Positions 1 through 64,000 of a stretch of DNA of 64,000 nt are shown here, one piece after another. Position numbers and translations under genes: made by a program. The DNA lies in NCBI RefSeq assembly GCF_024508315.1, contig NZ_CP101987.1:3844001-3908000 (forward strand). Reading direction: 5' to 3'. The first letter of the stretch is position 1, and the number at the start of each line of letters is the position of its first letter. The DNA is from Cellulomonas xiejunii. Lineage in GTDB: Bacteria > Actinomycetota > Actinomycetes > Actinomycetales > Cellulomonadaceae. The notes beneath the pieces are model-generated. The model was not told where the DNA came from. It saw only the letters and a list, made by a program, of their open reading frames with translations, and ran no database searches.

Positions 1-496
1 ACGCCAGGACCAACGCGACGAGCCCGAGGACGAGGGCGGCCGTCCCGCGGTGTGTCACGGGCCAGGCCCCCGGACCACCCGGCATCGGGGAAGGCCCGGC
101 GGTGGGCGCACCGTACGGCGACGGTGCGCCGTGGGGCGACGGCGTCGCGTACGGCGAGGACGTCCCGTACGGCGGAGGCGTCCCGTAGGGGGACGGCCCG
201 GAGGGCGGCTGCGACCCACCTGGCGCGTCCGCGTCGTGGTGACGGGCGGCGTCGTCCACGCCGTCGTCGGCACCTCGCACCGCGAACGGATCGGCGAACC
301 CCTGCCCCGCCGTGTCCCTCGCGGCCGCGCTCGTGCCGTACAGCGGCGCGGCGCCGCCGTGGCTGCCCGGCAGCGTGCCGACGGGCGCCTGCGGGACGGT
401 CGGCGGCACGAACGGCTCCACCGGTCGCGGCTCGTCCGCCGGCGGGGGCGGTGGCGGCGGGACCGGGCCGGGCGCCGTCGGGTCACCGGTGCTCAT
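1..496 (-). CDS. Partial membrane protein, DUF4190-like, N-terminal 165 residues
   Basis: Only the N-terminal part is in the window; the frame is open to base 1. ATG at 496 follows a GGGAGG-like ribosome site, and the start overlaps the stop of the upstream copD/ctaG fusion gene (ATGA). The first ~145 residues are a proline-, glycine- and tyrosine-rich linker with repeated SPYGxPS-type units, as in many actinobacterial membrane proteins. It then enters a hydrophobic segment (GTAALVLGLVALVLA) typical of DUF4190 proteins. No catalytic residues are visible. Its place at the end of a copC-copD/ctaG transcription unit suggests co-expression, but its role is unknown. The family assignment rests on one hydrophobic motif. 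Confidence 0.6.
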   Translation of the reverse strand, partial: MSTGDPTAPGPVPPPPPPPADEPRPVEPFVPPTVPQAPVGTLPGSHGGAAPLYGTSAAARDTAGQGFADPFAVRGADDGVDDAARHHDADAPGGSQPPSGPSPYGTPPPYGTSSPYATPSPHGAPSPYGAPTAGPSPMPGGPGAWPVTHRGTAALVLGLVALVLA

Positions 497-2610
497 GCTG
501 ATCCTCCCGTGCGTGGCGCGTCCTGGTCCGCCAGCCGGCTCAGCATCGCGTTGTACTCGTCCATCTCGTCGTCGCCGTCCCGATCCACCCGGCGGTCCCG
601 ATGACGCGCGGTCCGCTCGTCATCGCGGGTCCACTGCACGGCCACGACGATCGCCAGCGCGAGCGTCGGGATCTCCCCGATGCCCCACGCGATCGACCCG
701 CCGAGCTGCTGGTCCCGGATGGCCGACGGCCCCCACGGCCGGCCCGTCAGGCCGAACCAGTCCGCCACGAGCAGCCCTTCACCGCCGACCAGCGCCACGC
801 CGAAGAAGGCGTGGAACGCCATGGTCGCGAACAGCAGCAGCAGCCGCATCGGGTACGGCGGGCGCGTCGGGCCCGGGTCGACACCCGCGAGCGCGTTGAC
901 GAACAGGTACCCCGCGAGCGTGAAGTGCACGACCATCGCCAGGTGCCCCACCTGGGTCCGCAGCGACCACTCGAACAGGCCGGAGTAGTAGAACAGCACC
1001 ATCGACCCGGCGAAGTTCACGGCTGCGACCAGCGGGTTCGCGAAGAACCGGCCGACGTGGCTGTGCACGAGCGTCAGAACCCACTCACGTGGACCCCGCG
1101 ACGCGTCCCCTCGCAGCGTCGTGGCGCGCGCCGGCACCGCACGCAGCAGCAGCGTCACGGGTGCCGAGAGCGCGAGGAACAGCGGCACCACCATGACGAG
1201 CACCATGTGCTGGATCATGTGCGCGCTGAACAGGAGGTGGCCGTAGACGGACGGCCCGCCGGACGTCGTCCAGGCGAACAGCAGCATGCCGACGACCCAG
1301 GACGCCGTGCGCAGCCAGGGCCACGCGTCGCCGCGGCGCCGCAGCCGCCGCACCCAGCGCAGGTAGACGACGATGCCCGCGGCCGCCGCGCACGCGAGGA
1401 GCACGTCCCAGCGCCACTCGGTGAGCCAGCGCAGCGTCGTCGGCTCGGGCGGCAGGGGGTGCCCGGTCAGGATGTAGGCGGGGGACGTGTCCGCCGCTGC
1501 GGCCTCCGGCACCGGCGGGGGTGACGAGCCGAGCGCGACGGCGACACCCGAGACGGCCCCCATGACCGCGAGCTCGACGAGCACCACGCGCCAGAACAGC
1601 ACCCCGCCGCGCGGCCCCGACAGTCGCGGGATGGTCGCGCGCCGGTGCGCCAGGCCCAGCAGGGCGAGGGCGCCGAACAGCAGGATCTTGACGACGAGCA
1701 GCACGCCGTAGCGCGTCTGCAGGCCGTCCCACCCGCCGAGCCGCACCACGCTGTTGACGACGCCGCTGATCGCGACGCCGGCGACGCACCACCCCGCTAG
1801 CACGGAGTACCGCGCGACCGCGGGCACGACGTCGGTGCCGAGCCGACCCACCAGCACCGCGAGCGCTCCGAGCGCACCGATCCACACCGCCGCGCTCACC
1901 AGGTGCAGCACCATCGCGGACGTCGCGAGGTCGTGGCTCGCCGCACCGGCCGCGTGGCCCGTCTGCCCGAGCTGCCACAGCGCGACGAGCGACAGCGCCG
2001 CGGTCCACGCGGCGCCCGTCGGGGTCGCGACGACGAGCGCGAGGGCCGTGACGACCGCGGCCACCGTCGTCACGGACAGCAGCGTGCGCCCGAGGTCGAT
2101 CTGCGTGACGAACACCGCGAGCTCGTCACCGAAGGACGGTGACGTCGGCGACGCACCGGCGACGGACGCGTACGCCAGGACGAGGTGCACGACGGACAGC
2201 ACCGTCCACGCGCCGGCGGCGACACCCGCCAGGACGAGGCTGCGGGGGTACGCCGAGCCGTCGACGGCGGGGGTCCGGCCGGTCGCGAGGACCGGGGTGC
2301 CCGCCGCCTTCCCGGTGTCGGACGTGGGGGCGGTGTCCGACGCGCCCACGCGGGCCGGTGCGACGCGTGCGGGTGCCCGACGCGGCAGCACGCACACGGC
2401 GAGCAGCAGCGCGCCCACCGTCAACGACGCGGCGAGCTCGGTGAGCGTCTCGACAGCCGGCAGACCCCACCGCACGAGCGCCCCGGGGTCGCCGATCGCG
2501 ACCGCGGCGCTCACCCCGGTGAACGCCACGCCGACGAGGACCGCGACGGTCCCCGTCGCGGCGAGCACGCCGAGCGCACCACGCCGCACCAGGGTCACGG
2601 ACTCGTCCAC
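493..2610 (-). CDS. CopD / CtaG fusion membrane protein (copper import and cytochrome oxidase assembly)
   Basis: A 705-residue polytopic membrane protein starting at GTG 2610. The first ~370 residues fit the CopD copper-resistance family, including an HLVSAAVWIGALGALAVL helix and a later LLVVKILLFGALALLGLAHRR segment. From about residue 390 it is a CtaG_Caa3 domain (HMIQHMVLVMVVPLFLALSAPVTLLLR), the family that helps deliver copper to cytochrome c oxidase. The CopD-CtaG fusion is common in actinobacteria. It lies 21 bp after copC and overlaps the next gene by 4 bp, so the three are probably one operon. A second, free-standing CtaG-like protein is encoded at 9150. Copper delivery is inferred from family. 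Confidence 0.88.
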   Translation of the reverse strand: MDESVTLVRRGALGVLAATGTVAVLVGVAFTGVSAAVAIGDPGALVRWGLPAVETLTELAASLTVGALLLAVCVLPRRAPARVAPARVGASDTAPTSDTGKAAGTPVLATGRTPAVDGSAYPRSLVLAGVAAGAWTVLSVVHLVLAYASVAGASPTSPSFGDELAVFVTQIDLGRTLLSVTTVAAVVTALALVVATPTGAAWTAALSLVALWQLGQTGHAAGAASHDLATSAMVLHLVSAAVWIGALGALAVLVGRLGTDVVPAVARYSVLAGWCVAGVAISGVVNSVVRLGGWDGLQTRYGVLLVVKILLFGALALLGLAHRRATIPRLSGPRGGVLFWRVVLVELAVMGAVSGVAVALGSSPPPVPEAAAADTSPAYILTGHPLPPEPTTLRWLTEWRWDVLLACAAAAGIVVYLRWVRRLRRRGDAWPWLRTASWVVGMLLFAWTTSGGPSVYGHLLFSAHMIQHMVLVMVVPLFLALSAPVTLLLRAVPARATTLRGDASRGPREWVLTLVHSHVGRFFANPLVAAVNFAGSMVLFYYSGLFEWSLRTQVGHLAMVVHFTLAGYLFVNALAGVDPGPTRPPYPMRLLLLFATMAFHAFFGVALVGGEGLLVADWFGLTGRPWGPSAIRDQQLGGSIAWGIGEIPTLALAIVVAVQWTRDDERTARHRDRRVDRDGDDEMDEYNAMLSRLADQDAPRTGGSA

Positions 2611-2631
2611 GCGGGACAGCCTAGGCGTGCG

Positions 2632-3351
2632 TCACGCGCCGGTGGACGGCCCGTCACCCGACGGAGCCGCCGGGGGCCCACCGGCGGCGGTACCGCCCAG
2701 CCCGGTGCGTCGGCGGGCGGCCAGCAGGGCGACAGTGGCTCCGGCGGCGAGCGTCGCCACCGCCAGGACGACCCACACCCACGGGGAGGTGCCCTCCTCG
2801 TCGAGGGGGCCGTCGACGCCGGTCGTCGTCGTGACGTCCGTCGGTGCGGCCTCGTCCGTCGGCGCGTCCGACGCCGGGGCGGCCTCGGGTGCGTCGGTCG
2901 GCTCGGCGGTCTCGGCGGGCTCGGTGGGTGCGGCCTGCTCGGCGACGCCGACGGCCGCGGTCGCGGTGAACGTGAGGCTCCCGGTCAGCGGGTGGCCGTC
3001 GGCCGACGTGACGCGCCAGTCCACGGTGTACGCCCCGGCGGGCAGCGTGGTGACGAGCGGCTGCACCACCGACACGTCGAGGAGCTGCACGGGCCCGTCG
3101 CTGACGACGGCACCGTCCGGGCCGGTGACGACGACCTGCGACCCGAGCTCGAGCGCCGGCTGGTCGAACGTCAACGTGACCTGGGCGGGCGCCGTCTCGA
3201 CCGTCGCCCCGTCGGCCGGGTCCGTCGCCCGCAGGCTGTTGTGCGCCGCGGCGGGGGGCGCAGCCAGGACGGCGACGAGCAGCACGAGTGCGGCGAGGGC
3301 TCCGCTCCGGCGCGCGACGCGCGCGCGGACCCTCGGGACGACGCGGGACAC
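2632..3351 (-). CDS. copC: CopC domain copper-binding protein, exported and membrane-anchored
   Basis: GTG at 3351 has a GGAAGG ribosome site 8 bases upstream and is preferred to the in-frame ATG at 3396; it gives 239 residues. A signal peptide ends in PPAAAHNSLRATDPADG, so the mature protein begins with the histidine typical of CopC. The CopC beta-barrel covers about residues 30-130 (VTLTFDQPALELGSQVVVTG; YTVDWRVTSADGHPLTGS, with the second His). It is followed by an Ala/Pro/Glu/Thr-rich linker, one transmembrane helix near the C terminus and a short basic tail, the usual CopC/YcnJ N-terminal architecture in actinobacteria. It is first in an operon with the CopD/CtaG protein. Confidence 0.9.
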   Translation of the reverse strand: MSRVVPRVRARVARRSGALAALVLLVAVLAAPPAAAHNSLRATDPADGATVETAPAQVTLTFDQPALELGSQVVVTGPDGAVVSDGPVQLLDVSVVQPLVTTLPAGAYTVDWRVTSADGHPLTGSLTFTATAAVGVAEQAAPTEPAETAEPTDAPEAAPASDAPTDEAAPTDVTTTTGVDGPLDEEGTSPWVWVVLAVATLAAGATVALLAARRRTGLGGTAAGGPPAAPSGDGPSTGA

Positions 3352-3492
3352 GAGGACCACCTTCCAGCAGGGACGACAGCGCCCCGATCCCATCACGCAG
3401 GTGCGGGCAGGGACGAATCGGAGACGCGACCGCTCACGCGACGCGCGGCCACGTGCGGGCTCCGTGAGGGGGCCGGACGAGACTCGCGGACC

Positions 3493-4389
3493 TCATGCCA
3501 GGGCCACCGCGCGCCGACCGCGGTGGCGACGGCGCACGGGCAGGGCGAGCGTCGTCGCGGCCAGCGCAGCGGTGAGCAGCAGGGTGACCGCGACGGCGAC
3601 CCGACCGTCCGCGAGCGGCGCGGGGTCCTCGGCAGCAGCACGGTCAGCCGCAGCGCCGTCAGCAGCGTCACCGTCAACAGCGCCACCGTCAGCAGCGTCA
3701 CCGTCAACAGCGCCACCGTCAGCAGCGCCACCGTCAGCAGCGCCACCGTCAGCAGCGGCCGCTGCTGCCGCCGCTGCGCGGTCCGCCGCCGCGACGAGGG
3801 ACGCGACGGTGTGCGGAGCGTGCGGGTCGGCCGGGTCCAGGCCCGCCGCCTCGAGCGTCGCGGCGTCGAGGCCCGCTGCGACGAGCGCGTCGAGGTCGGA
3901 CCCCGCGGCGCGCACGGCGTCCAGGTCGATCCCCGCCGCCCGGAGCGGGGCGAGGTCGACGGCGGACGCGCCCTCACCCGCTCCGTCCTGCGTCGCACCG
4001 GCGCCCGTGCCCGCATCGGCTCCCGCGCCGCCGCCTGCGCCCGCAGCCTCCTGCGCCGGTGCCGTGCCGTGCGTCGCGTGGGCGTCGACGGGCACGGCAC
4101 CGGGCGGGACCGCGAGCATCGCCAGGACGGGGTGCAGGGCGACCGCCAGCACGGCAGCCGCGAGGATCGCCACGGCACGGGTGCTGATCCCGTCGGAGGT
4201 GCGCGCGCCGAGCACCCCGGCGACCAGCACGAGCGCGGCGATCGCGCCGAGCACCGCAGGCCCGGGCACGTGACCGCCCGCGAGGCAGTGGCCGACGACG
4301 GCGCCCGTGAGCACGGCTGCGGTCAGGCCGACCCCGCGCGCGAGCACCGTCGGGGTCCGGCCCGCGAGGGTCGTCCCGTCGGCCGGCAT
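3493..4389 (-). CDS. Hypothetical multi-pass membrane protein with Ala/Asp/Gly repeats
   Basis: Unrecognised protein of about 298 residues from ATG 4389; an in-frame ATG at 4461 would add 24 residues, and neither start has a strong ribosome site. Three hydrophobic segments lie in the first ~110 residues (VGLTAAVLTGAVVGHCL, AVLGAIAALVLVAGVLGA, AVAILAAAVLAVALHPVLAML). Then comes a long extracytoplasmic or linker stretch, a repeat of LRAAGIDLDAVRAAG-type helical units, a low-complexity ADGGA/VDGDA tract, and a final transmembrane helix with a basic tail. It lies upstream of copC on the same strand after a 141-bp gap. No enzymatic motif is visible. Confidence 0.6.
   Translation of the reverse strand: MPADGTTLAGRTPTVLARGVGLTAAVLTGAVVGHCLAGGHVPGPAVLGAIAALVLVAGVLGARTSDGISTRAVAILAAAVLAVALHPVLAMLAVPPGAVPVDAHATHGTAPAQEAAGAGGGAGADAGTGAGATQDGAGEGASAVDLAPLRAAGIDLDAVRAAGSDLDALVAAGLDAATLEAAGLDPADPHAPHTVASLVAAADRAAAAAAAAADGGAADGGAADGGAVDGDAADGGAVDGDAADGAAADRAAAEDPAPLADGRVAVAVTLLLTAALAATTLALPVRRRHRGRRAVALA
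3650..3765. repeat. Imperfect 15-30 bp tandem repeat inside a coding region
   Basis: Repeated units of the form GTCAGCAGCG(T/C)CACC and GTCAACAGCGCCACC run back to back. On the minus strand they encode the low-complexity ADGGA/VDGDA segment of the membrane protein at 3493-4389. Such repeats often vary in copy number between strains. Confidence 0.7.
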
Positions 4390-4632
4390 CAGCAGAACAT
4401 CACCCGGGTCGCGGCACGGGTCCAGGCACCGAATCGCTTCAGTCACCCGAGCGCGCGCCATCGCACCACCGAGAGGACCCCTGCCCGAGCCGGTGGCACG
4501 CCCGCGACCCCGCCCTCGACAGGCCCCCGGCCCGGACACCGACCCGACACCGCACCGCACCGCGACCCCGGCCGATCGCCGCCGTCGTAGCAGTCCGTGG
4601 ACGGAGGCTGTCCGATCAGTGGGATCGGGCGA

Positions 4633-4694
4633 CCGCGAGACCGGGCTGAGTCGTCGTCCGGCACCGGGTAAGGCACCCCGGCCCGGTCTCGCGG
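4633..4694 (-). terminator. Inverted repeat, probable terminator after the 2-oxoacid dehydrogenase operon
   Basis: CCGCGAGACCGGGC at 4633-4646 and its exact reverse complement at 4681-4694 form a 14-bp perfect stem with a 34-base loop. It lies 35-96 bp downstream of the E2 stop on the minus strand and before the next minus-strand gene. There is no clear T-run, so it may act as a U-less or processing hairpin. Confidence 0.5.
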
Positions 4695-4728
4695 AGCCCT
4701 CGTCCCATCGTCCGGACGGTGGCGACCC

Positions 4729-6174
4729 TCAGCTCCAGACGAGCGCCTGCGACGGGTCCGCGAGCACCGCGGCGACGTCGGCCAGGACCCGGCTGCCGAG
4801 CTCGCCGTCGACGAGCCGGTGGTCGAAGCTCAGGGCGAGCTGCGTGACGTAGCGCGCCTTCACCTTGCCCTTGTGGACCCACGGCTGCTGCCGGATCGCC
4901 CCGAACGCGAGGATCGCGGCCTCCCCCGGGTTGAGGATCGGCGTGCCCGTGTCGATGCCGAACACCCCGACGTTGGTGATCGTGATCGTGCCGTCGGACA
5001 TGTCGGCCGGCGACGTGCGGCCCGCGCGGGCCGTCGACGTGAGCTCGCCGAGCCCGCGCGCGAGACCCAGCAGGTCCAGACGGTGCGCGTCCTTGATGTT
5101 GGGGACCACGAGCCCACGCGGGGTCGCCGCGGCGATGCCGAGGTTCACGTAGTGCTTGTAGACGATCTCCTGCGTCGTCTCGTCCCACGACGCGTTGATC
5201 TCGGGTCGCCTGTTGACGGCCATGAGCAGCGCCTTGGCCGCGACGAGCAGCGGCGTGACGCGCACGTCCGCGAACTCCCGGTCGGCACGCAGCCGCTCGA
5301 CGAGCTTCATCGTCCGCGTCACGTCGAGCGTGTGGAACACCGTGACGTGCGGCGCGCTGAACGCGCTGGAGACCATCGCCTCGGCCGTCCGCTTGCGCAC
5401 CGACTTCACGGGGACGCGTGTCTGGCGCCCGTCGGGGCTGACGACGCCACCGGCGGCCCACGGCCGGTCGTCGCCGGGGTACGTCGCCAGCTCGCGACCC
5501 TCGGCGCGGACCGAGTGCGCGAGGACGTCCTCGCGCGTGACGATCGCGCCCGGGCCGGTGGGGGTGACGGCGTCGAGGTCGACGCCGAGGTCCCGCGCGA
5601 GCTTGCGGACGGGCGGCTTCGCGAGCGCGTGCGCGGTGCCGTCGGGCCGCGTCGCCGACGCGTCGGCGCTCGACGAGGCGCGCACCGCCCCAGCGCGCGG
5701 CCGACGCGCCGCTCCCCCGTCGGCCACCCCGTACCCCACGAGCACCGCCCCGGAGCCACCACCGGAGCCGCCCGACGCCTCGGCCACCGCGGCGTGCACC
5801 TCGTCGCGCGCCGCGTCCACCTCGTCCGCGCCGCCGGGCTCGGCCGACGACCGGCTGGGGTGCGGGTGCCGGGCGCGCACGCCTGCCGCGGCGCCGCCAC
5901 CGGACGGCGCGTCACCCGCGGCGCCGTCCGGGTCGACGTCCACCTCGATGATGGGCGTGCCGACCTCGACGGTCGTGCCGACGTCGACGAGCAGCCGTGT
6001 CACGACACCCGTCCACGGGCACGGCAGGTCGACGAGCGACTTGGCCGTCTCGATCTCGACGATCGTCTGGTTGACCTCGACACGGTCACCGACGGCGACG
6101 TGCCACGTGACGATCTCCGCCTCGGTGAGGCCTTCGCCGGCATCGGGCAGGGGGAACTGCTGGTACGTGGGCAC
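4729..6174 (-). CDS. bkdC: 2-oxoacid dehydrogenase E2 (dihydrolipoamide acyltransferase)
   Basis: 481 residues from GTG 6174, with a GGAG site upstream. Domain order: lipoyl domain (residues 1-80, lipoyl-lysine in IVEIETAKSLVDLP), a variable Ala/Gly/Ser linker, a peripheral subunit-binding domain around residues 175-210 (VRKLARDLGVDLDAV; GAIVTREDV), and the acyltransferase domain from about 240 to the end with the active-site motif SFDHRLVDGE. It transfers the acyl group from E1 to coenzyme A. It is last of the E1alpha-E1beta-E2 operon and has no dedicated E3 gene beside it, the arrangement of the mycobacterial branched-chain complex. Substrate choice (branched-chain versus pyruvate) cannot be read from sequence. 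Confidence 0.93.
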   Translation of the reverse strand: MPTYQQFPLPDAGEGLTEAEIVTWHVAVGDRVEVNQTIVEIETAKSLVDLPCPWTGVVTRLLVDVGTTVEVGTPIIEVDVDPDGAAGDAPSGGGAAAGVRARHPHPSRSSAEPGGADEVDAARDEVHAAVAEASGGSGGGSGAVLVGYGVADGGAARRPRAGAVRASSSADASATRPDGTAHALAKPPVRKLARDLGVDLDAVTPTGPGAIVTREDVLAHSVRAEGRELATYPGDDRPWAAGGVVSPDGRQTRVPVKSVRKRTAEAMVSSAFSAPHVTVFHTLDVTRTMKLVERLRADREFADVRVTPLLVAAKALLMAVNRRPEINASWDETTQEIVYKHYVNLGIAAATPRGLVVPNIKDAHRLDLLGLARGLGELTSTARAGRTSPADMSDGTITITNVGVFGIDTGTPILNPGEAAILAFGAIRQQPWVHKGKVKARYVTQLALSFDHRLVDGELGSRVLADVAAVLADPSQALVWS

Positions 6175-6214
6175 GCGGGGTCTCCGGAGGCGCGATGGGT
6201 CGGAACGCGAAAGT

Positions 6215-7285
6215 TCAGAACGCGAGGGTGCGGTCGACTGCCTCGAGCAGCCGGTCGAGCCCGGGCAGGTAGTCGTGCTCGATCTTCGAGACCGGGTACG
6301 GGGTGTGGAAACCCCCCACCCGCAGCACGGGCGCCTGCAGGTGGTAGAAGCACTCCTCGGTGATGCGTGCCGCGACCTCGGCGCCCGACCCGTACAGCAC
6401 GGGCGCCTCGTGGGTGACGACGCACCGGCCCGTGCGCCGCACGGACGCGACGATCGTCGCGGTGTCGAGCGGCGAGATCGTGCGCAGGTCGATGACCTCG
6501 ATGCTCGTGCCCTCGGCGGCTGCGGCGTCGGCGACCTTGAGCGCGGTGGCGACCGTCGGGCCGTACGCGACGATCGTGACGTCGGTGCCGGAGCGTACGA
6601 CGCGCGCGTGGTCGAGGTCCGACGGGCTGCCGTGCGGTGCCGGGAGCGGCGCGTCGAGGTCGACGTGGCCCTTCTCCCAGTACCGGCCCTTTGGCTCGAG
6701 GAAGATCACGGGGTCCGGCGACGCGATCGCCTGCTGGATCATCGTGAAGGCGTCGGACGCGTTGGACGGGGACACGACGCGCAGGCCCGGGGTGTGCGCG
6801 AACAGCGCCTCGGGCGACTCGCTGTGGTGCTCGATGGCGCCGATGCCGCCGCCGTAGGGGATCCGGATGACGACGGGCATCCGCAGCCGTCCCTGCGAGC
6901 GGTAGTGCATGCGCGACAGCTGCGTCGTGATCTGGTCGAAGGCGGGGAACACGAACCCGTCGAACTGGATCTCGCACACCGGCCGGTACCCGCGCAGCGC
7001 GAGCCCGATCGCGGTGCCCACGATGCCCGACTCGGCGAGGGGCGTGTCGACGACGCGGTCGTCGCCGAACTCCGCGAAGAGCCCGTCGGTCACCCGGAAG
7101 ACGCCCCCGAGCCGCCCGATGTCCTCGCCCATGAGCAGCGTGCGCGGGTCGTTGGCCAGCGCACGGCGCAGGCCGAGGTTGAGGGCCTTGGCCATGGGCA
7201 GCAGCTGCGTGCCCGTCGGGAAGGGGGCCGGCGCCGGCGCCGGGGGCAGGTCGGTGAGGCGTGCGCGGTCGCTGGTGACGGTCAT
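6215..7285 (-). CDS. bkdB: 2-oxoacid dehydrogenase E1 beta subunit
   Basis: 356 residues. ATG 7285 has a strong AGGAGG site and overlaps the E1 alpha stop (ATGA), so it is preferred to an upstream in-frame start. The transketolase pyrimidine-binding half carries MGEDIGRLGGVFRVTDGL near residues 45-65 and IPYGGGIGAIEHHSESPEALF near 150-170. The C-terminal transketolase half contains the SGTDVTIVAYGPTV and VIDLRTISPLD motifs. With E1 alpha it forms the thiamine diphosphate-dependent decarboxylase that loads the lipoyl arm of E2. Pyruvate dehydrogenase E1 beta is the alternative assignment. Confidence 0.93.
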   Translation of the reverse strand: MTVTSDRARLTDLPPAPAPAPFPTGTQLLPMAKALNLGLRRALANDPRTLLMGEDIGRLGGVFRVTDGLFAEFGDDRVVDTPLAESGIVGTAIGLALRGYRPVCEIQFDGFVFPAFDQITTQLSRMHYRSQGRLRMPVVIRIPYGGGIGAIEHHSESPEALFAHTPGLRVVSPSNASDAFTMIQQAIASPDPVIFLEPKGRYWEKGHVDLDAPLPAPHGSPSDLDHARVVRSGTDVTIVAYGPTVATALKVADAAAAEGTSIEVIDLRTISPLDTATIVASVRRTGRCVVTHEAPVLYGSGAEVAARITEECFYHLQAPVLRVGGFHTPYPVSKIEHDYLPGLDRLLEAVDRTLAF

Positions 7286-8445
7286 CGGTGACCTCCTGCC
7301 GTCTGGCGGCCGTCGTGGTCGACGAAGGACTGCTCGTACTGCGTGAACCACGCGCGCTCGGCGTCGACGACGGCGTTGGGCGTGGCGTAGACGTGGTCGA
7401 ACATGGTGTGCGCCGCCGGGTGGCCCATCGCGCGGACCGTCGTGCGGATGTGCTCGCCGAACGCGTCCGACTCGGCGGCGAGCTGTGCCTGGAAGACCTC
7501 GGGCAGCTCGCCCGTGCGCTCGAGGTGCACGCGCAGCCGCTCGATCGGGTCGCGGCGGCGCCAGTGCTCCTCCTGCTCCGACGTGCGGTAGCGGGTGGGG
7601 TCGTCCGACGTCGTGTGCGCGCCCATGCGGTAGGTGAAGGCCTCGATGAACGTGGGGCCACCGCCGCTGCGCGCGCGCTCGAGCGCCTGGCGCGTGACCG
7701 CGTACGACGCGACGACGTCGTTGCCGTCGACGCGCACGGACGGGATGCCGAACCCGGGTGCGCGGGCCGCGAGGGGTACGCGTGCCTGGCGCGTCGTCGG
7801 CTCGGAGATCGCGAACTGGTTGTTCTGGCAGAACAGCACGACGGGCGCCTGGTTGACGGACGCGAACACCAGCGCCTCGCTGACGTCGCCCTGCGCGGTC
7901 GCGCCGTCACCGAAGTACGTGACGACGGCGGTGTCGCGCGTCGGGTCCCCCGTGCCGACGAGCCCGTCGCGCTGCACGCCCATCGCGTAGCCGGTCGCGT
8001 GCAGCGTGTGCGAGCCGATGACGAGCGTGAACAGGTGGAAGCCGTGCTCGGCCGGGTCCCAGCCGCCGTGGTCGACGCCGCGGAACAGCCGCAGCATGTC
8101 GGTCATCTCCAGGCCGCGGACGTGCGCGACGCCGTGCTCGCGGTAGGAGGGGAACACGTGGTCCTGGGGGCGCAGCGCGTGGCCGGAGCCGACCGCCGCG
8201 GCCTCCTGCCCGAGCGACTGCGCCCACAGGCCCAGCTCGCCCTGGCGCTGCAGCGACGTGGCCTCGGAGTCGAACCGGCGCGTCAGCACCATGTCGCGGT
8301 ACATCGCGCGCAGCCGGTCGGCGTCGAGGTCCTCGGCCCAGGTGTCGTACTCGGGGTGGGAGACGCGTTCGCCCGCTGGGGTGAGCAGCTGGACGAGACC
8401 GTCGTCGGTCAGGGGGCCGTCGGCCGCGGGTGCGGACGTGCTCAC
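7282..8445 (-). CDS. bkdA: 2-oxoacid dehydrogenase E1 alpha subunit
   Basis: 387 residues from GTG 8445, preceded by GAGGAG. The thiamine diphosphate motif is complete: GDGATAQGDVSEALVFASV followed by VLFCQNNQFAIS near residues 175-215. The phosphorylation-loop region RMGAHTTSDDPTRYR near 280 matches E1 alpha proteins of the BCKDH/PDH family. It catalyses oxidative decarboxylation of a 2-oxoacid together with E1 beta. First gene of the operon, 28 bp downstream of a double palindrome (8473-8502) that probably controls it. Branched-chain specificity is inferred from the bkdABC-like gene order without E3; pdhA is the alternative name. Confidence 0.92.
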   Translation of the reverse strand: MSTSAPAADGPLTDDGLVQLLTPAGERVSHPEYDTWAEDLDADRLRAMYRDMVLTRRFDSEATSLQRQGELGLWAQSLGQEAAAVGSGHALRPQDHVFPSYREHGVAHVRGLEMTDMLRLFRGVDHGGWDPAEHGFHLFTLVIGSHTLHATGYAMGVQRDGLVGTGDPTRDTAVVTYFGDGATAQGDVSEALVFASVNQAPVVLFCQNNQFAISEPTTRQARVPLAARAPGFGIPSVRVDGNDVVASYAVTRQALERARSGGGPTFIEAFTYRMGAHTTSDDPTRYRTSEQEEHWRRRDPIERLRVHLERTGELPEVFQAQLAAESDAFGEHIRTTVRAMGHPAAHTMFDHVYATPNAVVDAERAWFTQYEQSFVDHDGRQTAGGHR

Positions 8446-8472
8446 GCGGTTCTCCTCTACCTGGGGTGCGAA

Positions 8473-8502
8473 CCTACGTCAGCGTAGGCTACGCATCCGT
8501 AG
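8473..8502 (-). promoter_or_regulatory. Tandem palindromic operator before the 2-oxoacid dehydrogenase operon
   Basis: Two adjacent copies of CTACG-N4-CGTAG (8474-8487 and 8489-8502) spaced exactly 15 bp apart. The first extends to a 16-bp palindrome CCTACGTCAGCGTAGG, and the outermost bases AACCTACG (8471-8478) and CGTAGGTT (8498-8505) also match as an inverted pair. It ends about 28 bp upstream of the E1 alpha GTG. The layout suggests cooperative binding of two dimers of a dimeric repressor or activator; the regulator is not identifiable here. Confidence 0.6.
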
Positions 8503-8667
8503 GTTAGAAGGGTCCGAGACCGACAAAGCCCGCGGCACCGCTCTTGTCGGGATCCCACACCTCACGACCGAGTGATGGCGGCACGACGTCGGTCCGGCCG
8601 CCCCCTGCGGTGGCACACGGCCCCCAGCTGCGGCACCCTCGGCACAGCCGTCCTTCGTGGAGGAGCC

Positions 8668-9153
8668 GTGACCGCCGACGCCCCGCCCCTGCCCGTCCCC
8701 CGCCGGTCCGCCGGTGCGGCCGCGCTGGTCGGTGCCGGGGTCATGGCGGCGGTCGACGAGATCGTGTTCCACCAGATCCTCGCGTGGCACCACTTCTACG
8801 ACCGTGGAACGCCCGACGTGGCGCTGCTGTCCGACGGCCTGCTCCACGCGGCCGAGCTGGTCGCCGTGGTCGCCGGCTTGTTCCTCCTGCTCGACCAGCG
8901 CCGCCGCGGCGTCCTGGCGGTGCGCGCGGCGTGGGCCGGGTTCCTGCTCGGTGCCGGGGCCTTTCAGCTCTTCGACGCCCTCGTCGACCACAAGCTGCTG
9001 CGCGTGCACCAGATCCGGTACGGCGTGGACCTGCTGCCGTACGACGTCGCGTGGACCGCGAGCGCGGTCGTGCTGCTCGCGGCCGGTGCCGCGCTGTGGC
9101 CGCGCGCACGGCGGCAGACGGCGCGGGAGGCGGCGCAGGACGCGTCGACATGA
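8668..9153 (+). CDS. DUF2243 family membrane protein
   Basis: 161 residues from GTG 8668, chosen because GGAGGAG lies just upstream; an upstream in-frame ATG at 8572 lacks a site. Four hydrophobic segments are visible. The family-typical motifs MAAVDEIVFHQILAWHHFYD near residues 25-45 and FQLFDALVDHKLLRVHQIRYG near 95-120 carry conserved His/Asp residues in or next to helices. DUF2243 proteins are small membrane proteins often encoded beside CtaG-like cytochrome oxidase assembly factors, as here, where the next gene overlaps by 3 bp. Metal or haem handling is possible but not established. Confidence 0.85.
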   Translation: MTADAPPLPVPRRSAGAAALVGAGVMAAVDEIVFHQILAWHHFYDRGTPDVALLSDGLLHAAELVAVVAGLFLLLDQRRRGVLAVRAAWAGFLLGAGAFQLFDALVDHKLLRVHQIRYGVDLLPYDVAWTASAVVLLAAGAALWPRARRQTAREAAQDAST

Positions 9154-10001
9154 CGGCGGCGGTGGCGGTGGCGCACGCCGGTCACGGCGCGGCCACGACG
9201 GCGTGGCCCCCGGGGGTCGTCGTACCCGTCGCCCTCGCCGTGACGGTCGCGCTGACGTACGTCGCCGCGACCGCCGCCTACCGTCGCCGCCGCATGCGGC
9301 CGTGGCGACCGGCCCGCACGGCCGCCTGGCTCACCGGGTGCGCGCTGGTCGTCGCCGCGCTGTCCCCCGCGACCGCCGTCGCCCCGGACGACGCGAGCCG
9401 GCACATGCTCCAGCACCTGCTGCTCGGCATGCTCGCGCCGCTGGCGCTCGTGCTGGCCGCGCCGGTCACGCTGCTGCTGGGCGTCGCGCCGCCGGGCACG
9501 CGCCGGGCCGTCGGCCGGGTGCTGCGAGCGCGGCCCGTGCACGTGCTGACGCACCCGGTCACGGCGGCGTTCCTGCACGTCGGCGGCATGGTCGTGCTCT
9601 ACCTGACGCCGCTGTACGCCCTGACGACACGCTCACCGCTCGCGCACGGGGCCGTCCACGTGCACTTCCTGCTCGCGGGCTACCTGTTCGCGTGGTCCCT
9701 GGCCGGGCCCGACCCGGCGCCACGGCGGCCCGGGACCGCGACGCGGCTCGTGGTGCTCGTGGCCGCCGGCGGAGCCCACGCGGCGCTCGCCAAGCTGCTG
9801 TACGCGCACGCCGACCGGCTGCCGCCGGGCGCGGAACACGCGGCGGCGGACGTCGAGGTCGCCGCGCAGTGGATGTACTACGGCGGGGACGTCGCCGAGG
9901 TGCTGCTGGCGGTCGCGGTGCTGGGCGGCTGGTACCGCCGACGCGCGCGCCGGGGGACCGGTCGGGCACCCGCACCGCGGCCCGTGGCCGCCGGCCGCTG
10001 A
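9150..10001 (+). CDS. CtaG_Caa3 family cytochrome c oxidase assembly protein
   Basis: 283 residues; ATG 9150 overlaps the DUF2243 stop (ATGA), indicating translational coupling. About seven transmembrane segments. Family signatures include SRHMLQHLLLGMLAPLALVLAAPVTLLLG near residues 80-110 and AVHVHFLLAGYLFAWSLAGPDPAP near 165-190, with histidines that may bind copper. CtaG proteins assist copper insertion into the Cu-B site of haem-copper oxidases. This is the second CtaG domain in the window after the CopD/CtaG fusion at 493-2610. The C terminus is short and arginine-rich. No terminator is obvious before the convergent gene ending at 10018. Confidence 0.88.
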   Translation: MTAAVAVAHAGHGAATTAWPPGVVVPVALAVTVALTYVAATAAYRRRRMRPWRPARTAAWLTGCALVVAALSPATAVAPDDASRHMLQHLLLGMLAPLALVLAAPVTLLLGVAPPGTRRAVGRVLRARPVHVLTHPVTAAFLHVGGMVVLYLTPLYALTTRSPLAHGAVHVHFLLAGYLFAWSLAGPDPAPRRPGTATRLVVLVAAGGAHAALAKLLYAHADRLPPGAEHAAADVEVAAQWMYYGGDVAEVLLAVAVLGGWYRRRARRGTGRAPAPRPVAAGR

Positions 10002-10017
10002 GCGGCCCGGCGGTCCC

Positions 10018-10674
10018 TCAGCGGCCGACCGGCTCCAGCGCGTCGACCTGCGCCAGCACCTCCTCGAACGACGGCCCGCCCTCGTGCTCGACCCACTGCA
10101 GCGTCCCGAGGACCGCGTCGAACATCGCGACGACCGCGAGCACCGCCGGGTCCTCCAGGTCGCCGTCGGTCAGCACCGTGAAGGTGGCCAGGGCCCACAC
10201 GCCCGGCACCTCGGGGTGGCTGATGTAGTACGCGACGCGCCACGACGGGTGCGCCCGTCCCAGCCGCCGGCTGTCCACGACCGACCGGATGCGGACGGCC
10301 GGCGCCCCGCCGACGTCGAGCAGCAACCCGTCCTCCCCCGCGTCGGCGAGCAGCTCAGCCAGCAGGTCGCTCGCCACGACCTGCGGGTCGTCCTCCAGCA
10401 CGGACACGAGCAGGGTGCCGGGCAGCCGCAGCCCGCCGTACTGGGCCAGCGGCATGATGACGCAGCGGGCCCCACCGGCCGTCGCCTCGTCGAGGGCCCT
10501 ACGCATCTCCTTGCGGAGCTCACGGCGCCACGGCGTCGCCCTGTCCCGTGGCAGGTGCTCGGGCACGAAGTGCTGGACGACGGACGTGACGACCCGCGCC
10601 TGGAGCTTCTCGGTCCCCGGGGACGTGGGCACGTGCAGCCACCCCTCCGGCAGCAGCATCTCGGCGTCGATCAC
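10018..10674 (-). CDS. Unknown protein, last gene of the type VII-like locus
   Basis: 218 residues from GTG 10674, overlapping the upstream stop (GTGA). No transmembrane helix or known motif. The sequence begins MIDAEMLLPEGWLHVPTSPG and is a soluble mixed alpha/beta protein (PLAQYGGLRLPGTLLVSVLEDD; WRVAYYISHPEVPGVWALATF). The coupled position after the EccC-like ATPase and WXG genes suggests a chaperone, adaptor or immunity-type role, as for EspG-like partners of ESX systems, but there is no sequence evidence for any of these. Confidence 0.7.
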   Translation of the reverse strand: MIDAEMLLPEGWLHVPTSPGTEKLQARVVTSVVQHFVPEHLPRDRATPWRRELRKEMRRALDEATAGGARCVIMPLAQYGGLRLPGTLLVSVLEDDPQVVASDLLAELLADAGEDGLLLDVGGAPAVRIRSVVDSRRLGRAHPSWRVAYYISHPEVPGVWALATFTVLTDGDLEDPAVLAVVAMFDAVLGTLQWVEHEGGPSFEEVLAQVDALEPVGR

Positions 10675-11372
10675 GGTGCGCTCCTGGGGTTCGGTGACGA
10701 GACGGGACCGGTGCCCGTGAGAGCCGGCGCGTCGGCGACGACGCGGTGCAGCAGCGTGTCCACGCCCCGCCCGACCGTCCCGAACAGCGCGAGGTCGGCG
10801 ACACGTGTGGCCACCAGGACGTCCACCGGTCCGCGTGCGTCCGTCGCGTCCAGGCGCAGCGCCGCGTCCACGCGCACGTGTGCGGCGCCGCTCGGCTCAC
10901 GGCCCAGTGCGCTGACCCGCACGCCGTCGCCGCCGTCGGTCGTCACGTAGTCCACGAGCGGCCGGCGGGCGTCGTCGGGCCGTCCGGACGCTCCGACGAG
11001 GTCCATGAGGTACGCGGGGTCGTCGTCCGTCGGCTCACGCAGCTCGACGAGGGCGACGACCGGGCCCCAGCGTGGACGGTCGGGCGTGAGGAACGCGGCG
11101 CCCCACGCGACGTACGTCGAGGGAGGCTGGCCCAGCGCACGGCTGCGCAGCCACACCGCGACCTCCTGGCCGACGCTCCGCGCGTCGAGTCCCTCACGCA
11201 GCTCGGGTGGCAGGGACGACGCGACACCGCGGACGCCGTCGTCCAGCCACTCGGCGAAGAGGGTGGCGGTCGCGCTCTGCCACCGGTGCCCGTCCGCCTC
11301 GTCGTGGTCGGCGGCCGGGACCCACCACCACTCCCACTCGACGGTCGGCACGGTGAGTCCGGGTGCGCTCAC
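10671..11372 (-). CDS. Unknown soluble protein of the type VII-like locus
   Basis: 233 residues from GTG 11372, with GTGA overlaps at both ends. N terminus VSAPGLTVPTVEWEWWWVPA is tryptophan-rich. The rest is a soluble alpha/beta pattern with no recognised motif (STYVAWGAAFLTPDRPRWGPVVALVEL; VDVLVATRVADLALFGTVG). The N-terminal half resembles its neighbour at 10018 in having a secretion-cluster context and no transmembrane segment. Function unknown. Confidence 0.7.
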   Translation of the reverse strand: MSAPGLTVPTVEWEWWWVPAADHDEADGHRWQSATATLFAEWLDDGVRGVASSLPPELREGLDARSVGQEVAVWLRSRALGQPPSTYVAWGAAFLTPDRPRWGPVVALVELREPTDDDPAYLMDLVGASGRPDDARRPLVDYVTTDGGDGVRVSALGREPSGAAHVRVDAALRLDATDARGPVDVLVATRVADLALFGTVGRGVDTLLHRVVADAPALTGTGPVSSPNPRSAP

Positions 11373-12784
11373 TTCTCGCCACCCCCCTTCGGGTAGTGGG
11401 GCCCGACCGTGTCGTTGTAGCGCAGGCCACCCCAGATGATGGAGAAGAGGCCGCTGGCTACCGTCCCGCCGCCCCACCAGGACCACGCGCTCGACGCGGA
11501 CTGCTGCATCTGGTCGAGAACCTGCACGCGGGCGGCGTAACCGCTCCACCCGCCGTTCGTCCCGAGCCAGGTCTTGATCGTCCCGGAGAAGTCGCCCGGC
11601 AGCCCGCTCCACATGTCCCACGCGGCCCAGAACTGGCTCTTCGACGACGCCCAGAACCCCACTTCGGGGCGCAGGAGCGGATTGACCCTGCCCAGCAGGT
11701 TGTTGACGACGCGGCTGCTGTTGTAGAAGTCCGCCTCGTTGCGCCACAGCAGGGGCCTCAGCTCCTCGACCCGACGCAGGTCGTCGAGCTCGAACGAGCC
11801 ACCGCGGCGGACCCCTCCACCCGGCAGGACCGACTTCAACCACTTCACGGCATTGGCGACGCCCACCGGGATCCCGGACTCGAACGCCCTCCCGCCGGCG
11901 GCCATCACCTTGCCCCCGAACGACACGACGGCACCGATCCCGAAGGTCAGCACACCGACGATCGCCAGGACCAGGTCGACGAGGCCCTCCTCGCCGTTGG
12001 CGTACAGGACCCCCGTGACCGCGACGGACACGAGTGCCACCGTGAACGCGGCCAGCACGAGCGCCGCCACACCGGGGAAGATGATGCACAGGCCCGCCAG
12101 GATCATGGCGATCACGGACAGGACCTTGGCGATCACCTTGAGGACCTTGAGGAACCTGTCCCACGTGGAGTCGGTGAGCCCGTCGCGCTTGAACTTGCGG
12201 GCCGTCACCGCGTCGCCGAGACGCGTACCGGCTTCCTGCAGGTTGTCGTGCGCCTTCTGCACGCGCCGCTTCGCCTCCGCGAGCGCGCTGTCGGCCGCGG
12301 TGACCTCCTGCCGCTTGTGCAGCGTCTTCTGGGCCTCCTCGGGCGGCACGGTCCCGTCCTCGCCGGCCTCGGCCTCGGGCAGCCCCTCCGCTGCGGTGAG
12401 CTTGGTGGCCGCGGCCTGGGCCTCGACGAGGCCCTCCCGGGTCTCCTTGATGGCCGTGGCGAGCTCGGGCTCGTACGTCGCGACGGCCTTGACGACGGCC
12501 GCGTAGCGGTCCTTCACCTTCTCCAACCGGTCGAGCACCTTCGCGGTGTCCTCGCGGAGCGCCTCGACGTACTCCCCCTTCAACCCCTCGCTGCCGCGCG
12601 CCACGACAGTCATCAGGTTCGCCACGGCACTCTCGATCGTGTTGGCGATCTTCTTGTACCGCTCCCGGGTCAGCTCCACCTCGTCCGCGTCGCCGCCCGC
12701 CACGGGGTCCTGGTGAAAGCCGACGACCTGCCACTCGGTGCTCACGGGTACGGGCAGCTGCACGCCGTGCGTCACGGTGCTCAC
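11369..12784 (-). CDS. Type VII-associated protein: N-terminal helical domain, central membrane helices
   Basis: 471 residues from GTG 12784, overlapping the upstream stop. Residues 35-210 are charged, alpha-helical and coiled-coil-like (ERYKKIANTIESAVANL; LDRLEKVKDRYAAVVKAV; ALAEAKRRVQKAHDNLQEAG), the shape of long WXG/LXG-type helical hairpins. A block of hydrophobic segments follows at about 215-300 (VLSVIAMILAGLCIIFPGVAALVLAAFTVALV; LVDLVLAIVGVLTFGIGAVVSF). The C-terminal third is Trp- and Gly-rich and soluble, with AWSWWGGGTVASGLFSIIWGG near the end. It could be a substrate or a membrane component of the secretion apparatus; the coupled position does not decide between them. Confidence 0.72.
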   Translation of the reverse strand: MSTVTHGVQLPVPVSTEWQVVGFHQDPVAGGDADEVELTRERYKKIANTIESAVANLMTVVARGSEGLKGEYVEALREDTAKVLDRLEKVKDRYAAVVKAVATYEPELATAIKETREGLVEAQAAATKLTAAEGLPEAEAGEDGTVPPEEAQKTLHKRQEVTAADSALAEAKRRVQKAHDNLQEAGTRLGDAVTARKFKRDGLTDSTWDRFLKVLKVIAKVLSVIAMILAGLCIIFPGVAALVLAAFTVALVSVAVTGVLYANGEEGLVDLVLAIVGVLTFGIGAVVSFGGKVMAAGGRAFESGIPVGVANAVKWLKSVLPGGGVRRGGSFELDDLRRVEELRPLLWRNEADFYNSSRVVNNLLGRVNPLLRPEVGFWASSKSQFWAAWDMWSGLPGDFSGTIKTWLGTNGGWSGYAARVQVLDQMQQSASSAWSWWGGGTVASGLFSIIWGGLRYNDTVGPHYPKGGGEK

Positions 12785-13074
12785 AGGTCCGGCCTGTCCC
12801 GCGACAGGCTCGACGTGAGCTCCGCGTCCACGCTGCCCCAGCTCTCGGCGACCGACCGCACGGTGTCCCGGAGCTTCTCCATGTCGGCGACCAGCTCGTC
12901 GCGGTTGGAGGTCCAGTTGTCGGCGAAGTCACCCATGGACAGGTTCGCGTTGCGCTGCCCCCAGATGTCGTCGGACCTGTCCTCCAGGTCCAGGGCTCCC
13001 TTGAACTCCCCGACGAGGTAGTCGAGCTGCCCGACGAGCTCGGTGAGCACGTCGGTGACGACGAGGTCGGCCAT
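12781..13074 (-). CDS. Small WXG100-like protein
   Basis: 97 residues from ATG 13074, overlapping the EccC-like stop (TGATG). Entirely helical with two predicted helices separated by a turn (DNWTSNRDELVADMEKLRDTVRSVAESWGSVDAEL). A tryptophan pair (DNW and SWG) surrounds the hairpin, and SWG may serve as a displaced WxG-type motif. Size, fold and position directly after a type VII ATPase gene fit a WXG100 superfamily substrate or partner of the second small protein at 17517-17816. It lacks a textbook WxG in the central turn, so the assignment is by size and context. Confidence 0.7.
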   Translation of the reverse strand: MADLVVTDVLTELVGQLDYLVGEFKGALDLEDRSDDIWGQRNANLSMGDFADNWTSNRDELVADMEKLRDTVRSVAESWGSVDAELTSSLSRDRPDL

Positions 13075-16000
13075 CAGACCATCTCCTTCCGTGGTGCGAC
13101 AGGCGCCAGCGGCACCTGCGTGGTCACGTACGTCCCGTCGCCCAGGTGCACCAGGGCGGTGCCGGGCACGACGCGTGCGGCGAGCTGCGAGCGGGACAGC
13201 CGTGCGCCGACGAGGTCCCCGTCGGCGAGCCCCTGCGGCGAGAGCAGCGCGCCGCGCCGGTTCTTCTTGACGTCGGCCTGCCAGCCGGTGAACCCGGCGC
13301 CGACGCTGCCGATCTCGCCGCCGATGACGACGCCGCGGCCGTCGCTCGAGGCCCGCCGCACGAGGCGGCGCAGCCACTCGCGCGCGGGTGCGTCGCGCCA
13401 CGTCTCGGCGTCGTCCACGAGCAGCACGACCGGCCCGTCGCCGTCGTCGACGAGCGGCGCGAGCGTCGCCTCGTCGGGGGCGTCGTCGAGCAGCACGGCC
13501 CGGACGCCCGGGCGTCCCGCCAGGTCCCGCAGGGGCGAGCGCAGCGGTGCGCCGACGACGAGCTCGACCCCGGCGCGCAGCAGCGACTCCGCCATCACGG
13601 CCAGCAGGGTGCTGCGCCCCGAGCGGCCCGGGCCTGCGACGAGGAACGTCGGCGCGTCCGCCGCGAGGTCCGCACCGACGGGCTCGAGCTCGTCGCCGCC
13701 GACGCCGAGCAGCGCCCACAACGGCCGTGGCTCGACCGCGGGCCACGCGTCCTCGAACGTCAGGCGCGTCGGCATGGCCGCGATGCGCGGCGGGCGGACG
13801 GCGCGCGGTGCGCCCGCCTCGCGCGCGGTCAGCCGGTCCGCGAGCGCGTGCAGGGCGGCGACCTGCGCGGGACCCGACGGGTCGTCCGCGAGCAGCGCGA
13901 CCTGCGTCTCGACGCCGCCCGGAACGCGGAGGCCGCGCCCGGGCGGCAGGTTCTCCGGGAACGATCGCGCGTTGAGGCCCGCGAGGGTCGCGTCGGTGCG
14001 GTCCGCGAGACGCAGCACGAGCTTGTCCTCGCAGAGCGAGGCGATGCGACCGCCGAGCAGCGTGTGGTCGCCCGCCACGATGACGTGCACCCCCGCGCTC
14101 GCGCCCTCGCGCAGCAGCGCGTGCACGATCTCGGTGAGCGACCCGCCGTCGTGCTCGCCGAGCGTCGTCGTGAAGCCCTCCCACCGGTCGATCAGCAGCA
14201 GCACGTGCGCCAGGCGCTCGGCCGGCGCGGCGGCCGCGCGCTGCTCGGAGACGTTCGCGAAGCCGCCCTCGCCGAGCAGCCGCTGCCGGCGCTGCACCTC
14301 CGCCTGCAGGCGGGTCAGCAGGCGCGTCGCGCGCTCGGTCTCGGTGCGCTGGACGACCGCGCCGCAGTGCGGCAGCCGGGTCAGCGCGAGCAGCGCCCCG
14401 TTGCCGCAGTCGATGCCGTACAGGTGCAGGTCGCCGACGGGGGCGGCGGCGCACGCCGCGGCCGCGATCGTGCGCAGCGTCTGCGAGCGCCCGGACCGCG
14501 GCGCACCGGCGACGTGCAGGTGCCCGAACGTCGCGAGGTCCGTCACGACGTCCTCCTGGCGCTGGGAGCGCGGCAGGTCGCAGCGTCCCCAGGCGAACCG
14601 TGGGTCTGCTGTCGCCGCCGGTGCGTCGGTGAGCTGCGCGACGTGCGTCGTCGGCAGCGACGGCAGCCAGGGACGGCGCTGCGGCGGGACGCCCAGCATG
14701 TCCGCGGCCAGCCCGATCGCCCGGACCAGCACGGACAGGTCCGTCACCTCGTCCTGCGACTGCTCGCCGCGCGGCCGCTGCGGCACCGGCCGCCCCAGGT
14801 CCGACCAGGACACGGGACGCAGGAACGGCGCCGGCACGTGCGCCCGTGCCAGGGGACGCCGTCCCCCCACGCGCGCCGCCTGGAACGGGATGAGCGCGCT
14901 GTGCCCGAGGCGCGCGAACGCGCGGCCCGGCTGGCTGGGCGCGATGCCCGCCGCCTCGCGCGAGTCGATGACGTCGGTGCTGTCGCCCGCGTCGGTCACC
15001 CGCAGGGCGATCCGCAGGTTGGTGTTGGCGCGGATCTCCGCCGAGACCACGCCCGACGGCCGCTGCGTCGCGAGCAGCAGGTGGATGCCCAGCGAGCGCC
15101 CGCGCTGGGCGATGTTCACGAGTCCGGAGACGAAGTCCGGCAGCTCGCGCGCGACCGACGCGAACTCGTCGATGACGATGAGCAGCCGCGGCAGCGGGGC
15201 GAGCAACCCGCGGCGCGCGCGGGCCTCCAGGTAGTCGTCGAGGTCCTTCACGCCGGCGGCCGCCAGGATGCGCTCGCGGTGCGCGAGCTCGGCACCCAGG
15301 GAGGTCAGCGCACGCTCGACCAGGTGCGGGTCGAGGTCCGTGACCATGCCGACCGTGTGGCACAGGTCGACGCAGTCCTTGAACGCGGCCCCGCCCTTGT
15401 AGTCGACGAGCACGAAGTTCATCGCGTCCGGCCGGTTGGCCACCGCCAGGGACGCCACGACGGTCTGCAGCAGCTCGGACTTGCCCGAGCCGGTGGTCCC
15501 CGCGATCAGACCGTGCGGCCCGTGCTCGGCCAGGTCGAGCTCGAACGGCCCGTCGAGCGAGACCCCGACGACCGCGCGCGTCGTGCTGCCCCCGCCGCTC
15601 CACCGCGCCGCGACCGCCGCGGGCCCCGGCTCGGTGAGGTCGAGGATCTCCAGCAGCCGCGCGGCCGACGGCAGGGCGGCCTCCCCGACGGCCTTGCTCG
15701 TGTCCCGCAGGGGCGCGAGGCTGCGACCGACGCCCGCGTACCAGGCGTCGGCGACCTCGTCGACGCGGATGCGGTCGACCTGCGCGGCCCGCTGCTGGCG
15801 CAGGGACGCGCGGCGTCCCGGCCCGCCGACGACGACGGCCGTGCACTCCTCGGGCAGCGTGCGCTCGTCGGCGTCGACGCACACGCAGTGCACCCCGACG
15901 GCCGGCCCCTCCTGGAGGATCGTCACGACGCCCGGCAGCGCCCGCAGCCGCAGGGCCCCGTCGAGCACGACCACGACGTCCGGGTCGGGCAGCGCCACGC

Positions 16001-17468
16001 GCGAGCCGGCGGCCAGCCGCGCACGCTGCCGGCCCTGCACCAGGTCCAGCAGCTCGGCCACCCGCCGGGCCAGGGTCTCGGCGTCGGAGCCGACGAGCGC
16101 GAGCGACTGCTGCCCGAGCACGGGACGCACGTGCGGCAGCCACGTCGCCCACCCCCACCAGCGCTCGCCCTCGGGGTCCGTCAGGACGTACAGCTGCACG
16201 TCCCGCGGGCTCTGCAGCACGGCGAGCTGGGCGACGAACCACCGCGCGAGGCGGCGCGGCCAGTCGTCGGGCCCAGCCAGGCCGACGACGCCGGCCTGCG
16301 CGATCGACAGCGCGGCCGGGACGTCGGCGGACGTGCGCGGTTCCTGCTTGCGGTGCAGGCCCTCGCCCTGCGTGACGACGAGCGTGCTGGGCAGGTCGGC
16401 CGTGCCGACGCGGACCAGCAGGTGGTCGGGGTCGGTGCGCCGCCGCTCCCACAGGCGCGCCCGCGGCGACGTGGCGACCAGCAGCAGCTCGGCCGCGTCC
16501 GGGCTCGCGGAGCGGCGGTCGGCGCGCTCGGTCTCGAGGGCGTCGAGCACCTCCTGCTCGACGCGCGCCAGCTCCTGCGCGTGCTCCGCGAGGCGGCGCC
16601 GGTACCCGATCCGCCCGCCGCGCCGGTTCGACAGCCAGCTGCCCAGCACCATGAGCGGCGACATCGCCGCGAACATCAGGAACATCGGGTTGCGCATGAC
16701 CAGCGCGATCGCGGTGGCGCCGACCGCCGGCAGCAGCGCCGTGATCCACGGCAGCACCGCGGGCGGCTGCGCCTTGGGCTCGGGTGGCAGCTGGAACTCG
16801 GTGCGCCGCTGCGGCGGCAGCAACCGCGGCGGACGGTTGTAGTCGAGGTGCTCGCCGTCGGACGAGGGCTCGACCACCGCGTCGGGAACGGCCGCGGGGT
16901 GCACCTCGAGGAGCCGCTCGCCGACGTGCAGGAGCGCAGACTCGCGCCACGCCGTGCCCCCGTCGGGCACGGGCTCGCCGTCGAGCAGCGCGCGCTGCAC
17001 GGGTGAGCCGGGCACCACGTCCCACGGCTCGAGGCGCACGCGCGCGTCCAACGTGACCAGCACCGTCACCAGCACGAACGGGGCCAGGTCGAGCACCACC
17101 CCGCCCGACGCGTCGACGCCCACGTCGTGCGACCCGGCGCCGAGGTGCCACACCCGCCCTGCATCGGGCCCGGCGACCACGCGCAGCGTCACGAGCGCCG
17201 AGGCCGGCTCCGGGGTCGGGTCGGGCCCGCCCAGCCACAGCACCGCACCGTCGCGGACACCGCTGCCGGCCAGCGGCCCGGCGGCGTCCACGACGGTGCG
17301 GCCCACGTGCAGCATCGTCAGGTCCAGCCCGTCGCACGGGTGGCGCGACGGGTCGAGCCCGTCGACGGCGTTCTTCACGACGTCCCGGACGCAGGTCAGC
17401 GGGTCGGCGTCCACGACGACGTCGGTCGCCCAGGCACCGGGCCGGGCGAGCGTGATCATGAGGCGCAT
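13074..17468 (-). CDS. Type VII secretion ATPase (EssC/EccC-like, FtsK/SpoIIIE domains)
   Basis: 1464 residues from ATG 17468. Order of domains: a ubiquitin-like N-terminal segment (residues 1-80, ending LAGSGVRDGAVLWLGGP), an FHA-like region (about 95-190, starting LVTLRVVAGPDAGRVWHLG), two transmembrane helices near 235-285, a coupling region, then three FtsK/SpoIIIE ATPase domains. Only domain 1 has a canonical Walker A (GTTGSGKS near 655-665) with Walker B LLIVIDEFA. Domains 2 and 3 carry GAPRSGRS (near 990) and GPGRSGRS (near 1280), with Arg in place of the Walker Lys. FHA plus single-chain ATPases resembles firmicute EssC more than mycobacterial EccCa/EccCb. It is flanked on both sides by WXG100-like genes. 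Confidence 0.9.
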   Translation of the reverse strand: MRLMITLARPGAWATDVVVDADPLTCVRDVVKNAVDGLDPSRHPCDGLDLTMLHVGRTVVDAAGPLAGSGVRDGAVLWLGGPDPTPEPASALVTLRVVAGPDAGRVWHLGAGSHDVGVDASGGVVLDLAPFVLVTVLVTLDARVRLEPWDVVPGSPVQRALLDGEPVPDGGTAWRESALLHVGERLLEVHPAAVPDAVVEPSSDGEHLDYNRPPRLLPPQRRTEFQLPPEPKAQPPAVLPWITALLPAVGATAIALVMRNPMFLMFAAMSPLMVLGSWLSNRRGGRIGYRRRLAEHAQELARVEQEVLDALETERADRRSASPDAAELLLVATSPRARLWERRRTDPDHLLVRVGTADLPSTLVVTQGEGLHRKQEPRTSADVPAALSIAQAGVVGLAGPDDWPRRLARWFVAQLAVLQSPRDVQLYVLTDPEGERWWGWATWLPHVRPVLGQQSLALVGSDAETLARRVAELLDLVQGRQRARLAAGSRVALPDPDVVVVLDGALRLRALPGVVTILQEGPAVGVHCVCVDADERTLPEECTAVVVGGPGRRASLRQQRAAQVDRIRVDEVADAWYAGVGRSLAPLRDTSKAVGEAALPSAARLLEILDLTEPGPAAVAARWSGGGSTTRAVVGVSLDGPFELDLAEHGPHGLIAGTTGSGKSELLQTVVASLAVANRPDAMNFVLVDYKGGAAFKDCVDLCHTVGMVTDLDPHLVERALTSLGAELAHRERILAAAGVKDLDDYLEARARRGLLAPLPRLLIVIDEFASVARELPDFVSGLVNIAQRGRSLGIHLLLATQRPSGVVSAEIRANTNLRIALRVTDAGDSTDVIDSREAAGIAPSQPGRAFARLGHSALIPFQAARVGGRRPLARAHVPAPFLRPVSWSDLGRPVPQRPRGEQSQDEVTDLSVLVRAIGLAADMLGVPPQRRPWLPSLPTTHVAQLTDAPAATADPRFAWGRCDLPRSQRQEDVVTDLATFGHLHVAGAPRSGRSQTLRTIAAAACAAAPVGDLHLYGIDCGNGALLALTRLPHCGAVVQRTETERATRLLTRLQAEVQRRQRLLGEGGFANVSEQRAAAAPAERLAHVLLLIDRWEGFTTTLGEHDGGSLTEIVHALLREGASAGVHVIVAGDHTLLGGRIASLCEDKLVLRLADRTDATLAGLNARSFPENLPPGRGLRVPGGVETQVALLADDPSGPAQVAALHALADRLTAREAGAPRAVRPPRIAAMPTRLTFEDAWPAVEPRPLWALLGVGGDELEPVGADLAADAPTFLVAGPGRSGRSTLLAVMAESLLRAGVELVVGAPLRSPLRDLAGRPGVRAVLLDDAPDEATLAPLVDDGDGPVVLLVDDAETWRDAPAREWLRRLVRRASSDGRGVVIGGEIGSVGAGFTGWQADVKKNRRGALLSPQGLADGDLVGARLSRSQLAARVVPGTALVHLGDGTYVTTQVPLAPVAPRKEMV

Positions 17469-17516
17469 CGAGGCTCTCCTGCGCAGGGGGACGGCGCGTG
17501 CGGGTGGCGGGGCTGG

Positions 17517-17816
17517 TCAGCCGGCGCGCAGGGAGCTGGCCATCTGCGTGTCGACGTCCTGCAGGGACGCGACGGCCTGGTCGAGCCAGCTCGACAGGGT
17601 CTCGAGGTTCGTCATCAGCTCGTTGGCCGCGGCGACGAACTGCGTGTTGACCTCGTCGAACCGGACGGACGCCTGGTCGGTGACGAAGCCCGACGCCACG
17701 AGGGTGTTGACGAGCGACTTGGTGTCCGACAGGCGCGCGTCGATCTCCGCCTTGTTGGTGCGCAGCCTGCCCGCGCTGTCGCTCATGTCGGCGTAGGTGA
17801 TGTTCAGGTTCGGCAT
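17517..17816 (-). CDS. WXG100 family protein (EsxA-like)
   Basis: 99 residues from ATG 17816. Two long helices with a central turn; the usual WxG of the turn is replaced by SGF (LVASGFVTDQASVRFDEV), while the following F and spacing are retained. This is a common variant in actinobacterial ESAT-6-like proteins. The C-terminal helix (MTNLETLSSWLDQAVASLQ) carries the conserved hydrophobic pattern. It is encoded 49 bp upstream of the secretion ATPase on the same strand and is probably first in that transcription unit. It may pair with the 97-residue protein at 12781-13074. Confidence 0.85.
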   Translation of the reverse strand: MPNLNITYADMSDSAGRLRTNKAEIDARLSDTKSLVNTLVASGFVTDQASVRFDEVNTQFVAAANELMTNLETLSSWLDQAVASLQDVDTQMASSLRAG

Positions 17817-17890
17817 CGGTGGTCCCTTCGGGTCGAGCCGGACGCCCGGTCGGGCGGCGGCGCGGTGCCAGCGCCCACGACGCTAGGAAC

Positions 17891-17943
17891 GCGTCGGGAC
17901 GGCGGTCCACCGTCCCGACGCGGTGCTGGGCCCGCGGGCCCAG
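17891..17943. promoter_or_regulatory. Two perfect palindromes between divergent secretion-locus genes
   Basis: GCGTCGGGACGG (17891-17902) is mirrored exactly by CCGTCCCGACGC (17910-17921), a 12-bp stem with a 7-base loop. Four bases later CTGGGCCCGCGGGCCCAG (17926-17943) is an 18-bp perfect palindrome. They lie in the 223-bp gap between the WXG100 gene (minus) and the LysM-like gene (plus), and could be operators, transcript hairpins or both. Confidence 0.5.
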
Positions 17944-18039
17944 GACGGGTTTGTCCCGATCCGGCGCAGGCCCCGACGATCGGCACGAGGCTCGGCGCGG
18001 CACGCGTCGTCGGCCGGTCGTGACCACCGAGGAGGACGC

Positions 18040-19440
18040 ATGGGACAGCCGGACCGGCACGGACGGTGCCGCGGCGGGCGCGCCGCACGCGCGACGCTCG
18101 GCGCGCTGGCCGTCGTGCTCCCCCTGCTCGCGACCGGGCCCGGCGCTGCGGCGCACGCGGGCGACGTGCGGTCGGACGTCGCGGTGGTCGACGAGCAGAC
18201 CGGCGACGTCACGTACTACGTCGTGCAGGACTCGTGGGAGGGCCAGCCGGAGTTCCTCTTCTCGATCGCCGAGCGCCTGCTGGGCACCGGCGACCGGGCG
18301 CTGGAGATCTTCGAGCTCAACGAGGGCCGCGCGCAGCCCGGCGGGATGACCGTCAGCGACCCCAACGTCATCCGCCCCGGCTGGGTGCTGATCCTCCCGC
18401 CCGACGCGGCGGGCGACGGCGTGCAGGTGGGCCCGCTGCCGACGCTCCCGCCCGTGGCGGTCCGGGCGACGCCCACGCCGAGCGCGGCGGCGCAGGACAC
18501 GGCCGACGAGCGGTCCGCCGCCGGTACCGCCGACACCTCGGACGACGCACCCGCCACGGCCACCGACGACGCGACCGGCCTGGCGGCGCCCTCCCTGACC
18601 ACGGGTCTGACCATCGCGTTGGTCGCCAGCACGGGCATCGCGGCACTCGTCCTGCTGGTCGGCGGCGGCGTGGTCGTCGTCCGGCGCCTGCGCGCCCGGC
18701 GCGAGACCCCGCCGACCCCCGTCGTGCGCCGCGAGGACCCGGGCGCCTGGACGATCGACCGCACCACCCGCGCCCTGGCCCGCGCCTGCGCCGCAGCCGG
18801 GCGGCCGGTGCCGCGCGTGCACGCGCTGATCCTGTCCGACGACGAGGTCCGCCTGCGCCTGCGCACCCCGGACGCCCGCCCGCCGGCGGGCTGGTCGGCG
18901 GTCGACGACGGCCGGACGTGGACGTCGCCCATGCGCCCGCTGCAGGACGTCGCGCTCGACGAGCACGTGGTCGCACCGTTCACCGGCCTGGTGACCCTGG
19001 GCGACGACGCGCACGGGCGCGTGCTCGTCGACCTCACCCAGGCGGGACCGGGCATCTGCCTGGACGGCGACGCGGGCCAGGCGACACAGCTCGCCGAGCG
19101 GTGGCTGCACGAGCTCGCGACCAGCCCTTGGTCCCGGCACCTGCCGGTCGTGGCGGTCGGCGTCGGGACGTCGGCGTACGACCGACTCGACGACGCGGGA
19201 CCGGCCGTCGAGGCGGCGGCAGGCGGGGTGGTGGTCGTCGCCGGCGCCCGGGGCCGCGACGCGGACCTGCTCGCAGGGCTGGCCGAGGACCCGCGGTGGG
19301 CCGTGGTCGTCGTCGGGCCCGCGGGGCGGGGATGGGCCCGGTGGCGGCTGACGCTCGACGCGGACGGTGTCGCCACGGGCGGCCCGCTGGACACCGACGT
19401 GCACGTGCAGACCACCAAGCGGGGACTGGAGCTGGTCTGA
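18040..19440 (+). CDS. Membrane protein with extracytoplasmic LysM-like domain, secretion-locus component
   Basis: 466 residues; ATG 18040 with a strong GAGGAGGAC site is preferred to an upstream in-frame start. Residues 1-40 form a signal or first membrane helix (ATLGALAVVLPLLATGPGAAAHAG). Residues 60-125 resemble a LysM-type fold (TYYVVQDSWEGQPEFLFSIAERL; VIRPGWVLILP). An acidic linker is followed by a transmembrane helix near 185-215 and a soluble cytoplasmic domain of ~250 residues with no motif I recognise. Divergent from the type VII-like operon; it may anchor the apparatus to peptidoglycan (inference). Confidence 0.75.
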   Translation: MGQPDRHGRCRGGRAARATLGALAVVLPLLATGPGAAAHAGDVRSDVAVVDEQTGDVTYYVVQDSWEGQPEFLFSIAERLLGTGDRALEIFELNEGRAQPGGMTVSDPNVIRPGWVLILPPDAAGDGVQVGPLPTLPPVAVRATPTPSAAAQDTADERSAAGTADTSDDAPATATDDATGLAAPSLTTGLTIALVASTGIAALVLLVGGGVVVVRRLRARRETPPTPVVRREDPGAWTIDRTTRALARACAAAGRPVPRVHALILSDDEVRLRLRTPDARPPAGWSAVDDGRTWTSPMRPLQDVALDEHVVAPFTGLVTLGDDAHGRVLVDLTQAGPGICLDGDAGQATQLAERWLHELATSPWSRHLPVVAVGVGTSAYDRLDDAGPAVEAAAGGVVVVAGARGRDADLLAGLAEDPRWAVVVVGPAGRGWARWRLTLDADGVATGGPLDTDVHVQTTKRGLELV

Positions 19441-19542
19441 CCGTGTGGCTCACGGCGGCGAGGACGCGGGCGGGCGCACGCCTGCAGGGCGTCTGGAGCC
19501 GTCGTCGAGACGCTCTGGAGCGCACCGCCGCAGGATCGTCCC

Positions 19543-20136
19543 ATGACTACCCCCACGCCCACGGCCGGCTACCGGATGCGGATCGCGATCTCGAGCCCCG
19601 AGATCGAGGCGCGGATCCGCGGCGTCTTCGCGAGCCGAGGGCTCGACGTGCTCCTCGACGACGCCCCGCCGACGTTCGAGGTCACCGTCGTGCCCGGCGC
19701 GGGCGCGCGCCCGGCGCCGACAGCCGTGGGCGACGCCCTGCACCACCTGGTCGGTGCCGTACCCGCCCGCCGGACGACCGCACCGAGCGCGCGCTACCGG
19801 TTGACGCTCGCGGCAGCGACACGGGACGCCGAGCCCGCACGGACGCGGACCGACTGCGCGGGGGTCGCGGACCTGTCCGAGCGCGAGTCCCAGGTGATGG
19901 CGTGCGTGGCGCGGGGCCTGCGCAACACGGAGATCGCCGCCGAGCTCGGGGTCACCGTCAAGACGGTGAAGAACCACGTCAACCGGATCTTCGGCAAGCT
20001 CGGCGCGGCCGGCCGGGTCGACGCGGTCCTCATCTGGCAGTCGTCGCGTGCCCGGTCCGGGCTGCGTGCGGTGCCGCCGGGCGCGCCGTCGTCGAGCGCG
20101 CGGTCCGCGCCCACGTCTCCCGCGCTGGCCGGGTAG
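19543..20136 (+). CDS. LuxR-type response regulator-like transcription factor
   Basis: 197 residues from ATG 19543. A C-terminal LuxR/FixJ helix-turn-helix is clear at about residues 110-165 (LSERESQVMACVARGLRNTEIAAELGVTVKTVKNHVNRIFGKLG). The N-terminal 100 residues resemble a shortened receiver (MRIAISSPEIEARIRGVFASRGLDV) but have no recognisable phosphoacceptor aspartate, so phosphorylation is doubtful. It follows the LysM-like gene by 102 bp and converges on the SARP gene with stops 2 bp apart. Likely regulator of the adjacent secretion locus, by position only. Confidence 0.85.
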   Translation: MTTPTPTAGYRMRIAISSPEIEARIRGVFASRGLDVLLDDAPPTFEVTVVPGAGARPAPTAVGDALHHLVGAVPARRTTAPSARYRLTLAAATRDAEPARTRTDCAGVADLSERESQVMACVARGLRNTEIAAELGVTVKTVKNHVNRIFGKLGAAGRVDAVLIWQSSRARSGLRAVPPGAPSSSARSAPTSPALAG

Positions 20137-20138
20137 CC

Positions 20139-23033
20139 CTAGCGGTGGACGTCGACCCGCGCGTCGTCGTCCGCGTCGACCCACAGCCGCGCGAGGAAGT
20201 CCTGCACGGCACCCGCCTCCTCCGCGCCCAGCTCGCGGAACCGCTCCAGGGCGCGCTCCGCGTCGCGACGAGCCCCCGGTGCGCCCGCCGGTCCGTCGCG
20301 GGCGGCCCGCACACGCGCGAGGCCGAACAGTGCCAACGCCTCGTGGTACCGGTCCCCCATGCCCGCGCACAGCTCCAGGACCCGCGCGAAACGCCGCTGG
20401 GCGGTGTCGTGGTCGCCCAGCCCGTCGGCCGCCAGACCCAGGTTGACCAGCAGGTTCGCCTCGAGCACGCGGTGCCTGTCGGCCCTCGCGAGCGCGAGCG
20501 CGGGCTCGCCGTGCCGGACGGCGGGCCCCCACTGCCCGAGCTCGGCGTACAGCTCGCACAGCACGTCGCCCGACGCGACCTGGTAGTAGCCGTCGCCCAG
20601 GTCGACGGCCGCGGCGTGCGCCTCGTGGGCGGCCGCGAGCGCGGCGTCGTACTCGCGGGCCTCCCGCAGCGTCGACGCGAGGTTGCTGACGACGCTGACG
20701 CGGTACCACCAGCGGTCACCGTCGAGCAGCCGCAGCGCCTCGCGCAGGCGCGCGACCGACGCGTCGTTGCGGCCGAGTCGCGAGCAGGCGACGCTCTCGT
20801 GGTTGAGCAGCACCGCCTGCGCGCGGGTGTCGCCCAACGCCCGGGCCGAGCGCGACCCGGTGCGCAGCACGTCGAGCCACTCGGTCGCCCCCGCGGCCGC
20901 GTAGTAGGTCTCGAACAGGAGCACGACCAGCTGCCACACGAGCCGGTGGTGGCCGTGCGCGTGGCCCTCCCGCAGCAGCGCCGTGATGTTCGCGAGCTCC
21001 GCGAGCGTCCAGCGCAGCAGCTCGGAGCCGTCGTCGACGAGCACGGGGACCTCGTGCCGGGTCGCCGGCGGGTCGAACTGCAGGAGCCGGTGGCGCATGT
21101 TGGCGACGAGCGTGCACACGTACCAGGTGAGCAGTCGGTCGCGCGCGGCCGCGCGCTCGTCGTCGGACAGCGCGTCCGCGAGCTCGGCGGCGTGCGCACG
21201 CGTCAGGTCGTGCATGACGTAGCGGCCGTCGCTGAGGTCCAGGAGGTGGTGCTCACGCAGCTCGCCCAGCAGCTGCGCGGCACGCGGCGGGTCGACGTCG
21301 ACGAGTGCCGCGCTCGCGAGCACCGACGTGCTCTGGCAGGGCAGCGCCGCGAGGAGGCAGAGCATGCGCTGCTGCGCATCGTCGAGCGCCGCGGTCGACG
21401 TCGCCAGGACGCCACGCACGGACGCCGACGGCCCGTCGTCCAGGTCGAGCACGTCCAGGCGGTGCCGCGAGTCCTCGAGCCGCGCGACCATCGCCCCGAT
21501 CGACGCGCCGGGACCGGTGTCGACCTGCTCGGCGGCGATGCGCAGCGCGAACGGCAGGGCGTCGCACAGCTCGACGAGGCGCCGCGTCGCGTCGGGCTCC
21601 CCCGCGACGACGTCGGCCCCGAGCGTGCCCTCCAGCAGCTCACGCGCCTCGGCCGGGTCGAAGCGCGTGAGCGGCAGGCACCGGGCGCCGTGCCGGACGG
21701 CCAGGCCACCGAGCCGGTCGCGGCTCGTCACCAGGACGAAGCACGAGGCGGACCCGGGCAGCAGGTCCTCGACCTGCTCGGTCGACGCCGCGTTGTCCAG
21801 GACGACGAGCAGACGACGGTCGGCGACCATGCTGCGCCACAGGGCGACGAGCTGCTCGTGCTGCTGGGGGGCGGACAGCACCCCGAGTGCCGCGAGCAGC
21901 TGGCGGAGCGCGGCCGACGGCGTGACGGGCGGGTGCCGGGGGTCGAACCCGCGCAGGTTCACGTAGAGCTGGCCGTCGGTGAAGCGGTCGCGCAGCATGT
22001 GCCCGGCCCGCACGGCGAGCGACGTCTTGCCGACACCGCCGACCCCGACGACCGTGACGACGCGCGCACCGTCGGGGGTCCCCGCCAGACGCAGCACCTC
22101 GAGCAGCTCGCGCGAGCGGCCGACGAACGTCGCCAGCGTGGACGGCAGCTGGGCGGGCGGCATGCCGGTGCCGGTCGACTGCGTACCCGCCACGGCGGCG
22201 GAGGCTGCCGGTGCGGCGCCCGGGGCGACCGCCACCGAGGTCGTCCCGGCGGCGCGGACAGGGGCCGCACGGGTGGGCATCCGCTGGTCCGCCAGCAGCC
22301 GCGCGTGCAGGTCCTGCGCCCCGGCGCCGGGGTCGATGCCCAGATCGGCGGCGAGCGTGCGACGCAGGTCCTCGTACTGCTCGAGCGCCGCTGCGGTGCG
22401 TCCGCTGCCGTGCAGCGCCGACATCAGCGCGCACCGCAGCCGCTCGTCGTACGGGTGGGCCGCGACCTCGGAGGCCAGCCGGTCGGCCGCGTCCGCGAGC
22501 GACGCGGCGTCCGTGCCCGTCGCGACCACCACCTCGGTGCGCTCCACCAGGAGCCGCACGCGCAGCTGGGCGAGGCGGGTGCGCTGCCGGGCCGCGAACG
22601 GGCCGGGCACGCCCGCGAGCGCGTCACCCTGGCGCCACAGGGCGAGCGCCGCGTCGAGCGCGGCCAGCGCCGCGGGCAGGTCCGGCGCGTCGCGGGCCTC
22701 GCGTGCGTGGCGCTCGGCCCGCAGGGCGTCGACCGCGTCGGGCGGCAGGTCCAGCACGTACCCGGTGGCCCGACGGCGCACCACGTCCGCACCGAGCGCC
22801 CGGCGCAGTCCCGAGACGTACGTGTGCACGCTCCCCCGCGCGCTCGCGGGTGCCCGCTCGCCCCACGTCGCGTCGATCAGGACGTCATGCCCGACGTGCT
22901 CGCCCGCGTGCAAGGCGAGCACCGCGAGCACCGCGCGCTGCTTGGGCGCCCCGAGGTCGACCTCCCGGCCGTCGACCGCGGCGTGGAGCGCACCGAGCAC
23001 GCTGACGCGGGTGGACGCGGGCGGACCGGGCAC
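20139..23033 (-). CDS. SARP/AfsR-type regulator (BTAD, NB-ARC, TPR)
   Basis: 964 residues from GTG 23033, which has a GAGGAG site; an ATG 18 bases upstream lacks one. N-terminal OmpR-like winged helix (about 10-95: VSVLGALHAAVDGREVDLGAPKQRAVLAVL), bacterial transcriptional activation domain (100-250, ending AALEQYEDLRRTLAADLGIDPG), NB-ARC ATPase with Walker A VVGVGGVGKTSLA near 325-335 and Walker B-like LLVVLDNAA, then TPR-like helical repeats to the end. Such proteins activate secondary metabolism or stress genes after nucleotide binding. The targets here are unknown; the nearest candidates are the convergent secretion locus and the downstream 98-residue membrane protein region. Confidence 0.92.
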   Translation of the reverse strand: MPGPPASTRVSVLGALHAAVDGREVDLGAPKQRAVLAVLALHAGEHVGHDVLIDATWGERAPASARGSVHTYVSGLRRALGADVVRRRATGYVLDLPPDAVDALRAERHAREARDAPDLPAALAALDAALALWRQGDALAGVPGPFAARQRTRLAQLRVRLLVERTEVVVATGTDAASLADAADRLASEVAAHPYDERLRCALMSALHGSGRTAAALEQYEDLRRTLAADLGIDPGAGAQDLHARLLADQRMPTRAAPVRAAGTTSVAVAPGAAPAASAAVAGTQSTGTGMPPAQLPSTLATFVGRSRELLEVLRLAGTPDGARVVTVVGVGGVGKTSLAVRAGHMLRDRFTDGQLYVNLRGFDPRHPPVTPSAALRQLLAALGVLSAPQQHEQLVALWRSMVADRRLLVVLDNAASTEQVEDLLPGSASCFVLVTSRDRLGGLAVRHGARCLPLTRFDPAEARELLEGTLGADVVAGEPDATRRLVELCDALPFALRIAAEQVDTGPGASIGAMVARLEDSRHRLDVLDLDDGPSASVRGVLATSTAALDDAQQRMLCLLAALPCQSTSVLASAALVDVDPPRAAQLLGELREHHLLDLSDGRYVMHDLTRAHAAELADALSDDERAAARDRLLTWYVCTLVANMRHRLLQFDPPATRHEVPVLVDDGSELLRWTLAELANITALLREGHAHGHHRLVWQLVVLLFETYYAAAGATEWLDVLRTGSRSARALGDTRAQAVLLNHESVACSRLGRNDASVARLREALRLLDGDRWWYRVSVVSNLASTLREAREYDAALAAAHEAHAAAVDLGDGYYQVASGDVLCELYAELGQWGPAVRHGEPALALARADRHRVLEANLLVNLGLAADGLGDHDTAQRRFARVLELCAGMGDRYHEALALFGLARVRAARDGPAGAPGARRDAERALERFRELGAEEAGAVQDFLARLWVDADDDARVDVHR

Positions 23034-23127
23034 GAGACTCCTCAGGGGCACCCCGGCGGCGGGTCCGCGGGGACGGCTGAGTTCTACTCGGGCCGCCGCC
23101 CGTGCGTCAACGTGGGGTCTGACTCAT

Positions 23128-23145
23128 TTCACACCCGCGAGTGAA
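23128..23145. promoter_or_regulatory. Palindrome TTCAC-N8-GTGAA upstream of the SARP gene
   Basis: TTCAC (23128-23132) and GTGAA (23141-23145) form a gapped palindrome around a CCGCGA core in the 141-bp gap between the SARP start (23033) and the end of the next gene. The gap is otherwise unremarkable. It could be an autoregulatory operator. Confidence 0.35.
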
Positions 23146-23174
23146 GGGCCTGTGACGGACGGTGCCCTGGGCCG

Positions 23175-23471
23175 TCAGTAGCGCCCCGAACCCCGCAGCC
23201 GCTCGTTCTCCTTCAGCACGGGCCACGTGCTGAACGCGAACACCAGGAACATCACGAGGTTGAGCACGGGCACGAGGCCCACCAGCACCCACCACCCGGA
23301 GTAGCCGGCCTTCTGGATGATGCGCACGTACGCGATGAGCATGATCACGTACGCGCCGATGAGGACGGCCAGCCCGATGCCCCCGGCCAGCCAGTCGGTC
23401 CACTGCGTGGCCGTCTCGGCGCCCTCGGAGGGGTCGACGAGCGCCGGAAGACGCATCAGCACGGTGTCCAT
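23175..23471 (-). CDS. Small membrane protein, unknown
   Basis: 98 residues from ATG 23471. Two hydrophobic segments (GGIGLAVLIGAYVIMLIAYVRIIQKAG and WWVLVGLVPVLNLVMFLVFAFSTWPVL) joined by a GYSGWW turn, a pattern seen in many short DUF805-like or signal-peptidase-associated membrane proteins. The short charged tail ends KENERLRGSGRY. An internal ATG six codons in is an alternative start. No operon partner is evident. Confidence 0.7.
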   Translation of the reverse strand: MDTVLMRLPALVDPSEGAETATQWTDWLAGGIGLAVLIGAYVIMLIAYVRIIQKAGYSGWWVLVGLVPVLNLVMFLVFAFSTWPVLKENERLRGSGRY

Positions 23472-23544
23472 GACTTCATGGTGCTCCCGGCCGTCCGTCC
23501 CGGCGAGGCGAACCGGGCAAGGGCGGACCGGACGTGCGGCCAGG

Positions 23545-24624
23545 TCAGCGCGGTGCGTTCGCCGCCGCGACCTCGAGGAAGATGTCCGTGGCCTCACGCT
23601 CGCCCACGCTGACCCGGACGCCGTCACCCGCGAACGGCCGCACGATCGCCCCGGCCTGACCGCAGCGCTCCGCGAAGGTCGCCGCCCGGTCCCCGAGCGG
23701 CAGCCACACGAAGTTCGCCTGGCTGTCCGGCACGTCCCAGCCCTGGGCACGCAGCCCGGCGAGCATGCGGGTGCGCTCCGTGACGATCGCGTCGACGCGC
23801 GCGAGCAGCTCGCCCTCCGCGCGCAGCGACGCGAGCGCGGCCAGCTGCGCGACGTGCGAGACGCCGAACGGTGTCGACGCCGTCCGGATGCCCGCCGCCA
23901 GCCGGGGCCGCGCGACCGCGTAGCCGACCCGCAGCCCCGCCAGCCCGTACGCCTTGGAGAAGGTGCGCAGGACCACGACGTTGGGGTGCGCCGCCAGCAG
24001 GGCGAGCGCATCCGGCGCGTCGGGGTCGCGGACGAACTCGACGTACGCCTCGTCGAGCACGACGAGCACGTCGCGTGGCACGGCCTCCAGGAACGCCCGC
24101 AGCTCGGCGTCGCGCACGGCCGGACCGGTCGGGTTGTTGGGCGTGCAGACGAGGACGACGCGGGTGCGCTCGGTGACCGCGGCGGCCATCGCCGGCAGGT
24201 CGAGACGCCCGTCCGGCCCGACGGGGACGCGGACCTGCTGGGCGTGCGCGAGGGTGACGGCGATCGGGTACGCCTCGAACGACCGCCACGGCAGCACGAC
24301 CTCGTCGCCCGCCTCGCACACCGCGGTCAGCACGTGCCCGAGCACGGCGACCGACCCGGTGCCCGCGACCACGGACTCCGCGGCGACCCCCAGGCGCTGG
24401 GCGATCGCCTCGGTCAGCTCGGTGGCGTACATGTCCGGGTAGCGGTTGACGTCCACGGCCGCGTCGGCGATCGCCGCGACCACCGACGGCAGCGGCGGGT
24501 ACGGGTTCTCGTTGGACGACAGCTTGTACGCGGCGGCCCCGACGGCGGCACGCGCACCCGGCACGTAGGCGGGCAGGTCGGCGAAGGCACGACGGAGAGG
24601 GACGCGGCTCACGGCGGTCAGCAT
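23545..24624 (-). CDS. hisC: Histidinol-phosphate / aromatic aminotransferase
   Basis: 359 residues from ATG 24624. Class I/II PLP aminotransferase: YKLSSNENPYPPLP near residue 32, CTPNNPTGPAVRD near 155, DEAYVEF near 185, and the PLP lysine in TFSKAYGLAGLRVGYA near 215. The match to HisC and to the PatA aromatic aminotransferases is equally good, and there are no other his genes nearby, so a phenylalanine/aromatic aminotransferase role is possible. Translation starts directly after a long G-rich stretch (minus strand) and a copy of the dispersed repeat at 24687-24706, which would lie in the 5' untranslated RNA. Confidence 0.87.
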   Translation of the reverse strand: MLTAVSRVPLRRAFADLPAYVPGARAAVGAAAYKLSSNENPYPPLPSVVAAIADAAVDVNRYPDMYATELTEAIAQRLGVAAESVVAGTGSVAVLGHVLTAVCEAGDEVVLPWRSFEAYPIAVTLAHAQQVRVPVGPDGRLDLPAMAAAVTERTRVVLVCTPNNPTGPAVRDAELRAFLEAVPRDVLVVLDEAYVEFVRDPDAPDALALLAAHPNVVVLRTFSKAYGLAGLRVGYAVARPRLAAGIRTASTPFGVSHVAQLAALASLRAEGELLARVDAIVTERTRMLAGLRAQGWDVPDSQANFVWLPLGDRAATFAERCGQAGAIVRPFAGDGVRVSVGEREATDIFLEVAAANAPR

Positions 24625-24639
24625 GCCACCGCCCCACCC

Positions 24640-24686
24640 CCGACGCCCCCACCGTCCACCCCACCCCCCCACCCACCCCCCACCAG
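24640..24686. other. C-rich/G-rich tract in the leader of the aminotransferase gene
   Basis: The plus strand is almost pure C with isolated A/T/G (runs CCCACC, CCACCCCCCC, CACCCACCCCCC). Read on the minus strand, the coding strand of hisC, this is several runs of three or more G within ~45 bases ending just before the start codon, a composition prone to G-quadruplex formation. Similar C-rich leaders precede the repeats at 54.4 and 62.0 kb. Confidence 0.5.
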
Positions 24687-24706
24687 GCCGTGAGATGTCA
24701 ATCCAG
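24687..24706 (+). repeat. Dispersed repeat copy A (single unit)
   Basis: GCCGTGAGATGTCAATCCAG, one forward unit of the family described at 48420, 54411 and 62041, preceded by a C-rich tract and CAGG. It lies in the 244-bp gap between the aminotransferase start (24624) and the holin-like gene (24869); the remainder of the gap has no coding signal. Confidence 0.75.
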
Positions 24707-24868
24707 TTCCGCCGGCGGCGAGGACTGAGCGGGACCCCTCGGACGCGGCACCTTTCCCTCCGCGCGGGGGGCGTGAGCACCCTCTCGCCGGGGTGAAGAT
24801 GACCCGCAGGACTCGCCCGGAACGTGCCGGACCTGCGCGATCGGTCCCCGACAGGGCAGGATCAGGTC

Positions 24869-25243
24869 ATGGGATTCGTCGTGCGAGTTCTCGTCAGCGG
24901 GGTCGCCATCTGGCTGGCGTCGCTGATCCTGCCCGGTCTGGAGATCATCGGCGGGCAGACTACAGCAGGCAGGATCGGCGTGATCCTGCTCATCGCGCTG
25001 GTGTTCGGCATCGTCAACGCCATCGTCAAGCCGGTCGTCGCGCTCCTGTCGATCCCGCTGTACATCCTCACGCTCGGTCTGTTCACGCTGGTCGTCAACG
25101 CGCTGATGCTGATGCTGACGTCGTGGATCACGGAGCAGACCGACTGGGGCCTGCGGATCGACAACTTCGGTACAGCGGTGATCGGTGCGCTCATCGTGTC
25201 GATCGTCAGCTTCGTGCTGTCGTCGGCGATGTCGGACGACTGA
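24869..25243 (+). CDS. Phage holin family 4_2-like membrane protein
   Basis: 124 residues from ATG 24869, preceded by AGG-containing sequence. Four transmembrane helices and family motifs LILPGLEI near residue 22, GIVNAIVKPVVALLSIPLYILTLGLFTLVVNALMLML near 50-85. Despite the family name, these are widespread chromosomal membrane proteins in actinobacteria with no proven lysis role, and there is no phage context here. The stop lies 9 bp from the convergent hydrolase stop. Confidence 0.88.
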   Translation: MGFVVRVLVSGVAIWLASLILPGLEIIGGQTTAGRIGVILLIALVFGIVNAIVKPVVALLSIPLYILTLGLFTLVVNALMLMLTSWITEQTDWGLRIDNFGTAVIGALIVSIVSFVLSSAMSDD

Positions 25244-25252
25244 GGCGACGGC

Positions 25253-26830
25253 TCATCGGGCCCACGGCACCCGGGGCTCCGGGGGCCACGGCGCTCGCGC
25301 CCCGAGTGGCAGGACGACCGGCGGCGGGACGACCGACGGCGCGACCTCGCGCGGGCGGACCACGACCGGCGCGCCCGGCTCCGGTGCGACCAGCGGGGCC
25401 GCCGTCACGGTGGTCTGCGTCGTCGTCGCACCCGCGGGCGTCCGGCCCAGCACGTCGGTGAGCGCGCGACGCACCGGGTCGTCCGCGGGCAGGTCGCCGA
25501 GCGCGTCGTCGACCATCGCGCCGGTCCGCACGTAACCGGCCACGGCGTGCGCCTCGCTGAACGACGGGCGCGCGGGGCCACCCGTCGCCGCGAGGTCGCG
25601 GACCACCGACAGCGCGCCCTGCCCTCCGCGCTCACCGACCTTGCCGTCCAGGAGCGTGACCGCGTCCTCACGGTGGCGCAGCGTGACGGTCGCGACGCCG
25701 GGCGGTGGTGCCGCCGGGACGTCGGGAGACCCCACGGTCACGACCAGCCGCACCGCGTACGTCCCGACCGCGGCAGCGGCGACGTTGGCCGCGACCATGC
25801 CGCCCTGGCTGTGCCCCACGAGCGCGACGGGCTCGTCGGCCCCGATCCCCGCCTCTGCCATCGCGGCGAGCACCGCGCGTGACATGACGTCGGGCACGCC
25901 GCCCTCGAGCGCGAGGTTGGTGCCGTTGTCCGTCGGCACGTCGCCCGTGAGCCCGGCGGCCCGGGTGCCGGGCACGGCGACCACCCACGAGCGCGTGCCG
26001 TCGGCGTGGTCGAGGCGCTGCACGGTGACCGTCGCCAGCGGCGTGCCGGGCTCCCCGGTGGCCGTGTCCTCGTCGTAGGTGCGGGCGACGAGGTCCACGA
26101 GGCCCTCGACACCGCGCGGCGCGGGCAGGTCCGGCGGGTCGGCGCGCGGAACGAGCCGCACCTCACGCGCCGGGAGCAGGCCCGCGACGTGCGCCGAGAA
26201 CCGACGCACCGGGTCCAGCTCCGGTGCGAACGCCCCGGTCATGGACCCGAGCGCGGCGGCGAGCAGCTGCAGCACCAGGGCACCGCGCCCGTCGGCGACC
26301 ACGCGCTGCGGCACGGCGGCGAGCCGCTCCAGGTCCTCCGGCAGCCCCGCCGGTGACATCGCACCCCACGGGTCGACGGCGAGCTGCCGCGCCTCGTCGA
26401 GCAGCAGGTCCCCCACCGCGACCCCGAACGCCGCGCTGCTGAGCACCGCGGCCCCGACCGGCCCGGCCCCGAGCACGAGCCCCAGCCCGCCGACCACGCG
26501 CGTCCACCGCGCCTGCGCGTCGGTCTCCGCGAGGTCGTAGGCACCGGCCGCGTCACGTGTCCGCGTGGCGAGGTCGGCCACGTCCCGCGCCAGGCGCGCC
26601 GGCCCCCACGCGGCGCGCCGCAGCGCGTCGAGCGCGTCGGCCAGGGGCCGCACCTGCGGCACGTCGGTCGCGAGCGTCGCCGCGTGCCACGCCGCAGCGC
26701 GCAGCCGCGCGTCCGCCACGTCGAGGCCGTCACCCGCCCCGCGCAGGCGCTGCGCCGCGACGCCCAGCTCGGCCGCGTCGATGAGCACGCGGCCACCGCT
26801 CCCCAGGGTGAGGGACCGACCCTCCCTCAC
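25253..26830 (-). CDS. Alpha/beta hydrolase with N-terminal WXG-associated helical domain
   Basis: 525 residues from GTG 26830, which overlaps the stop of the WXG-like gene (GTGA). Residues 1-180 are helical, alanine-rich and contain a hydrophobic hairpin (VVGGLGLVLGAGPVGAAVLSSAAFGVAVGDLLLDEA). The catalytic domain covers about 200-460, with the nucleophile elbow GHSQGG near residue 340 and a preceding VVAVPGTRA strand. A proline- and valine-rich tail follows. Lipase/esterase-like enzymes joined to WXG genes are known substrates of ESX/type VII systems. Whether it is exported by the system at 10-18 kb is not shown. Confidence 0.8.
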   Translation of the reverse strand: MREGRSLTLGSGGRVLIDAAELGVAAQRLRGAGDGLDVADARLRAAAWHAATLATDVPQVRPLADALDALRRAAWGPARLARDVADLATRTRDAAGAYDLAETDAQARWTRVVGGLGLVLGAGPVGAAVLSSAAFGVAVGDLLLDEARQLAVDPWGAMSPAGLPEDLERLAAVPQRVVADGRGALVLQLLAAALGSMTGAFAPELDPVRRFSAHVAGLLPAREVRLVPRADPPDLPAPRGVEGLVDLVARTYDEDTATGEPGTPLATVTVQRLDHADGTRSWVVAVPGTRAAGLTGDVPTDNGTNLALEGGVPDVMSRAVLAAMAEAGIGADEPVALVGHSQGGMVAANVAAAAVGTYAVRLVVTVGSPDVPAAPPPGVATVTLRHREDAVTLLDGKVGERGGQGALSVVRDLAATGGPARPSFSEAHAVAGYVRTGAMVDDALGDLPADDPVRRALTDVLGRTPAGATTTQTTVTAAPLVAPEPGAPVVVRPREVAPSVVPPPVVLPLGARAPWPPEPRVPWAR

Positions 26831-27096
26831 GCCCACGCCGCCACCCCCGCGTGTACCAGCGGCCGGGGCGGGAGGCACTGCTGCTCGGCCCGACGCGCGA
26901 CCTCCGCGAGCCGGTCCGCCGCGTCCAGCGCGTCGAGGCAGCGCCGCAGGTCGGTCAGGACCTCCTGCCGGTGGACCGCTGCGGCGTCGGCGGCACCCCC
27001 GGTCCACGTGGCCGCGCCCGCCCGCACGACGGCGACCTGCGCGGCCCACACCTGGGCGCGCACGTCCGCGAGCGCTGCTGTGATGACGGTCGACAT
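26827..27096 (-). CDS. WXG100-like small protein paired with hydrolase
   Basis: 89 residues from ATG 27096. Helix-turn-helix with a true WxG motif (AGAATWTGGAADAAAVHRQE near residues 28-47), typical of ESAT-6/WXG100 proteins, followed by a second helix (LRRCLDALDAADRLAEVARRAEQQ). It overlaps the alpha/beta hydrolase start and is likely its co-secreted partner or targeting factor. It is encoded 95 bp downstream of the MoxR-DUF58 operon on the same strand. Confidence 0.82.
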   Translation of the reverse strand: MSTVITAALADVRAQVWAAQVAVVRAGAATWTGGAADAAAVHRQEVLTDLRRCLDALDAADRLAEVARRAEQQCLPPRPLVHAGVAAWA

Positions 27097-27191
27097 GCCG
27101 GCGACGCTAGGTCCCGCACACCGACCACGGCCGGGGCGGTGGCGGATCTGGGGACGGGCCTGCCGACCGCAAGGGCTGGGGTCGGCTCAGG

Positions 27192-27818
27192 TCACGGGCC
27201 GGGCCGGGCGCGCCACCACGGCCGCGCGGGCCGCGTGAGCGCCAGCACCGACAGGCCCAGCACGGCGACCAGCCCGGCCACCCGCCACACGTCGTCGTCG
27301 GCCGCTGCCGCCCCACCGGCCACCAGCGCGAGCACCTGCGCACCGCCCTGGGCGGCGAGCGCCGCGCGCCAGTCGTCGGTCAGCACGGCGAGCTCGACGC
27401 GCGTGCGCCACGTCGTGCGCGCCGCCACGGCCGCCAGCCGCAGCACCGCGTGCAGCAGCAGCACCAGCGCTGCCAGGACCAGCGGCGACGCCGGGTCCGC
27501 GACCAGCACCCGCGCGCCCACGACCAGCAGGAGCACGGCCGTCACGGGCCACCGCGGCACCACCGCGGGCAGCAGGGCAACGCCCACCATGAGCGCCAGC
27601 ACCTCCACCGGCGCGACGCGCCCGGGCATCGTGGCGGCGACGAGCACGGCCGCGACCCCCGCCAGGGCGAGCGCGAGCCGCAGGGTCACCGCCGACACGG
27701 TCGGGCCGGTGCGCACGTCGACCTCGGTGGGCTCGCCGCGGCGCCGCGGCGTACGCGCGCCCGGGACGCGGTCCAGGACCCACGCCCCGAATCCCTCGGA
27801 ACCGAACCTCAGGCTCAT
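27192..27818 (-). CDS. Membrane protein of the MoxR-DUF58 module
   Basis: 208 residues from ATG 27818, overlapping the DUF58 stop (ATGA). About five or six hydrophobic segments (VTLRLALALAGVAAVLVAATM; VEVLALMVGVALLPAVV; VTAVLLLVVGARVLV; LVLAALVLLLHAVLRLAAVAARTTWRTRVE; GLVAVLGLSVLALTRPARPWW). I do not recognise a family. Membrane proteins of this size commonly follow DUF58 genes in actinobacterial MoxR clusters. Confidence 0.75.
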   Translation of the reverse strand: MSLRFGSEGFGAWVLDRVPGARTPRRRGEPTEVDVRTGPTVSAVTLRLALALAGVAAVLVAATMPGRVAPVEVLALMVGVALLPAVVPRWPVTAVLLLVVGARVLVADPASPLVLAALVLLLHAVLRLAAVAARTTWRTRVELAVLTDDWRAALAAQGGAQVLALVAGGAAAADDDVWRVAGLVAVLGLSVLALTRPARPWWRARPGP

Positions 27819-29197
27819 CGCGGCACCCCCGCCCCGGCGTGCCGCTGGGCGCGCCGCGCGAGCACGCGCAGCGTGACCGCGGGCTCGTCGCGCCACGTCA
27901 CGAGCTCGACGTCCTGGTCGGCGAGCTCGGCCATGCGGTCCTCCCGTGTCAGCGTCATCATCCGCAGTGCGAGCCGCTCCCGGTCGTACAGGCCCGAGAC
28001 GCGCAGCCGCGGCAGCACGTCGACGGCCACGACGCGGTGCCCGGCGTTGCGCCAGCGTGCGGCGACGGCCGCCGACTCGTCGTCGAGGAACGTCGAGAAC
28101 ACGACCACCAGCGCGCCCGACGGCAGCCGCGGGGGCCGCAGCCGCGCGGCGGGCTGACCCTCCGGTGCCGTGAGCGCGAGCGTGTGCCGGATGCGGTCGA
28201 GCTGCCGGCGCCCCCCGCCGGGCGGCACCGGGCGGCGCCGCACGCCCAGGTCGTCCAGGCCGACGCGGTCCCCGCCCTCGAGGTACGCGCGGGCCAGCGA
28301 CGCGGCGGCCTGCCGGGCGCGGTCCAGCGACGTGGCGTCCTGCGGGCGCGGCGCGACGGACCCGCGCCACGTGCGCGGGTCGGGACCGACGTCGTCGCGG
28401 GAGTCCACGACGAGCACGACGACCGCCTCGGCCTGCGCGTGCTCGCGGCGCACGTACAGCTCGGACAGGTCCGGGGAGCGGCGGGCGGTGACGCGCCAGT
28501 CGATGCGCCGCAGCCGGTCCCCGGGGACCCAGGGGTGCACGTCGCGCAGCCCGCCGCCCTCACCGGGACGGCGCGACTCGTGCGGCCCGGTCAGGCCGCG
28601 CAGCCGTCGGGGCAACGGCAGGTCGAGCAGCGGGGTCGTGGCGGGCAGCACGACGGTCGAGCGGGTCACGGCCGGGGTCGGCTCGGCGACGGACACACCG
28701 TCCGGCCCGACGCCCTGCACGTCGGCCGTCGCGACCTCCTGCGGCCCGGTGCGCACGGTGCGCGCGACGACGGGGAGCCGACGCGGCCCGACGGCGTGCA
28801 CGAGCACGTCGGCGCCCGGTCGGCCCTGGCGGGTGGTCGTGACCGCCGCCCACCGCCCGGGCCCGTCGACGACGAGCGTCGCCTGGAGACGTCCGGCGCG
28901 ACCCCGCACGTCCAGGTCGTCCTCGTCGTCGCCCGCCTCGAACCTCACGTCCACCGCACCTGTGGGACGCGCGCGCAGCGCCCGCACCGCGAGCACCAGC
29001 GGCGCGGCGCCCAGGACCGCGACGTCCGGCCGCGCCGCCAGCACGCCGACCACCACGAGGACCAGGCACGCGGCCGACGCGCACGTCACGGACAGCGCGG
29101 GCGTCCACGGCCCGGCGGCCACGCCCGCCGCCACGTCGGGACGCCGGTCGGGCTCCCACGTGGGCGGGCGCGCCGGGGGCGGCTCGGGGACGCTCAC
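27815..29197 (-). CDS. DUF58 domain membrane protein
   Basis: 460 residues from GTG 29197, overlapping the MoxR stop (GTGA). Two transmembrane helices lie in the first ~110 residues (ALSVTCASAACLVLVVVGVLAARP; VAVLGAAPLVLAVRALR). The DUF58 signature GGGLRDVHPWVPGDRLRRIDWRVTARRSPDLSELYVRREHAQAE is near residues 220-265, followed by a von Willebrand A-like region starting VVVLVVDSRDD, with a MIDAS-like DSRDD. These proteins are partners of MoxR AAA+ ATPases in assembly or activation of envelope complexes. Confidence 0.92.
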   Translation of the reverse strand: MSVPEPPPARPPTWEPDRRPDVAAGVAAGPWTPALSVTCASAACLVLVVVGVLAARPDVAVLGAAPLVLAVRALRARPTGAVDVRFEAGDDEDDLDVRGRAGRLQATLVVDGPGRWAAVTTTRQGRPGADVLVHAVGPRRLPVVARTVRTGPQEVATADVQGVGPDGVSVAEPTPAVTRSTVVLPATTPLLDLPLPRRLRGLTGPHESRRPGEGGGLRDVHPWVPGDRLRRIDWRVTARRSPDLSELYVRREHAQAEAVVVLVVDSRDDVGPDPRTWRGSVAPRPQDATSLDRARQAAASLARAYLEGGDRVGLDDLGVRRRPVPPGGGRRQLDRIRHTLALTAPEGQPAARLRPPRLPSGALVVVFSTFLDDESAAVAARWRNAGHRVVAVDVLPRLRVSGLYDRERLALRMMTLTREDRMAELADQDVELVTWRDEPAVTLRVLARRAQRHAGAGVPR

Positions 29198-30174
29198 GCG
29201 CGACGTGCCGTCGTCGGCCCGGCGACCTGCGCGAGCACCTCCCGCACGACCGCCTCGGGTGCCAGGCCCGCGGCCCACGCCTGCGGCGTCAGGGACAGCC
29301 GGTGCGCGAGCGCGGGCGCGGCGACGGCCTTGACGTCCTCCGGGGCCACGAAGTCGCGCCCGTCGAGCACCGCGAGCGCCCGGGCGACGAGGACGAGGGC
29401 CTGCGACCCGCGCGGCGACGCCCCGACCTCCACGGCGCGGTGCGCGCGCGTCGCCGCGGCGAGGTCCACGCAGTACGCGAGCACGTCACCGTCGACGGCG
29501 ACGGCCTCGACGCCCGCCTGCATCGCCAGCAGCGTCTGCGCGTCCACGACCTGCCGCACGGACGCGCCCTCCTGCCGCCGCGCGAGACGCCGTGCCAGCA
29601 CGTCGACCTCCGACGCGCGCTCGGGGTACCCCACGGCCAGGCGCACCATGAAGCGGTCGAGCTGCGCCTCGGGCAGCGGGTACGTGCCCTCGTACTCCAC
29701 AGGGTTCGAGGTGGCGACGACGTGGAACGGCGCGGGCAGCAGGTGCGTGGTCCCGTCGACGCTGACCTGCCGCTCGGCCATGGCCTCGAGCAGCGCGGAC
29801 TGCGTCTTGGGGGCGGTGCGGTTGATCTCGTCGGCGAGCAGCAGGCCCGTGAAGACGGGACCGGGTCGGAAGTCGAACGTGGAGGTCGTGGGGTCGAACA
29901 CGCTGGAGCCCGTGACGTCCGACGGCAGCAGGTCCGGCGTGCACTGGATGCGCCGGAAGTCCAGGCCCAGCGCCGTGGCCAGGCTGCGCGCGGCGAGCGT
30001 CTTGCCCAGCCCGGGCACGTCCTCGAACAGCACGTGCCCGCCGGCCAGCAGCGCCGCGAGCGCGATCCGCAGGGGTTCCGCCATGCCGACGACCGCCGTG
30101 GCGACCTCGTCGAGCACGGCACGGCCGCTGCGCTGGACCTCGGCGACGGGCAGCGTCTCGGGGGTCGTCGTCAT
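29194..30174 (-). CDS. MoxR family AAA+ ATPase
   Basis: 326 residues from ATG 30174, overlapping the upstream stop by 4 bp. Walker A variant EDVPGLGKT near residues 52-60, Walker B LLLADEINRT near 110, sensor 1 VVATSNPVEYEGTYPLPEAQLDRF near 150-175, and the arginine-finger region GASPRGSQALV near 250. MoxR ATPases act as chaperones with DUF58/VWA proteins, here encoded directly downstream. Confidence 0.94.
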   Translation of the reverse strand: MTTTPETLPVAEVQRSGRAVLDEVATAVVGMAEPLRIALAALLAGGHVLFEDVPGLGKTLAARSLATALGLDFRRIQCTPDLLPSDVTGSSVFDPTTSTFDFRPGPVFTGLLLADEINRTAPKTQSALLEAMAERQVSVDGTTHLLPAPFHVVATSNPVEYEGTYPLPEAQLDRFMVRLAVGYPERASEVDVLARRLARRQEGASVRQVVDAQTLLAMQAGVEAVAVDGDVLAYCVDLAAATRAHRAVEVGASPRGSQALVLVARALAVLDGRDFVAPEDVKAVAAPALAHRLSLTPQAWAAGLAPEAVVREVLAQVAGPTTARRA

Positions 30175-30713
30175 CGGGTGCTCCTCGGGTCGGGGTCGGG
30201 GTCGGGCGTCGCGGGGCGCGTGCGGGTCGCGCCCAGGCGTTCCAGGACGCCCAGGGTGTGCACGAGGTCGGCGACGCTCGGCAGCGGGTGGCTGCGTCGC
30301 GTGAGCGTCGCGTGGGCGCGCGCGCCCAGGAGGTCCCGCAGTGCGTCGGTGTGCTCGGGGTCCGTCAGGTCCAGGCCGTGCCGGGCGACGCGACGGGCGC
30401 CGGCCTCCCGCAGGCGGCGCAGCGCGCGCTCACCGGCTCGCCCGTCGCGGCCGACCATGGTCCACGCCAGCTCCATCACCTCGCCGCGGGCGCCGTCGCT
30501 GGTGTCGTGGTGGCGACGGACCGGGCGGGGCTCGGCGGTGGCGTCGACGCGCTGCAGGACGGCGACCAGGGTGGCGGCCGCGAGCGCGACGACGGCCGCC
30601 GACGACGGCTTCATCCCGAGCGCCCAGACCACGATGCCGACCGCCGCACCGCCCACGAGCGGACGCCACACGAGCGCCCACACGGCTCGCGCCACCGGTC
30701 GGACGCGGGTCAC
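30171..30713 (-). CDS. Small membrane protein of the MoxR-DUF58-DUF4129 module
   Basis: 180 residues from GTG 30713, with coupled overlaps at both ends. Two adjacent hydrophobic segments near the N terminus (LVWRPLVGGAAVGIVVWALG; SSAAVVALAAATLVAVLQRV) and a soluble Arg-rich C-terminal domain. The motif [28 protein letters not shown] is typical of the short protein between DUF4129 and MoxR in actinobacteria. Function unknown. Confidence 0.75.
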   Translation of the reverse strand: MTRVRPVARAVWALVWRPLVGGAAVGIVVWALGMKPSSAAVVALAAATLVAVLQRVDATAEPRPVRRHHDTSDGARGEVMELAWTMVGRDGRAGERALRRLREAGARRVARHGLDLTDPEHTDALRDLLGARAHATLTRRSHPLPSVADLVHTLGVLERLGATRTRPATPDPDPDPRSTR

Positions 30714-31501
30714 GACGCGCTCCCGTCGTCGGCGCCGGGCGTCCCGCCGTCCCGGTCGGCGTCGGCCGCAGGTGCGTCGGCCGCGCCCGCGTCGGTGCGT
30801 GGCACGAGCCCGTGTGCGACGACCGTCAGCAGGTCGCGCGCCAGCCGGACGTCGTCGGCGTCGACGCCGCGTGTACCGAACCGGGCCCCGAGGTACAGGG
30901 CCAGCAGCTCGCGGGTCGCCGACGGGTCGGCGCGCGTGGCGCCGAGCACCCGCACGGCGAGCTCGCTGGCCGTCTCCGCCGGGTCGCGGACGACGCCCGT
31001 GCGTGCCGCCGCGCGCTCCACCGCGACCCAGGCCGCGATCACGGCGTCCCCCGGGGGGACGTCGTCCTCCAGCGCGCGCGTCGCGGCGCGGACGCCCTCG
31101 CGCAGGACGGCGACCGCCGTGTCGCTCAGCTCGTCGCCCGTCTCGTCACCGGGCGGCACGTCGTCCTCGCGGTCGTCGCGGCGGTCGCCGCGCCAGCCGC
31201 GGGCCGCGTGGCGCAGCAGCAGCGCGAGCGCCGTCAGGACGGCGAGCACGACGAGCACCTGCACCACCCGCACGAGCCAGACGGCCCAGGGCGGGATCGG
31301 CGGCAGCTCCCCCGGCTCCCCCTCGGACGGGGGGACGGTCTGGGACGTGGTGATGGTCGGCGCGGGCGGTGCGGTCCACGTCGGCAGGTCGTCCGGTCGC
31401 GCCTCGAGGGACACCGGCCCGCTCAGCGCCGCGGCGAGCACGCCCACCACCACCAGCAGGGCGGCCAGGACCGTGGCCACGCTGGTACGGCGTGCCGGCA
31501 C
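30710..31501 (-). CDS. DUF4129 domain membrane protein
   Basis: 263 residues from GTG 31501, with AGGAGT upstream. Signal-type or transmembrane helix at 8-30, a proline/threonine-rich outer stretch, a second helix near 72-98 (WAVWLVRVVQVLVVLAVLTALALLLRHAA), then a cytoplasmic DUF4129 domain with its typical VIAAWVAVERAAARTGV near residue 150 and SELAVRVLGA near 180. First gene of a translationally coupled set of five, probably seven, genes down to 25253. Confidence 0.9.
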   Translation of the reverse strand: MPARRTSVATVLAALLVVVGVLAAALSGPVSLEARPDDLPTWTAPPAPTITTSQTVPPSEGEPGELPPIPPWAVWLVRVVQVLVVLAVLTALALLLRHAARGWRGDRRDDREDDVPPGDETGDELSDTAVAVLREGVRAATRALEDDVPPGDAVIAAWVAVERAAARTGVVRDPAETASELAVRVLGATRADPSATRELLALYLGARFGTRGVDADDVRLARDLLTVVAHGLVPRTDAGAADAPAADADRDGGTPGADDGSAS

Positions 31502-31754
31502 AGGACTCCTCGGGGCGATCGGCGGCGATCGGACGGGTCGTCAGGCTACCGGGCGAGCGGTCGGCAGGCCTGTCCCGCCGCGCACCACTGGTGCGCGACG
31601 TCGATGACGACCCGCCCCTCCCCGGCGAGCACGAACGCGCAGAACGGCAGACGTGCTCGCACCGAGCCCGACGGTGCTGACGACCTTGCCCGTTGGGGCA
31701 ACCTCGCGCCGGTGGGCGTGATGCCCAGGACGGTCAGATCCCACACTGTGCGCC
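31502..31754. other. 253-bp intergenic region with a perfect palindrome
   Basis: No convincing gene. CGCGCACCA-C-TGGTGCGCG at 31579-31597 is a perfect 19-bp palindrome. A 66-residue minus-strand reading frame (31546-31746) starts like a metallo-beta-lactamase-fold protein (MWDLTVLGITPTG... FCAFVLAGEGRVVIDV) but stops before any metal ligand, so it is at most a relic. CACACT at 31743-31748 lies 6 bases before the M15 peptidase ATG and could be a -10 element. Confidence 0.4.
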
Positions 31755-32534
31755 ATGGGACGACGCAGAGGGACGACAGTGACGCTGGTGGGGCTCGCGC
31801 TCGCCGTGACGACCGTGTGCGCGGGCGGGGGCGCTGCCGCTGCGCCCGCGACGGGAGCGACGTCGGCCCTCGCGGCCGCAGCGGCCGTGCCGGACGGGCA
31901 CGCCCACCCGCGCCCGCCGCGTCCCCGTCCTCACCCGCCCAAGCCCCCCAAGCCGCCGAAGCCGCCCGCGTACCGGGCGACCGTCTCCCCCATCACGCCA
32001 CGCCTCGCCGAGCGCATGGCGGCGTCGTGGCGCCCGGGCTGCCCGGTGCCGCTGGAGGACCTGCGCTACGTGCGCGTCAGCCACCACGACATGCGCGGCA
32101 AGGTCGTGCAGGGCGAGCTCGTCGTGCACGCGGACGTCGCCGACGGCATCGTCGAGGTCTTCCGCGACCTGTTCGACGCGCGGTTCCCGATCGCCTCGAT
32201 GCGACTCGTCGACGACTTCGGCGCCGACGACGACGCGTCGATGGCCGCGGACAACACCTCGGCCTTCAACTGCCGCGCGGTCACGGGCGGCACGGGCTGG
32301 TCCGAGCACTCCTACGGGCGCGCGATCGACGTCAACCCGATCGAGAACCCGTACGTCCGGGACAGCCTGGTGCTGCCGCCCGCGGGGGTCGCGTTCGTCG
32401 ACCGCCCCGACGCCCCGGGCGTCATCCACGACGGGGACGTCGTCGTCACCGCCTTCGCGGAGCAGGGCTGGTACTGGGGCGGCTACTGGACCCGCCCGAT
32501 CGACTACCAGCACTTCTCGACGACGAACCGCTGA
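31755..32534 (+). CDS. Secreted M15 family peptidase (D-Ala-D-Ala carboxypeptidase-like)
   Basis: 259 residues from ATG 31755; no ribosome site is visible, so the message may be leaderless. N-terminal signal peptide (TLVGLALAVTTVCAGGGAAAAPA) followed by a Pro/His/Lys-rich linker (PRPHPPKPPKPPKPPA). The M15_4-type catalytic domain occupies residues 75-259: SAFNCRAVTGGTGWSEHSYGRAIDVNP contains the zinc His and Asp, and DYQHFSTTNR at the end gives the third ligand His. Probably cleaves peptidoglycan peptides outside the membrane. Transcribed alone. Confidence 0.88.
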   Translation: MGRRRGTTVTLVGLALAVTTVCAGGGAAAAPATGATSALAAAAAVPDGHAHPRPPRPRPHPPKPPKPPKPPAYRATVSPITPRLAERMAASWRPGCPVPLEDLRYVRVSHHDMRGKVVQGELVVHADVADGIVEVFRDLFDARFPIASMRLVDDFGADDDASMAADNTSAFNCRAVTGGTGWSEHSYGRAIDVNPIENPYVRDSLVLPPAGVAFVDRPDAPGVIHDGDVVVTAFAEQGWYWGGYWTRPIDYQHFSTTNR

Positions 32535-32546
32535 GGTCCGTCCGCC

Positions 32547-35330
32547 TCACCAGCGGTTGTGCACGTCCTCCGCCCACCCGACGACGTCCCGCACCGGCAC
32601 CCACGTGCCGGTCGAGTCCCGCACGCGGCCCTCCCAGTGCCCGAAGCACTGCGACGTGCGCGCCGCGAAGACCGTGAGGTCGGTGACCGACTGCTTGAGG
32701 TGGAACGGCGTGAGCGTGAGCTCGACGTCGGTGCCGGTCACGTGCCACGGCGCGAGCCAGTCGTCGCGGTCGTACTCCCAGACCAGCTCCTCGCTGATCT
32801 TCGTCAGGCGCCCGTCGACCACGAGGGAGTTCTCGACCGACCCCGTGCCGTCCGTCCACTGCCCGCCGACCTGCAGGCCGATGACGCGTCCGTCGGTGCG
32901 TCCCGACCCGGCGCCCCAGTTCCAGCGCACGTCGTAGGGCCAGCGGCCGCGGCCGTGGTCGAGCGTCGCCCACGACTCGCCCGCGGGCACGTCGGACGCG
33001 ACGCCGTCGACCCACACCGTGCCGGTCGCAGGGCGGGCCACGTCCTTCACCGTGTACTGGAACAGCGTGTCGGTCCACGGCACGACGACCCCGAGGGACT
33101 CGTGCCCGTCGGGCCGGTGCGCGACGACGTCGACCCGCACGCGCTCGCCGCGGGCCCGCAGCCGCGTGCCGCCGGGCACCTCGTCGATCGCGATCTTCAC
33201 GGCGCGCGTGCTCGCGCGGACCTTGCCGCCCCCAAGGGTGCCGGGCAGCGTCGCGGATCCGGTGAGCACGCCGATCGCGTCGTGCGCGACCGCCTGCCTG
33301 GTCGTGCGGTCGAGCACCCAGATGCCGTGCACGGCCGCGTAGTCGATCGCGGAGACGACGAGGGCGACGACGTGCGTCGGCGTGGTGACCGCCCAGTACT
33401 CCCACCGCTTGTTGCGTCCGAGCCCGCGGGCGCCGCGGCCGATGCCGTCGGTGGTGACCAGCGGGGTGCGGGTCCAGCCGACCGCGTCGGGGTTGAGGCG
33501 GCCGTCGGGCAGCGTGAGGCTCACCGGTGCGGTGATCTCGCGCTCGGTCACGGCCAGCGGCGCCGCGGCACGGACGCCGGCGGCCGCGTCGTGCCGGGCG
33601 CGCAGCCGCCGGTTCGAGGTGCGGACGGCGTCGGCGTCGAGCTTCACGATCCGCCGGTCGTACGTCTGCAGGCCGTTGGTCTCCTCCTCGACGTCCGCGA
33701 GCTGGGTGTACACGAACGCCGCGAGCCCGTCGTCGACGGCCGGGCCGACCTGCGCGTGCTGCAGCCGCAGGAACGCGCGCTCGAAGGCCCCGCGGTCGCG
33801 GTAGCGCCGGTACCCGAACTCCTGCTCGGACCACGTGTGCCCGGCCACGCGGTGCGAGTAGCCGCCGTACTCCGACAGGACGGCGGCGCGCGCGTCGGCG
33901 GCGTCGGTGCGTGACAGCCGGTAGGGCCGGAAGTAGACGTGCCGGCTGACGAGGTCGCCCGCGCCCTGGTCGTGCCAGCCGGACGCGTGGTCGACGGGCC
34001 GCGTCGGGTCGAGCGCGGTGACGCGGGCCGCGACGGCGGCGGCGTCGAACTGCCCCCAGCCCTCGTTGAACGGCACCCACACCGCGACGGACGGCACGCT
34101 GCGCAGCAGCTCGACGGTCGCGTCGGCCTCCGCGAGGAACTCCTCGCGACCCTCGACGTCCTGCCGGGCGAACACGCGGTACCGGGAGTCGTCGAGGCGC
34201 AGCGGTGTGACGACGGGCGCGGTGACGACGGCCGGGTGGTAGGTCCGGCCGCCGTTGACCATGTCCTGCCACACCAGCATGCCGAGGCGGTCGCAGTGGT
34301 GGTACCAGCGCAGCGGCTCGATCTTGATGTGCTTGCGCAGCATCGTGAAGCCGAGGTCCTTGGCGGTCCGGATGTCGTGGACCATCGCCTCGTCGGACGG
34401 CGGGGTGTACAGGCCGTCGGGCCAGTACCCCTGGTCGAGCAGCCCGGCGTGCAGGTACGGCTCGCCGTTGAGCAGCAGGCGCGTGCGGCCGTGCGCGTCG
34501 GGGCCGACGCCGAACGAGCGCATCCCGACGTAGCTGATCACGCGGTCGTCGCCGAGGCGCACCTCGACGTCGTACAGGTAGGGGTCGTCGGGGCTCCACG
34601 GGCGGACGTCGCCCATCGGCAGCCGCGTCGGCACGTCCGTCGGGACCGTGCGGCGCACGACCTCGCGCCCGTCGGCGGACACGACGACCTCCGCCTCCCC
34701 CGCGCCGCCGCCCGCGACGACCGTCACCTCGACCTCGCGCTCCGCGAGGTGCGGCGTCAGGACGAGCCTGTCGACCCACAGCGCCGGCACCGACTCCAAC
34801 CACACCGTCTGCCAGATGCCCGACTGCGCGGTGTACCAGATGCCGCCGGGCGCGAGCTTCTGCTTGCCGCGGCTGCGGTACGAGGTGTCCGTGACGTCGC
34901 GGACGCGCACCACGACCTCGTGCTCGTCGCCGACCAGGGCGTCCGTCACGTCGAGCGTGAACGGCAGGTACCCGCCGCGGTGCCCGCCGACGTCGCTGCC
35001 GTCGACCGACACCTGCGCGTCCTGGTCGACCGCGCCGAGGTGGAGCAGGACGCGGTCGCGCACGAACCCCGCGGGGAGGGTGACGGTGCGCCGGTACCAC
35101 AGCGCCTCGTCCGGCTGCAGCGTGCGGCCGACGCCCGACAGCGGCGCCTCGGGCGAGAACGGCACGACGATCGGGCCGCCCCAGCGGTCGGGGGCGGGCG
35201 CGTCGGCGGACGTGAACGCGTGGTCCCACCGGCCGTTGAGGGTGACGTACGAGTCGCGCACGAGCTGCGGGCGCGGGTGCTCCGGCAGCGGGGCGTCGAC
35301 GTCCAGGGCGTCGCCCCAGGGGGTGATCAC
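32547..35330 (-). CDS. Glycoside hydrolase family 2 / DUF2804 fusion protein
   Basis: 927 residues from GTG 35330, overlapping the transporter stop (GTGA). Residues 1-575 are a GH2 enzyme: sugar-binding jelly roll (WYRRTVTLPAGFVRDRVLLHLGAVDQDAQVSVDG), Ig-like domain, and TIM barrel with acid/base Glu in VWVPFNEGWGQ near 355 and nucleophile Glu in VLSEYGGYSHR near 430. From about 590 (TEREITAPVSLTLPDGRLNP) it is a complete DUF2804 domain to the end, with RNKRWEYWAV, GTGSVENSLVVDGRLTKISEELVWEYDRDDW and QCFGHWEGRV. The two are normally separate proteins; here they share one uninterrupted frame with a ~15-residue linker. Substrate unknown; no signal peptide, so cytoplasmic. Confidence 0.9.
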   Translation of the reverse strand: MITPWGDALDVDAPLPEHPRPQLVRDSYVTLNGRWDHAFTSADAPAPDRWGGPIVVPFSPEAPLSGVGRTLQPDEALWYRRTVTLPAGFVRDRVLLHLGAVDQDAQVSVDGSDVGGHRGGYLPFTLDVTDALVGDEHEVVVRVRDVTDTSYRSRGKQKLAPGGIWYTAQSGIWQTVWLESVPALWVDRLVLTPHLAEREVEVTVVAGGGAGEAEVVVSADGREVVRRTVPTDVPTRLPMGDVRPWSPDDPYLYDVEVRLGDDRVISYVGMRSFGVGPDAHGRTRLLLNGEPYLHAGLLDQGYWPDGLYTPPSDEAMVHDIRTAKDLGFTMLRKHIKIEPLRWYHHCDRLGMLVWQDMVNGGRTYHPAVVTAPVVTPLRLDDSRYRVFARQDVEGREEFLAEADATVELLRSVPSVAVWVPFNEGWGQFDAAAVAARVTALDPTRPVDHASGWHDQGAGDLVSRHVYFRPYRLSRTDAADARAAVLSEYGGYSHRVAGHTWSEQEFGYRRYRDRGAFERAFLRLQHAQVGPAVDDGLAAFVYTQLADVEEETNGLQTYDRRIVKLDADAVRTSNRRLRARHDAAAGVRAAAPLAVTEREITAPVSLTLPDGRLNPDAVGWTRTPLVTTDGIGRGARGLGRNKRWEYWAVTTPTHVVALVVSAIDYAAVHGIWVLDRTTRQAVAHDAIGVLTGSATLPGTLGGGKVRASTRAVKIAIDEVPGGTRLRARGERVRVDVVAHRPDGHESLGVVVPWTDTLFQYTVKDVARPATGTVWVDGVASDVPAGESWATLDHGRGRWPYDVRWNWGAGSGRTDGRVIGLQVGGQWTDGTGSVENSLVVDGRLTKISEELVWEYDRDDWLAPWHVTGTDVELTLTPFHLKQSVTDLTVFAARTSQCFGHWEGRVRDSTGTWVPVRDVVGWAEDVHNRW

Positions 35331-36625
35331 GGCACGACCTCCACGTCCTGCGTCCGGTCGGCGCGGGCGAGGCGCCGCGCCGGGATCACGACGAACGCCA
35401 CGACGACGGCCGCCGCGAGGAACACCCACGGCGTCGGGACCTGCTTGACCACGCCCAGGTCGACGTACGTCTCGTCCGCGCCCGTGATGACGGCCGCACC
35501 CAGGAACGGGCCGACGACCATGGGGATCAGCACCGCCGCCACCATGCGCAGGCCCTGCACCTGGCCCGCGCGGTCCGGCGGCGTCAGGTTGCGCACGGTC
35601 GCGGAGATCGCGGCGACGCCCAGCATGAAGCCCGACATCATGACGATCCCCGCGCCGATGACGGCGAGCATGCCGCGCGCCGGGAACATCAGCAGCAGCC
35701 CCGCCGCGTACACCCCGACGACGGGCAGGATCGCGCGGTGCGGGCCGACGCGGTCGAGCACGCGGCCGCCGAGGACGCTGACGACCGCGGCACCCAGCAG
35801 CACCGACGCCAGCACCACCGCGTACCCGTCGATCTGGAGGTACCGCTGCACGTAGATGATGAGGAACGGCATGAACACCTGCGTGCTGGTCCCGAGCACC
35901 GCCCACGCCGCCAGCGCGACGTACAGCCGGGGGTGCGCGCGCACCGTGCCGGGCCGCAGCCCGTGCACGACCGACGCCAGGTACGTGCCCCCGGGGCGCG
36001 GCACCCGCGGCGCCCGCAGCCCGAACCACGCCACGACGCCGACCACCGCCGTCACGCCGCCGACCACCGCGAAGAACACGGACCAGCGACCGTCGCGCGT
36101 CAGCGGGTCGAGCGCCCCGAAGACCAGCAGCATCGCCAGCAGCGGCAGGGTGGCCAGCACGCCGTCGACGCGCCCCCGGTTGGTCTCGTCGGTCGAGTCG
36201 GTGACCCACGCGTTGAACGCCGCGTCGTTGGCCGTCGCGCCGAGCACGCTCATGACGCAGTCCAGCAGGACGATCGCGACGACCGCGACCACCACGGCGT
36301 CGAGCGCCGGCGCCAGGGAGGCGGCCGTGTCGACGCCCACGACCCCGAACGCCGCCGTGCACGCGCCCCACAGCACGTACCCGCCCGCGATGAGCTCGCG
36401 CCGCCGGCCCGTGCGGTCCGAGTACGCGCCCGCGAGCAGCGTCGCGAGCGTGGCCGCGACCGCGCTCGTCGCGACGATGACCGCCAGCACCGTCGCCGAG
36501 CCGGTGATCGTGTCGTGGACGAAGACGTTGAGGTACATGTTCTCGACCGTCCACGCCAGCTGTCCGGTCAGCCCCAGCAGGACCACCCAGACCCACAGGC
36601 GACGGTCCACGTGGCTCCGTTGCAC
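35327..36625 (-). CDS. MFS transporter, probably sugar-related
   Basis: 432 residues from GTG 36625 (a second GTG at 36610 is possible). Twelve hydrophobic segments; the intracellular loop 2-3 motif GAYSDRTGRRRELI near residue 65 fits major facilitator transporters of the sugar/GPH type. A C-terminal motif VLDRVGPHRAIL repeats the pattern in the second half. The coupled GH2-DUF2804 gene suggests it imports the oligosaccharide or glycoside that enzyme cleaves (inference). Confidence 0.85.
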   Translation of the reverse strand: MQRSHVDRRLWVWVVLLGLTGQLAWTVENMYLNVFVHDTITGSATVLAVIVATSAVAATLATLLAGAYSDRTGRRRELIAGGYVLWGACTAAFGVVGVDTAASLAPALDAVVVAVVAIVLLDCVMSVLGATANDAAFNAWVTDSTDETNRGRVDGVLATLPLLAMLLVFGALDPLTRDGRWSVFFAVVGGVTAVVGVVAWFGLRAPRVPRPGGTYLASVVHGLRPGTVRAHPRLYVALAAWAVLGTSTQVFMPFLIIYVQRYLQIDGYAVVLASVLLGAAVVSVLGGRVLDRVGPHRAILPVVGVYAAGLLLMFPARGMLAVIGAGIVMMSGFMLGVAAISATVRNLTPPDRAGQVQGLRMVAAVLIPMVVGPFLGAAVITGADETYVDLGVVKQVPTPWVFLAAAVVVAFVVIPARRLARADRTQDVEVVP

Positions 36626-36772
36626 GGCGCGACTGTAGCCACGCGCACGGCCGGGCGGGCGCTGCGGCGCGAGGGCGGGGCGATACGTCCGCATCGGGCG
36701 CCCGCGCGGGCGTCTCAGCGTTCGCGGCCCCGTTGCTAGCCTCGACCGGGTGACCCGATCCCGGTGCCTGCG

Positions 36773-37894
36773 ATGAGCGACGTCCTCGACGACCTTCGTC
36801 GGTACCCCGACGTCGAGGCGCCGAACCTCTACGCCGTGGACGCGACGGACCGGCTGGTCCTCGACGAAGCAGCGGCGGCGCTCGCGGACGCCGCGGACGG
36901 GACCGTCGTCGTGATCGGCGACCGGTACGGCGCGCTGACCCTCGGCGCGGTCGCCCGCCACGGCGTCACGGGCGTCCGCGTGCACCAGGACCGGCTGACC
37001 GGCGAGCGGGCGCTGCACGCGAACGCCGAGCGGCTCGGGCTCGGTGGGTTCACGTCGCACGGGATGACCCCCGAGCTGGTCGCCGGTGCGCGCCTCGTGC
37101 TGCTGCAGCTGCCGCGCTCGCTCGACGCGCTCGACGAGGTCGCAGGGCTGGTCGCGGAGCACGCCGACCCGGCGGTCGTCGTCGTGGCGGGTGGGCGCGT
37201 CAAGCACATGACGACCGCGATGAACGACGTCCTCGGCCGGCACCTCGCGGTCGTCGAGGCGCGGCTCGCGCGGCAGAAGTCACGCGTGCTCGTCGCGTCG
37301 TCGCCGCGCCCGGCCTCCGAGCGGCCCGCGCGCCGCTGGCCCGAGTGCGCGACCCACGGCGACCTCGTGGTGTGCGCGCACGGCGGCGCGTTCGCCGGCA
37401 CCGGCATCGACATCGGCACGCGCGAGCTGCTGGCCCACCTCGACGAGGTCCCGCAGACCACCGGCACGGCCGTGGACCTCGGGTGCGGCACGGGCGTGCT
37501 GGCCGTCGCGGTCGCCCGGCTGCGCCCCGGGATGGCCGTGGTCGCGACCGACGAGTCCGCCGTCGCCGTCGCGTCGGCGCGCGCGACCGTCGAGGCGAAC
37601 GGCGTGGCCGACCGGGTGACCGTGACGCGCGCCGACGGTGCGGGCGACCTGCCCGACGCGAGCGTCGACCTCGTGCTGCTCAACCCCCCGTTCCACGTCG
37701 GGGCGGCGGTGGTCCCCGCGGCGGCGCGCGCGCTGTTCGCCGACGCCGCACGCGTCCTGCGGCCGGGCGGCGAGCTGTGGACGGTGTGGAACTCCCACCT
37801 GCACTACCGGCCGGCGCTCGAGCAGGTCGTCGGGCCGACGCGGCAGGTCGGGCGGGACCCGAAGTTCACGGTGACGGTGTCGACGCGGAGCTGA
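36773..37894 (+). CDS. RsmC/RlmG-like rRNA guanine-N2 methyltransferase
   Basis: 373 residues from ATG 36773; a GTG three codons upstream is possible. Two-domain arrangement of RsmC/RlmG proteins: a degenerate N-terminal methyltransferase-like domain (residues 1-185) and a catalytic C-terminal one with SAM motif VDLGCGTGVLAVAVA near 240 and the catalytic motif LLNPPFHVG near 303. It should transfer a methyl group to N2 of a guanine in rRNA. Which guanine cannot be told. Stand-alone gene. Confidence 0.88.
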   Translation: MSDVLDDLRRYPDVEAPNLYAVDATDRLVLDEAAAALADAADGTVVVIGDRYGALTLGAVARHGVTGVRVHQDRLTGERALHANAERLGLGGFTSHGMTPELVAGARLVLLQLPRSLDALDEVAGLVAEHADPAVVVVAGGRVKHMTTAMNDVLGRHLAVVEARLARQKSRVLVASSPRPASERPARRWPECATHGDLVVCAHGGAFAGTGIDIGTRELLAHLDEVPQTTGTAVDLGCGTGVLAVAVARLRPGMAVVATDESAVAVASARATVEANGVADRVTVTRADGAGDLPDASVDLVLLNPPFHVGAAVVPAAARALFADAARVLRPGGELWTVWNSHLHYRPALEQVVGPTRQVGRDPKFTVTVSTRS

Positions 37895-38059
37895 GCGGTC
37901 GTTGGTCGCGCACCCGAGTCGTAGAGTCATTACAGGGTTGACCTCCTCACGCCGGGGTCAGTACCGTACAAAGGCGTCGAATCCAGGCTGCAATTTCCGC
38001 ACATCAAGCAGGGGGACAAAGCGAGGCTCTCACGACTCGTCAGATTCTCTGCCGCTTCG

Positions 38060-38296
38060 GTGGCAGGAATGTCCATGGTCGTCTGCATGGGCGCGACCGC
38101 CCAGGCCGCTCCACCGCTCATCTCCGAGCAGAAGATCGTCGCGCGCGTTGACCAGAGTGTTTTCGGTGCGCGGGGGCAGACCGAGCAGCTCCTGACCTTG
38201 TTCGCCTCCATCCCGGACTCGGTGCTCGGGGGAGCCGCGGCAGCACTCGGCGCGGCGATTCTCGGCATCACGGCCGTCAAGGAAGCCTGGACGTGA
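38060..38296 (+). CDS. Small secreted protein, possible start-codon loss
   Basis: About 78 residues if GTG 38060 is used, 73 from ATG 38075. The frame is open upstream and reads KARLSRLVRF directly before SAASVAGMSMVVCMGATAQA, a complete signal peptide with basic N-region and AQA cleavage site. A GGGGGA site at 38011-38016 sits 7 bases before codon AGG at 38024, where a start would be expected. The mature part (APPLISEQKIVARVDQSVFG; ending in AALGAAILGITAVKEAWT) is short with a C-terminal hydrophobic helix. Unrecognised. Either the true start is non-canonical or the gene lost it. Confidence 0.5.
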   Translation: MAGMSMVVCMGATAQAAPPLISEQKIVARVDQSVFGARGQTEQLLTLFASIPDSVLGGAAAALGAAILGITAVKEAWT

Positions 38297-38312
38297 GGAT
38301 GTGGTATTCACG

Positions 38313-38567
38313 ATGAAGAAGTACGCACCGATCATTGCGATCATCGGCCTGGCAGCGCTGGCATGGGTCGCATATCTTGTGACCGACAACGTGCTGGTCG
38401 CAGCGTTCCTCGCCACTCTGGCCGTCGTCGTGTGGGGATTCTCTCCCTCGGGCCTGGGCCGCGCACCGGGACGCAAGCCCGAGGTCAGCCCTGCTGAACT
38501 CAAGCAGTACCGCCGGGACCACCCGGGCTCGACGATCGGTGACGCGATCGATCACGCCCGCCGGTGA
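38313..38567 (+). CDS. Small membrane protein, unknown
   Basis: 84 residues from ATG 38313 (an in-frame GTG at 38301 has its site too close). Two N-terminal helices (YAPIIAIIGLAALAWVAYLV; VLVAAFLATLAVVVWGFSPSG) and a charged tail (SPAELKQYRRDHPGSTIGDAIDHARR). It is 16 bp after the small secreted protein and in the same less GC-rich patch, so they may be co-transcribed. No family recognised. Confidence 0.6.
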   Translation: MKKYAPIIAIIGLAALAWVAYLVTDNVLVAAFLATLAVVVWGFSPSGLGRAPGRKPEVSPAELKQYRRDHPGSTIGDAIDHARR

Positions 38568-38613
38568 TCGAGGAGCCACGGCGGTGAGGATTCCTGGCCG
38601 GTCGCCCGGCGAG

Positions 38614-38631
38614 TGCGCGGATATCCGCGCA
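38614..38631. promoter_or_regulatory. Palindrome upstream of the hipB relic
   Basis: TGCGCGGATATCCGCGCA is an 18-bp perfect palindrome 35 bp before the hipB-like frame; GATATCCCC follows at 38647-38655 as a partial second copy. HipB operators characteristically contain TATCC/GGATA halves, so this is a plausible remaining operator of the broken module. Confidence 0.45.
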
Positions 38632-38666
38632 TCCGGTCGATGGGCTGATATCCCCTCACTGGCGTG

Positions 38667-38876
38667 ATGAGTCGATTTCAGCGCATCGAAAGGCCGGCCG
38701 TGAACGAGCAGAGCGAACCGGCATGGGCTGCGGTGAACAGCGCGCTCGCGGACGAGCTCGGCGTCGACCGCCGCTACGTCTACCAGATGGAGTCCGGAGT
38801 CCCCACGCTCTACACGCGCCGGCTGTTCGCCATGCTGCGACTGCTCGACGTGCGCATGGAGGTCCACGCGCGATGA
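38667..38876 (+). pseudogene. hipB-like antitoxin remnant
   Basis: 69 residues. The second half matches HipB/Xre antitoxins well (ALADELGVDRRYVYQMESGVPTLYTRRLFAMLRLLDVRMEV). The first two helices of the helix-turn-helix, usually containing a RRAAGLTQ-type segment, are missing and replaced by RPAVNEQSEPAWAAVNS. There is no ribosome site. The stop overlaps the hipA-like ATG (ATGA), the original operon junction. DNA binding is probably lost. Confidence 0.6.
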
Positions 38877-39090
38877 CCGTGCGCGCCCTGGACGCCTGGC
38901 TCTACGGAACCCTCGTCGCGCACGTCGAGCGGGACGGCGACGACCGCGTCCGGCTGCGGTTCACCGGCGACGCGGTCACCCGATGGGGCCACGGTTCCGC
39001 CGTGGTGTCCGCGCTGCTGCCCCTCTCCCACCGCACCCCCGCTCCCGCCGCGGCGGCAGCCACCTGGTTGCGCGGCCTCATGCCGAGGCG
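38873..39090 (+). pseudogene. hipA toxin N-terminal fragment
   Basis: From ATG 38873 about 70 residues match the HipA N-terminal 'couple' domain (MTVRALDAWLYGTLVAHVERDGDDRVRLRFTG; ALLPLSHRTPAPAAAAATWLRGLMP). After LMPR, where HipA continues with LLPE/D and the kinase domain, the frame drifts into Arg-rich shadow sequence. None of the kinase motifs occur downstream, so the catalytic domain is gone. Confidence 0.6.
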
Positions 39091-39277
39091 TACCCGGGGG
39101 TCGGCCAGACGGCGTGGGCGTGCGTGGAGCAGCGCGTCGAGAGCCTGGTGGTCGGGCTCACCGGCGGGACGTGAGGTGGAGGCACGTCACCGCACAGATC
39201 TCGGAGGATCCGGCGCCCTCCCACCCCGCGGAAACCCCGCGACGCGTGGCCCCTCGAGTCTCCCCACACCCCACCTC
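39091..39277. other. Non-coding scar after the hipBA relic
   Basis: A short plus-strand frame ending at 39174 reads AEAYPGVGQTAWACVEQRVE and could be a C-terminal scrap of another gene, but nothing identifies it. No repeats or clear hairpin. Confidence 0.35.
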
Positions 39278-39802
39278 TCACGGGCGTGCGGCGGCACGGT
39301 GGTGGATCCGCAGCCTCTCCGCGGCGATGTTCCGGATCTTGCGCGTCCGTCCGTCGCGGGCCAGCTCCTCGAGGACGTCGGGAACGGTCGACTGCTCGGC
39401 CGACGCGCGCTGCAGCCAGTGCGTCCACGCAGTGACGTCCGGGACGTCGGTGAGCGAACCGTCGCGCACCCCTTCCAGGACGGCCAGGTCGTCGGCCCGA
39501 CGCGCGACGAACGCCCGCCGGTCCGCCGGCAGCGCGTCGACCCACCAGGCCCGGTGCTCCCGCACGGGATCCCGGTCGAACGCCAGCAGCACCACGCTGG
39601 TCGCGACGCCCTCGTCGGGCTCCGACGCGAGCGCCTCCCGCAGCGACGGGCCCAGTGCGCACAGCGCGACCGCCGCCTGGTAGACGTGCCAGCGGTCGTG
39701 CTCGTCGGCCCAGCCCGGCACACGGGCGCACCCCGTGGCGTCGGCCATGTGGTCGAGCAGCTGCCGCAGGCGCGCGCTGGGCAGCCCGTCGGTCGCGCTC
39801 AC
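39278..39802 (-). CDS. Unknown soluble protein
   Basis: 174 residues from GTG 39802, overlapping the upstream stop (GTGA). Helical and charged, with several Trp (WADEHDRWHVYQAAVALCALGP; VTAWTHWLQRASAEQSTVPDVLEELARDGRTRKIRNIAAERLR). No motif recognised. Coupled to the 177-residue gene at 39799-40332; the pair may act together, possibly as a polymorphic-toxin-like or immunity pair, for which there is no direct support. Confidence 0.65.
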   Translation of the reverse strand: MSATDGLPSARLRQLLDHMADATGCARVPGWADEHDRWHVYQAAVALCALGPSLREALASEPDEGVATSVVLLAFDRDPVREHRAWWVDALPADRRAFVARRADDLAVLEGVRDGSLTDVPDVTAWTHWLQRASAEQSTVPDVLEELARDGRTRKIRNIAAERLRIHHRAAARP

Positions 39803-40332
39803 GGACAGCCCGCCCCCTCGTCGCCCTCGCGTCGGACGTCGAACCACAGGGTCCGGGCGAACGACCACCCGTTCGCGCGCTCGGCCTCGTCTCGCCAGCA
39901 GCTGTACGACGCCTCGACCCGCAGGCCGTCGCCCAGGTCCCGGACGACGCGGTCGTAGCCCACGCGGTACTCCTCCCACCCTCCCGTCAGGTGCTCCAGG
40001 TTCCGGCGGACGACGTACAGGCCCGGCGGGTGGAAGGTGTCGTGCAGCGTCTCGACGTCGTCGAGCGCGGGTGCCCGCGCGTCGAGGGTCGGCGACTCCG
40101 CGAGCGGCACCGCCAGTCGCGGCGCGACGTCCGGCACGTCGGCGAGCGTCGCGTGCGCGGCCGCGAGGACCTCCAGACCGGTCGGGACGGCGGTCCGCAC
40201 GTCGTAAGCGGTGCCGAGCAGGTCGTCCAGGTCGATCTGGTCGACGTACGACGTGCCCGCGCGGAGGGCGGCGACCGCGTCGGCGACCCACCGCCGCACC
40301 GGGTCCTCGACCGTCACGGCCGGTCCTCTCAT
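39799..40332 (-). CDS. Unknown soluble protein
   Basis: 177 residues from ATG 40332. N-terminal helical part (VEDPVRRWVADAVAALRAG) followed by a beta-rich C-terminal half (GLYVVRRNLEHLTGGWEEYRVGYDRVVRDLGDGLRVEASYSCW; GWSFARTLWFDVRREG). No signal peptide or known family. Start of a two-gene unit. Confidence 0.65.
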   Translation of the reverse strand: MRGPAVTVEDPVRRWVADAVAALRAGTSYVDQIDLDDLLGTAYDVRTAVPTGLEVLAAAHATLADVPDVAPRLAVPLAESPTLDARAPALDDVETLHDTFHPPGLYVVRRNLEHLTGGWEEYRVGYDRVVRDLGDGLRVEASYSCWRDEAERANGWSFARTLWFDVRREGDEGAGCP

Positions 40333-40651
40333 GCCCCTACCCTGCCTGGCCGAGCCGCCACCTCGTCCGCGCGCCTCGTGTCCCCCTGCGCGACCTCCTC
40401 GCCCGGCGCGGTCGGCCCGCGTCGAGCTGCCGCACCATCATCTCACCGCCCCGTCACGCAGAGCGCCCGCCACCATCGGGGCGAGCGGCAGACGCGGGAT
40501 CAGGGTGCACTGCAGCGCGTGTGGACGTCGGGCCTGCCGGGCCACACCGTGGCCGCCGGGCGGTTGGCCGTGTCGAGCTCGTGGTGCCAGGCCGACCGGC
40601 CCTCGCGGACACGACGGACGCACCCCCGCCACGCTCTGAAACACTGACCCC
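40333..40651. other. 319-bp upstream region of purB
   Basis: No gene recognised on either strand. The last ~30 bases before the purB ATG (GCTCTGAAACACTGACCCC) are the least GC-rich part and may contain its promoter; there is no clear ribosome site. No repeats or strong hairpins. Confidence 0.35.
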
Positions 40652-42100
40652 ATGCCGCTCGACGACGCCTCCCCCGCCCGCGTCCCCCTCGCCGACGTCA
40701 CCCCCGCCATCGCGCTCGGGCCGCTCGACGGGCGCTACCGCCCGACGGTCGCGCCGCTGGTGGACCACCTGTCGGAGGCGGCGCTCAACCGGGCGCGCAT
40801 CGAGGTCGAGGTCGAGTGGGTCATCCACCTGACGTCGCACGCGGTGGTGCCGGGCGCCCCCGAGCTGGCCCCGGACGAGGAGCAGTACCTGCGGGACGTC
40901 GTCGCCACGTTCGGCGCCGACGAGATCGCCGAGCTCGCCGAGATCGAGCGCACGACGGTGCACGACGTGAAGGCCGTCGAGTACTTCATCAAGCGCCGCA
41001 TCGCCGCCGCGCCCGACGCGCTGCGCGCCGACACCGTGCTCCCCCAGGTCAACGAGCTCGTGCACTTCGCGCTGACGAGCGAGGACGTCAACAACCTGTC
41101 GTACGCGCTCATGGTGCGCGGTGCCGTGCGCGAGGTCTGGTTCCCCGCCGCGGTCGCGCTGACGGACGAGGTCGCGGCGCTCGCCGCGCAGCACGCGTCC
41201 GTGCCGATGCTCGCCCTGACGCACGGCCAGCCGGCGACCCCGACGACGCTCGGCAAGGAGCTCGCGGTCCTCGCGCACCGCCTGCGCCGCCAGCTGCGCC
41301 GCATCGAGGGCGACGAGTACCTCGGCAAGCTCAACGGCGCGACGGGCACGTACGGCGCGCACCTCGCGGCCGTCCCCGACGCCGACTGGCAGATGGTGTC
41401 GCGCACGTTCGTCGAGCACCTGGGCCTGACGTGGAACCCCCTGACGACGCAGATCGAGTCGCACGACTGGCAGGCGGAGCTGTACGCGGACGTCGCGCGG
41501 TTCAACCGGGTGCTGCACAACCTGGCCACCGACGTGTGGACGTACATCAGCCGGGGCGTGTTCACGCAGATCCCCGTGGCGGGAGCGACGGGCTCGTCGA
41601 CGATGCCGCACAAGGTCAACCCCATCCGCTTCGAGAACGCGGAGGCCAACCTCGAGATCTCGAGCGCGCTGCTCGACACGCTCGCCTCGACGCTCGTCAC
41701 GAGCCGGCTGCAGCGCGACCTCACCGACTCCACGACGCAGCGCAACATCGGCCCCGCGTTCGGGCACTCGCTGCTCGCGATGGACAACGTGCGCCGCGGT
41801 CTGCGCGGGCTCGCGGTGGACGAGGCGATGCTCGCGCGCGAGCTCGACGGCAACTGGGAGGTGCTGGGCGAGGCCGTCCAGTCGGCCATGCGGGCGGCCG
41901 CCGTGGCAGGTGTGCCCGGTATGGAGAACCCCTACGAGCGGCTGAAGGAGCTGACCCGCGGGCACCGCCTGACGGCGCAGGACATGCGCGTCTTCGTCGA
42001 CTCGCTCGGACTCCCGGCCGATGTCACGGAACGATTGCGAAACCTCTCGCCGGGCTCGTACACCGGTCTGGCGGCCTCGCTCGTCGCCCACCTGGAGTAA
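40652..42100 (+). CDS. purB: Adenylosuccinate lyase
   Basis: 482 residues from ATG 40652. Class II fumarase/aspartase fold with the signature GSSTMPHKVNPIRFENAEANLE near residues 315-336, LTHGQPATPTTLGKEL near 190 with the catalytic His, and TSEDVNNLSYA near 143. PurB catalyses two beta-eliminations in purine synthesis (SAICAR to AICAR, adenylosuccinate to AMP). It is transcribed alone; no other pur genes are nearby. Confidence 0.96.
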   Translation: MPLDDASPARVPLADVTPAIALGPLDGRYRPTVAPLVDHLSEAALNRARIEVEVEWVIHLTSHAVVPGAPELAPDEEQYLRDVVATFGADEIAELAEIERTTVHDVKAVEYFIKRRIAAAPDALRADTVLPQVNELVHFALTSEDVNNLSYALMVRGAVREVWFPAAVALTDEVAALAAQHASVPMLALTHGQPATPTTLGKELAVLAHRLRRQLRRIEGDEYLGKLNGATGTYGAHLAAVPDADWQMVSRTFVEHLGLTWNPLTTQIESHDWQAELYADVARFNRVLHNLATDVWTYISRGVFTQIPVAGATGSSTMPHKVNPIRFENAEANLEISSALLDTLASTLVTSRLQRDLTDSTTQRNIGPAFGHSLLAMDNVRRGLRGLAVDEAMLARELDGNWEVLGEAVQSAMRAAAVAGVPGMENPYERLKELTRGHRLTAQDMRVFVDSLGLPADVTERLRNLSPGSYTGLAASLVAHLE

Positions 42101-42297
42101 CCTGCTGTCCGGTTCGTCCGTATCGGGGGCACAACGTCCCCCGTCTGCGTCACCCGTTCGGCCTAATTGCGCGCTCCGGAGTGGGAGCGGTCCCCGTCGA
42201 TACGTTTCGACTCCTGGACATGCGCCCGGGATCAGGTGAGAATCGTCGGCGTCGTCGGAATCCTCCCCCTCCGTCCGATCCGGCAAGGAAGCCCAAC

Positions 42298-43161
42298 GTG
42301 ACACTGATGCAGAAGGCGATCACCCCGTCGCTGGCGCACGCTCACCTCACGCAGGGTCACGACCGCATCGCCGGTTACGTGGTCCGCGCAGAGGACGTCG
42401 CCTTCGCGACCACCCCCGCCCAGCTCTTCGAGGTGCACGGCCTGGGCTACCCCGGCTCGCCGTTCAGCCCGTACGACCGCTCCATCGACATCCTGCGGTT
42501 CGAGTCCTCGCCCCAGCTGCAGTACCGCGACGTCCCCGGCTACATCGTCCCGCTGTGGTGGCTGCGCCACTCGCGCATCCCCCCGGGCGCCGAGCTGATC
42601 CGCGTGCACGACGACGGCACGTCGACGCTCCTCGCCCGCTACGGCGACGTCGGCACCGGCTGGACGGTCACCCAGCTCGGCGCACCGCGACCGGCGCTCG
42701 CCTCGCTGTCGCGGTGCGTCGGACCCGTCGCCAAGTGGCACGGCGCCTACCTCGAGGCGGACGTGGTCGACGGTGGGCATACGGTCGTGCTCGCGCTGGC
42801 CAACCCGCCGCTCGCGGAGACCGGGTTCCACCAGTCGCCGTCGGGCCGCTGGTACCGGCGCGTGGCCCGCGAGGACGTCACCGAGCTGTTCGAGCTGGAC
42901 CTGACGGCCCGCTGGAACGGGCTGTCGGTCCGCGTGGTCGACCAGTGGCAGGACGCGCAGCGGTACGTCGTGGCGCGCATCTCGCACCTGGGCGACGACA
43001 TCGAGCGGGCCGAGCGGCTGCACCTCGACCGCGTCGAGGCCGGCGTCTACGAGGCGATCGTGTACGCCGCCGAGCTGACCGACATCGAGACCAACCAGGT
43101 CGTCCCGCACACATGGGCTCCCGGCCCGGCTGCACAAGAGCGACACTGGGCACATTCGTGA
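42298..43161 (+). CDS. Unknown conserved-looking protein
   Basis: 287 residues from GTG 42298, with AAGGAAG 6 bases upstream; an ATG three codons in is the alternative. Soluble, beta-rich (VHGLGYPGSPFSPYDRSIDILRFESSP; RWYRRVAREDVTELFELDLTARWNGLSVRVVDQWQD). No signal peptide, membrane helix or active-site motif recognised. It has its own 197-bp upstream gap and ends before a strong terminator at 43318, so it forms a single-gene unit. Confidence 0.75.
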   Translation: MTLMQKAITPSLAHAHLTQGHDRIAGYVVRAEDVAFATTPAQLFEVHGLGYPGSPFSPYDRSIDILRFESSPQLQYRDVPGYIVPLWWLRHSRIPPGAELIRVHDDGTSTLLARYGDVGTGWTVTQLGAPRPALASLSRCVGPVAKWHGAYLEADVVDGGHTVVLALANPPLAETGFHQSPSGRWYRRVAREDVTELFELDLTARWNGLSVRVVDQWQDAQRYVVARISHLGDDIERAERLHLDRVEAGVYEAIVYAAELTDIETNQVVPHTWAPGPAAQERHWAHS

Positions 43162-43216
43162 CAATCTGACCGGTGAAACTTCACCCACAGGACGCCACCT
43201 TCGCGTAGCATCCCTA

Positions 43217-43250
43217 GACATACCGGCACGAAAGACATACCAGCACGAAC
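43217..43250. repeat. 17-bp tandem duplication
   Basis: GACATACCGGCACGAAA (43217-43233) is followed directly by GACATACCAGCACGAAC (43234-43250). They lie between the unknown gene's stop and the terminator at 43318. The 156-bp stretch 43162-43317 has no gene I can support. Confidence 0.6.
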
Positions 43251-43317
43251 CCGAGCGGCACTCCACGGAGAGCCCCGGTCACCCGGTCGGCCCCCACGGG
43301 GCGTCGGCCCACAGACC

Positions 43318-43363
43318 GCACCGGGCCTGGTCCTCCCCCCCGACCAGGCCCGGTGCGCTTTTT
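43318..43363 (+). terminator. Strong intrinsic terminator
   Basis: A perfect 15-bp stem GCACCGGGCCTGGTC / GACCAGGCCCGGTGC (43318-43332 and 43342-43356) with a C-rich loop, followed by GCTTTTT on the plus strand. Terminates the gene at 42298-43161. It also lies just beyond the minus-strand operon ending at 43414. Confidence 0.9.
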
Positions 43364-43413
43364 CCTGCACCCACCACGGCGGACGAACGCCGGCTACCGG
43401 GCCGGGCGCCCGG

Positions 43414-43686
43414 TCACGCCAGCGACAGGAAGAGCTTCTCGAGCTTCGCGACGTCGAGGGTCGGCGCCTCGTCCGACGACTCCGGCTGCGTGAGGCACTG
43501 CCGCATCCCCGACGCGATGATCGCGAACCCGGCCCTGTCGAGCGCGCGTGACACGGCGGACAGCTGCGTGACGACGTCCTCGCAGCTGCTGCCCTCGTCG
43601 AGCATGCGGATGACGGCCGTGAGCTGCCCCTGTGCCCGCTTGAGCCGGTTGCTCACCTTGGTCATCTCGCCGGGGTCAAGCTCCAC
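43414..43686 (-). CDS. CsoR-family repressor, CstR-like (persulfide-sensing pattern)
   Basis: 90 residues from GTG 43686, preceded by GAGGAGG. All-helical CsoR/DUF156 protein (VSNRLKRAQGQLTAVIRMLDEGSSCEDVVTQLSAVSRAL). The two cysteines, in SCEDVV and MRQCL, are 29 residues apart, the spacing of CstR Cys31/Cys60 and of CsoR's two Cys. The copper-binding His four residues before the second Cys is Gly here. Loss of that His with both Cys kept is the CstR persulfide-sensor pattern. Co-directional with a CoA-disulfide reductase/rhodanese gene. Contrast the complete Cys-His-Cys CsoR at 59607. Persulfide sensing is inferred. Confidence 0.85.
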   Translation of the reverse strand: MELDPGEMTKVSNRLKRAQGQLTAVIRMLDEGSSCEDVVTQLSAVSRALDRAGFAIIASGMRQCLTQPESSDEAPTLDVAKLEKLFLSLA

Positions 43687-43761
43687 GGTGTCCTCCTCGG
43701 GTCGTCGGCCCACCGTTGGCGAGCGCCGTGTCGTGGGTGGGGTGCGTCCACGTGTGTGGTG

Positions 43762-43878
43762 TCAGGGGCAGGTGCAATGCTGGTCCTTGGGCACGTCGGC
43801 CATCACGGCGTCGACGTGCATGCCGCAGCCGGTCCAGGTGACCTTGCCGCACCTGCTGCAACGGATGGGGCTGCACAT
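43762..43878 (-). CDS. 38-residue cysteine-rich protein
   Basis: Short gene from ATG 43878 with GAGGAG upstream; stop at 43762. The product begins MCSPIRCSRCGKVTWTGCG and ends DQHCTCP, with six cysteines (C2, C7, C10, C18, C35, C37) and two histidines in 38 residues, in a zinc-ribbon-like CxxC...C...CxC pattern. It sits between the CoA-disulfide reductase and the CstR-like repressor, on the same strand with 72- and 75-bp spacing. It could bind zinc or carry persulfide; no function is shown. Confidence 0.75.
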   Translation of the reverse strand: MCSPIRCSRCGKVTWTGCGMHVDAVMADVPKDQHCTCP

Positions 43879-43950
43879 GGTGGTGCTCCTCGGGGTTTCT
43901 CGTGTCGGGTGTGTCGGGTCGGTGCTGGGAGTCTGCGGGCGCGGGACGGT

Positions 43951-45684
43951 CTAGCGGCGGGTGAGGTCGGGGCGGGTGAGGTCGGGGCGGGTGAGGTCGG
44001 GGCGAGCAGCGACGAGGCTGAGCCAGCCGCCCGAGAGGTTCCGCGCGTCCATACCGTCCTGGAGCAGGACGCGGGTGGCGATGTAGGAGCGGACGCCGCT
44101 GGCGCAGTGCACGGCGACCGGTCGGCCGGCGGCGGCGTCCCGGACCTCGTCGAGCCGGTCGCGGAGCTCGGTGTGCGGGATGTTCAGGGCGCCCGGGAGG
44201 TGACCGCGCGCGAACTCGCCGCGCGAGCGGACGTCGAGGACGAGGCTCGTCGCCAGGACGTCGTCGAGGTCCCGCGCGTGCCACTGCGGCATGGTGCCGT
44301 CGAGGACGTTCTGCGCGACGAAGCCGAGCATGTTCACCGGGTCCTTCGCGGAACCGTACGGCGGGGCGTAGGCGAGCTCGAGCTCCGCGAGGTCGTCGGC
44401 GGTCATGCCGGCGCGCAGCGCGGTGGCCAGCACGTCGATGCGCTTGTCGACGCCCTCGCACCCCACGGCCTGGGCACCGAGCAGACGCCCGTCCGGCGCG
44501 AAGGTCGCCACGACGTGGACCTGCTGGGCGCCCGGGAAGTAGCCGGCGTGGTGCCCGGCGTGGATGCGGACGACCTCGTGCGCGATCCCGGCACGATCGA
44601 GCGCGGCCTGGCTCGCACCGGTCACAGCGGCGGTGAGGCCGAAGACGCGGACGATCGCGGTGCCCAGCACGGTCGCCTGGGGCGTCGTGCGGCGGCCGAG
44701 CATCGCGTCGGCGGCACGTCGGCCCTGACGGTTCGCCGGCCCGGCCAGCGGGACGGGCCCGGTGACGCCGGTGACGGCCTGCGTCACCTCGACGGCGTCG
44801 CCCACGGCCCAGATGTGCGGGTCGGACGTGCGCTGGTCGGCGTCGACCCGGATCGCGCCACGGGCACCGAGCTCGAGGCCGGCGTCGCGGGCGAGGTCGC
44901 TCGCGGGTCGGACCCCGACGTTGACCACGACGACGTCCGCGACGACCTGCGTGCCGTCGGAGAGCGCGACGCGCGCGGCACCGCCGTCGTCCGTGATGCT
45001 GCGCGCCGAGACGCCGAGGTGCAGGCCGACCCCGTGGGACCGGAGCTCGTCGGCGAGCAAGGGCGCGAGCTCCGCGTCGAGCGGGGGCAGCACGTGGTCG
45101 GCGAGCTCGACGAGGTCCACCTGCAGGCCGCGGGCCGCGAGCGCCTCGACGGCCTCCAGGCCGATGAACCCGGCGCCGACGACGACGGCCCGTCGGGGGC
45201 CGTCCACCGGGAGCTGGGCCACGCGGGCGGTGAGCGAGTCCAGGTCAGGGACCGTGCGCAGCGAGTACACGGCCGGGTGGTCGAGGCCCTCGATCGGCGG
45301 CGTCACGGCGACGGCACCGGGTGCGAGCAGCAGGGCGTCGTACCCGAGCTGGTAGGTGCCGTCGGCCGTCGCGACCGTGACGGTGCGCGCGTCGCGGTCG
45401 ACGGCGGTCACGCGGCTGCCGGTGCGGACGTCGAGCGCGAGCGCGGCACGCAGCGACTCGGGCGTGTGGAGCAGCAGGGCGTCGCGGCTCTCGATCTCGC
45501 CGGACAGGTGGTACGGCAGGCCGCAGTTGGCGAAGGAGACGTACTGCGACTGCTCGAGGACGACGATGGAGGCGGACTCGTCGAGGCGGCGGGCGCGCGC
45601 GGCGGCGCTCATGCCACCGGCTACCCCGCCGACGACGACGATGCGCCGGGGCGCGGGGGCGTCGGGAGCTGGTGTCGTGGGCAT
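43951..45684 (-). CDS. FAD-dependent CoA-disulfide reductase with C-terminal rhodanese domain
   Basis: 577 residues from ATG 45684; the start lies 6 bases after a -10-like TATGGT and has no ribosome site, so it is probably leaderless. N-terminal FAD domain (VVVGGVAGGMSAAARARRL), the CoADR active cysteine in FANCGLPYHLSG near residue 45, NADH domain VVVGAGFIGLEAVE near 150, dimerisation domain to ~440, then a rhodanese domain with active loop HCASGVRS near 545. CoADR-RHD enzymes reduce CoA persulfides and disulfides. The C terminus carries three PDLTR repeats. First gene of the persulfide-response unit. Confidence 0.92.
   Translation of the reverse strand: MPTTPAPDAPAPRRIVVVGGVAGGMSAAARARRLDESASIVVLEQSQYVSFANCGLPYHLSGEIESRDALLLHTPESLRAALALDVRTGSRVTAVDRDARTVTVATADGTYQLGYDALLLAPGAVAVTPPIEGLDHPAVYSLRTVPDLDSLTARVAQLPVDGPRRAVVVGAGFIGLEAVEALAARGLQVDLVELADHVLPPLDAELAPLLADELRSHGVGLHLGVSARSITDDGGAARVALSDGTQVVADVVVVNVGVRPASDLARDAGLELGARGAIRVDADQRTSDPHIWAVGDAVEVTQAVTGVTGPVPLAGPANRQGRRAADAMLGRRTTPQATVLGTAIVRVFGLTAAVTGASQAALDRAGIAHEVVRIHAGHHAGYFPGAQQVHVVATFAPDGRLLGAQAVGCEGVDKRIDVLATALRAGMTADDLAELELAYAPPYGSAKDPVNMLGFVAQNVLDGTMPQWHARDLDDVLATSLVLDVRSRGEFARGHLPGALNIPHTELRDRLDEVRDAAAGRPVAVHCASGVRSYIATRVLLQDGMDARNLSGGWLSLVAARPDLTRPDLTRPDLTRR
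43954..44003. repeat. 15-bp tandem repeat at the reductase C terminus
   Basis: GCGGGTGAGGTCGGG occurs three times in tandem and encodes PDLTR-PDLTR-PDLTR on the minus strand, the last residues of the CoA-disulfide reductase. Copy number may vary between strains. Confidence 0.75.
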
Positions 45685-45693
45685 GTCACCACC

Positions 45694-45709
45694 ATACCCC
45701 CGGGGGTAT
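45694..45709 (-). promoter_or_regulatory. CsoR/CstR-type operator before the CoA-disulfide reductase
   Basis: ATACCCCCGGGGGTAT is a 16-bp perfect palindrome of the C-tract/G-tract type known for CsoR-family repressors. Its 3' end overlaps the -10-like TATGGT (45691-45696 on the minus strand), six bases before the ATG. Nearly identical to the operator of csoR at 59581. Confidence 0.8.
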
Positions 45710-45819
45710 CCAGACACGGGCGGACGACGGTGTGGCCGTCGTCACCGCCTCGAGCGGCACGAGCAGAACCGGTCGCGTAGCGTCGACAGCGACCAGCGCC
45801 TCCCGCACCGAGGAGTGAG

Positions 45820-47865
<2,046 letters not shown>

Positions 47866-47904
47866 CGTGGGGGGGCGTGCCCTGCGCCGGCCCCCGTCCC
47901 CGTC

Positions 47905-48189
47905 TCAGCGCTCACGGGGGCCCTCGTCGTCCTGAGCCGCGACGACCCGAGGCAGGTCGACCTCGTCCGGCGCGGGGGGAGCGTTCTGGTCCACGACCAC
48001 GTGGTGCCGCTCCTTCTCCTCCTGGTAGTGGGAGTAGCTCGGCTGGAACACCTCGATGAGCGGGCCGAGCGCCGCCGAACCACCGCCGGGCGGACGCTTG
48101 GTGCCGAGGTAGATCCACCCCTTGTGCGAGGCCCACGCCGCGGCCGCGCCGACCACGCCCGCGGCCACCGCGACGATCCACCACTCCAT
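47905..48189 (-). CDS. Small single-pass membrane protein (possibly DUF6191)
   Basis: 94 residues from ATG 48189, with AGGAGG about 9 bases upstream. One N-terminal helix (MEWWIVAVAAGVVGAAAAWASHKGWIYLG) and a soluble tail with LIEVFQPSYSHYQEEKERHHVVVDQ, a pattern found in short actinobacterial membrane proteins of the DUF6191 type. Function unknown. Confidence 0.7.
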   Translation of the reverse strand: MEWWIVAVAAGVVGAAAAWASHKGWIYLGTKRPPGGGSAALGPLIEVFQPSYSHYQEEKERHHVVVDQNAPPAPDEVDLPRVVAAQDDEGPRER

Positions 48190-48238
48190 GTCGGTCGCAC
48201 CTCCTGTTGCACGCGCCGCCCGGCCGCGGTTCTGCCGA

Positions 48239-48395
48239 TCAGTCGAAGCAGGCCGGACCCGTCTCGTCGATGAAGCGGAGCACCTCGACGTCGAGGTCCC
48301 GCTCCGGGACATCGCCGACGACGATCGCGGGGTCGAGGAGATGGAGGAGCACCCGCATCAGCATCATCGCGGACAGGTCGCCGTCGAGCGCGGGT
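48239..48395 (-). pseudogene. Possible C-terminal gene remnant beside the repeat cluster
   Basis: A minus-strand frame reads ALDGDLSAMMLMRVLLHLLD followed by PERDLDVEVLRFIDETG and ends at 48239. Upstream the frame runs into the repeat cluster at 48420. It looks protein-like but has no start or ribosome site, so it may be the tail of a gene truncated at the repeats. Unrecognised. Confidence 0.35.
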
Positions 48396-48419
48396 CGTCC
48401 ACGGCCAACACCCCGCCCA

Positions 48420-48568
48420 GCCGTGAGAGGTCGATCCAGTACCCGGCGCCGTCCGTGTGCGACGGCCGCCAACGGAGGCGAGGGTGCTGGATCGACCTCT
48501 CACGCGCTGATGGGGGGCTGGATCGACGTCTCACGCGCTGATGGAGGGCTGGATTGACGTCTCACGGC
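48420..48568. repeat. Dispersed repeat cluster B (one forward, three reverse units)
   Basis: Forward GCCGTGAGAGGTCGATCCAG (48420-48439) and three reverse units beginning CTGGAT(C/T)GAC at 48487, 48518 and 48549, the reverse ones spaced exactly 31 bp. CGTGAGAGGTCGATCCAG and the first reverse unit are perfect inverted copies over 18 bp, so the transcript can fold. The 409-bp gap 48190-48598 otherwise holds only the gene remnant at 48239. A C-rich stretch (CACCCCGCCCA) precedes the forward unit. Confidence 0.85.
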
Positions 48569-48598
48569 CTGAGGGGAGGGGTCGACCCGGACGGCGCG

Positions 48599-49066
48599 TC
48601 AGGTCGTCGGGTGGCCGCCGTGGACGGTGCCGCGCCAGGCACCCGTCTCGGTGCGGCGGCCCTCGATGAACTCCTTGAAGCGGTGCAGGTCCTTCTTGAC
48701 CTGGCGGTCGTCGGCCCCGATCGCGGCACCGACCTTCTCGCGGATGCCCTCGGGCTCCCACTCGATGTGCGTCGTGATCCGCGTCGAGGTGGGCCCGAGC
48801 GGCTCGAACGTCACGCGGCCGGCGTGCGTCGTGCCGTCGACGCTCGCCCACGCGACGACCATGTCGGGCTGCTGCTCGAGGATCGCGGCGTCGAACTCGC
48901 GGTCGATGCCCGCGATGCTGGTCGTCCAGCGCGTCAGCGTGTCGCTGATCTGCTTGATCTCCTCGACGCCGTTCATGAAGTGCGGGAACTCCTCGAACTG
49001 TGTCCACTGGTCGTACGCGGTGCGGACCGGGACGTCGACGTCGATGGTCTCGTCGATCGTGGCCAT
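48599..49066 (-). CDS. SRPBCC family protein (polyketide cyclase/dehydrase-like)
   Basis: 155 residues from ATG 49066, with GGAGG upstream. START/Bet v1-type fold beginning IDETIDVDVPVRTAYDQWTQFEEFPHFMNGVEEI, with TRITTHIEWEPEGIREKVGAAIGADDRQVKKDLHRFKEFIE at the C terminus, typical of actinobacterial SRPBCC proteins related to cyclase/dehydrase families. It probably binds a hydrophobic ligand; ligand unknown. Single gene. Confidence 0.85.
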   Translation of the reverse strand: MATIDETIDVDVPVRTAYDQWTQFEEFPHFMNGVEEIKQISDTLTRWTTSIAGIDREFDAAILEQQPDMVVAWASVDGTTHAGRVTFEPLGPTSTRITTHIEWEPEGIREKVGAAIGADDRQVKKDLHRFKEFIEGRRTETGAWRGTVHGGHPTT

Positions 49067-49163
49067 GGTGTCGCCTCCGTAGCGTTCGGGGATGTGTGCC
49101 CGCTCGACGCTACGTCCGTCCCGGCGGGCGCGCGCGTCGAGGCGGCGACGCCCCGGGGCCGCC

Positions 49164-50441
49164 TCAGGCCGGGGTGGGGCCGACGTCCGGGACGTCGATC
49201 GCGGCCAGCTCCGCGAGCGCCCGGGCGTAGCCCGCGGCGTTCCCGTCCCGCGCCGCGGCGCGGGCCGCGACCGTCGGCCCGTGCAGCAGAGCCCGGGTGC
49301 GCCGCCGCAGCGACCGGGCGCGCGTCTCGTCCCGCTCCGACGGCGGCAGGGCGTCCAGCGCCACCTCGAGACCACCGAGCACCCGGGTCCGCTCGGCGAC
49401 GACCGCGGGGTCCCACTCGCGCACCCGCCGGTCGCCCTCGAAGTCCTCGGCCGCCCGCAGCACCACCTCGCGCGCGCGTCCCAGCGCGGCGTGCTCGGCC
49501 GGGGCGTGCTCCGCCACGGACTGCAGCGAGACCAGCGTGACGCCCGGCAGGGACCGGACGTCGGGGTCGACGTCGTGCCGCAGCGCGAGGTCGACGACGG
49601 TGAGCGGCTGGGGTTCCCCGCGGCGCGCGGCGGCGAGCGCCTCGACACCCAGCACGGCGCCGGCGGCGCCCGAGCACGCGACGACCAGGTCGGTGTGCGC
49701 GACCTCCGCGAGCAGGTCCGCGCCCGCGGGCAGTGCCGTCACGCCCCGCGCCGACGCGAACGGTCCGGCGCGCCCGCTGGGCGAGAACACGCGCACGTCG
49801 CGGACGCCCCGCGCCTTCAGCGCCGCGAGGCTCGCGCCGGCGTACGAGCCCGTCCCCACGAGCACGCACCGCACCGACGCCCAGTCCGCGACGCCGTCGA
49901 CCTGCGGGAGCGTGCGCGACGCGAGGTCGAGTGCGACACCGACCACGGAGCGGCCGGTCGACCCGAGCCCCGTCGACTTCTCGACGGCGCGCGACGCCCG
50001 GGACGCGGCCTGGAAGAGGGCCTCGAGCGTCGACGTCGTCGTGCCGTCGCGGCGTGCGGTGGTCAGGGCACGTCGCACCTGCCCGGCGATCTCCCGCTCC
50101 CCCACGACCATCGACTCGAGCCCCGAGGCGACGGCGAACAGGTGCTCGCTGGCGTCGGCGCCGACGAGCGGGTGCAGGTGCTCGGCGACGTCGTCGGGGC
50201 TGTAGCCGGAGCGGGCCGCGACGGCCTGTGCGACGGCCCGGCGGGCGCGGGGCGTGTGGGCGGTGTCGTCGACGTCCAGGTACAGCTCGAACCGGTTGCA
50301 CGTCGCGAGGACGACGGCACCGGTCACGGCGTTCGTCGCGGCGACGAGCTCCCTGCCCACGGCGTGGACGTCCGACTGCAGACGTTCCAGCACGGTCAGG
50401 TCGAGGGAGTGGTGACTCGCGACGAGAGACAGGAGCACCAC
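49164..50441 (-). CDS. hemA: Glutamyl-tRNA reductase
   Basis: 425 residues from GTG 50441, giving the usual VVLLSLVASHHS start; an in-frame ATG at 50459 is the alternative. Catalytic Cys in VVLATCNRFELYLD near residue 45, substrate region SGLESMVVGEREIAGQVRRAL near 105, NADPH domain VLVGTGSYAGASLAAL near 190, and a C-terminal helical dimerisation domain. Reduces glutamyl-tRNA to glutamate-1-semialdehyde, first step of haem synthesis. Divergent from hemE. Confidence 0.94.
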   Translation of the reverse strand: MVLLSLVASHHSLDLTVLERLQSDVHAVGRELVAATNAVTGAVVLATCNRFELYLDVDDTAHTPRARRAVAQAVAARSGYSPDDVAEHLHPLVGADASEHLFAVASGLESMVVGEREIAGQVRRALTTARRDGTTTSTLEALFQAASRASRAVEKSTGLGSTGRSVVGVALDLASRTLPQVDGVADWASVRCVLVGTGSYAGASLAALKARGVRDVRVFSPSGRAGPFASARGVTALPAGADLLAEVAHTDLVVACSGAAGAVLGVEALAAARRGEPQPLTVVDLALRHDVDPDVRSLPGVTLVSLQSVAEHAPAEHAALGRAREVVLRAAEDFEGDRRVREWDPAVVAERTRVLGGLEVALDALPPSERDETRARSLRRRTRALLHGPTVAARAAARDGNAAGYARALAELAAIDVPDVGPTPA

Positions 50442-50488
50442 GGGACCCGATTGAATCATCCCCAGAAATGTCCGGCACAATCCAGGGT
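50442..50488. promoter_or_regulatory. Overlapping divergent hemA/hemE promoters
   Basis: Only 47 bp separate the preferred starts. On plus, TTGAAT (50451-50456) and CACAAT (50476-50481) precede hemE GTG 50489 by a distance that would place the transcription start on it. On minus, TTGTGC, a 17-base spacer and GATTCA precede hemA GTG 50441. Neither gene has a ribosome site, so both messages may be leaderless. Spacing is not ideal for the plus-strand pair (19 bp). Confidence 0.45.
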
Positions 50489-51553
50489 GTGAGTCTTCCC
50501 CCACACCATCCGCTCCTTGACGGCCGCACCGGCGATTCCGCGCTCGTGACGGCGTATTCCGGGACGCGTCCCGAGCGCCTCCCGGTCTGGTTCATGCGCC
50601 AGGCCGGACGTTCGCTCCCCGAGTACCGGGCGTCGCGTGCGGGCACCGCCATGCTCGACGCGTGCCTCGACCCGGACCTGGCCTCCGAGATCACGCTGCA
50701 GCCGGTGCGTCGCCATGGTGTGGACGCCGCGGTGTTCTTCTCGGACATCGTCGTGCCGCTCACGCTCGTGGGCGTCGACGTCGAGATCGTGCCCGGCACG
50801 GGCCCCGTCATCGCGTCGCCCGTGCGCACGGGCGACGACGTCGCGCGGCTGCGGGACCTGGGCCCGCTGGACGCCGCCCGTCTCGCGCCCGTCGCCGCGG
50901 GGGTGGAGCGCACCGTCGCGCAGCTGGGCAGCACGCCGCTCGTCGGCTTCGCGGGCGCACCGTTCACGCTGGCCGCCTACCTCGTCGAGGGCGGGCCGTC
51001 GCGCGACCACCTCGCCGCGCGCCGCCTCATGCACGCCGACCCGGCCGCGTGGTCGGCGCTCATGGACTGGACCGCCGAGGTGACCGGCGCGTTCCTCGAG
51101 GCGCAGGTCACGGCAGGTGCGAGCGCCGCGCAGCTCTTCGACTCGTGGGCCGGCGCGCTGTCGCTCGCGGACTACGCGGCGCACTGCGCGCCCGCGTCGG
51201 CCCGGGTGCTGGCGCGGGCGCGGGCGCTCGGGGTGCGGACCGTGCACTTCGGCGTGGCGACGGGCGAGCTGCTCGTCGCGATGCGCGACGCGGGTGCCGA
51301 CGTCATGGGGGTCGACTACCGCGTGCCGCTCGACGAGGCGTCCGCACGCCTCGGGGGCGGCACCCCGCTGCAGGGCAACGTCGACCCGGCGCTGCTGTCG
51401 GCGCCGTGGGACGTCCTCGAGGCGCACGTCCGCGACGTCGTGCGACGCGGCGCGGCGGCGCCCGGGCACGTCGTCAACCTGGGCCACGGCGTGCCCCCCG
51501 AGACGGACCCGACCGTCCTGACGCGGCTCGTGCAGCTCGTCCACTCGCTGTGA
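50489..51553 (+). CDS. hemE: Uroporphyrinogen decarboxylase
   Basis: 354 residues from GTG 50489 (ATG 50468 is possible). PVWFMRQAGRSLPEYR near residue 37 is the substrate-binding signature, and GFAGAPFTLAAYLVEGGPSRDH near 155 is the second. TPLQGNVDPALL near 290 closes the active site. Converts uroporphyrinogen III to coproporphyrinogen III. Its stop overlaps the start of hemY. Confidence 0.95.
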   Translation: MSLPPHHPLLDGRTGDSALVTAYSGTRPERLPVWFMRQAGRSLPEYRASRAGTAMLDACLDPDLASEITLQPVRRHGVDAAVFFSDIVVPLTLVGVDVEIVPGTGPVIASPVRTGDDVARLRDLGPLDAARLAPVAAGVERTVAQLGSTPLVGFAGAPFTLAAYLVEGGPSRDHLAARRLMHADPAAWSALMDWTAEVTGAFLEAQVTAGASAAQLFDSWAGALSLADYAAHCAPASARVLARARALGVRTVHFGVATGELLVAMRDAGADVMGVDYRVPLDEASARLGGGTPLQGNVDPALLSAPWDVLEAHVRDVVRRGAAAPGHVVNLGHGVPPETDPTVLTRLVQLVHSL

Positions 51554-53028
51554 GCGGGGACGTCGCGCTCGGCCTGGGGGGCCCCGACCTCGACACGCCG
51601 GGGTGGGAGGCGGTCGTCGTGGGGGCGGGCGTCGCCGGGCTCGTCGCGGCACGGGAGCTGGCGCGGGCGGGCCTGCGGACCCTCGTCCTCGACGAGCGCG
51701 ACTCCCCGGGCGGCGCGGTCCGCGGGCACGACGTCGCCGGGTTGCGGCTCGACGCGGGCGCCGACTCCTACGCGACGCGCAACGGCTCGGTGGCCGCGCT
51801 GCTGACCGAGCTGGGCATGGCCGACGACGTCGTCGCCCCTGAGCCGCGTGGTGCCTGGACGCACCTGACCAGCGGCGACGGCCCGCTACCGCGCACCGGG
51901 CTGCTCGGCATCCCGGCCTACCCGCTGGCGCCGGACGTGCGGCGCACCCTCGGCACCGCGGGGGCGCTACGGGCGGCGCTGGACCTGGTGCTGCCGGCGC
52001 GCGTGGGTGCTGACGCGCCGACGCTGGGCGCCCTGGTGCGCGCCCGCATGGGTGACGCCGTCGTGACGCGGCTGGTGCACCCGGTGGTGGGTGGCGTGCA
52101 CGCGGCCGACCCGGACGACCTCGCCGTCGACGCGGCCGCACCCGGGCTGCGCGAGGCGCTGGCCGCCAGCGGTGGATCGCTCGCCCGGGCGGTGCGCCGG
52201 CTGCGTGCGTCGGCGCCGGCCGGCACCGCGGTCGAGGGCGTCGCGGGCGGCGTGCACCGGCTGGTCGACGCGCTCGTCGCCGACATCACCGCGCACGGCG
52301 GCGTCCTGCTGACGCGCACGCGCGCGGAGTCGGTGACACGGACGGCGGACGGGACCCTCGCGCTCGGCACGCAGGACCGCCACGACCCCCCGCGCCCGTC
52401 GCGTGACCTGCGCACGCAGCGCCTCGTCGTGGCCACGCCGGGTGCTGCGGACCTGCTCGACGGGCTCGACGGCGCGGACCTGCGGGACGTGCGCCTCGAC
52501 GACGGGGCGCCGGTCACGCTCGTCACCCTGGTGCTCGACGAGCCGGCGCTGGACGTCGCGCCGCGCGGCACGGGCGTCCTCGTCGGGCCGGGTGCCGTCG
52601 ACGTGCGCGCGAAGGCCCTGACGCACGCCAGCGCGAAGTGGCGCTGGGTCGCGCAGTCCGCGGGCACCGGGCGGCACGTCGTGCGGCTGTCGTACGGGCG
52701 CGCGGGCGGTGAGCCGGTGCCGGACGCCCTGCCGACGGGTGAGGACCTCGTGGACCTCGCGCTGCGGGACGCCGCGACGCTGCTCGGGCTGCCGCTGGGC
52801 CGCGGGGTGCTGCGCGGGTCGGCCGTCGTGCGGTGGACGCAGTCGCTGCCCCGCCCGAGCGCCGCCCACCGGGCCGCCGTGGCCGCGGTGCGGCAGGCCG
52901 TCGGCCCGATGCCCGGGGTCGCGGTGTGCGGGGCGTGGGCCGCGGGCAACGGGCTGGCCTCGGTCGTCCCGGACGCCCGGGCGGCCGCGGCGGCCGTGCT
53001 CGCCGACGTCGGGCCGGACGGGTCCTGA
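51550..53028 (+). CDS. hemY: Protoporphyrinogen/coproporphyrinogen oxidase (FAD)
   Basis: 492 residues from GTG 51550, overlapping the hemE stop (GTGA). Rossmann FAD motif VVVGAGVAGLVAARELARAG near residue 20 and LVLDERDSPGGAVRG; C-terminal FAD motif VCGAWAAGNGLASVV. In actinobacteria the homologue (CgoX) oxidises coproporphyrinogen III in the coproporphyrin-dependent route. hemQ/chdC and ferrochelatase genes are absent from this window, so the last steps must be encoded elsewhere. Confidence 0.92.
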   Translation: MSGDVALGLGGPDLDTPGWEAVVVGAGVAGLVAARELARAGLRTLVLDERDSPGGAVRGHDVAGLRLDAGADSYATRNGSVAALLTELGMADDVVAPEPRGAWTHLTSGDGPLPRTGLLGIPAYPLAPDVRRTLGTAGALRAALDLVLPARVGADAPTLGALVRARMGDAVVTRLVHPVVGGVHAADPDDLAVDAAAPGLREALAASGGSLARAVRRLRASAPAGTAVEGVAGGVHRLVDALVADITAHGGVLLTRTRAESVTRTADGTLALGTQDRHDPPRPSRDLRTQRLVVATPGAADLLDGLDGADLRDVRLDDGAPVTLVTLVLDEPALDVAPRGTGVLVGPGAVDVRAKALTHASAKWRWVAQSAGTGRHVVRLSYGRAGGEPVPDALPTGEDLVDLALRDAATLLGLPLGRGVLRGSAVVRWTQSLPRPSAAHRAAVAAVRQAVGPMPGVAVCGAWAAGNGLASVVPDARAAAAAVLADVGPDGS

Positions 53029-53057
53029 GCCGGCGTCGACGCCGCGCTCCGCATCGA

Positions 53058-53102
53058 GATGACGAGACGTCATCAATACCGTTGAAAGTGACGTGGATCA
53101 CA
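53058..53102 (+). promoter_or_regulatory. Two palindromes upstream of hemC
   Basis: GATGACG-AGA-CGTCATC (53058-53074) is a perfect 7+3+7 palindrome. Fourteen bases later GTGA-CGTGGA-TCAC (53088-53101) matches the GTGA-N6-TCAC layout of CRP/GlxR-type sites. They are in the 210-bp gap before hemC; the rest holds only TTGAAA (53083) as a possible -35 element. Confidence 0.55.
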
Positions 53103-53238
53103 TTCTGCGCAGGGCAGTGTCGGTCATTCTGACAATGCGTCACATCGATGCCCGGCGCGCATTTCGCCGTCACCTGCCGCGATCAGGCACCCTGCCGCCG
53201 GTTTCGACATCCGCGGACTCGGGCACGACACTGGGCGC

Positions 53239-54267
53239 ATGCCTCAGCAGGTGCGTATCGGCACGCGCGCGAGCGCCCTGGCCCTCACCCAGACCGGCCA
53301 CGTCGCCGACGCGCTGGCAGCGTTCGCCGACGTGGCGGTCGAGACCGTGCGCGTGCGCACGCAGGGCGACCGGGTCCGCGCGTCCCTGGCGACCCTCGGC
53401 GGCACGGGGGTCTTCGTCACCGCCCTGCGCGACGCCCTGCTCGACGGCCGCTGCGACGTCGCGGTCCACTCGCTCAAGGACCTTCCGACCGGCCCTGCCG
53501 AGGGTCTGGTCGTCGCGGCCGTCCCGCCCCGCGCGGACGCACGCGACGCCTTGTGCGCGCGCGACGGGTTGACGCTCGTGACCCTGCCGGCCGGGGCGCG
53601 CGTCGGCACGGGGTCCCCCCGGCGGGCCGCACAGCTACGGGCGCTGCGTCCCGACCTCGACGTCGTGGACATCCGCGGCAACGTCGGCACCCGCCTGGGC
53701 CGCGTGCGCGGCCTCGACCCGACGACGGTCGCGGAAGGCGCCCACGTCGGCCCGGATGCCCCGCACCCCGGGGTCGCCACCGACGCCCCGCGCGGCGACC
53801 TCGACGCCGTCGTGCTCGCGGCCGCAGGCCTGGGCCGGCTGGGTCGGCTCGACGCCGTCAGCGAGTGGTTCGAGCCCGACGTCCTCGCGCCGGCCCCCGG
53901 GCAGGGTGCGCTGGCGGTCGAGGTCCGCACCGCCGACGCCGCCGCGGACACCCCGCTGGCCGACGCGCTGCGCGCGCTCGACCACGCCCCGACGCGGCGG
54001 GCGGTCGTGGCCGAGCGTGCCGTGCTCGCCCGGCTGGAGGCCGGGTGCGCGGCACCCATCGGCGCGTGGGGTCGGCTCGACGACGCGACGGGGACGCTCG
54101 TCCTCGACGCGGTGGTCGCCGCGGTGGACGGCTCGCGCGTGCTGCGCCTCGCCGCACGCGGGCAGGTCGGTGACGACGAGGAGGCCGACGCCCTCGGCCG
54201 ACGCCTCGCCGAGGACCTGCTCGCGGCCGGCGCCGCCGACCTCGCCCCCCTGGGACCACGCCCGTGA
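53239..54267 (+). CDS. hemC: Porphobilinogen deaminase (hydroxymethylbilane synthase)
   Basis: 342 residues from ATG 53239. [21 protein letters not shown] at the N terminus, VHSLKDLPT near residue 77, [31 protein letters not shown] near 125-155, and the dipyrromethane cofactor Cys in [13 protein letters not shown] near 270. Polymerises four porphobilinogens. Its stop overlaps hemD. Confidence 0.95.
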
Positions 54268-55454
54268 CCGGCGACGCCCCGAACCCCGGAGCCGCCCCGG
54301 TGTCCACCGGCCCGCTGACGGGGTCCACCGGCCCGCTGACGGGCTGGCGCGTCCTGGTCCCCCGCCCTCCCCTCGACCCCGATCCGGCCACCCCCCCACC
54401 CCCCCACCTGGCCGTGAGAGAGCAATCCAGTCACCCCGACGGCACCCCGGCGGCAACTGGATCGCACTCTCACGCGCCGGAGGGGGTTGCTGGATCGCAC
54501 TCTCACGTGCCGGAGGGGGTTGCTGGATCGCACTCTCACGCGCGGGAGGGGGTTGCTGGATCGCACTCGCACGCGCGGGAGGGGGTTGCTGGATCGCACT
54601 CTCACGCCTGGGGGGGAGGGGGTGGAGGGGGCGCGGTGAGCCCGGCGGCGGTGGCGCTGGTCGCGGCGGGCGCCGAGCCCGTCGTCGTGCCGCTGGTCCG
54701 GACGGTCCCGCTCGACGACCTCACGACGCTCGACGACGCGCTGCTCGCCCTCGGGTCCGGCTGGTACGAGTGGCTCACAGTGACCAGCCAGGCGGCCGTG
54801 GCCGTCCTGGCCGAGCGCGCCGCGACCCACGACGACGGGCTCGCCGCCCTCCTGGGGCGCGCGGACGTGCGGGTCGCGGCCGTCGGACCGGGCACGGCGC
54901 GCGCGCTCGAGGCGCTCGGCGTCCGGGTGGACGTCGTGCCGCCGGTCCGCTCGACGGCCGTGGACCTCGTCGCCGCCCTGGTCGCGACCGGGCCGACCGG
55001 TCCGACCGGTCCGACCGCCCGGGGTGCGGCGGTCGCGAGCGGCCCACGCGCGCTGTTCCCCCGGGGCGACCTCGCCGCCACCACGCTCGCCGACGGGCTG
55101 ACAGCGGCGGGCTGGGCGGTGGACGACCTGGTCCTCTACCGCACGGTTCCCGCCGGGCCCCCCGACCCGCGGGTCGGGCACGCCTGGGCGACCGGCGACG
55201 TCCATGCTGCCCTGCTCACCTCGGCCAGCACCGTGCGCGCGCTGCTCGACCACCTGGGGCCCCCGCCCCCGGCGACGCGCGTCGTCGTCATCGGTCCCAG
55301 CACGCAGGCCGAGGCCGAGCGCCTGGGCCTGCGGGTCGACGCGGTCGCCGACCGCCAGACCCTCGCCGGGCTCGTCGACGCCCTGGCGGACCACGTCGCA
55401 CGCACGGGCGCCACCCCCGGCACGCCCCCCACCACCACGGAGGACTCCCCGTGA
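54264..55454 (+). CDS. hemD: Uroporphyrinogen-III synthase with in-frame repeat insertion
   Basis: 396 residues from GTG 54264, overlapping hemC; usual length is about 250-270. The conserved first strand [11 protein letters not shown] (residues 27-37) is separated from its normal continuation [22 protein letters not shown] (from ~125) by about 85 residues encoded by the dispersed repeat: AVREQSSH, then five GSHSHAxEGVA units and a poly-Gly stretch. The rest is a normal Hem[33 protein letters not shown] and [18 protein letters not shown]-terminal STGPLTG is duplicated and GPT is repeated later. All stops are avoided, so it is probably translated; activity is uncertain but the gene lies in an intact coupled operon. 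Confidence 0.88.
54411..54608. repeat. Dispersed repeat cluster C inside hemD
   Basis: One forward unit GCCGTGAGAGAGCAATCCAG (54411-54430), preceded by a C-rich tract at 54388-54408, then five reverse units CTGGATCGCACTCTCACG at 54457, 54490, 54523, 54556 and 54589, exactly 33 bp apart. The fourth carries one change (CTCGCACG). Length 33 keeps the hemD reading frame. Confidence 0.93.
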
Positions 55455-56443
55455 CCGTCCCCACCCCCGGCCGTATCCGCCCCCGCCGCCTGCGCCGCAC
55501 CCCCGCGATGCGCCGCCTGGCCGCGCAGACCCGCCTGCACCCCGCGGACCTCGTGCTGCCCGTCTTCGTGCGCGAGGGGCTCGACGCATCGCGCCCGCTG
55601 ACGTCGATGCCGGGCGTCCTGCAGCACACCCGTGACTCGCTGCGCCAGGAGGCCGCGCGCGCGGCCGAGGCCGGCATCGGCGGCATCATGCTGTTCGGCG
55701 TGCCGGCGCACCGCGACGCGGTCGGGTCGGGGGCCACGGACCCCGACGGCATCCTCAACGTCGCGCTCGGGGACGTCGTCGCGGAGGTCGGCGACGCGCT
55801 CGTCGTGCAGGCCGACCTGTGCCTCGACGAGTTCACCGACCACGGGCACTGCGGCGTGCTCACCGCCGACGGCGTCGTCGACAACGATGCGACCCTCGAG
55901 CGGTACGCGGCGATGGCCGTCGCCCAGGCCGAGGCCGGGGCGCACCTCGTGGGCCTCAGCGGCATGATGGACGGCCAGACGGGCGTCGTGCGGGACGCGC
56001 TCGACGCCGCCGGCCACCACGAGGTCGCCGTCCTGGCCTATGCCGCCAAGTACGCGTCGGCGTTCTACGGGCCGTTCCGCGAGGCGGTGGAGTCGCGGCT
56101 CGACGGCGACCGGCGCACCTACCAGATGGACCCGGCCAACCGCCGCGAGGCCGCGCGCGAGGTCGCGATCGACGTGGCCGAGGGCGCCGACGTCGTCATG
56201 GTGAAACCCGCGATGTCGTACCTCGACGTGCTCGCCGACGTGGCCGCGTCCTCAACCGTGCCCGTCTGGGCGTACCAGGTGTCCGGTGAGTACGCCATGA
56301 TCGAGGCGGCGTCCGCGCGGGGGTGGATCGGCCGTCGGAGTGCAGTCACCGAGTCGGTGCTCAGCATCCGTCGTGCCGGTGCCGATGCCATCCTGACGTA
56401 CTGGGCGACGGAGCTGGCCGGATGGCTCGCGGAGGAGCAGTGA
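55451..56443 (+). CDS. hemB: Delta-aminolevulinic acid dehydratase (porphobilinogen synthase)
   Basis: 330 residues from GTG 55451, overlapping hemD. Active-site lysines in [19 protein letters not shown] near residue 200 and [15 protein letters not shown] near 255. The cysteine of the metal-binding loop is in [12 protein letters not shown] near 135, but the loop lacks the three-Cys zinc set ([16 protein letters not shown] has two Cys), a Mg/Zn-intermediate form. Joins two ALA molecules. Confidence 0.95.
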
Positions 56444-57813
56444 TGACACAGGTGGAGGACGACACCGTCGCACCGGGGAACGCGTTGGCCTGGACGGCCA
56501 CGAGCGAGGAGGCCTTCGCCCACGCGACGGCCGTGATCCCCGGCGGCGTCAACTCACCCGTGCGGGCGTACCGCTCGGTCGGCGGCACGCCGCGGTTCCT
56601 GGAGTCGGCGCTCGGCGCGTACGTGCGCGACGTCGAGGGTCGCGACTACGTCGACCTCGTCGGGTCGTGGGGCCCCGCGTTGCTCGGGCACGCGCACCCG
56701 CAGGTCGTCGAGGCCGTGCAGCAGGCGGCCGCGCGCGGGCTGGGCTTCGGCGCGCCGACGACGACGGAGGTCGAGCTCGTCGACGAGATCCGCGACCGCG
56801 TCCCGGTGGCCGAGCGCGTGCGCCTGGTGTCGACCGGCACGGAGGCCGTGATGACGGCCCTGCGGCTGGCCCGCGCCTGGACCGGCCGCGACAAGATCGT
56901 GAAGTTCGCCGGCTGCTACCACGGGCACTCCGACTCGCTGCTCGCCGAGGCCGGTTCGGGCATCGCGACGCTCGCGCTGCCCGGGTCGGCGGGCGTCACC
57001 GCGGCCGTCGCCGCCGAGACCATCGTCGTCCCCTACAACGACGTCGCCGCGCTGCAGGCCGTGTTCGACGAGCACGGCGCGTCGATCGCCGCCGTGATCA
57101 CCGAGGCCGCGCCGGCCAACATGGGCGTCGTGCCGCCGCTGCCGGGCTTCAACCGCGAGCTGCGCCGCATCACGCAGCACCACGACGCCGTGCTGATCCA
57201 GGACGAGGTGCTCACGGGCTTCCGCGTCGGCCGCGCCGGCTGGTGGGGCCTGGAGGGGGCGTCGGAGCAGTGGGCGCCGGACCTGCTGACGTTCGGCAAG
57301 GTCATCGGCGGCGGGCTGCCCGTCGCCGCGGTCGCCGGGCGTGCGGACATCATGGAGCAGCTCGCGCCGGTCGGGCCCGTCTACCAGGCCGGCACCCTGT
57401 CGGGGAACCCGGTGGCCACGGCCGCAGGGCTGGCGACGCTGCGGCTCGCCGACGCCGAGGCGTACGCGCGGGTCGACGCGGCAGCGGTGCACCTGCGCCG
57501 TGCGGTCACCGGTGCGCTCGCCGAGGCGGGTGTGCCGCACGCGCTGCAGTGGGCGGGCAGCCTGTTCAGCGTGGTGTTCGGTGAGCAGGCCGCGGCGGAG
57601 GGTGCGCGCGACTACGCGTGCGTCCAGGCCTCGGAACACTGGCGGTACGGGCCGTTCTTCCACGCCCTGCTCGAGGCGGGCGTGCTCGCGCCCCCGTCGC
57701 CGTTCGAGGCGTGGTTCGTCTCGGCCGCGCACGACGAGACGGTGCTCGACCAGGTCATCGAGGCGCTGCCGGCCGCGGCGCAGGCGGCTGCGGAGGCCCG
57801 GGCGCCGGAGTGA
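56443..57813 (+). CDS. hemL: Glutamate-1-semialdehyde 2,1-aminomutase
   Basis: 456 residues from ATG 56443, coupled to hemB (TGATG) with GGAGGAG upstream. PLP-dependent class III transaminase fold: [12 protein letters not shown]-type start at residue 30, [20 protein letters not shown] near 125, [14 protein letters not shown] near 250, and PLP Lys in [19 protein letters not shown] near 285. Makes 5-aminolevulinate, second step of the pathway. Last gene of the haem operon. Confidence 0.96.
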
Positions 57814-57845
57814 CCGGACCGCGGTGACGGGCAGCTGACGACACG

Positions 57846-57878
57846 ACGGCGGGCCACCCGGTACGGGTGGCCCGCCGT
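57846..57878. terminator. Bidirectional terminator between hemL and the TauE/SafE gene
   Basis: ACGGCGGGCCACCCG (57846-57860) and CGGGTGGCCCGCCGT (57864-57878) form a perfect 15-bp stem with a GTA loop. It lies 33 bp after the hemL stop and 22 bp after the convergent permease stop, so it can serve both. T-runs are weak. Confidence 0.85.
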
Positions 57879-57899
57879 TCGTCGTCCGGCGCCGTTGCG

Positions 57900-58883
57900 T
57901 CAGCGGGTCGGTCGCTCGTCGACGGCCGCCACGAGCTCCGGCTCGTCGTCCGGCGCGGAGTCGCCGGGCGCCGACGGGCCGTGACCCACGGCGGCGACGT
58001 CACCGCGACCCGTCGCGAGGTCCTGGCGGTAGGCGCGGACCGACCACGTGATCGCCGCGACCCAGACGAGCGCGATGGCACCGAGCACGTAGCCCTCGGT
58101 CGCGGTGTCGCCGACGGCCACCCAGTCGGAGCGCAGGATCGTGCGGGTGTTGGTCAGGACGATGACGCCGCCGACCGCGGAGCCCAGGACGCGGCCCGGG
58201 ACCTTGCGGACGAGCCACGCCGCGATCGGGGCGGCGATGAGCCCGCCGATGAGCAGGGCCAGGACCCACGTGAAGTTGATGCCCTGCGAGCCGAGCGCGA
58301 ACAGGAAGCCCAGGCTGGCGGCGATCGCGACGAGGAACTCGGACGTGTCGATGGACCCGACCACCTTGCGGGGCTCGAGCCGACCGCTGGCCAGCAGCGC
58401 GGGGGTGCCGACCGGGCCCCAGCCGCCGCCGCCGGTCGCGTCGACGAAGCCGGCGACCAGGCCGAGCGGGGCGAGGAACCGCTTGCGCAACGGGAGGTTC
58501 TGCCGGTCGGTGCGCAGCCCCTTGAGCGTGAACCGGACCAGCAGGTACAGGCCGAGCGCCAGCAGGATCAGCGACATGACGGGCTTGGCCGCGTCCGTCG
58601 AGAGGTTCGCCAGGAACGTCGCACCGGCGAAGGCCCCGATCGCACCGGGCACGCCGATGCGCAGGACGACCTTCCAGTCGACGTTGCCGAACTTCCAGTG
58701 GGCGGCGCCCGACGCGAGCGTCGTCCCGATCTCGGCGAGGTGGACGGTGGCCGACGCGGCGGCGGGGTTGGTGCCGATCGCCAGCAGCAGCGTCGTCGAG
58801 GTCACGCCGTAGGCCATGCCCAGGCTCCCGTCGACGAGCTGCGCGGCGAGGCCGACGAGAGCGAGCAGGACGATCGTGGGCAC
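57900..58883 (-). CDS. TauE/SafE family sulfite/sulfur-anion permease
   Basis: 327 residues from GTG 58883, with GAGG 8 bases before it; GTG 58892 is the alternative. Eight or nine hydrophobic segments and TSUP motifs VGLAAQLVDGSLGMAYGVTSTTLLLAIG near residue 15 and GLVAGFVDATGGGGWGPVGTPAL near 145. The C-terminal ~35 residues are acidic and soluble. Family members export sulfite or related C2/sulfur compounds. The adjacent Rrf2 regulator, on the same strand upstream, is its likely controller. Confidence 0.92.
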   Translation of the reverse strand: MPTIVLLALVGLAAQLVDGSLGMAYGVTSTTLLLAIGTNPAAASATVHLAEIGTTLASGAAHWKFGNVDWKVVLRIGVPGAIGAFAGATFLANLSTDAAKPVMSLILLALGLYLLVRFTLKGLRTDRQNLPLRKRFLAPLGLVAGFVDATGGGGWGPVGTPALLASGRLEPRKVVGSIDTSEFLVAIAASLGFLFALGSQGINFTWVLALLIGGLIAAPIAAWLVRKVPGRVLGSAVGGVIVLTNTRTILRSDWVAVGDTATEGYVLGAIALVWVAAITWSVRAYRQDLATGRGDVAAVGHGPSAPGDSAPDDEPELVAAVDERPTR

Positions 58884-58969
58884 GGGGACCACCTCGGGAG
58901 CGGCCCGGCACGGGGGCCGGGCGATCGGATCGGGACGAGCGGGTGCGGACGGTCATCCGCACCACCCTG

Positions 58970-58999
58970 ATAATTCCGATCCGACTGCTCGGGTTACAA
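58970..58999 (-). promoter_or_regulatory. Promoter-like elements for the TauE/SafE gene
   Basis: On the minus strand TTGTAA (58994-58999) and AATTAT (58970-58975) are 18 bp apart, about 87 bp upstream of GTG 58883. This is the only AT-rich stretch in the 169-bp gap. An Rrf2 operator could overlap it but is not identifiable. Confidence 0.45.
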
Positions 59000-59052
59000 G
59001 AGTCTCCCGCATCGTGAGACGTCGTCCCACGACTCAGACACCCGCGGACCCG

Positions 59053-59511
59053 TCACGGGTTCTCCCACGCGTCCTCGCGCGCCGCCAGGACGCGCACCGA
59101 CTCCGGGAGGTCCCGCGCCACCACGTCGGCCAGCGTGACCACGTCGAGCACGTCGCGCACCGACGCGCGCAGCGCCACCCACACGTCGAGCAGCGCCGTC
59201 GCGGACCCCTCGTAGGTCAGCCCGGGCGGCCGCACGTCCCGGACGGTCACCAGCGGTCCGTCGACCGCGCGGATCACGTCGGCCACGCTGATCTCGTCCG
59301 CCCCCCGCGCCAGGAGGTACCCGCCGGAGCGGCCCCGCACGCTCGTCACGACGCCGCCGCGCCGCAGGTCGCCCATGATCCGCTCGAGGAAGCTGGTCGG
59401 GATGCCCTGGCCGGCCGCCAGCACGTCGCTCGGGACGGACTCACCCCCCGGCCTGCTCGCCAGCTCGGCACACGCCCGCACCGCATAGTCCGCCTTCGCC
59501 GAGACACGCAT
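59053..59511 (-). CDS. Rrf2 family transcriptional regulator
   Basis: 152 residues from ATG 59511, with GGGGAGA upstream. N-terminal winged helix (MRVSAKADYAVRACAELASRPG; IPTSFLERIMGDLRRGGVVTSVRGRSGGYLLAR) and the DVIRAVDGPLVTVRD segment typical of Rrf2. The loop that binds an iron-sulfur cluster in IscR/NsrR has no cysteines here, so cluster sensing is unlikely and a CymR-like sulfur/cysteine response is possible. Divergent from csoR, upstream of the permease. Confidence 0.9.
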   Translation of the reverse strand: MRVSAKADYAVRACAELASRPGGESVPSDVLAAGQGIPTSFLERIMGDLRRGGVVTSVRGRSGGYLLARGADEISVADVIRAVDGPLVTVRDVRPPGLTYEGSATALLDVWVALRASVRDVLDVVTLADVVARDLPESVRVLAAREDAWENP

Positions 59512-59580
59512 GCGCCGATTCTCCCCTGCCGCACGTGCTGCGAGGTGCAGGCGAGCGCCCGCGCCCGGGTGAGCGTCGGA

Positions 59581-59597
59581 ATACCCCCTGGGGGTAC
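59581..59597 (+). promoter_or_regulatory. CsoR operator and promoter
   Basis: TACCCCC-T-GGGGGTA (59582-59596) is a perfect palindrome. The -10-like TACCTT (59595-59600) overlaps it and is followed by six bases and the csoR ATG (59607), so the message is leaderless and repressible by its own product. Same architecture as before the CoA-disulfide reductase. Confidence 0.85.
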
Positions 59598-59606
59598 CTT
59601 GTTCGG

Positions 59607-59963
59607 ATGAGCGTGACGCCAGCACCCTCGCACCCCGCCGTCGACGACCACGTGTCGCACGACGACGCACCCGACGCACCCGTCCACGGCTACACGCCCG
59701 CCAAGGACGAGTACCTGCGCCGGCTGCGCCGCGTCGAGGGGCAGGTGCGCGGCATCGCGCGCATGGTCGACGAGGACGTCTACTGCATCGACGTCCTCAC
59801 CCAGATCGCCGCCGTCACCAAGGCCCTGCAGGCCGTGGGCATCGGCCTCGTGGAGGACCACCTCGGCCACTGCGTCGTCGACGCGGCCCGCCAGTCCCCC
59901 GAGGCCGGCGCCGAGAAGGTCCGCGAGGCCTCGGCAGCCATCGCCCGACTCGTCCGGAGCTGA
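59607..59963 (+). CDS. csoR: Copper-sensing repressor CsoR
   Basis: 118 residues from ATG 59607. CsoR/DUF156 fold ([43 protein letters not shown]) with the complete Cu(I) triad: Cys in VYCIDV, then His and Cys in VEDHLGHCV at +25 and +29. A 35-residue acidic, His-containing N-terminal extension precedes the core. It should release DNA on Cu(I) binding and control copZ-copA downstream; its own operator is at 59581. Confidence 0.94.
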
Positions 59964-59966
59964 ACC

Positions 59967-59999
59967 GGGCGGTTCCCACCCCCACGAGGGGAGCCGCCC
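59967..59999 (+). terminator. Hairpin between csoR and copZ
   Basis: GGGCGGTTCCC (59967-59977) pairs with GGGAGCCGCCC (59989-59999) over 11 bp with one G-U pair. No T-run; it may attenuate or protect the mRNA rather than stop it. The 125-bp gap to copZ otherwise shows only the copZ ribosome site. Confidence 0.45.
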
Positions 60000-60088
60000 C
60001 CCACCCCTCCCGGTCGCACCGGCCGCCTGTCGCGCACCGCGCCGGCCCCCGCCGCACCGGACCACCGAGAACCGAAGGAGCACCCCCC

Positions 60089-60319
60089 ATGAGCACCACC
60101 ACCTTCCGCGTCGACGGCATGACCTGCGGCCACTGCGTGAACGCCGTGACCGAGGAGCTGTCGGCACTGCCCGGCGTCACGGACGTCGCCGTGGAGCTCG
60201 TGACGGGGGGCTCGTCGCCCGTCACCGTTACCTCCGACGCGGCACTGGACGCCGACGCCGTCGCGGCCGCCGTCGCCGAGGCGGGGTACGCCGTGACGCC
60301 CGAGAGGTCGCTGCTGTGA
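60089..60319 (+). CDS. copZ: Copper chaperone (HMA domain)
   Basis: 76 residues from ATG 60089, with AAGGAG upstream. A single heavy-metal-associated domain with the Cu(I)-binding motif MTCGHC near residues 11-16 ([19 protein letters not shown]) and the ferredoxin-like pattern to [15 protein letters not shown]. Delivers Cu(I) to the ATPase encoded directly downstream (4-bp overlap GTGA). Confidence 0.95.
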
Positions 60320-62952
60320 GCGCCGAGGCGACCCAGCGGTCCCCGGACGGCGTGGCCGCCGCGGGCATCGACCTGGCCATCGAGGGCATGACGTGCGCGT
60401 CGTGCGTCGCCCGCGTCGAGAAGAAGCTCAACCGGGTGCCCGGCGCGCAGGCCACCGTGAACCTCGCCCTGGAGACCGCGCACGTCGAGGTCTCCCCCAC
60501 CGACGACGCCCCCGCGCCCACGGTGGACGCGCTCGTCGCCGCCGTGCGGTCCGCGGGGTACGACGCGCACCCGCTGACGCGACCCGGCCAGTCCGGCGGC
60601 CGCCCGCCCCACGACCCGCAGGGCGCGACCGCCACCGACGCGCAGCACGACGGATCCGGTCACCACGGGGCCGGCCCCGGCGCCCCCGACTCCGCCCCCG
60701 ACTCCGACTCCGCGCACCACACGGGGCATGACGACGTCGCGCACGCGCTGTCCGGCATGCAGCACGCCGGCATGGAGCACGACCCCTCCGAGGACACATC
60801 GGCGCCCGACGACACCCGCGGCGCGGACCTGCGGCGCCGCCTGCGTGTCGCGGCGGTGCTCACCGTGCCGGTGCTCGTGCTGAGCATGGTCCCGGCGACC
60901 CAGTTCCGCGGCTGGCAGTGGCTCGTCGCGGCGCTCGCGCTGCCCGTCGCGACGTGGGCGGCGTGGCCGTTCCACCGGGCTGCGTACCGCGCGGCCCGGC
61001 ACGGCGCGTCGACGATGGACACGCTCGTCTCGATCGGCGTCGTCGCGGCGACCGCCTGGTCGCTGTGGGCGCTGCTGCTGGGCGGCGCGGGCGAGCTCGG
61101 CATGCGCATGACACCGACCCTCTTCCCCGCCGCCGTCGCCGGCCACGGCCCGGCCATGCCGGAGCTGTACTTCGAGGTCGCTGCCGTCGTCACGACGTTC
61201 CTGCTGGCCGGGCGCTACGCCGAGCACCGCTCGCGCCGCCGCGCCGGCGACGCGTTGCGCGCCCTGCTCGACCTGGGCGCGAAGGACGTGGCCCTGCTGG
61301 TGACGGGGCCGGACGGGCGGCGCGTCGAGCGGCGCGTACCCGTGGACCGGCTCGCGGTCGGCGACGAGTTCGCCGTGCGGCCGGGCGAGAAGATCGCCAC
61401 CGACGGGGTCGTGGTGTCGGGGACCAGCGCCGTCGACACGTCGCTGCTGACGGGCGAGCCCGTGCCCGTCGACGTCGGGCCCGGTGACGAGGTCACGGGT
61501 GCGACGCTGAACACCGCCGGGCACCTCGTCGTGCGTGCGTCGCGCGTCGGCGAGGAGACGCGTCTGGCGCAGATCGGCCGGCTCGTCGCCCGTGCGCAGA
61601 CCGGCAAGGCGCCCGTGCAGCGGCTCGCCGACCGGATCTCCGCGGTCTTCGTGCCCGTCGTGCTGGTCATCGCTCTCGGCACGCTCGTCGTGTGGCTCGC
61701 CACGGGCGGCGGCGTGCAGGCCGCGTTCACGGCGGCCGTCGCGGTGCTGATCATCGCGTGCCCCTGCGCCCTGGGCCTGGCGACGCCGACCGCACTGCTG
61801 GTCGGCACGGGACGCGGCGCGCAGCTCGGCATCCTCATCAAGGGCCCGGAGATCCTCGAGGAGACCCGGCGCGTCGACACCGTCGTGCTCGACAAGACCG
61901 GGACGGTCACGGCCGGGCGCATGGCGCTGGTCGACGTCGTCCCCGCCGCCGGTGAGGACGCGGACGAGGTGCATCGCCTGGCCGCAGCCGTCGAGCAGCT
62001 CTCGGAGCACCCGATCGCCCGCGCCATCGCCACCCCCCCAGCCGTGACAGTGCAATCCAGTCACCCCACCCCCACCCCCTCAGGCACCCCCACAGGCGTG
62101 ACAGTGCAATCCAGTCACGCTGCAGGAGGGCGCGGCGTCGACGTGGCGGTCGGGGCGGACGGTGTCGCGATCGGAGCCGACGAGGTGCGGGAGTTCCGCG
62201 CCGACGCCGGTCGGGGTGTCAGCGGCGTGGTCCGCACCGCCCACAGCGGCGTCGGGCTGGCCCGGCGCGTGCTCGTCGGCCGGCTCGGCTGGCTCGACGA
62301 GCAGGGCGTGCGCACCGACGAGGTCGCCACCGCGGTCGCCGCCGCGGAGGCGGACGGTGCGACGGCGGTCGTCGCCGCGTGGGACGGCCGGGCGCGCGGC
62401 GTCCTCGTCCTGCGGGACCCGGTGAAGCCGACGTCGACGGACGCGATCCGCGAGCTGCGTGCGCTCGGGCTACGGCCCGTGCTGCTCACGGGCGACAACC
62501 GGGGCGCCGCCCTGGCGACGGCCCGCGCGGTCGGCATCGCGGACGAGGACGTCGTCGCCCAGGTCATGCCGGACGAGAAGGTCGCGGCCGTCGAGCGGCT
62601 GCAGGCCGGTGGCGCGCGCGTCGCGATGGTCGGCGACGGCGTGAACGACGCCGCGGCGCTCGCGACGGCCGACCTCGGCCTGGCGATGGGCACCGGGACG
62701 GACGTCGCGATCGAGGCGGCCGACCTGACCCTCGTCCGCGGGGACCTCGCCTCGGCGCCGCAGGCCATCCGGCTGTCGCGGCGCACGCTCGCAGTGATCC
62801 GGCAGAACCTGTTCTGGGCGTTCGCGTACAACGTCGCGGCGATCCCGCTCGCGGCGCTGGGGCTGCTGAACCCGATGATCGCGGGTGCTGCGATGGCGTT
62901 CTCGTCGGTGCTGGTGGTGACCAACAGCCTCCGGCTGCGCCGGTTCGCCTGA
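60316..62952 (+). CDS. copA: Copper-translocating P1B-type ATPase with in-frame repeat insertion
   Basis: 878 residues from GTG 60316, overlapping copZ. One HMA domain (MTCASC near residue 26), a His/Asp-rich linker (95-165), eight membrane helices, actuator TGEPVPV near 377, transmembrane [14 protein letters not shown] near 482, phosphorylation DKTGT near 525, SEHPIARAI near 562 and hinge [20 protein letters not shown] near 772. Between SEHP and the rest of the nucleotide-binding domain, ~30 residues (575-605) are encoded by two units of the dispersed repeat (VTVQSSH twice) in an intact frame. Exports Cu(I). Confidence 0.95.
62041..62118 (+). repeat. Dispersed repeat copy D inside copA (two forward units)
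   Basis: GCCGTGACAGTGCAATCCAG at 62041-62060 and GGCGTGACAGTGCAATCCAG at 62095-62114, both followed by TCAC, 54 bp apart, separated and preceded by C-rich tracts. GTGACAG replaces GTGAGAG of the other loci. The phase is the same as in hemD (codons GCC GTG ... CAA TCC AGT CAC). Confidence 0.9.
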
Positions 62953-62974
62953 CGCCCCCGGACACCCTCCTCCC

Positions 62975-63047
62975 GCCGAGCGCGGTACTCAACCGCCGAG
63001 CGCGGTACCTACGAGTACCGCGCTCGGCAGTTGTATGCCGCGCTCGG
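62975..63047. repeat. Direct/inverted repeat set after copA, probable terminator
   Basis: GCCGAGCGCGGTACT (62975-62989) and GCCGAGCGCGGTACC (62995-63009) are direct copies; AGTACCGCGCTCGGC (63014-63028) is the exact inverse of the first and CCGCGCTCGG (63038-63047) a partial fourth. The 15-bp stem can end copA transcription; the doubled arms suggest a mobile palindromic unit. Confidence 0.8.
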
Positions 63048-63110
63048 TGGTGACGCGAGACGGGCAGGGGCGGGCGGCAGCGCGGACCCGTGGGTCAGGA
63101 GTGCTAAAGT

Positions 63111-63127
63111 GCTATCACATTGATAGC
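63111..63127 (+). promoter_or_regulatory. Palindromic operator before the SPFH gene
   Basis: GCTATCA-CAT-TGATAGC is a perfect 7+3+7 palindrome, 31 bp upstream of the SPFH start, and AGTGCTA occurs just before it as an extra half-site (GTGCTAAAGTGCTA). In actinobacteria such SPFH genes are often followed by a ribbon-helix-helix repressor that could use it; that gene would lie beyond this window. Confidence 0.65.
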
Positions 63128-63158
63128 GCGCGAGCGCCCGTCTCCCCCGGAGGTCACC

Positions 63159-64000
63159 ATGCCCGACACCGTCCCACCGCAGGAGTCCGTCGGCGGCGAC
63201 CCCAGCGGACGTCCCGTCGGCCACGCCGGCGCGCGCGTCGACGTCGCCGAGCGTGACGCCTGGGCGACGGGCGCCGGCGGCGGTCTCGTCGCCGTGCTCC
63301 TCGCGCTCGGGGCGATCGGCGGCTCGATCGCACTGTTCGTCCACGCCGAGACGACGGGCGCGGACGCGTGGGGCTTCGTCGGCGTCGGCCTGATGGTGCT
63401 GGCCGTCGTCATGTTCACCGGCGTGGCCGTGATCAGCCCCGGTCAGACGCGCGTCGTGCAGTTCTTCGGCCGCTACATCGGCACCATCCGCCGCACCGGC
63501 CTGGTCCTGACGGTCCCCCTCACGACGCGCAAGAACGTCTCCGTGCGCGTCCGCAACTTCGAGACCAGTGAGCTGAAGGTCAACGACGCCGACGGCAACC
63601 CCATCAACATCGCGTCGATCGTCGTGTGGCAGGTCGCGGACACCGCCAAGGCGACGTTCGCGGTCGAGGACTACGCCGACTTCGTGCGCGTGCAGTCGGA
63701 GTCGGCGCTGCGGCACGTCGCGATGTCGCACCCGTACGACCACGCCGACGACGGCGAGAACTCGCTGCGCGGAGCGACCGACGTGGTGTCCGCGGAGATC
63801 GCCGCCGAGGTGGCGGCGCGCGTCGTCATCGCCGGGATCGAGGTCATCGAGGCCCGCATCTCCAACCTCGCGTACGCCCCCGAGATCGCCCAGGCGATGC
63901 TGCAGCGCCAGCAGGCCGGCGCGATCATCGCCGCGCGCGAGCGGATCGTCGAGGGCGCCGTGTCCATGGTCGAGGGAGCGCTGGGCCGTCTCGAGGCCGA
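63159..64000 (+). CDS. SPFH/band-7 domain membrane protein, N-terminal part
   Basis: Starts at ATG 63159 with GGAGG 4-8 bases before it and runs off the window after 280 codons. Acidic N terminus, two transmembrane helices ([48 protein letters not shown]), then an SPFH domain beginning [27 protein letters not shown], with [26 protein letters not shown] and the conserved [43 protein letters not shown]. Flotillin/prohibitin-like scaffold of the inner membrane. The ending [21 protein letters not shown] is the usual coiled region. Confidence 0.93.

Follow-up and report, generated by a model that had tools for sequence, protein, structure and literature searches.

A unit of three genes on the minus strand of the window, by which we mean the whole stretch of 64,000 nucleotides that was analysed, is best read as an operon under CstR control that handles reactive sulfur species and in which a 38-residue microprotein with six cysteines is most likely a zinc mini-finger handling sulfane sulfur. 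We put the probability of this reading at about 0.6. On the minus strand from 45709 to 43414, the order is operator, reductase-rhodanese, microprotein and DUF156 repressor. This agrees with the earlier note, which had described an enzyme, a small protein and a repressor behind one operator; all frames and the palindrome were recovered at the following positions, listed with two contrasting features outside the unit.

45694..45709, no strand: operator palindrome ATACCCCCGGGGGTAT, perfect over 16 bp, lying 10-25 nt before the CoADR start, fitting ATACC-N6-GGTAT
43951..45684, minus strand: enzyme of the CoA-persulfide reductase type fused to rhodanese (PF07992, PF02852, PF00581; 3nta, 8a56)
43762..43878, minus strand: six-Cys microprotein of 38 aa (GAGGAG ribosome-binding site upstream; conservation; AlphaFold2 model)
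43414..43686, minus strand (longer call from 43713): predicted CstR-type DUF156 repressor with Cys-Gly-Cys (PF02583; 7mq1)
59607..59963, plus strand, outside the unit: copper-type CsoR paralogue with Cys-His-Cys, CopZ-/CopA-like genes downstream
59581..59597, no strand, outside the unit: 17-bp operator ATACCCCCTGGGGGTAC ahead of the copper-type CsoR

The putative operon and its enzyme

The reductase-rhodanese, microprotein and repressor genes are treated as one putative CstR-controlled operon, a grouping that we somewhat favour although the intergenic gaps of 72 and 75 nt count against it. A terminator-like hairpin and a 17-nt repeat lie between the 3' end of the operon and a convergent gene. 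Scans for sigma-70 promoters and terminators found nothing, as expected in high-GC DNA. Two further observations concern the surroundings: two 17-nt direct repeats (AGACATACCRGCACGAA) stand side by side at 43216-43249, downstream of the convergent gene, and a divergent DUF255/thioredoxin-like gene of the YyaL type (45820-47865) lies 110 bp from the operator.

The enzyme (45684..43951, minus strand) has an ATG start and 577 aa, with the Pfam domains Pyr_redox_2 (PF07992), Pyr_redox_dim (PF02852) and Rhodanese (PF00581). The FAD/NAD(P) disulfide reductase part carries the active-site Cys in SFANCGLPY, and the C-terminal rhodanese carries its active Cys in the loop HCASGVRS. The best PDB relatives are 3nta (E = 3.7e-151) and the CoA-persulfide reductase 8a56 (E = 2.4e-147), both of them fused persulfide reductases. 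The enzyme had been described as a CoA-disulfide reductase fused to rhodanese. The fusion is borne out by the Pfam domains, whereas the name is not: the score of 408.4 bits against the CoA-disulfide reductase equivalog TIGR03385 falls below the cut-off of 578.8 bits, and because the nearest relatives are 3nta and 8a56, 'CoA-persulfide reductase type' is the better name. In Enterococcus faecalis a CoA-persulfide reductase is likewise under the control of CstR (PMC9405070), and the repressor and enzyme therefore form a unit of known kind. At its 3' end the gene carries three exact 15-nt tandem repeats (43956-44004), which give the C-terminus of the enzyme a repeated RPDLT.

Repressor and operator

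The repressor has the DUF156/CsoR fold (PF02583, E = 3.4e-22, above the cut-off). Of its two possible starts, 43713 and the GTG at 43686, the second is the likelier, with GAGGAGGACACC / GAGGAGGA before it. In an alignment with the copper CsoR of the window, C44 and C73 of the 99-aa frame, 29 residues apart, occupy the W and Y positions of CsoR, and Gly is found at the X position, where copper CsoR has a ligand His (Cys-Gly-Cys versus Cys-His-Cys). The best PDB match is 7mq1, which has the same Cys-x-Cys pattern in the alignment and carries a copper-sensor name in the PDB; we take it to be a CstR structure. All 63 DUF156 repressors adjoining the microprotein have Cys-(A/G/S)-Cys, and Cys-His-Cys was found in 0/63. 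The window also encodes a second DUF156 protein (59607-59963, plus strand) with Cys-His-Cys, followed by CopZ- and CopA-like genes, from which it follows that the genome keeps a separate copper sensor.

None of the marks of a copper CsoR (a Cys-His-Cys site, a 17-bp TAC-X9-GTA operator, copper efflux neighbours) was found for the repressor; as for CstR, it adjoins sulfurtransferase/persulfide genes with an operator fitting ATACCn6GGTAT. Sensing by the Streptomyces coelicolor protein ScCsoR requires Cys37 and Cys66, likewise 29 residues apart (PMC7533328). The assignment as a CstR-like repressor and predicted persulfide sensor is well supported at the level of sequence. The earlier note had equated the pattern of two Cys without His with CstR, which the Cys-Gly-Cys site and the match to 7mq1 bear out, and had called the genes a persulfide-response unit; the Cys-x-Cys pattern, the operator match, the reductase neighbour and the linkage to rhodanese, dioxygenase and TauE all point the same way.

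The palindrome ATACCCCCGGGGGTAT occurs once in the window, where 0.02 matches would be expected, and this is the sole exact copy in the 4.19-Mb genome. The operator at 45694-45709 agrees letter for letter with ATACCn6GGTAT, which is bound by the sulfane-sulfur sensor ScCsoR (SCO0620) of S. coelicolor (PMC7533328). Spacing was counted over RTACC-N5..9-GGTAY palindromes in CstR-linked loci (L037-L193) versus copper-CsoR loci (L212-L231). It was 16 bp in 182/195 palindromes of the CstR-linked loci, 15 bp in 12 and 17 bp in 1. Near the 20 copper-type CsoR genes from the same family, all 14 palindromes found had 17 bp. Published sites have the same two lengths: copper CsoR binds TAC-X9-GTA (PMC3902906), i.e. 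17 bp when the flanking A/T is counted, and the sulfane-sulfur sensor site has 16 bp (PMC7533328). The one-base difference occurs within the window itself, between 45694-45709 (16 bp) and 59581-59597 (17 bp). Such a correlation may reflect a one-base specificity code separating the sister repressors, a simple means that might keep two of them, present in the same cell, off each other's genes.

The microprotein gene and its distribution

The 117-bp microprotein gene (43878..43762, minus strand) has an ATG start preceded by GAGGAG and encodes 38 aa (MCSPIRCSRCGKVTWTGCGMHVDAVMADVPKDQHCTCP) with Cys at positions 2, 7, 10, 18, 35 and 37. It is a real, conserved gene under selection. Among 35 distinct short-form relatives, pN/pS, counted from single-step codon changes, was 0.20 in the microprotein frame versus 0.46-2.03 in the five other frames. 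A correctly spaced Shine-Dalgarno sequence (GGAG, GAGG or AGGA) precedes 144/174 relatives, versus about 11% at random places. As the earlier note had warned, the protein is easily missed, its homologues being left unannotated in most plasmid records. That note had also made its case depend on conservation of the small frame; besides the selection just described, the gene is present in 112/150 genomes of the family.

It was also found in 36/296 sampled genomes of the phylum and in many named genera, from Corynebacterium to Agromyces. The metagenome-assembled genome L121 was considered as a non-actinobacterial ('Acidobacteria') carrier and rejected: the sample drawn for its phylum holds the same contig places as that drawn for the window, and it is therefore probably an actinobacterium. 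Two forms were found: a short one of about 38 aa with a CxC end, as here, and a long one of about 54-62 aa with Cys-x-Gly-His and a tail such as GFFSRLFGR, of which an RLFGR-like version is kept in 119/132 long-form members. The two stand in tandem in some genomes; in L037-L040, L086 and L091 such a pair lies under one operator, divergent from CoADR. Four IMG/VR phage contigs of 34-38% GC (L206, L208, L209, L210) encode a version of 37-41 aa with all conserved residues, located away from sulfur genes; 2OG-Fe(II) oxygenase genes lie near it in L208 and L209. Since phages carry this length, the short form may be the old core. In L232 (420-533, minus strand) a second copy has TGA in place of Trp15 and a weak start, with the operator still upstream. 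Recoding of this TGA was rejected, because with a stop at Trp15 and a weak start the copy looks like a decayed duplicate.

Membership of the CstR regulon was assessed with loci chosen by microprotein similarity alone. The operator was found 27-85 bp upstream of the microprotein in 30/80 loci, about half of the loci having no operator close by, and exact operator copies numbered 54 in the 614,767 bp of these 80 loci versus 0 for a reversed-order control. The search for relatives of the small protein beside cstR or CoADR, proposed as a check in the earlier note, covered 119 neighbourhoods, with cstR near in 60 and CoADR in 46. Other recurrent neighbours were thioredoxin, a metallo-beta-lactamase/rhodanese protein of the persulfide-dioxygenase type, a single rhodanese, TauE, a YgaP-like rhodanese and DUF302. 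The free variation in gene order speaks against a single block that was simply inherited as a whole. A cluster of 136-aa small predicted membrane proteins with CxxC and no Pfam match also adjoins the microprotein in L038, L061, L066, L072 and L075.

Across the 150 genomes of the family, microprotein and CstR occur together in 106, the microprotein only in 6, CstR only in 5 and neither in 33, where CstR was called at a clear score gap (at least 54 bits versus at most 47 bits). Because the genomes are related, presence was shuffled within each genus; in 20,000 shuffles the joint cases reached at most 97, versus 106 observed. We consider it very probable that the microprotein belongs to the CstR regulon across Actinobacteria.

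In an alignment of 97 rows C2, C7, C10, G17, C18, G19, H21 and C35 are invariant, several of them being required by the search pattern. The closing position at 37-39 was not demanded by the pattern: it is Cys37 in 66/174 relatives and His37-39 in 108/174, and is never absent. Exchange of Cys for His is typical of metal ligands. The AlphaFold2 model, which is without metal, has a mean pLDDT of 90.7 and a pTM of 0.56, with strands at 3-6 and 13-16 and a helix at 22-28. On this model the hairpin turn would hold C7-x2-C10 and the start of the helix C18-x2-H21, an arrangement known from small treble-clef-like zinc fingers. Conservation of the Cys and His positions, together with the Cys/His exchange, makes metal binding likely, and C7, C10, C18, H21, C35 and C37/His may be guessed as the ligand set. 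Of the seven possible ligands a single zinc would use only part, so some of the thiols may be free for persulfide.

No family in Pfam, NCBIfam or PHROG was above cut-off for the microprotein, with only weak matches among the 97 relatives. PF14116 (YyzF), PF23477 and TIGR04129 are likewise very short and Cys/His-rich, and match single members at E values of about 0.03-0.06, which is chance level among 97; by the tests run they are a different family and were rejected. A PDB search gave no relative (best E = 0.025, cerato-platanin-like, a chance match), and Foldseek gave no fold match for the model, the protein being too short for Foldseek to be informative. A search confined to the open-access literature for the peptide motif or a CstR-linked microprotein returned nothing relevant, and an earlier description may exist in subscription papers.

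Proposed mechanism, alternatives and known systems

In the mechanism that we propose, the DUF156 repressor at rest would sit on the 16-bp operator before the CoADR start and hold down the whole operon together with its own gene. A rise in persulfides would lead to modification or crosslinking of the two Cys that stand 29 residues apart in it, and the repressor would leave the operator. Reductase-rhodanese, microprotein and more repressor would then be made, the last closing the loop. The NAD(P)H/FAD reductase-rhodanese would reduce substrates of the CoA-persulfide type. The microprotein would act as a one-domain zinc mini-finger, with C7-x2-C10 in the hairpin, C18-x2-H21 at the helix start and C35 with C37/His closing the site, and its remaining thiols might accept sulfane sulfur and pass it among low-molecular-weight persulfides, rhodanese, thioredoxin and the reductase. 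The derepression chemistry and the reductase activity we infer from the named families and papers; that the microprotein binds metal and hands on sulfur is deduced from its sequence and predicted fold. The earlier note had suggested a zinc or persulfide carrier; the role of sulfane-sulfur carrier, taken by itself, is a tentative proposal to which we give somewhat less than an even chance. Rather doubtful is the broader proposal that the microprotein founds an undescribed family of persulfide carriers, storing or shuttling sulfane sulfur, as an often self-operated core member of the actinobacterial CstR regulon with a zinc-supported thiol site, shared by some phages.

The microprotein could instead be a structural zinc-finger adaptor or regulator that tunes the reductase, the rhodanese or CstR without carrying sulfur. 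Its very short and stable layout with a conserved Trp and GCG would suit such a role, as would its adjoining different enzymes in different genomes, and the RLFGR-like tail of 119/132 long members could dock to a partner or membrane. It has no constant partner, however: it is found with CoADR, with a persulfide dioxygenase, or by itself with an operator of its own; as the partners vary, a general sulfur role fits better than one partner, and we regard the adaptor as rather unlikely.

Quite improbable is a zinc (or thiolate) buffer that would shield zinc sites at times when the metal is sequestered by sulfide or polysulfide. High Cys density and the Cys/His swap would fit it, and sulfide triggers a zinc-limitation response in Staphylococcus aureus (PMC5480029), but strict conservation of the spacing and of the Trp/GCG core sets it apart from typical metallothioneins, and zinc regulators are absent from the recurrent neighbours. 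Less probable again is that the six Cys hold an iron-sulfur cluster and make the microprotein a redox or sulfur sensor: RnfB-type Fe-S motifs are matched by a few members of the family, but weakly (best E = 0.0075) and below every curated cut-off, and the CxxC-x7-CxxH spacing with Cys-to-His exchange suits zinc better.

A copper-responsive unit of an ordinary CsoR and a copper-binding peptide would share the repressor superfamily and a similar GC-tract operator, and copper and sulfur chemistry overlap, but it is highly improbable and was rejected on the Cys/His pattern and operator spacing, since Gly replaces the ligand His here, the His is absent in 63/63 adjacent repressors, the window also encodes a distinct copper-type CsoR next to CopZ/CopA, and 17-bp operators in 14/14 copper-type cases stand against 16 bp in 182/195 CstR-linked ones. 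That the 38-aa frame is spurious is next to impossible given its in-frame pN/pS, ribosome-binding sites and deep conservation, even though chance open frames abound in high-GC DNA and most plasmid records do not annotate the homologue.

Returning to the reading of a CstR-controlled operon with a sulfur-handling mini-finger, we note that CstR regulons are among the main defences of bacteria against sulfide and persulfide stress, with enzymes and transporters as the members known so far. The microprotein may be a missing part: it is bound to CstR as tightly as the enzymes are, has its own operator in many genera and goes without a name in the libraries that were searched. Should it carry sulfane sulfur, this would explain how, in these bacteria, persulfide is passed among rhodanese, dioxygenase, thioredoxin and low-molecular-weight thiols.

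Pairs of such a repressor and enzyme are of a known kind; what is new is the microprotein, a conserved regulon member for which the search of libraries and open-access papers gave no match. The ScCsoR (SCO0620) circuit of S. coelicolor (PMC7533328) has a CstR-type DUF156 repressor with Cys 29 apart, the ATACC-n6-GGTAT site and genes for sulfane-sulfur removal. Unlike here, those genes are a persulfide dioxygenase, a rhodanese and a sulfite transporter, and the text consulted reports neither a microprotein nor a CoADR-rhodanese. Closer in its enzyme is the cst-like operon of E. faecalis (PMC9405070; PDB 8a56), where CstR stands over a CoA-persulfide reductase fused to rhodanese; it adds the sulfurtransferases RhdA and RhdB, and no six-Cys microprotein is reported in the text consulted. 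The CstR/cst operon of S. aureus (PMC5480029) shares the dithiol repressor, which senses per/polysulfide there, but has as its targets cstA, cstB and sqr, a route of H2S oxidation unlike the genes found here. The copper CsoR of Streptomyces lividans (PMC3902906) and the CsoR at 59607-59963 share the DUF156 superfamily and the GC-tract operator style with our repressor, and differ from it in having Cys-His-Cys and TAC-X9-GTA (17 bp), where the operator here is TAC-X8-GTA (16 bp).
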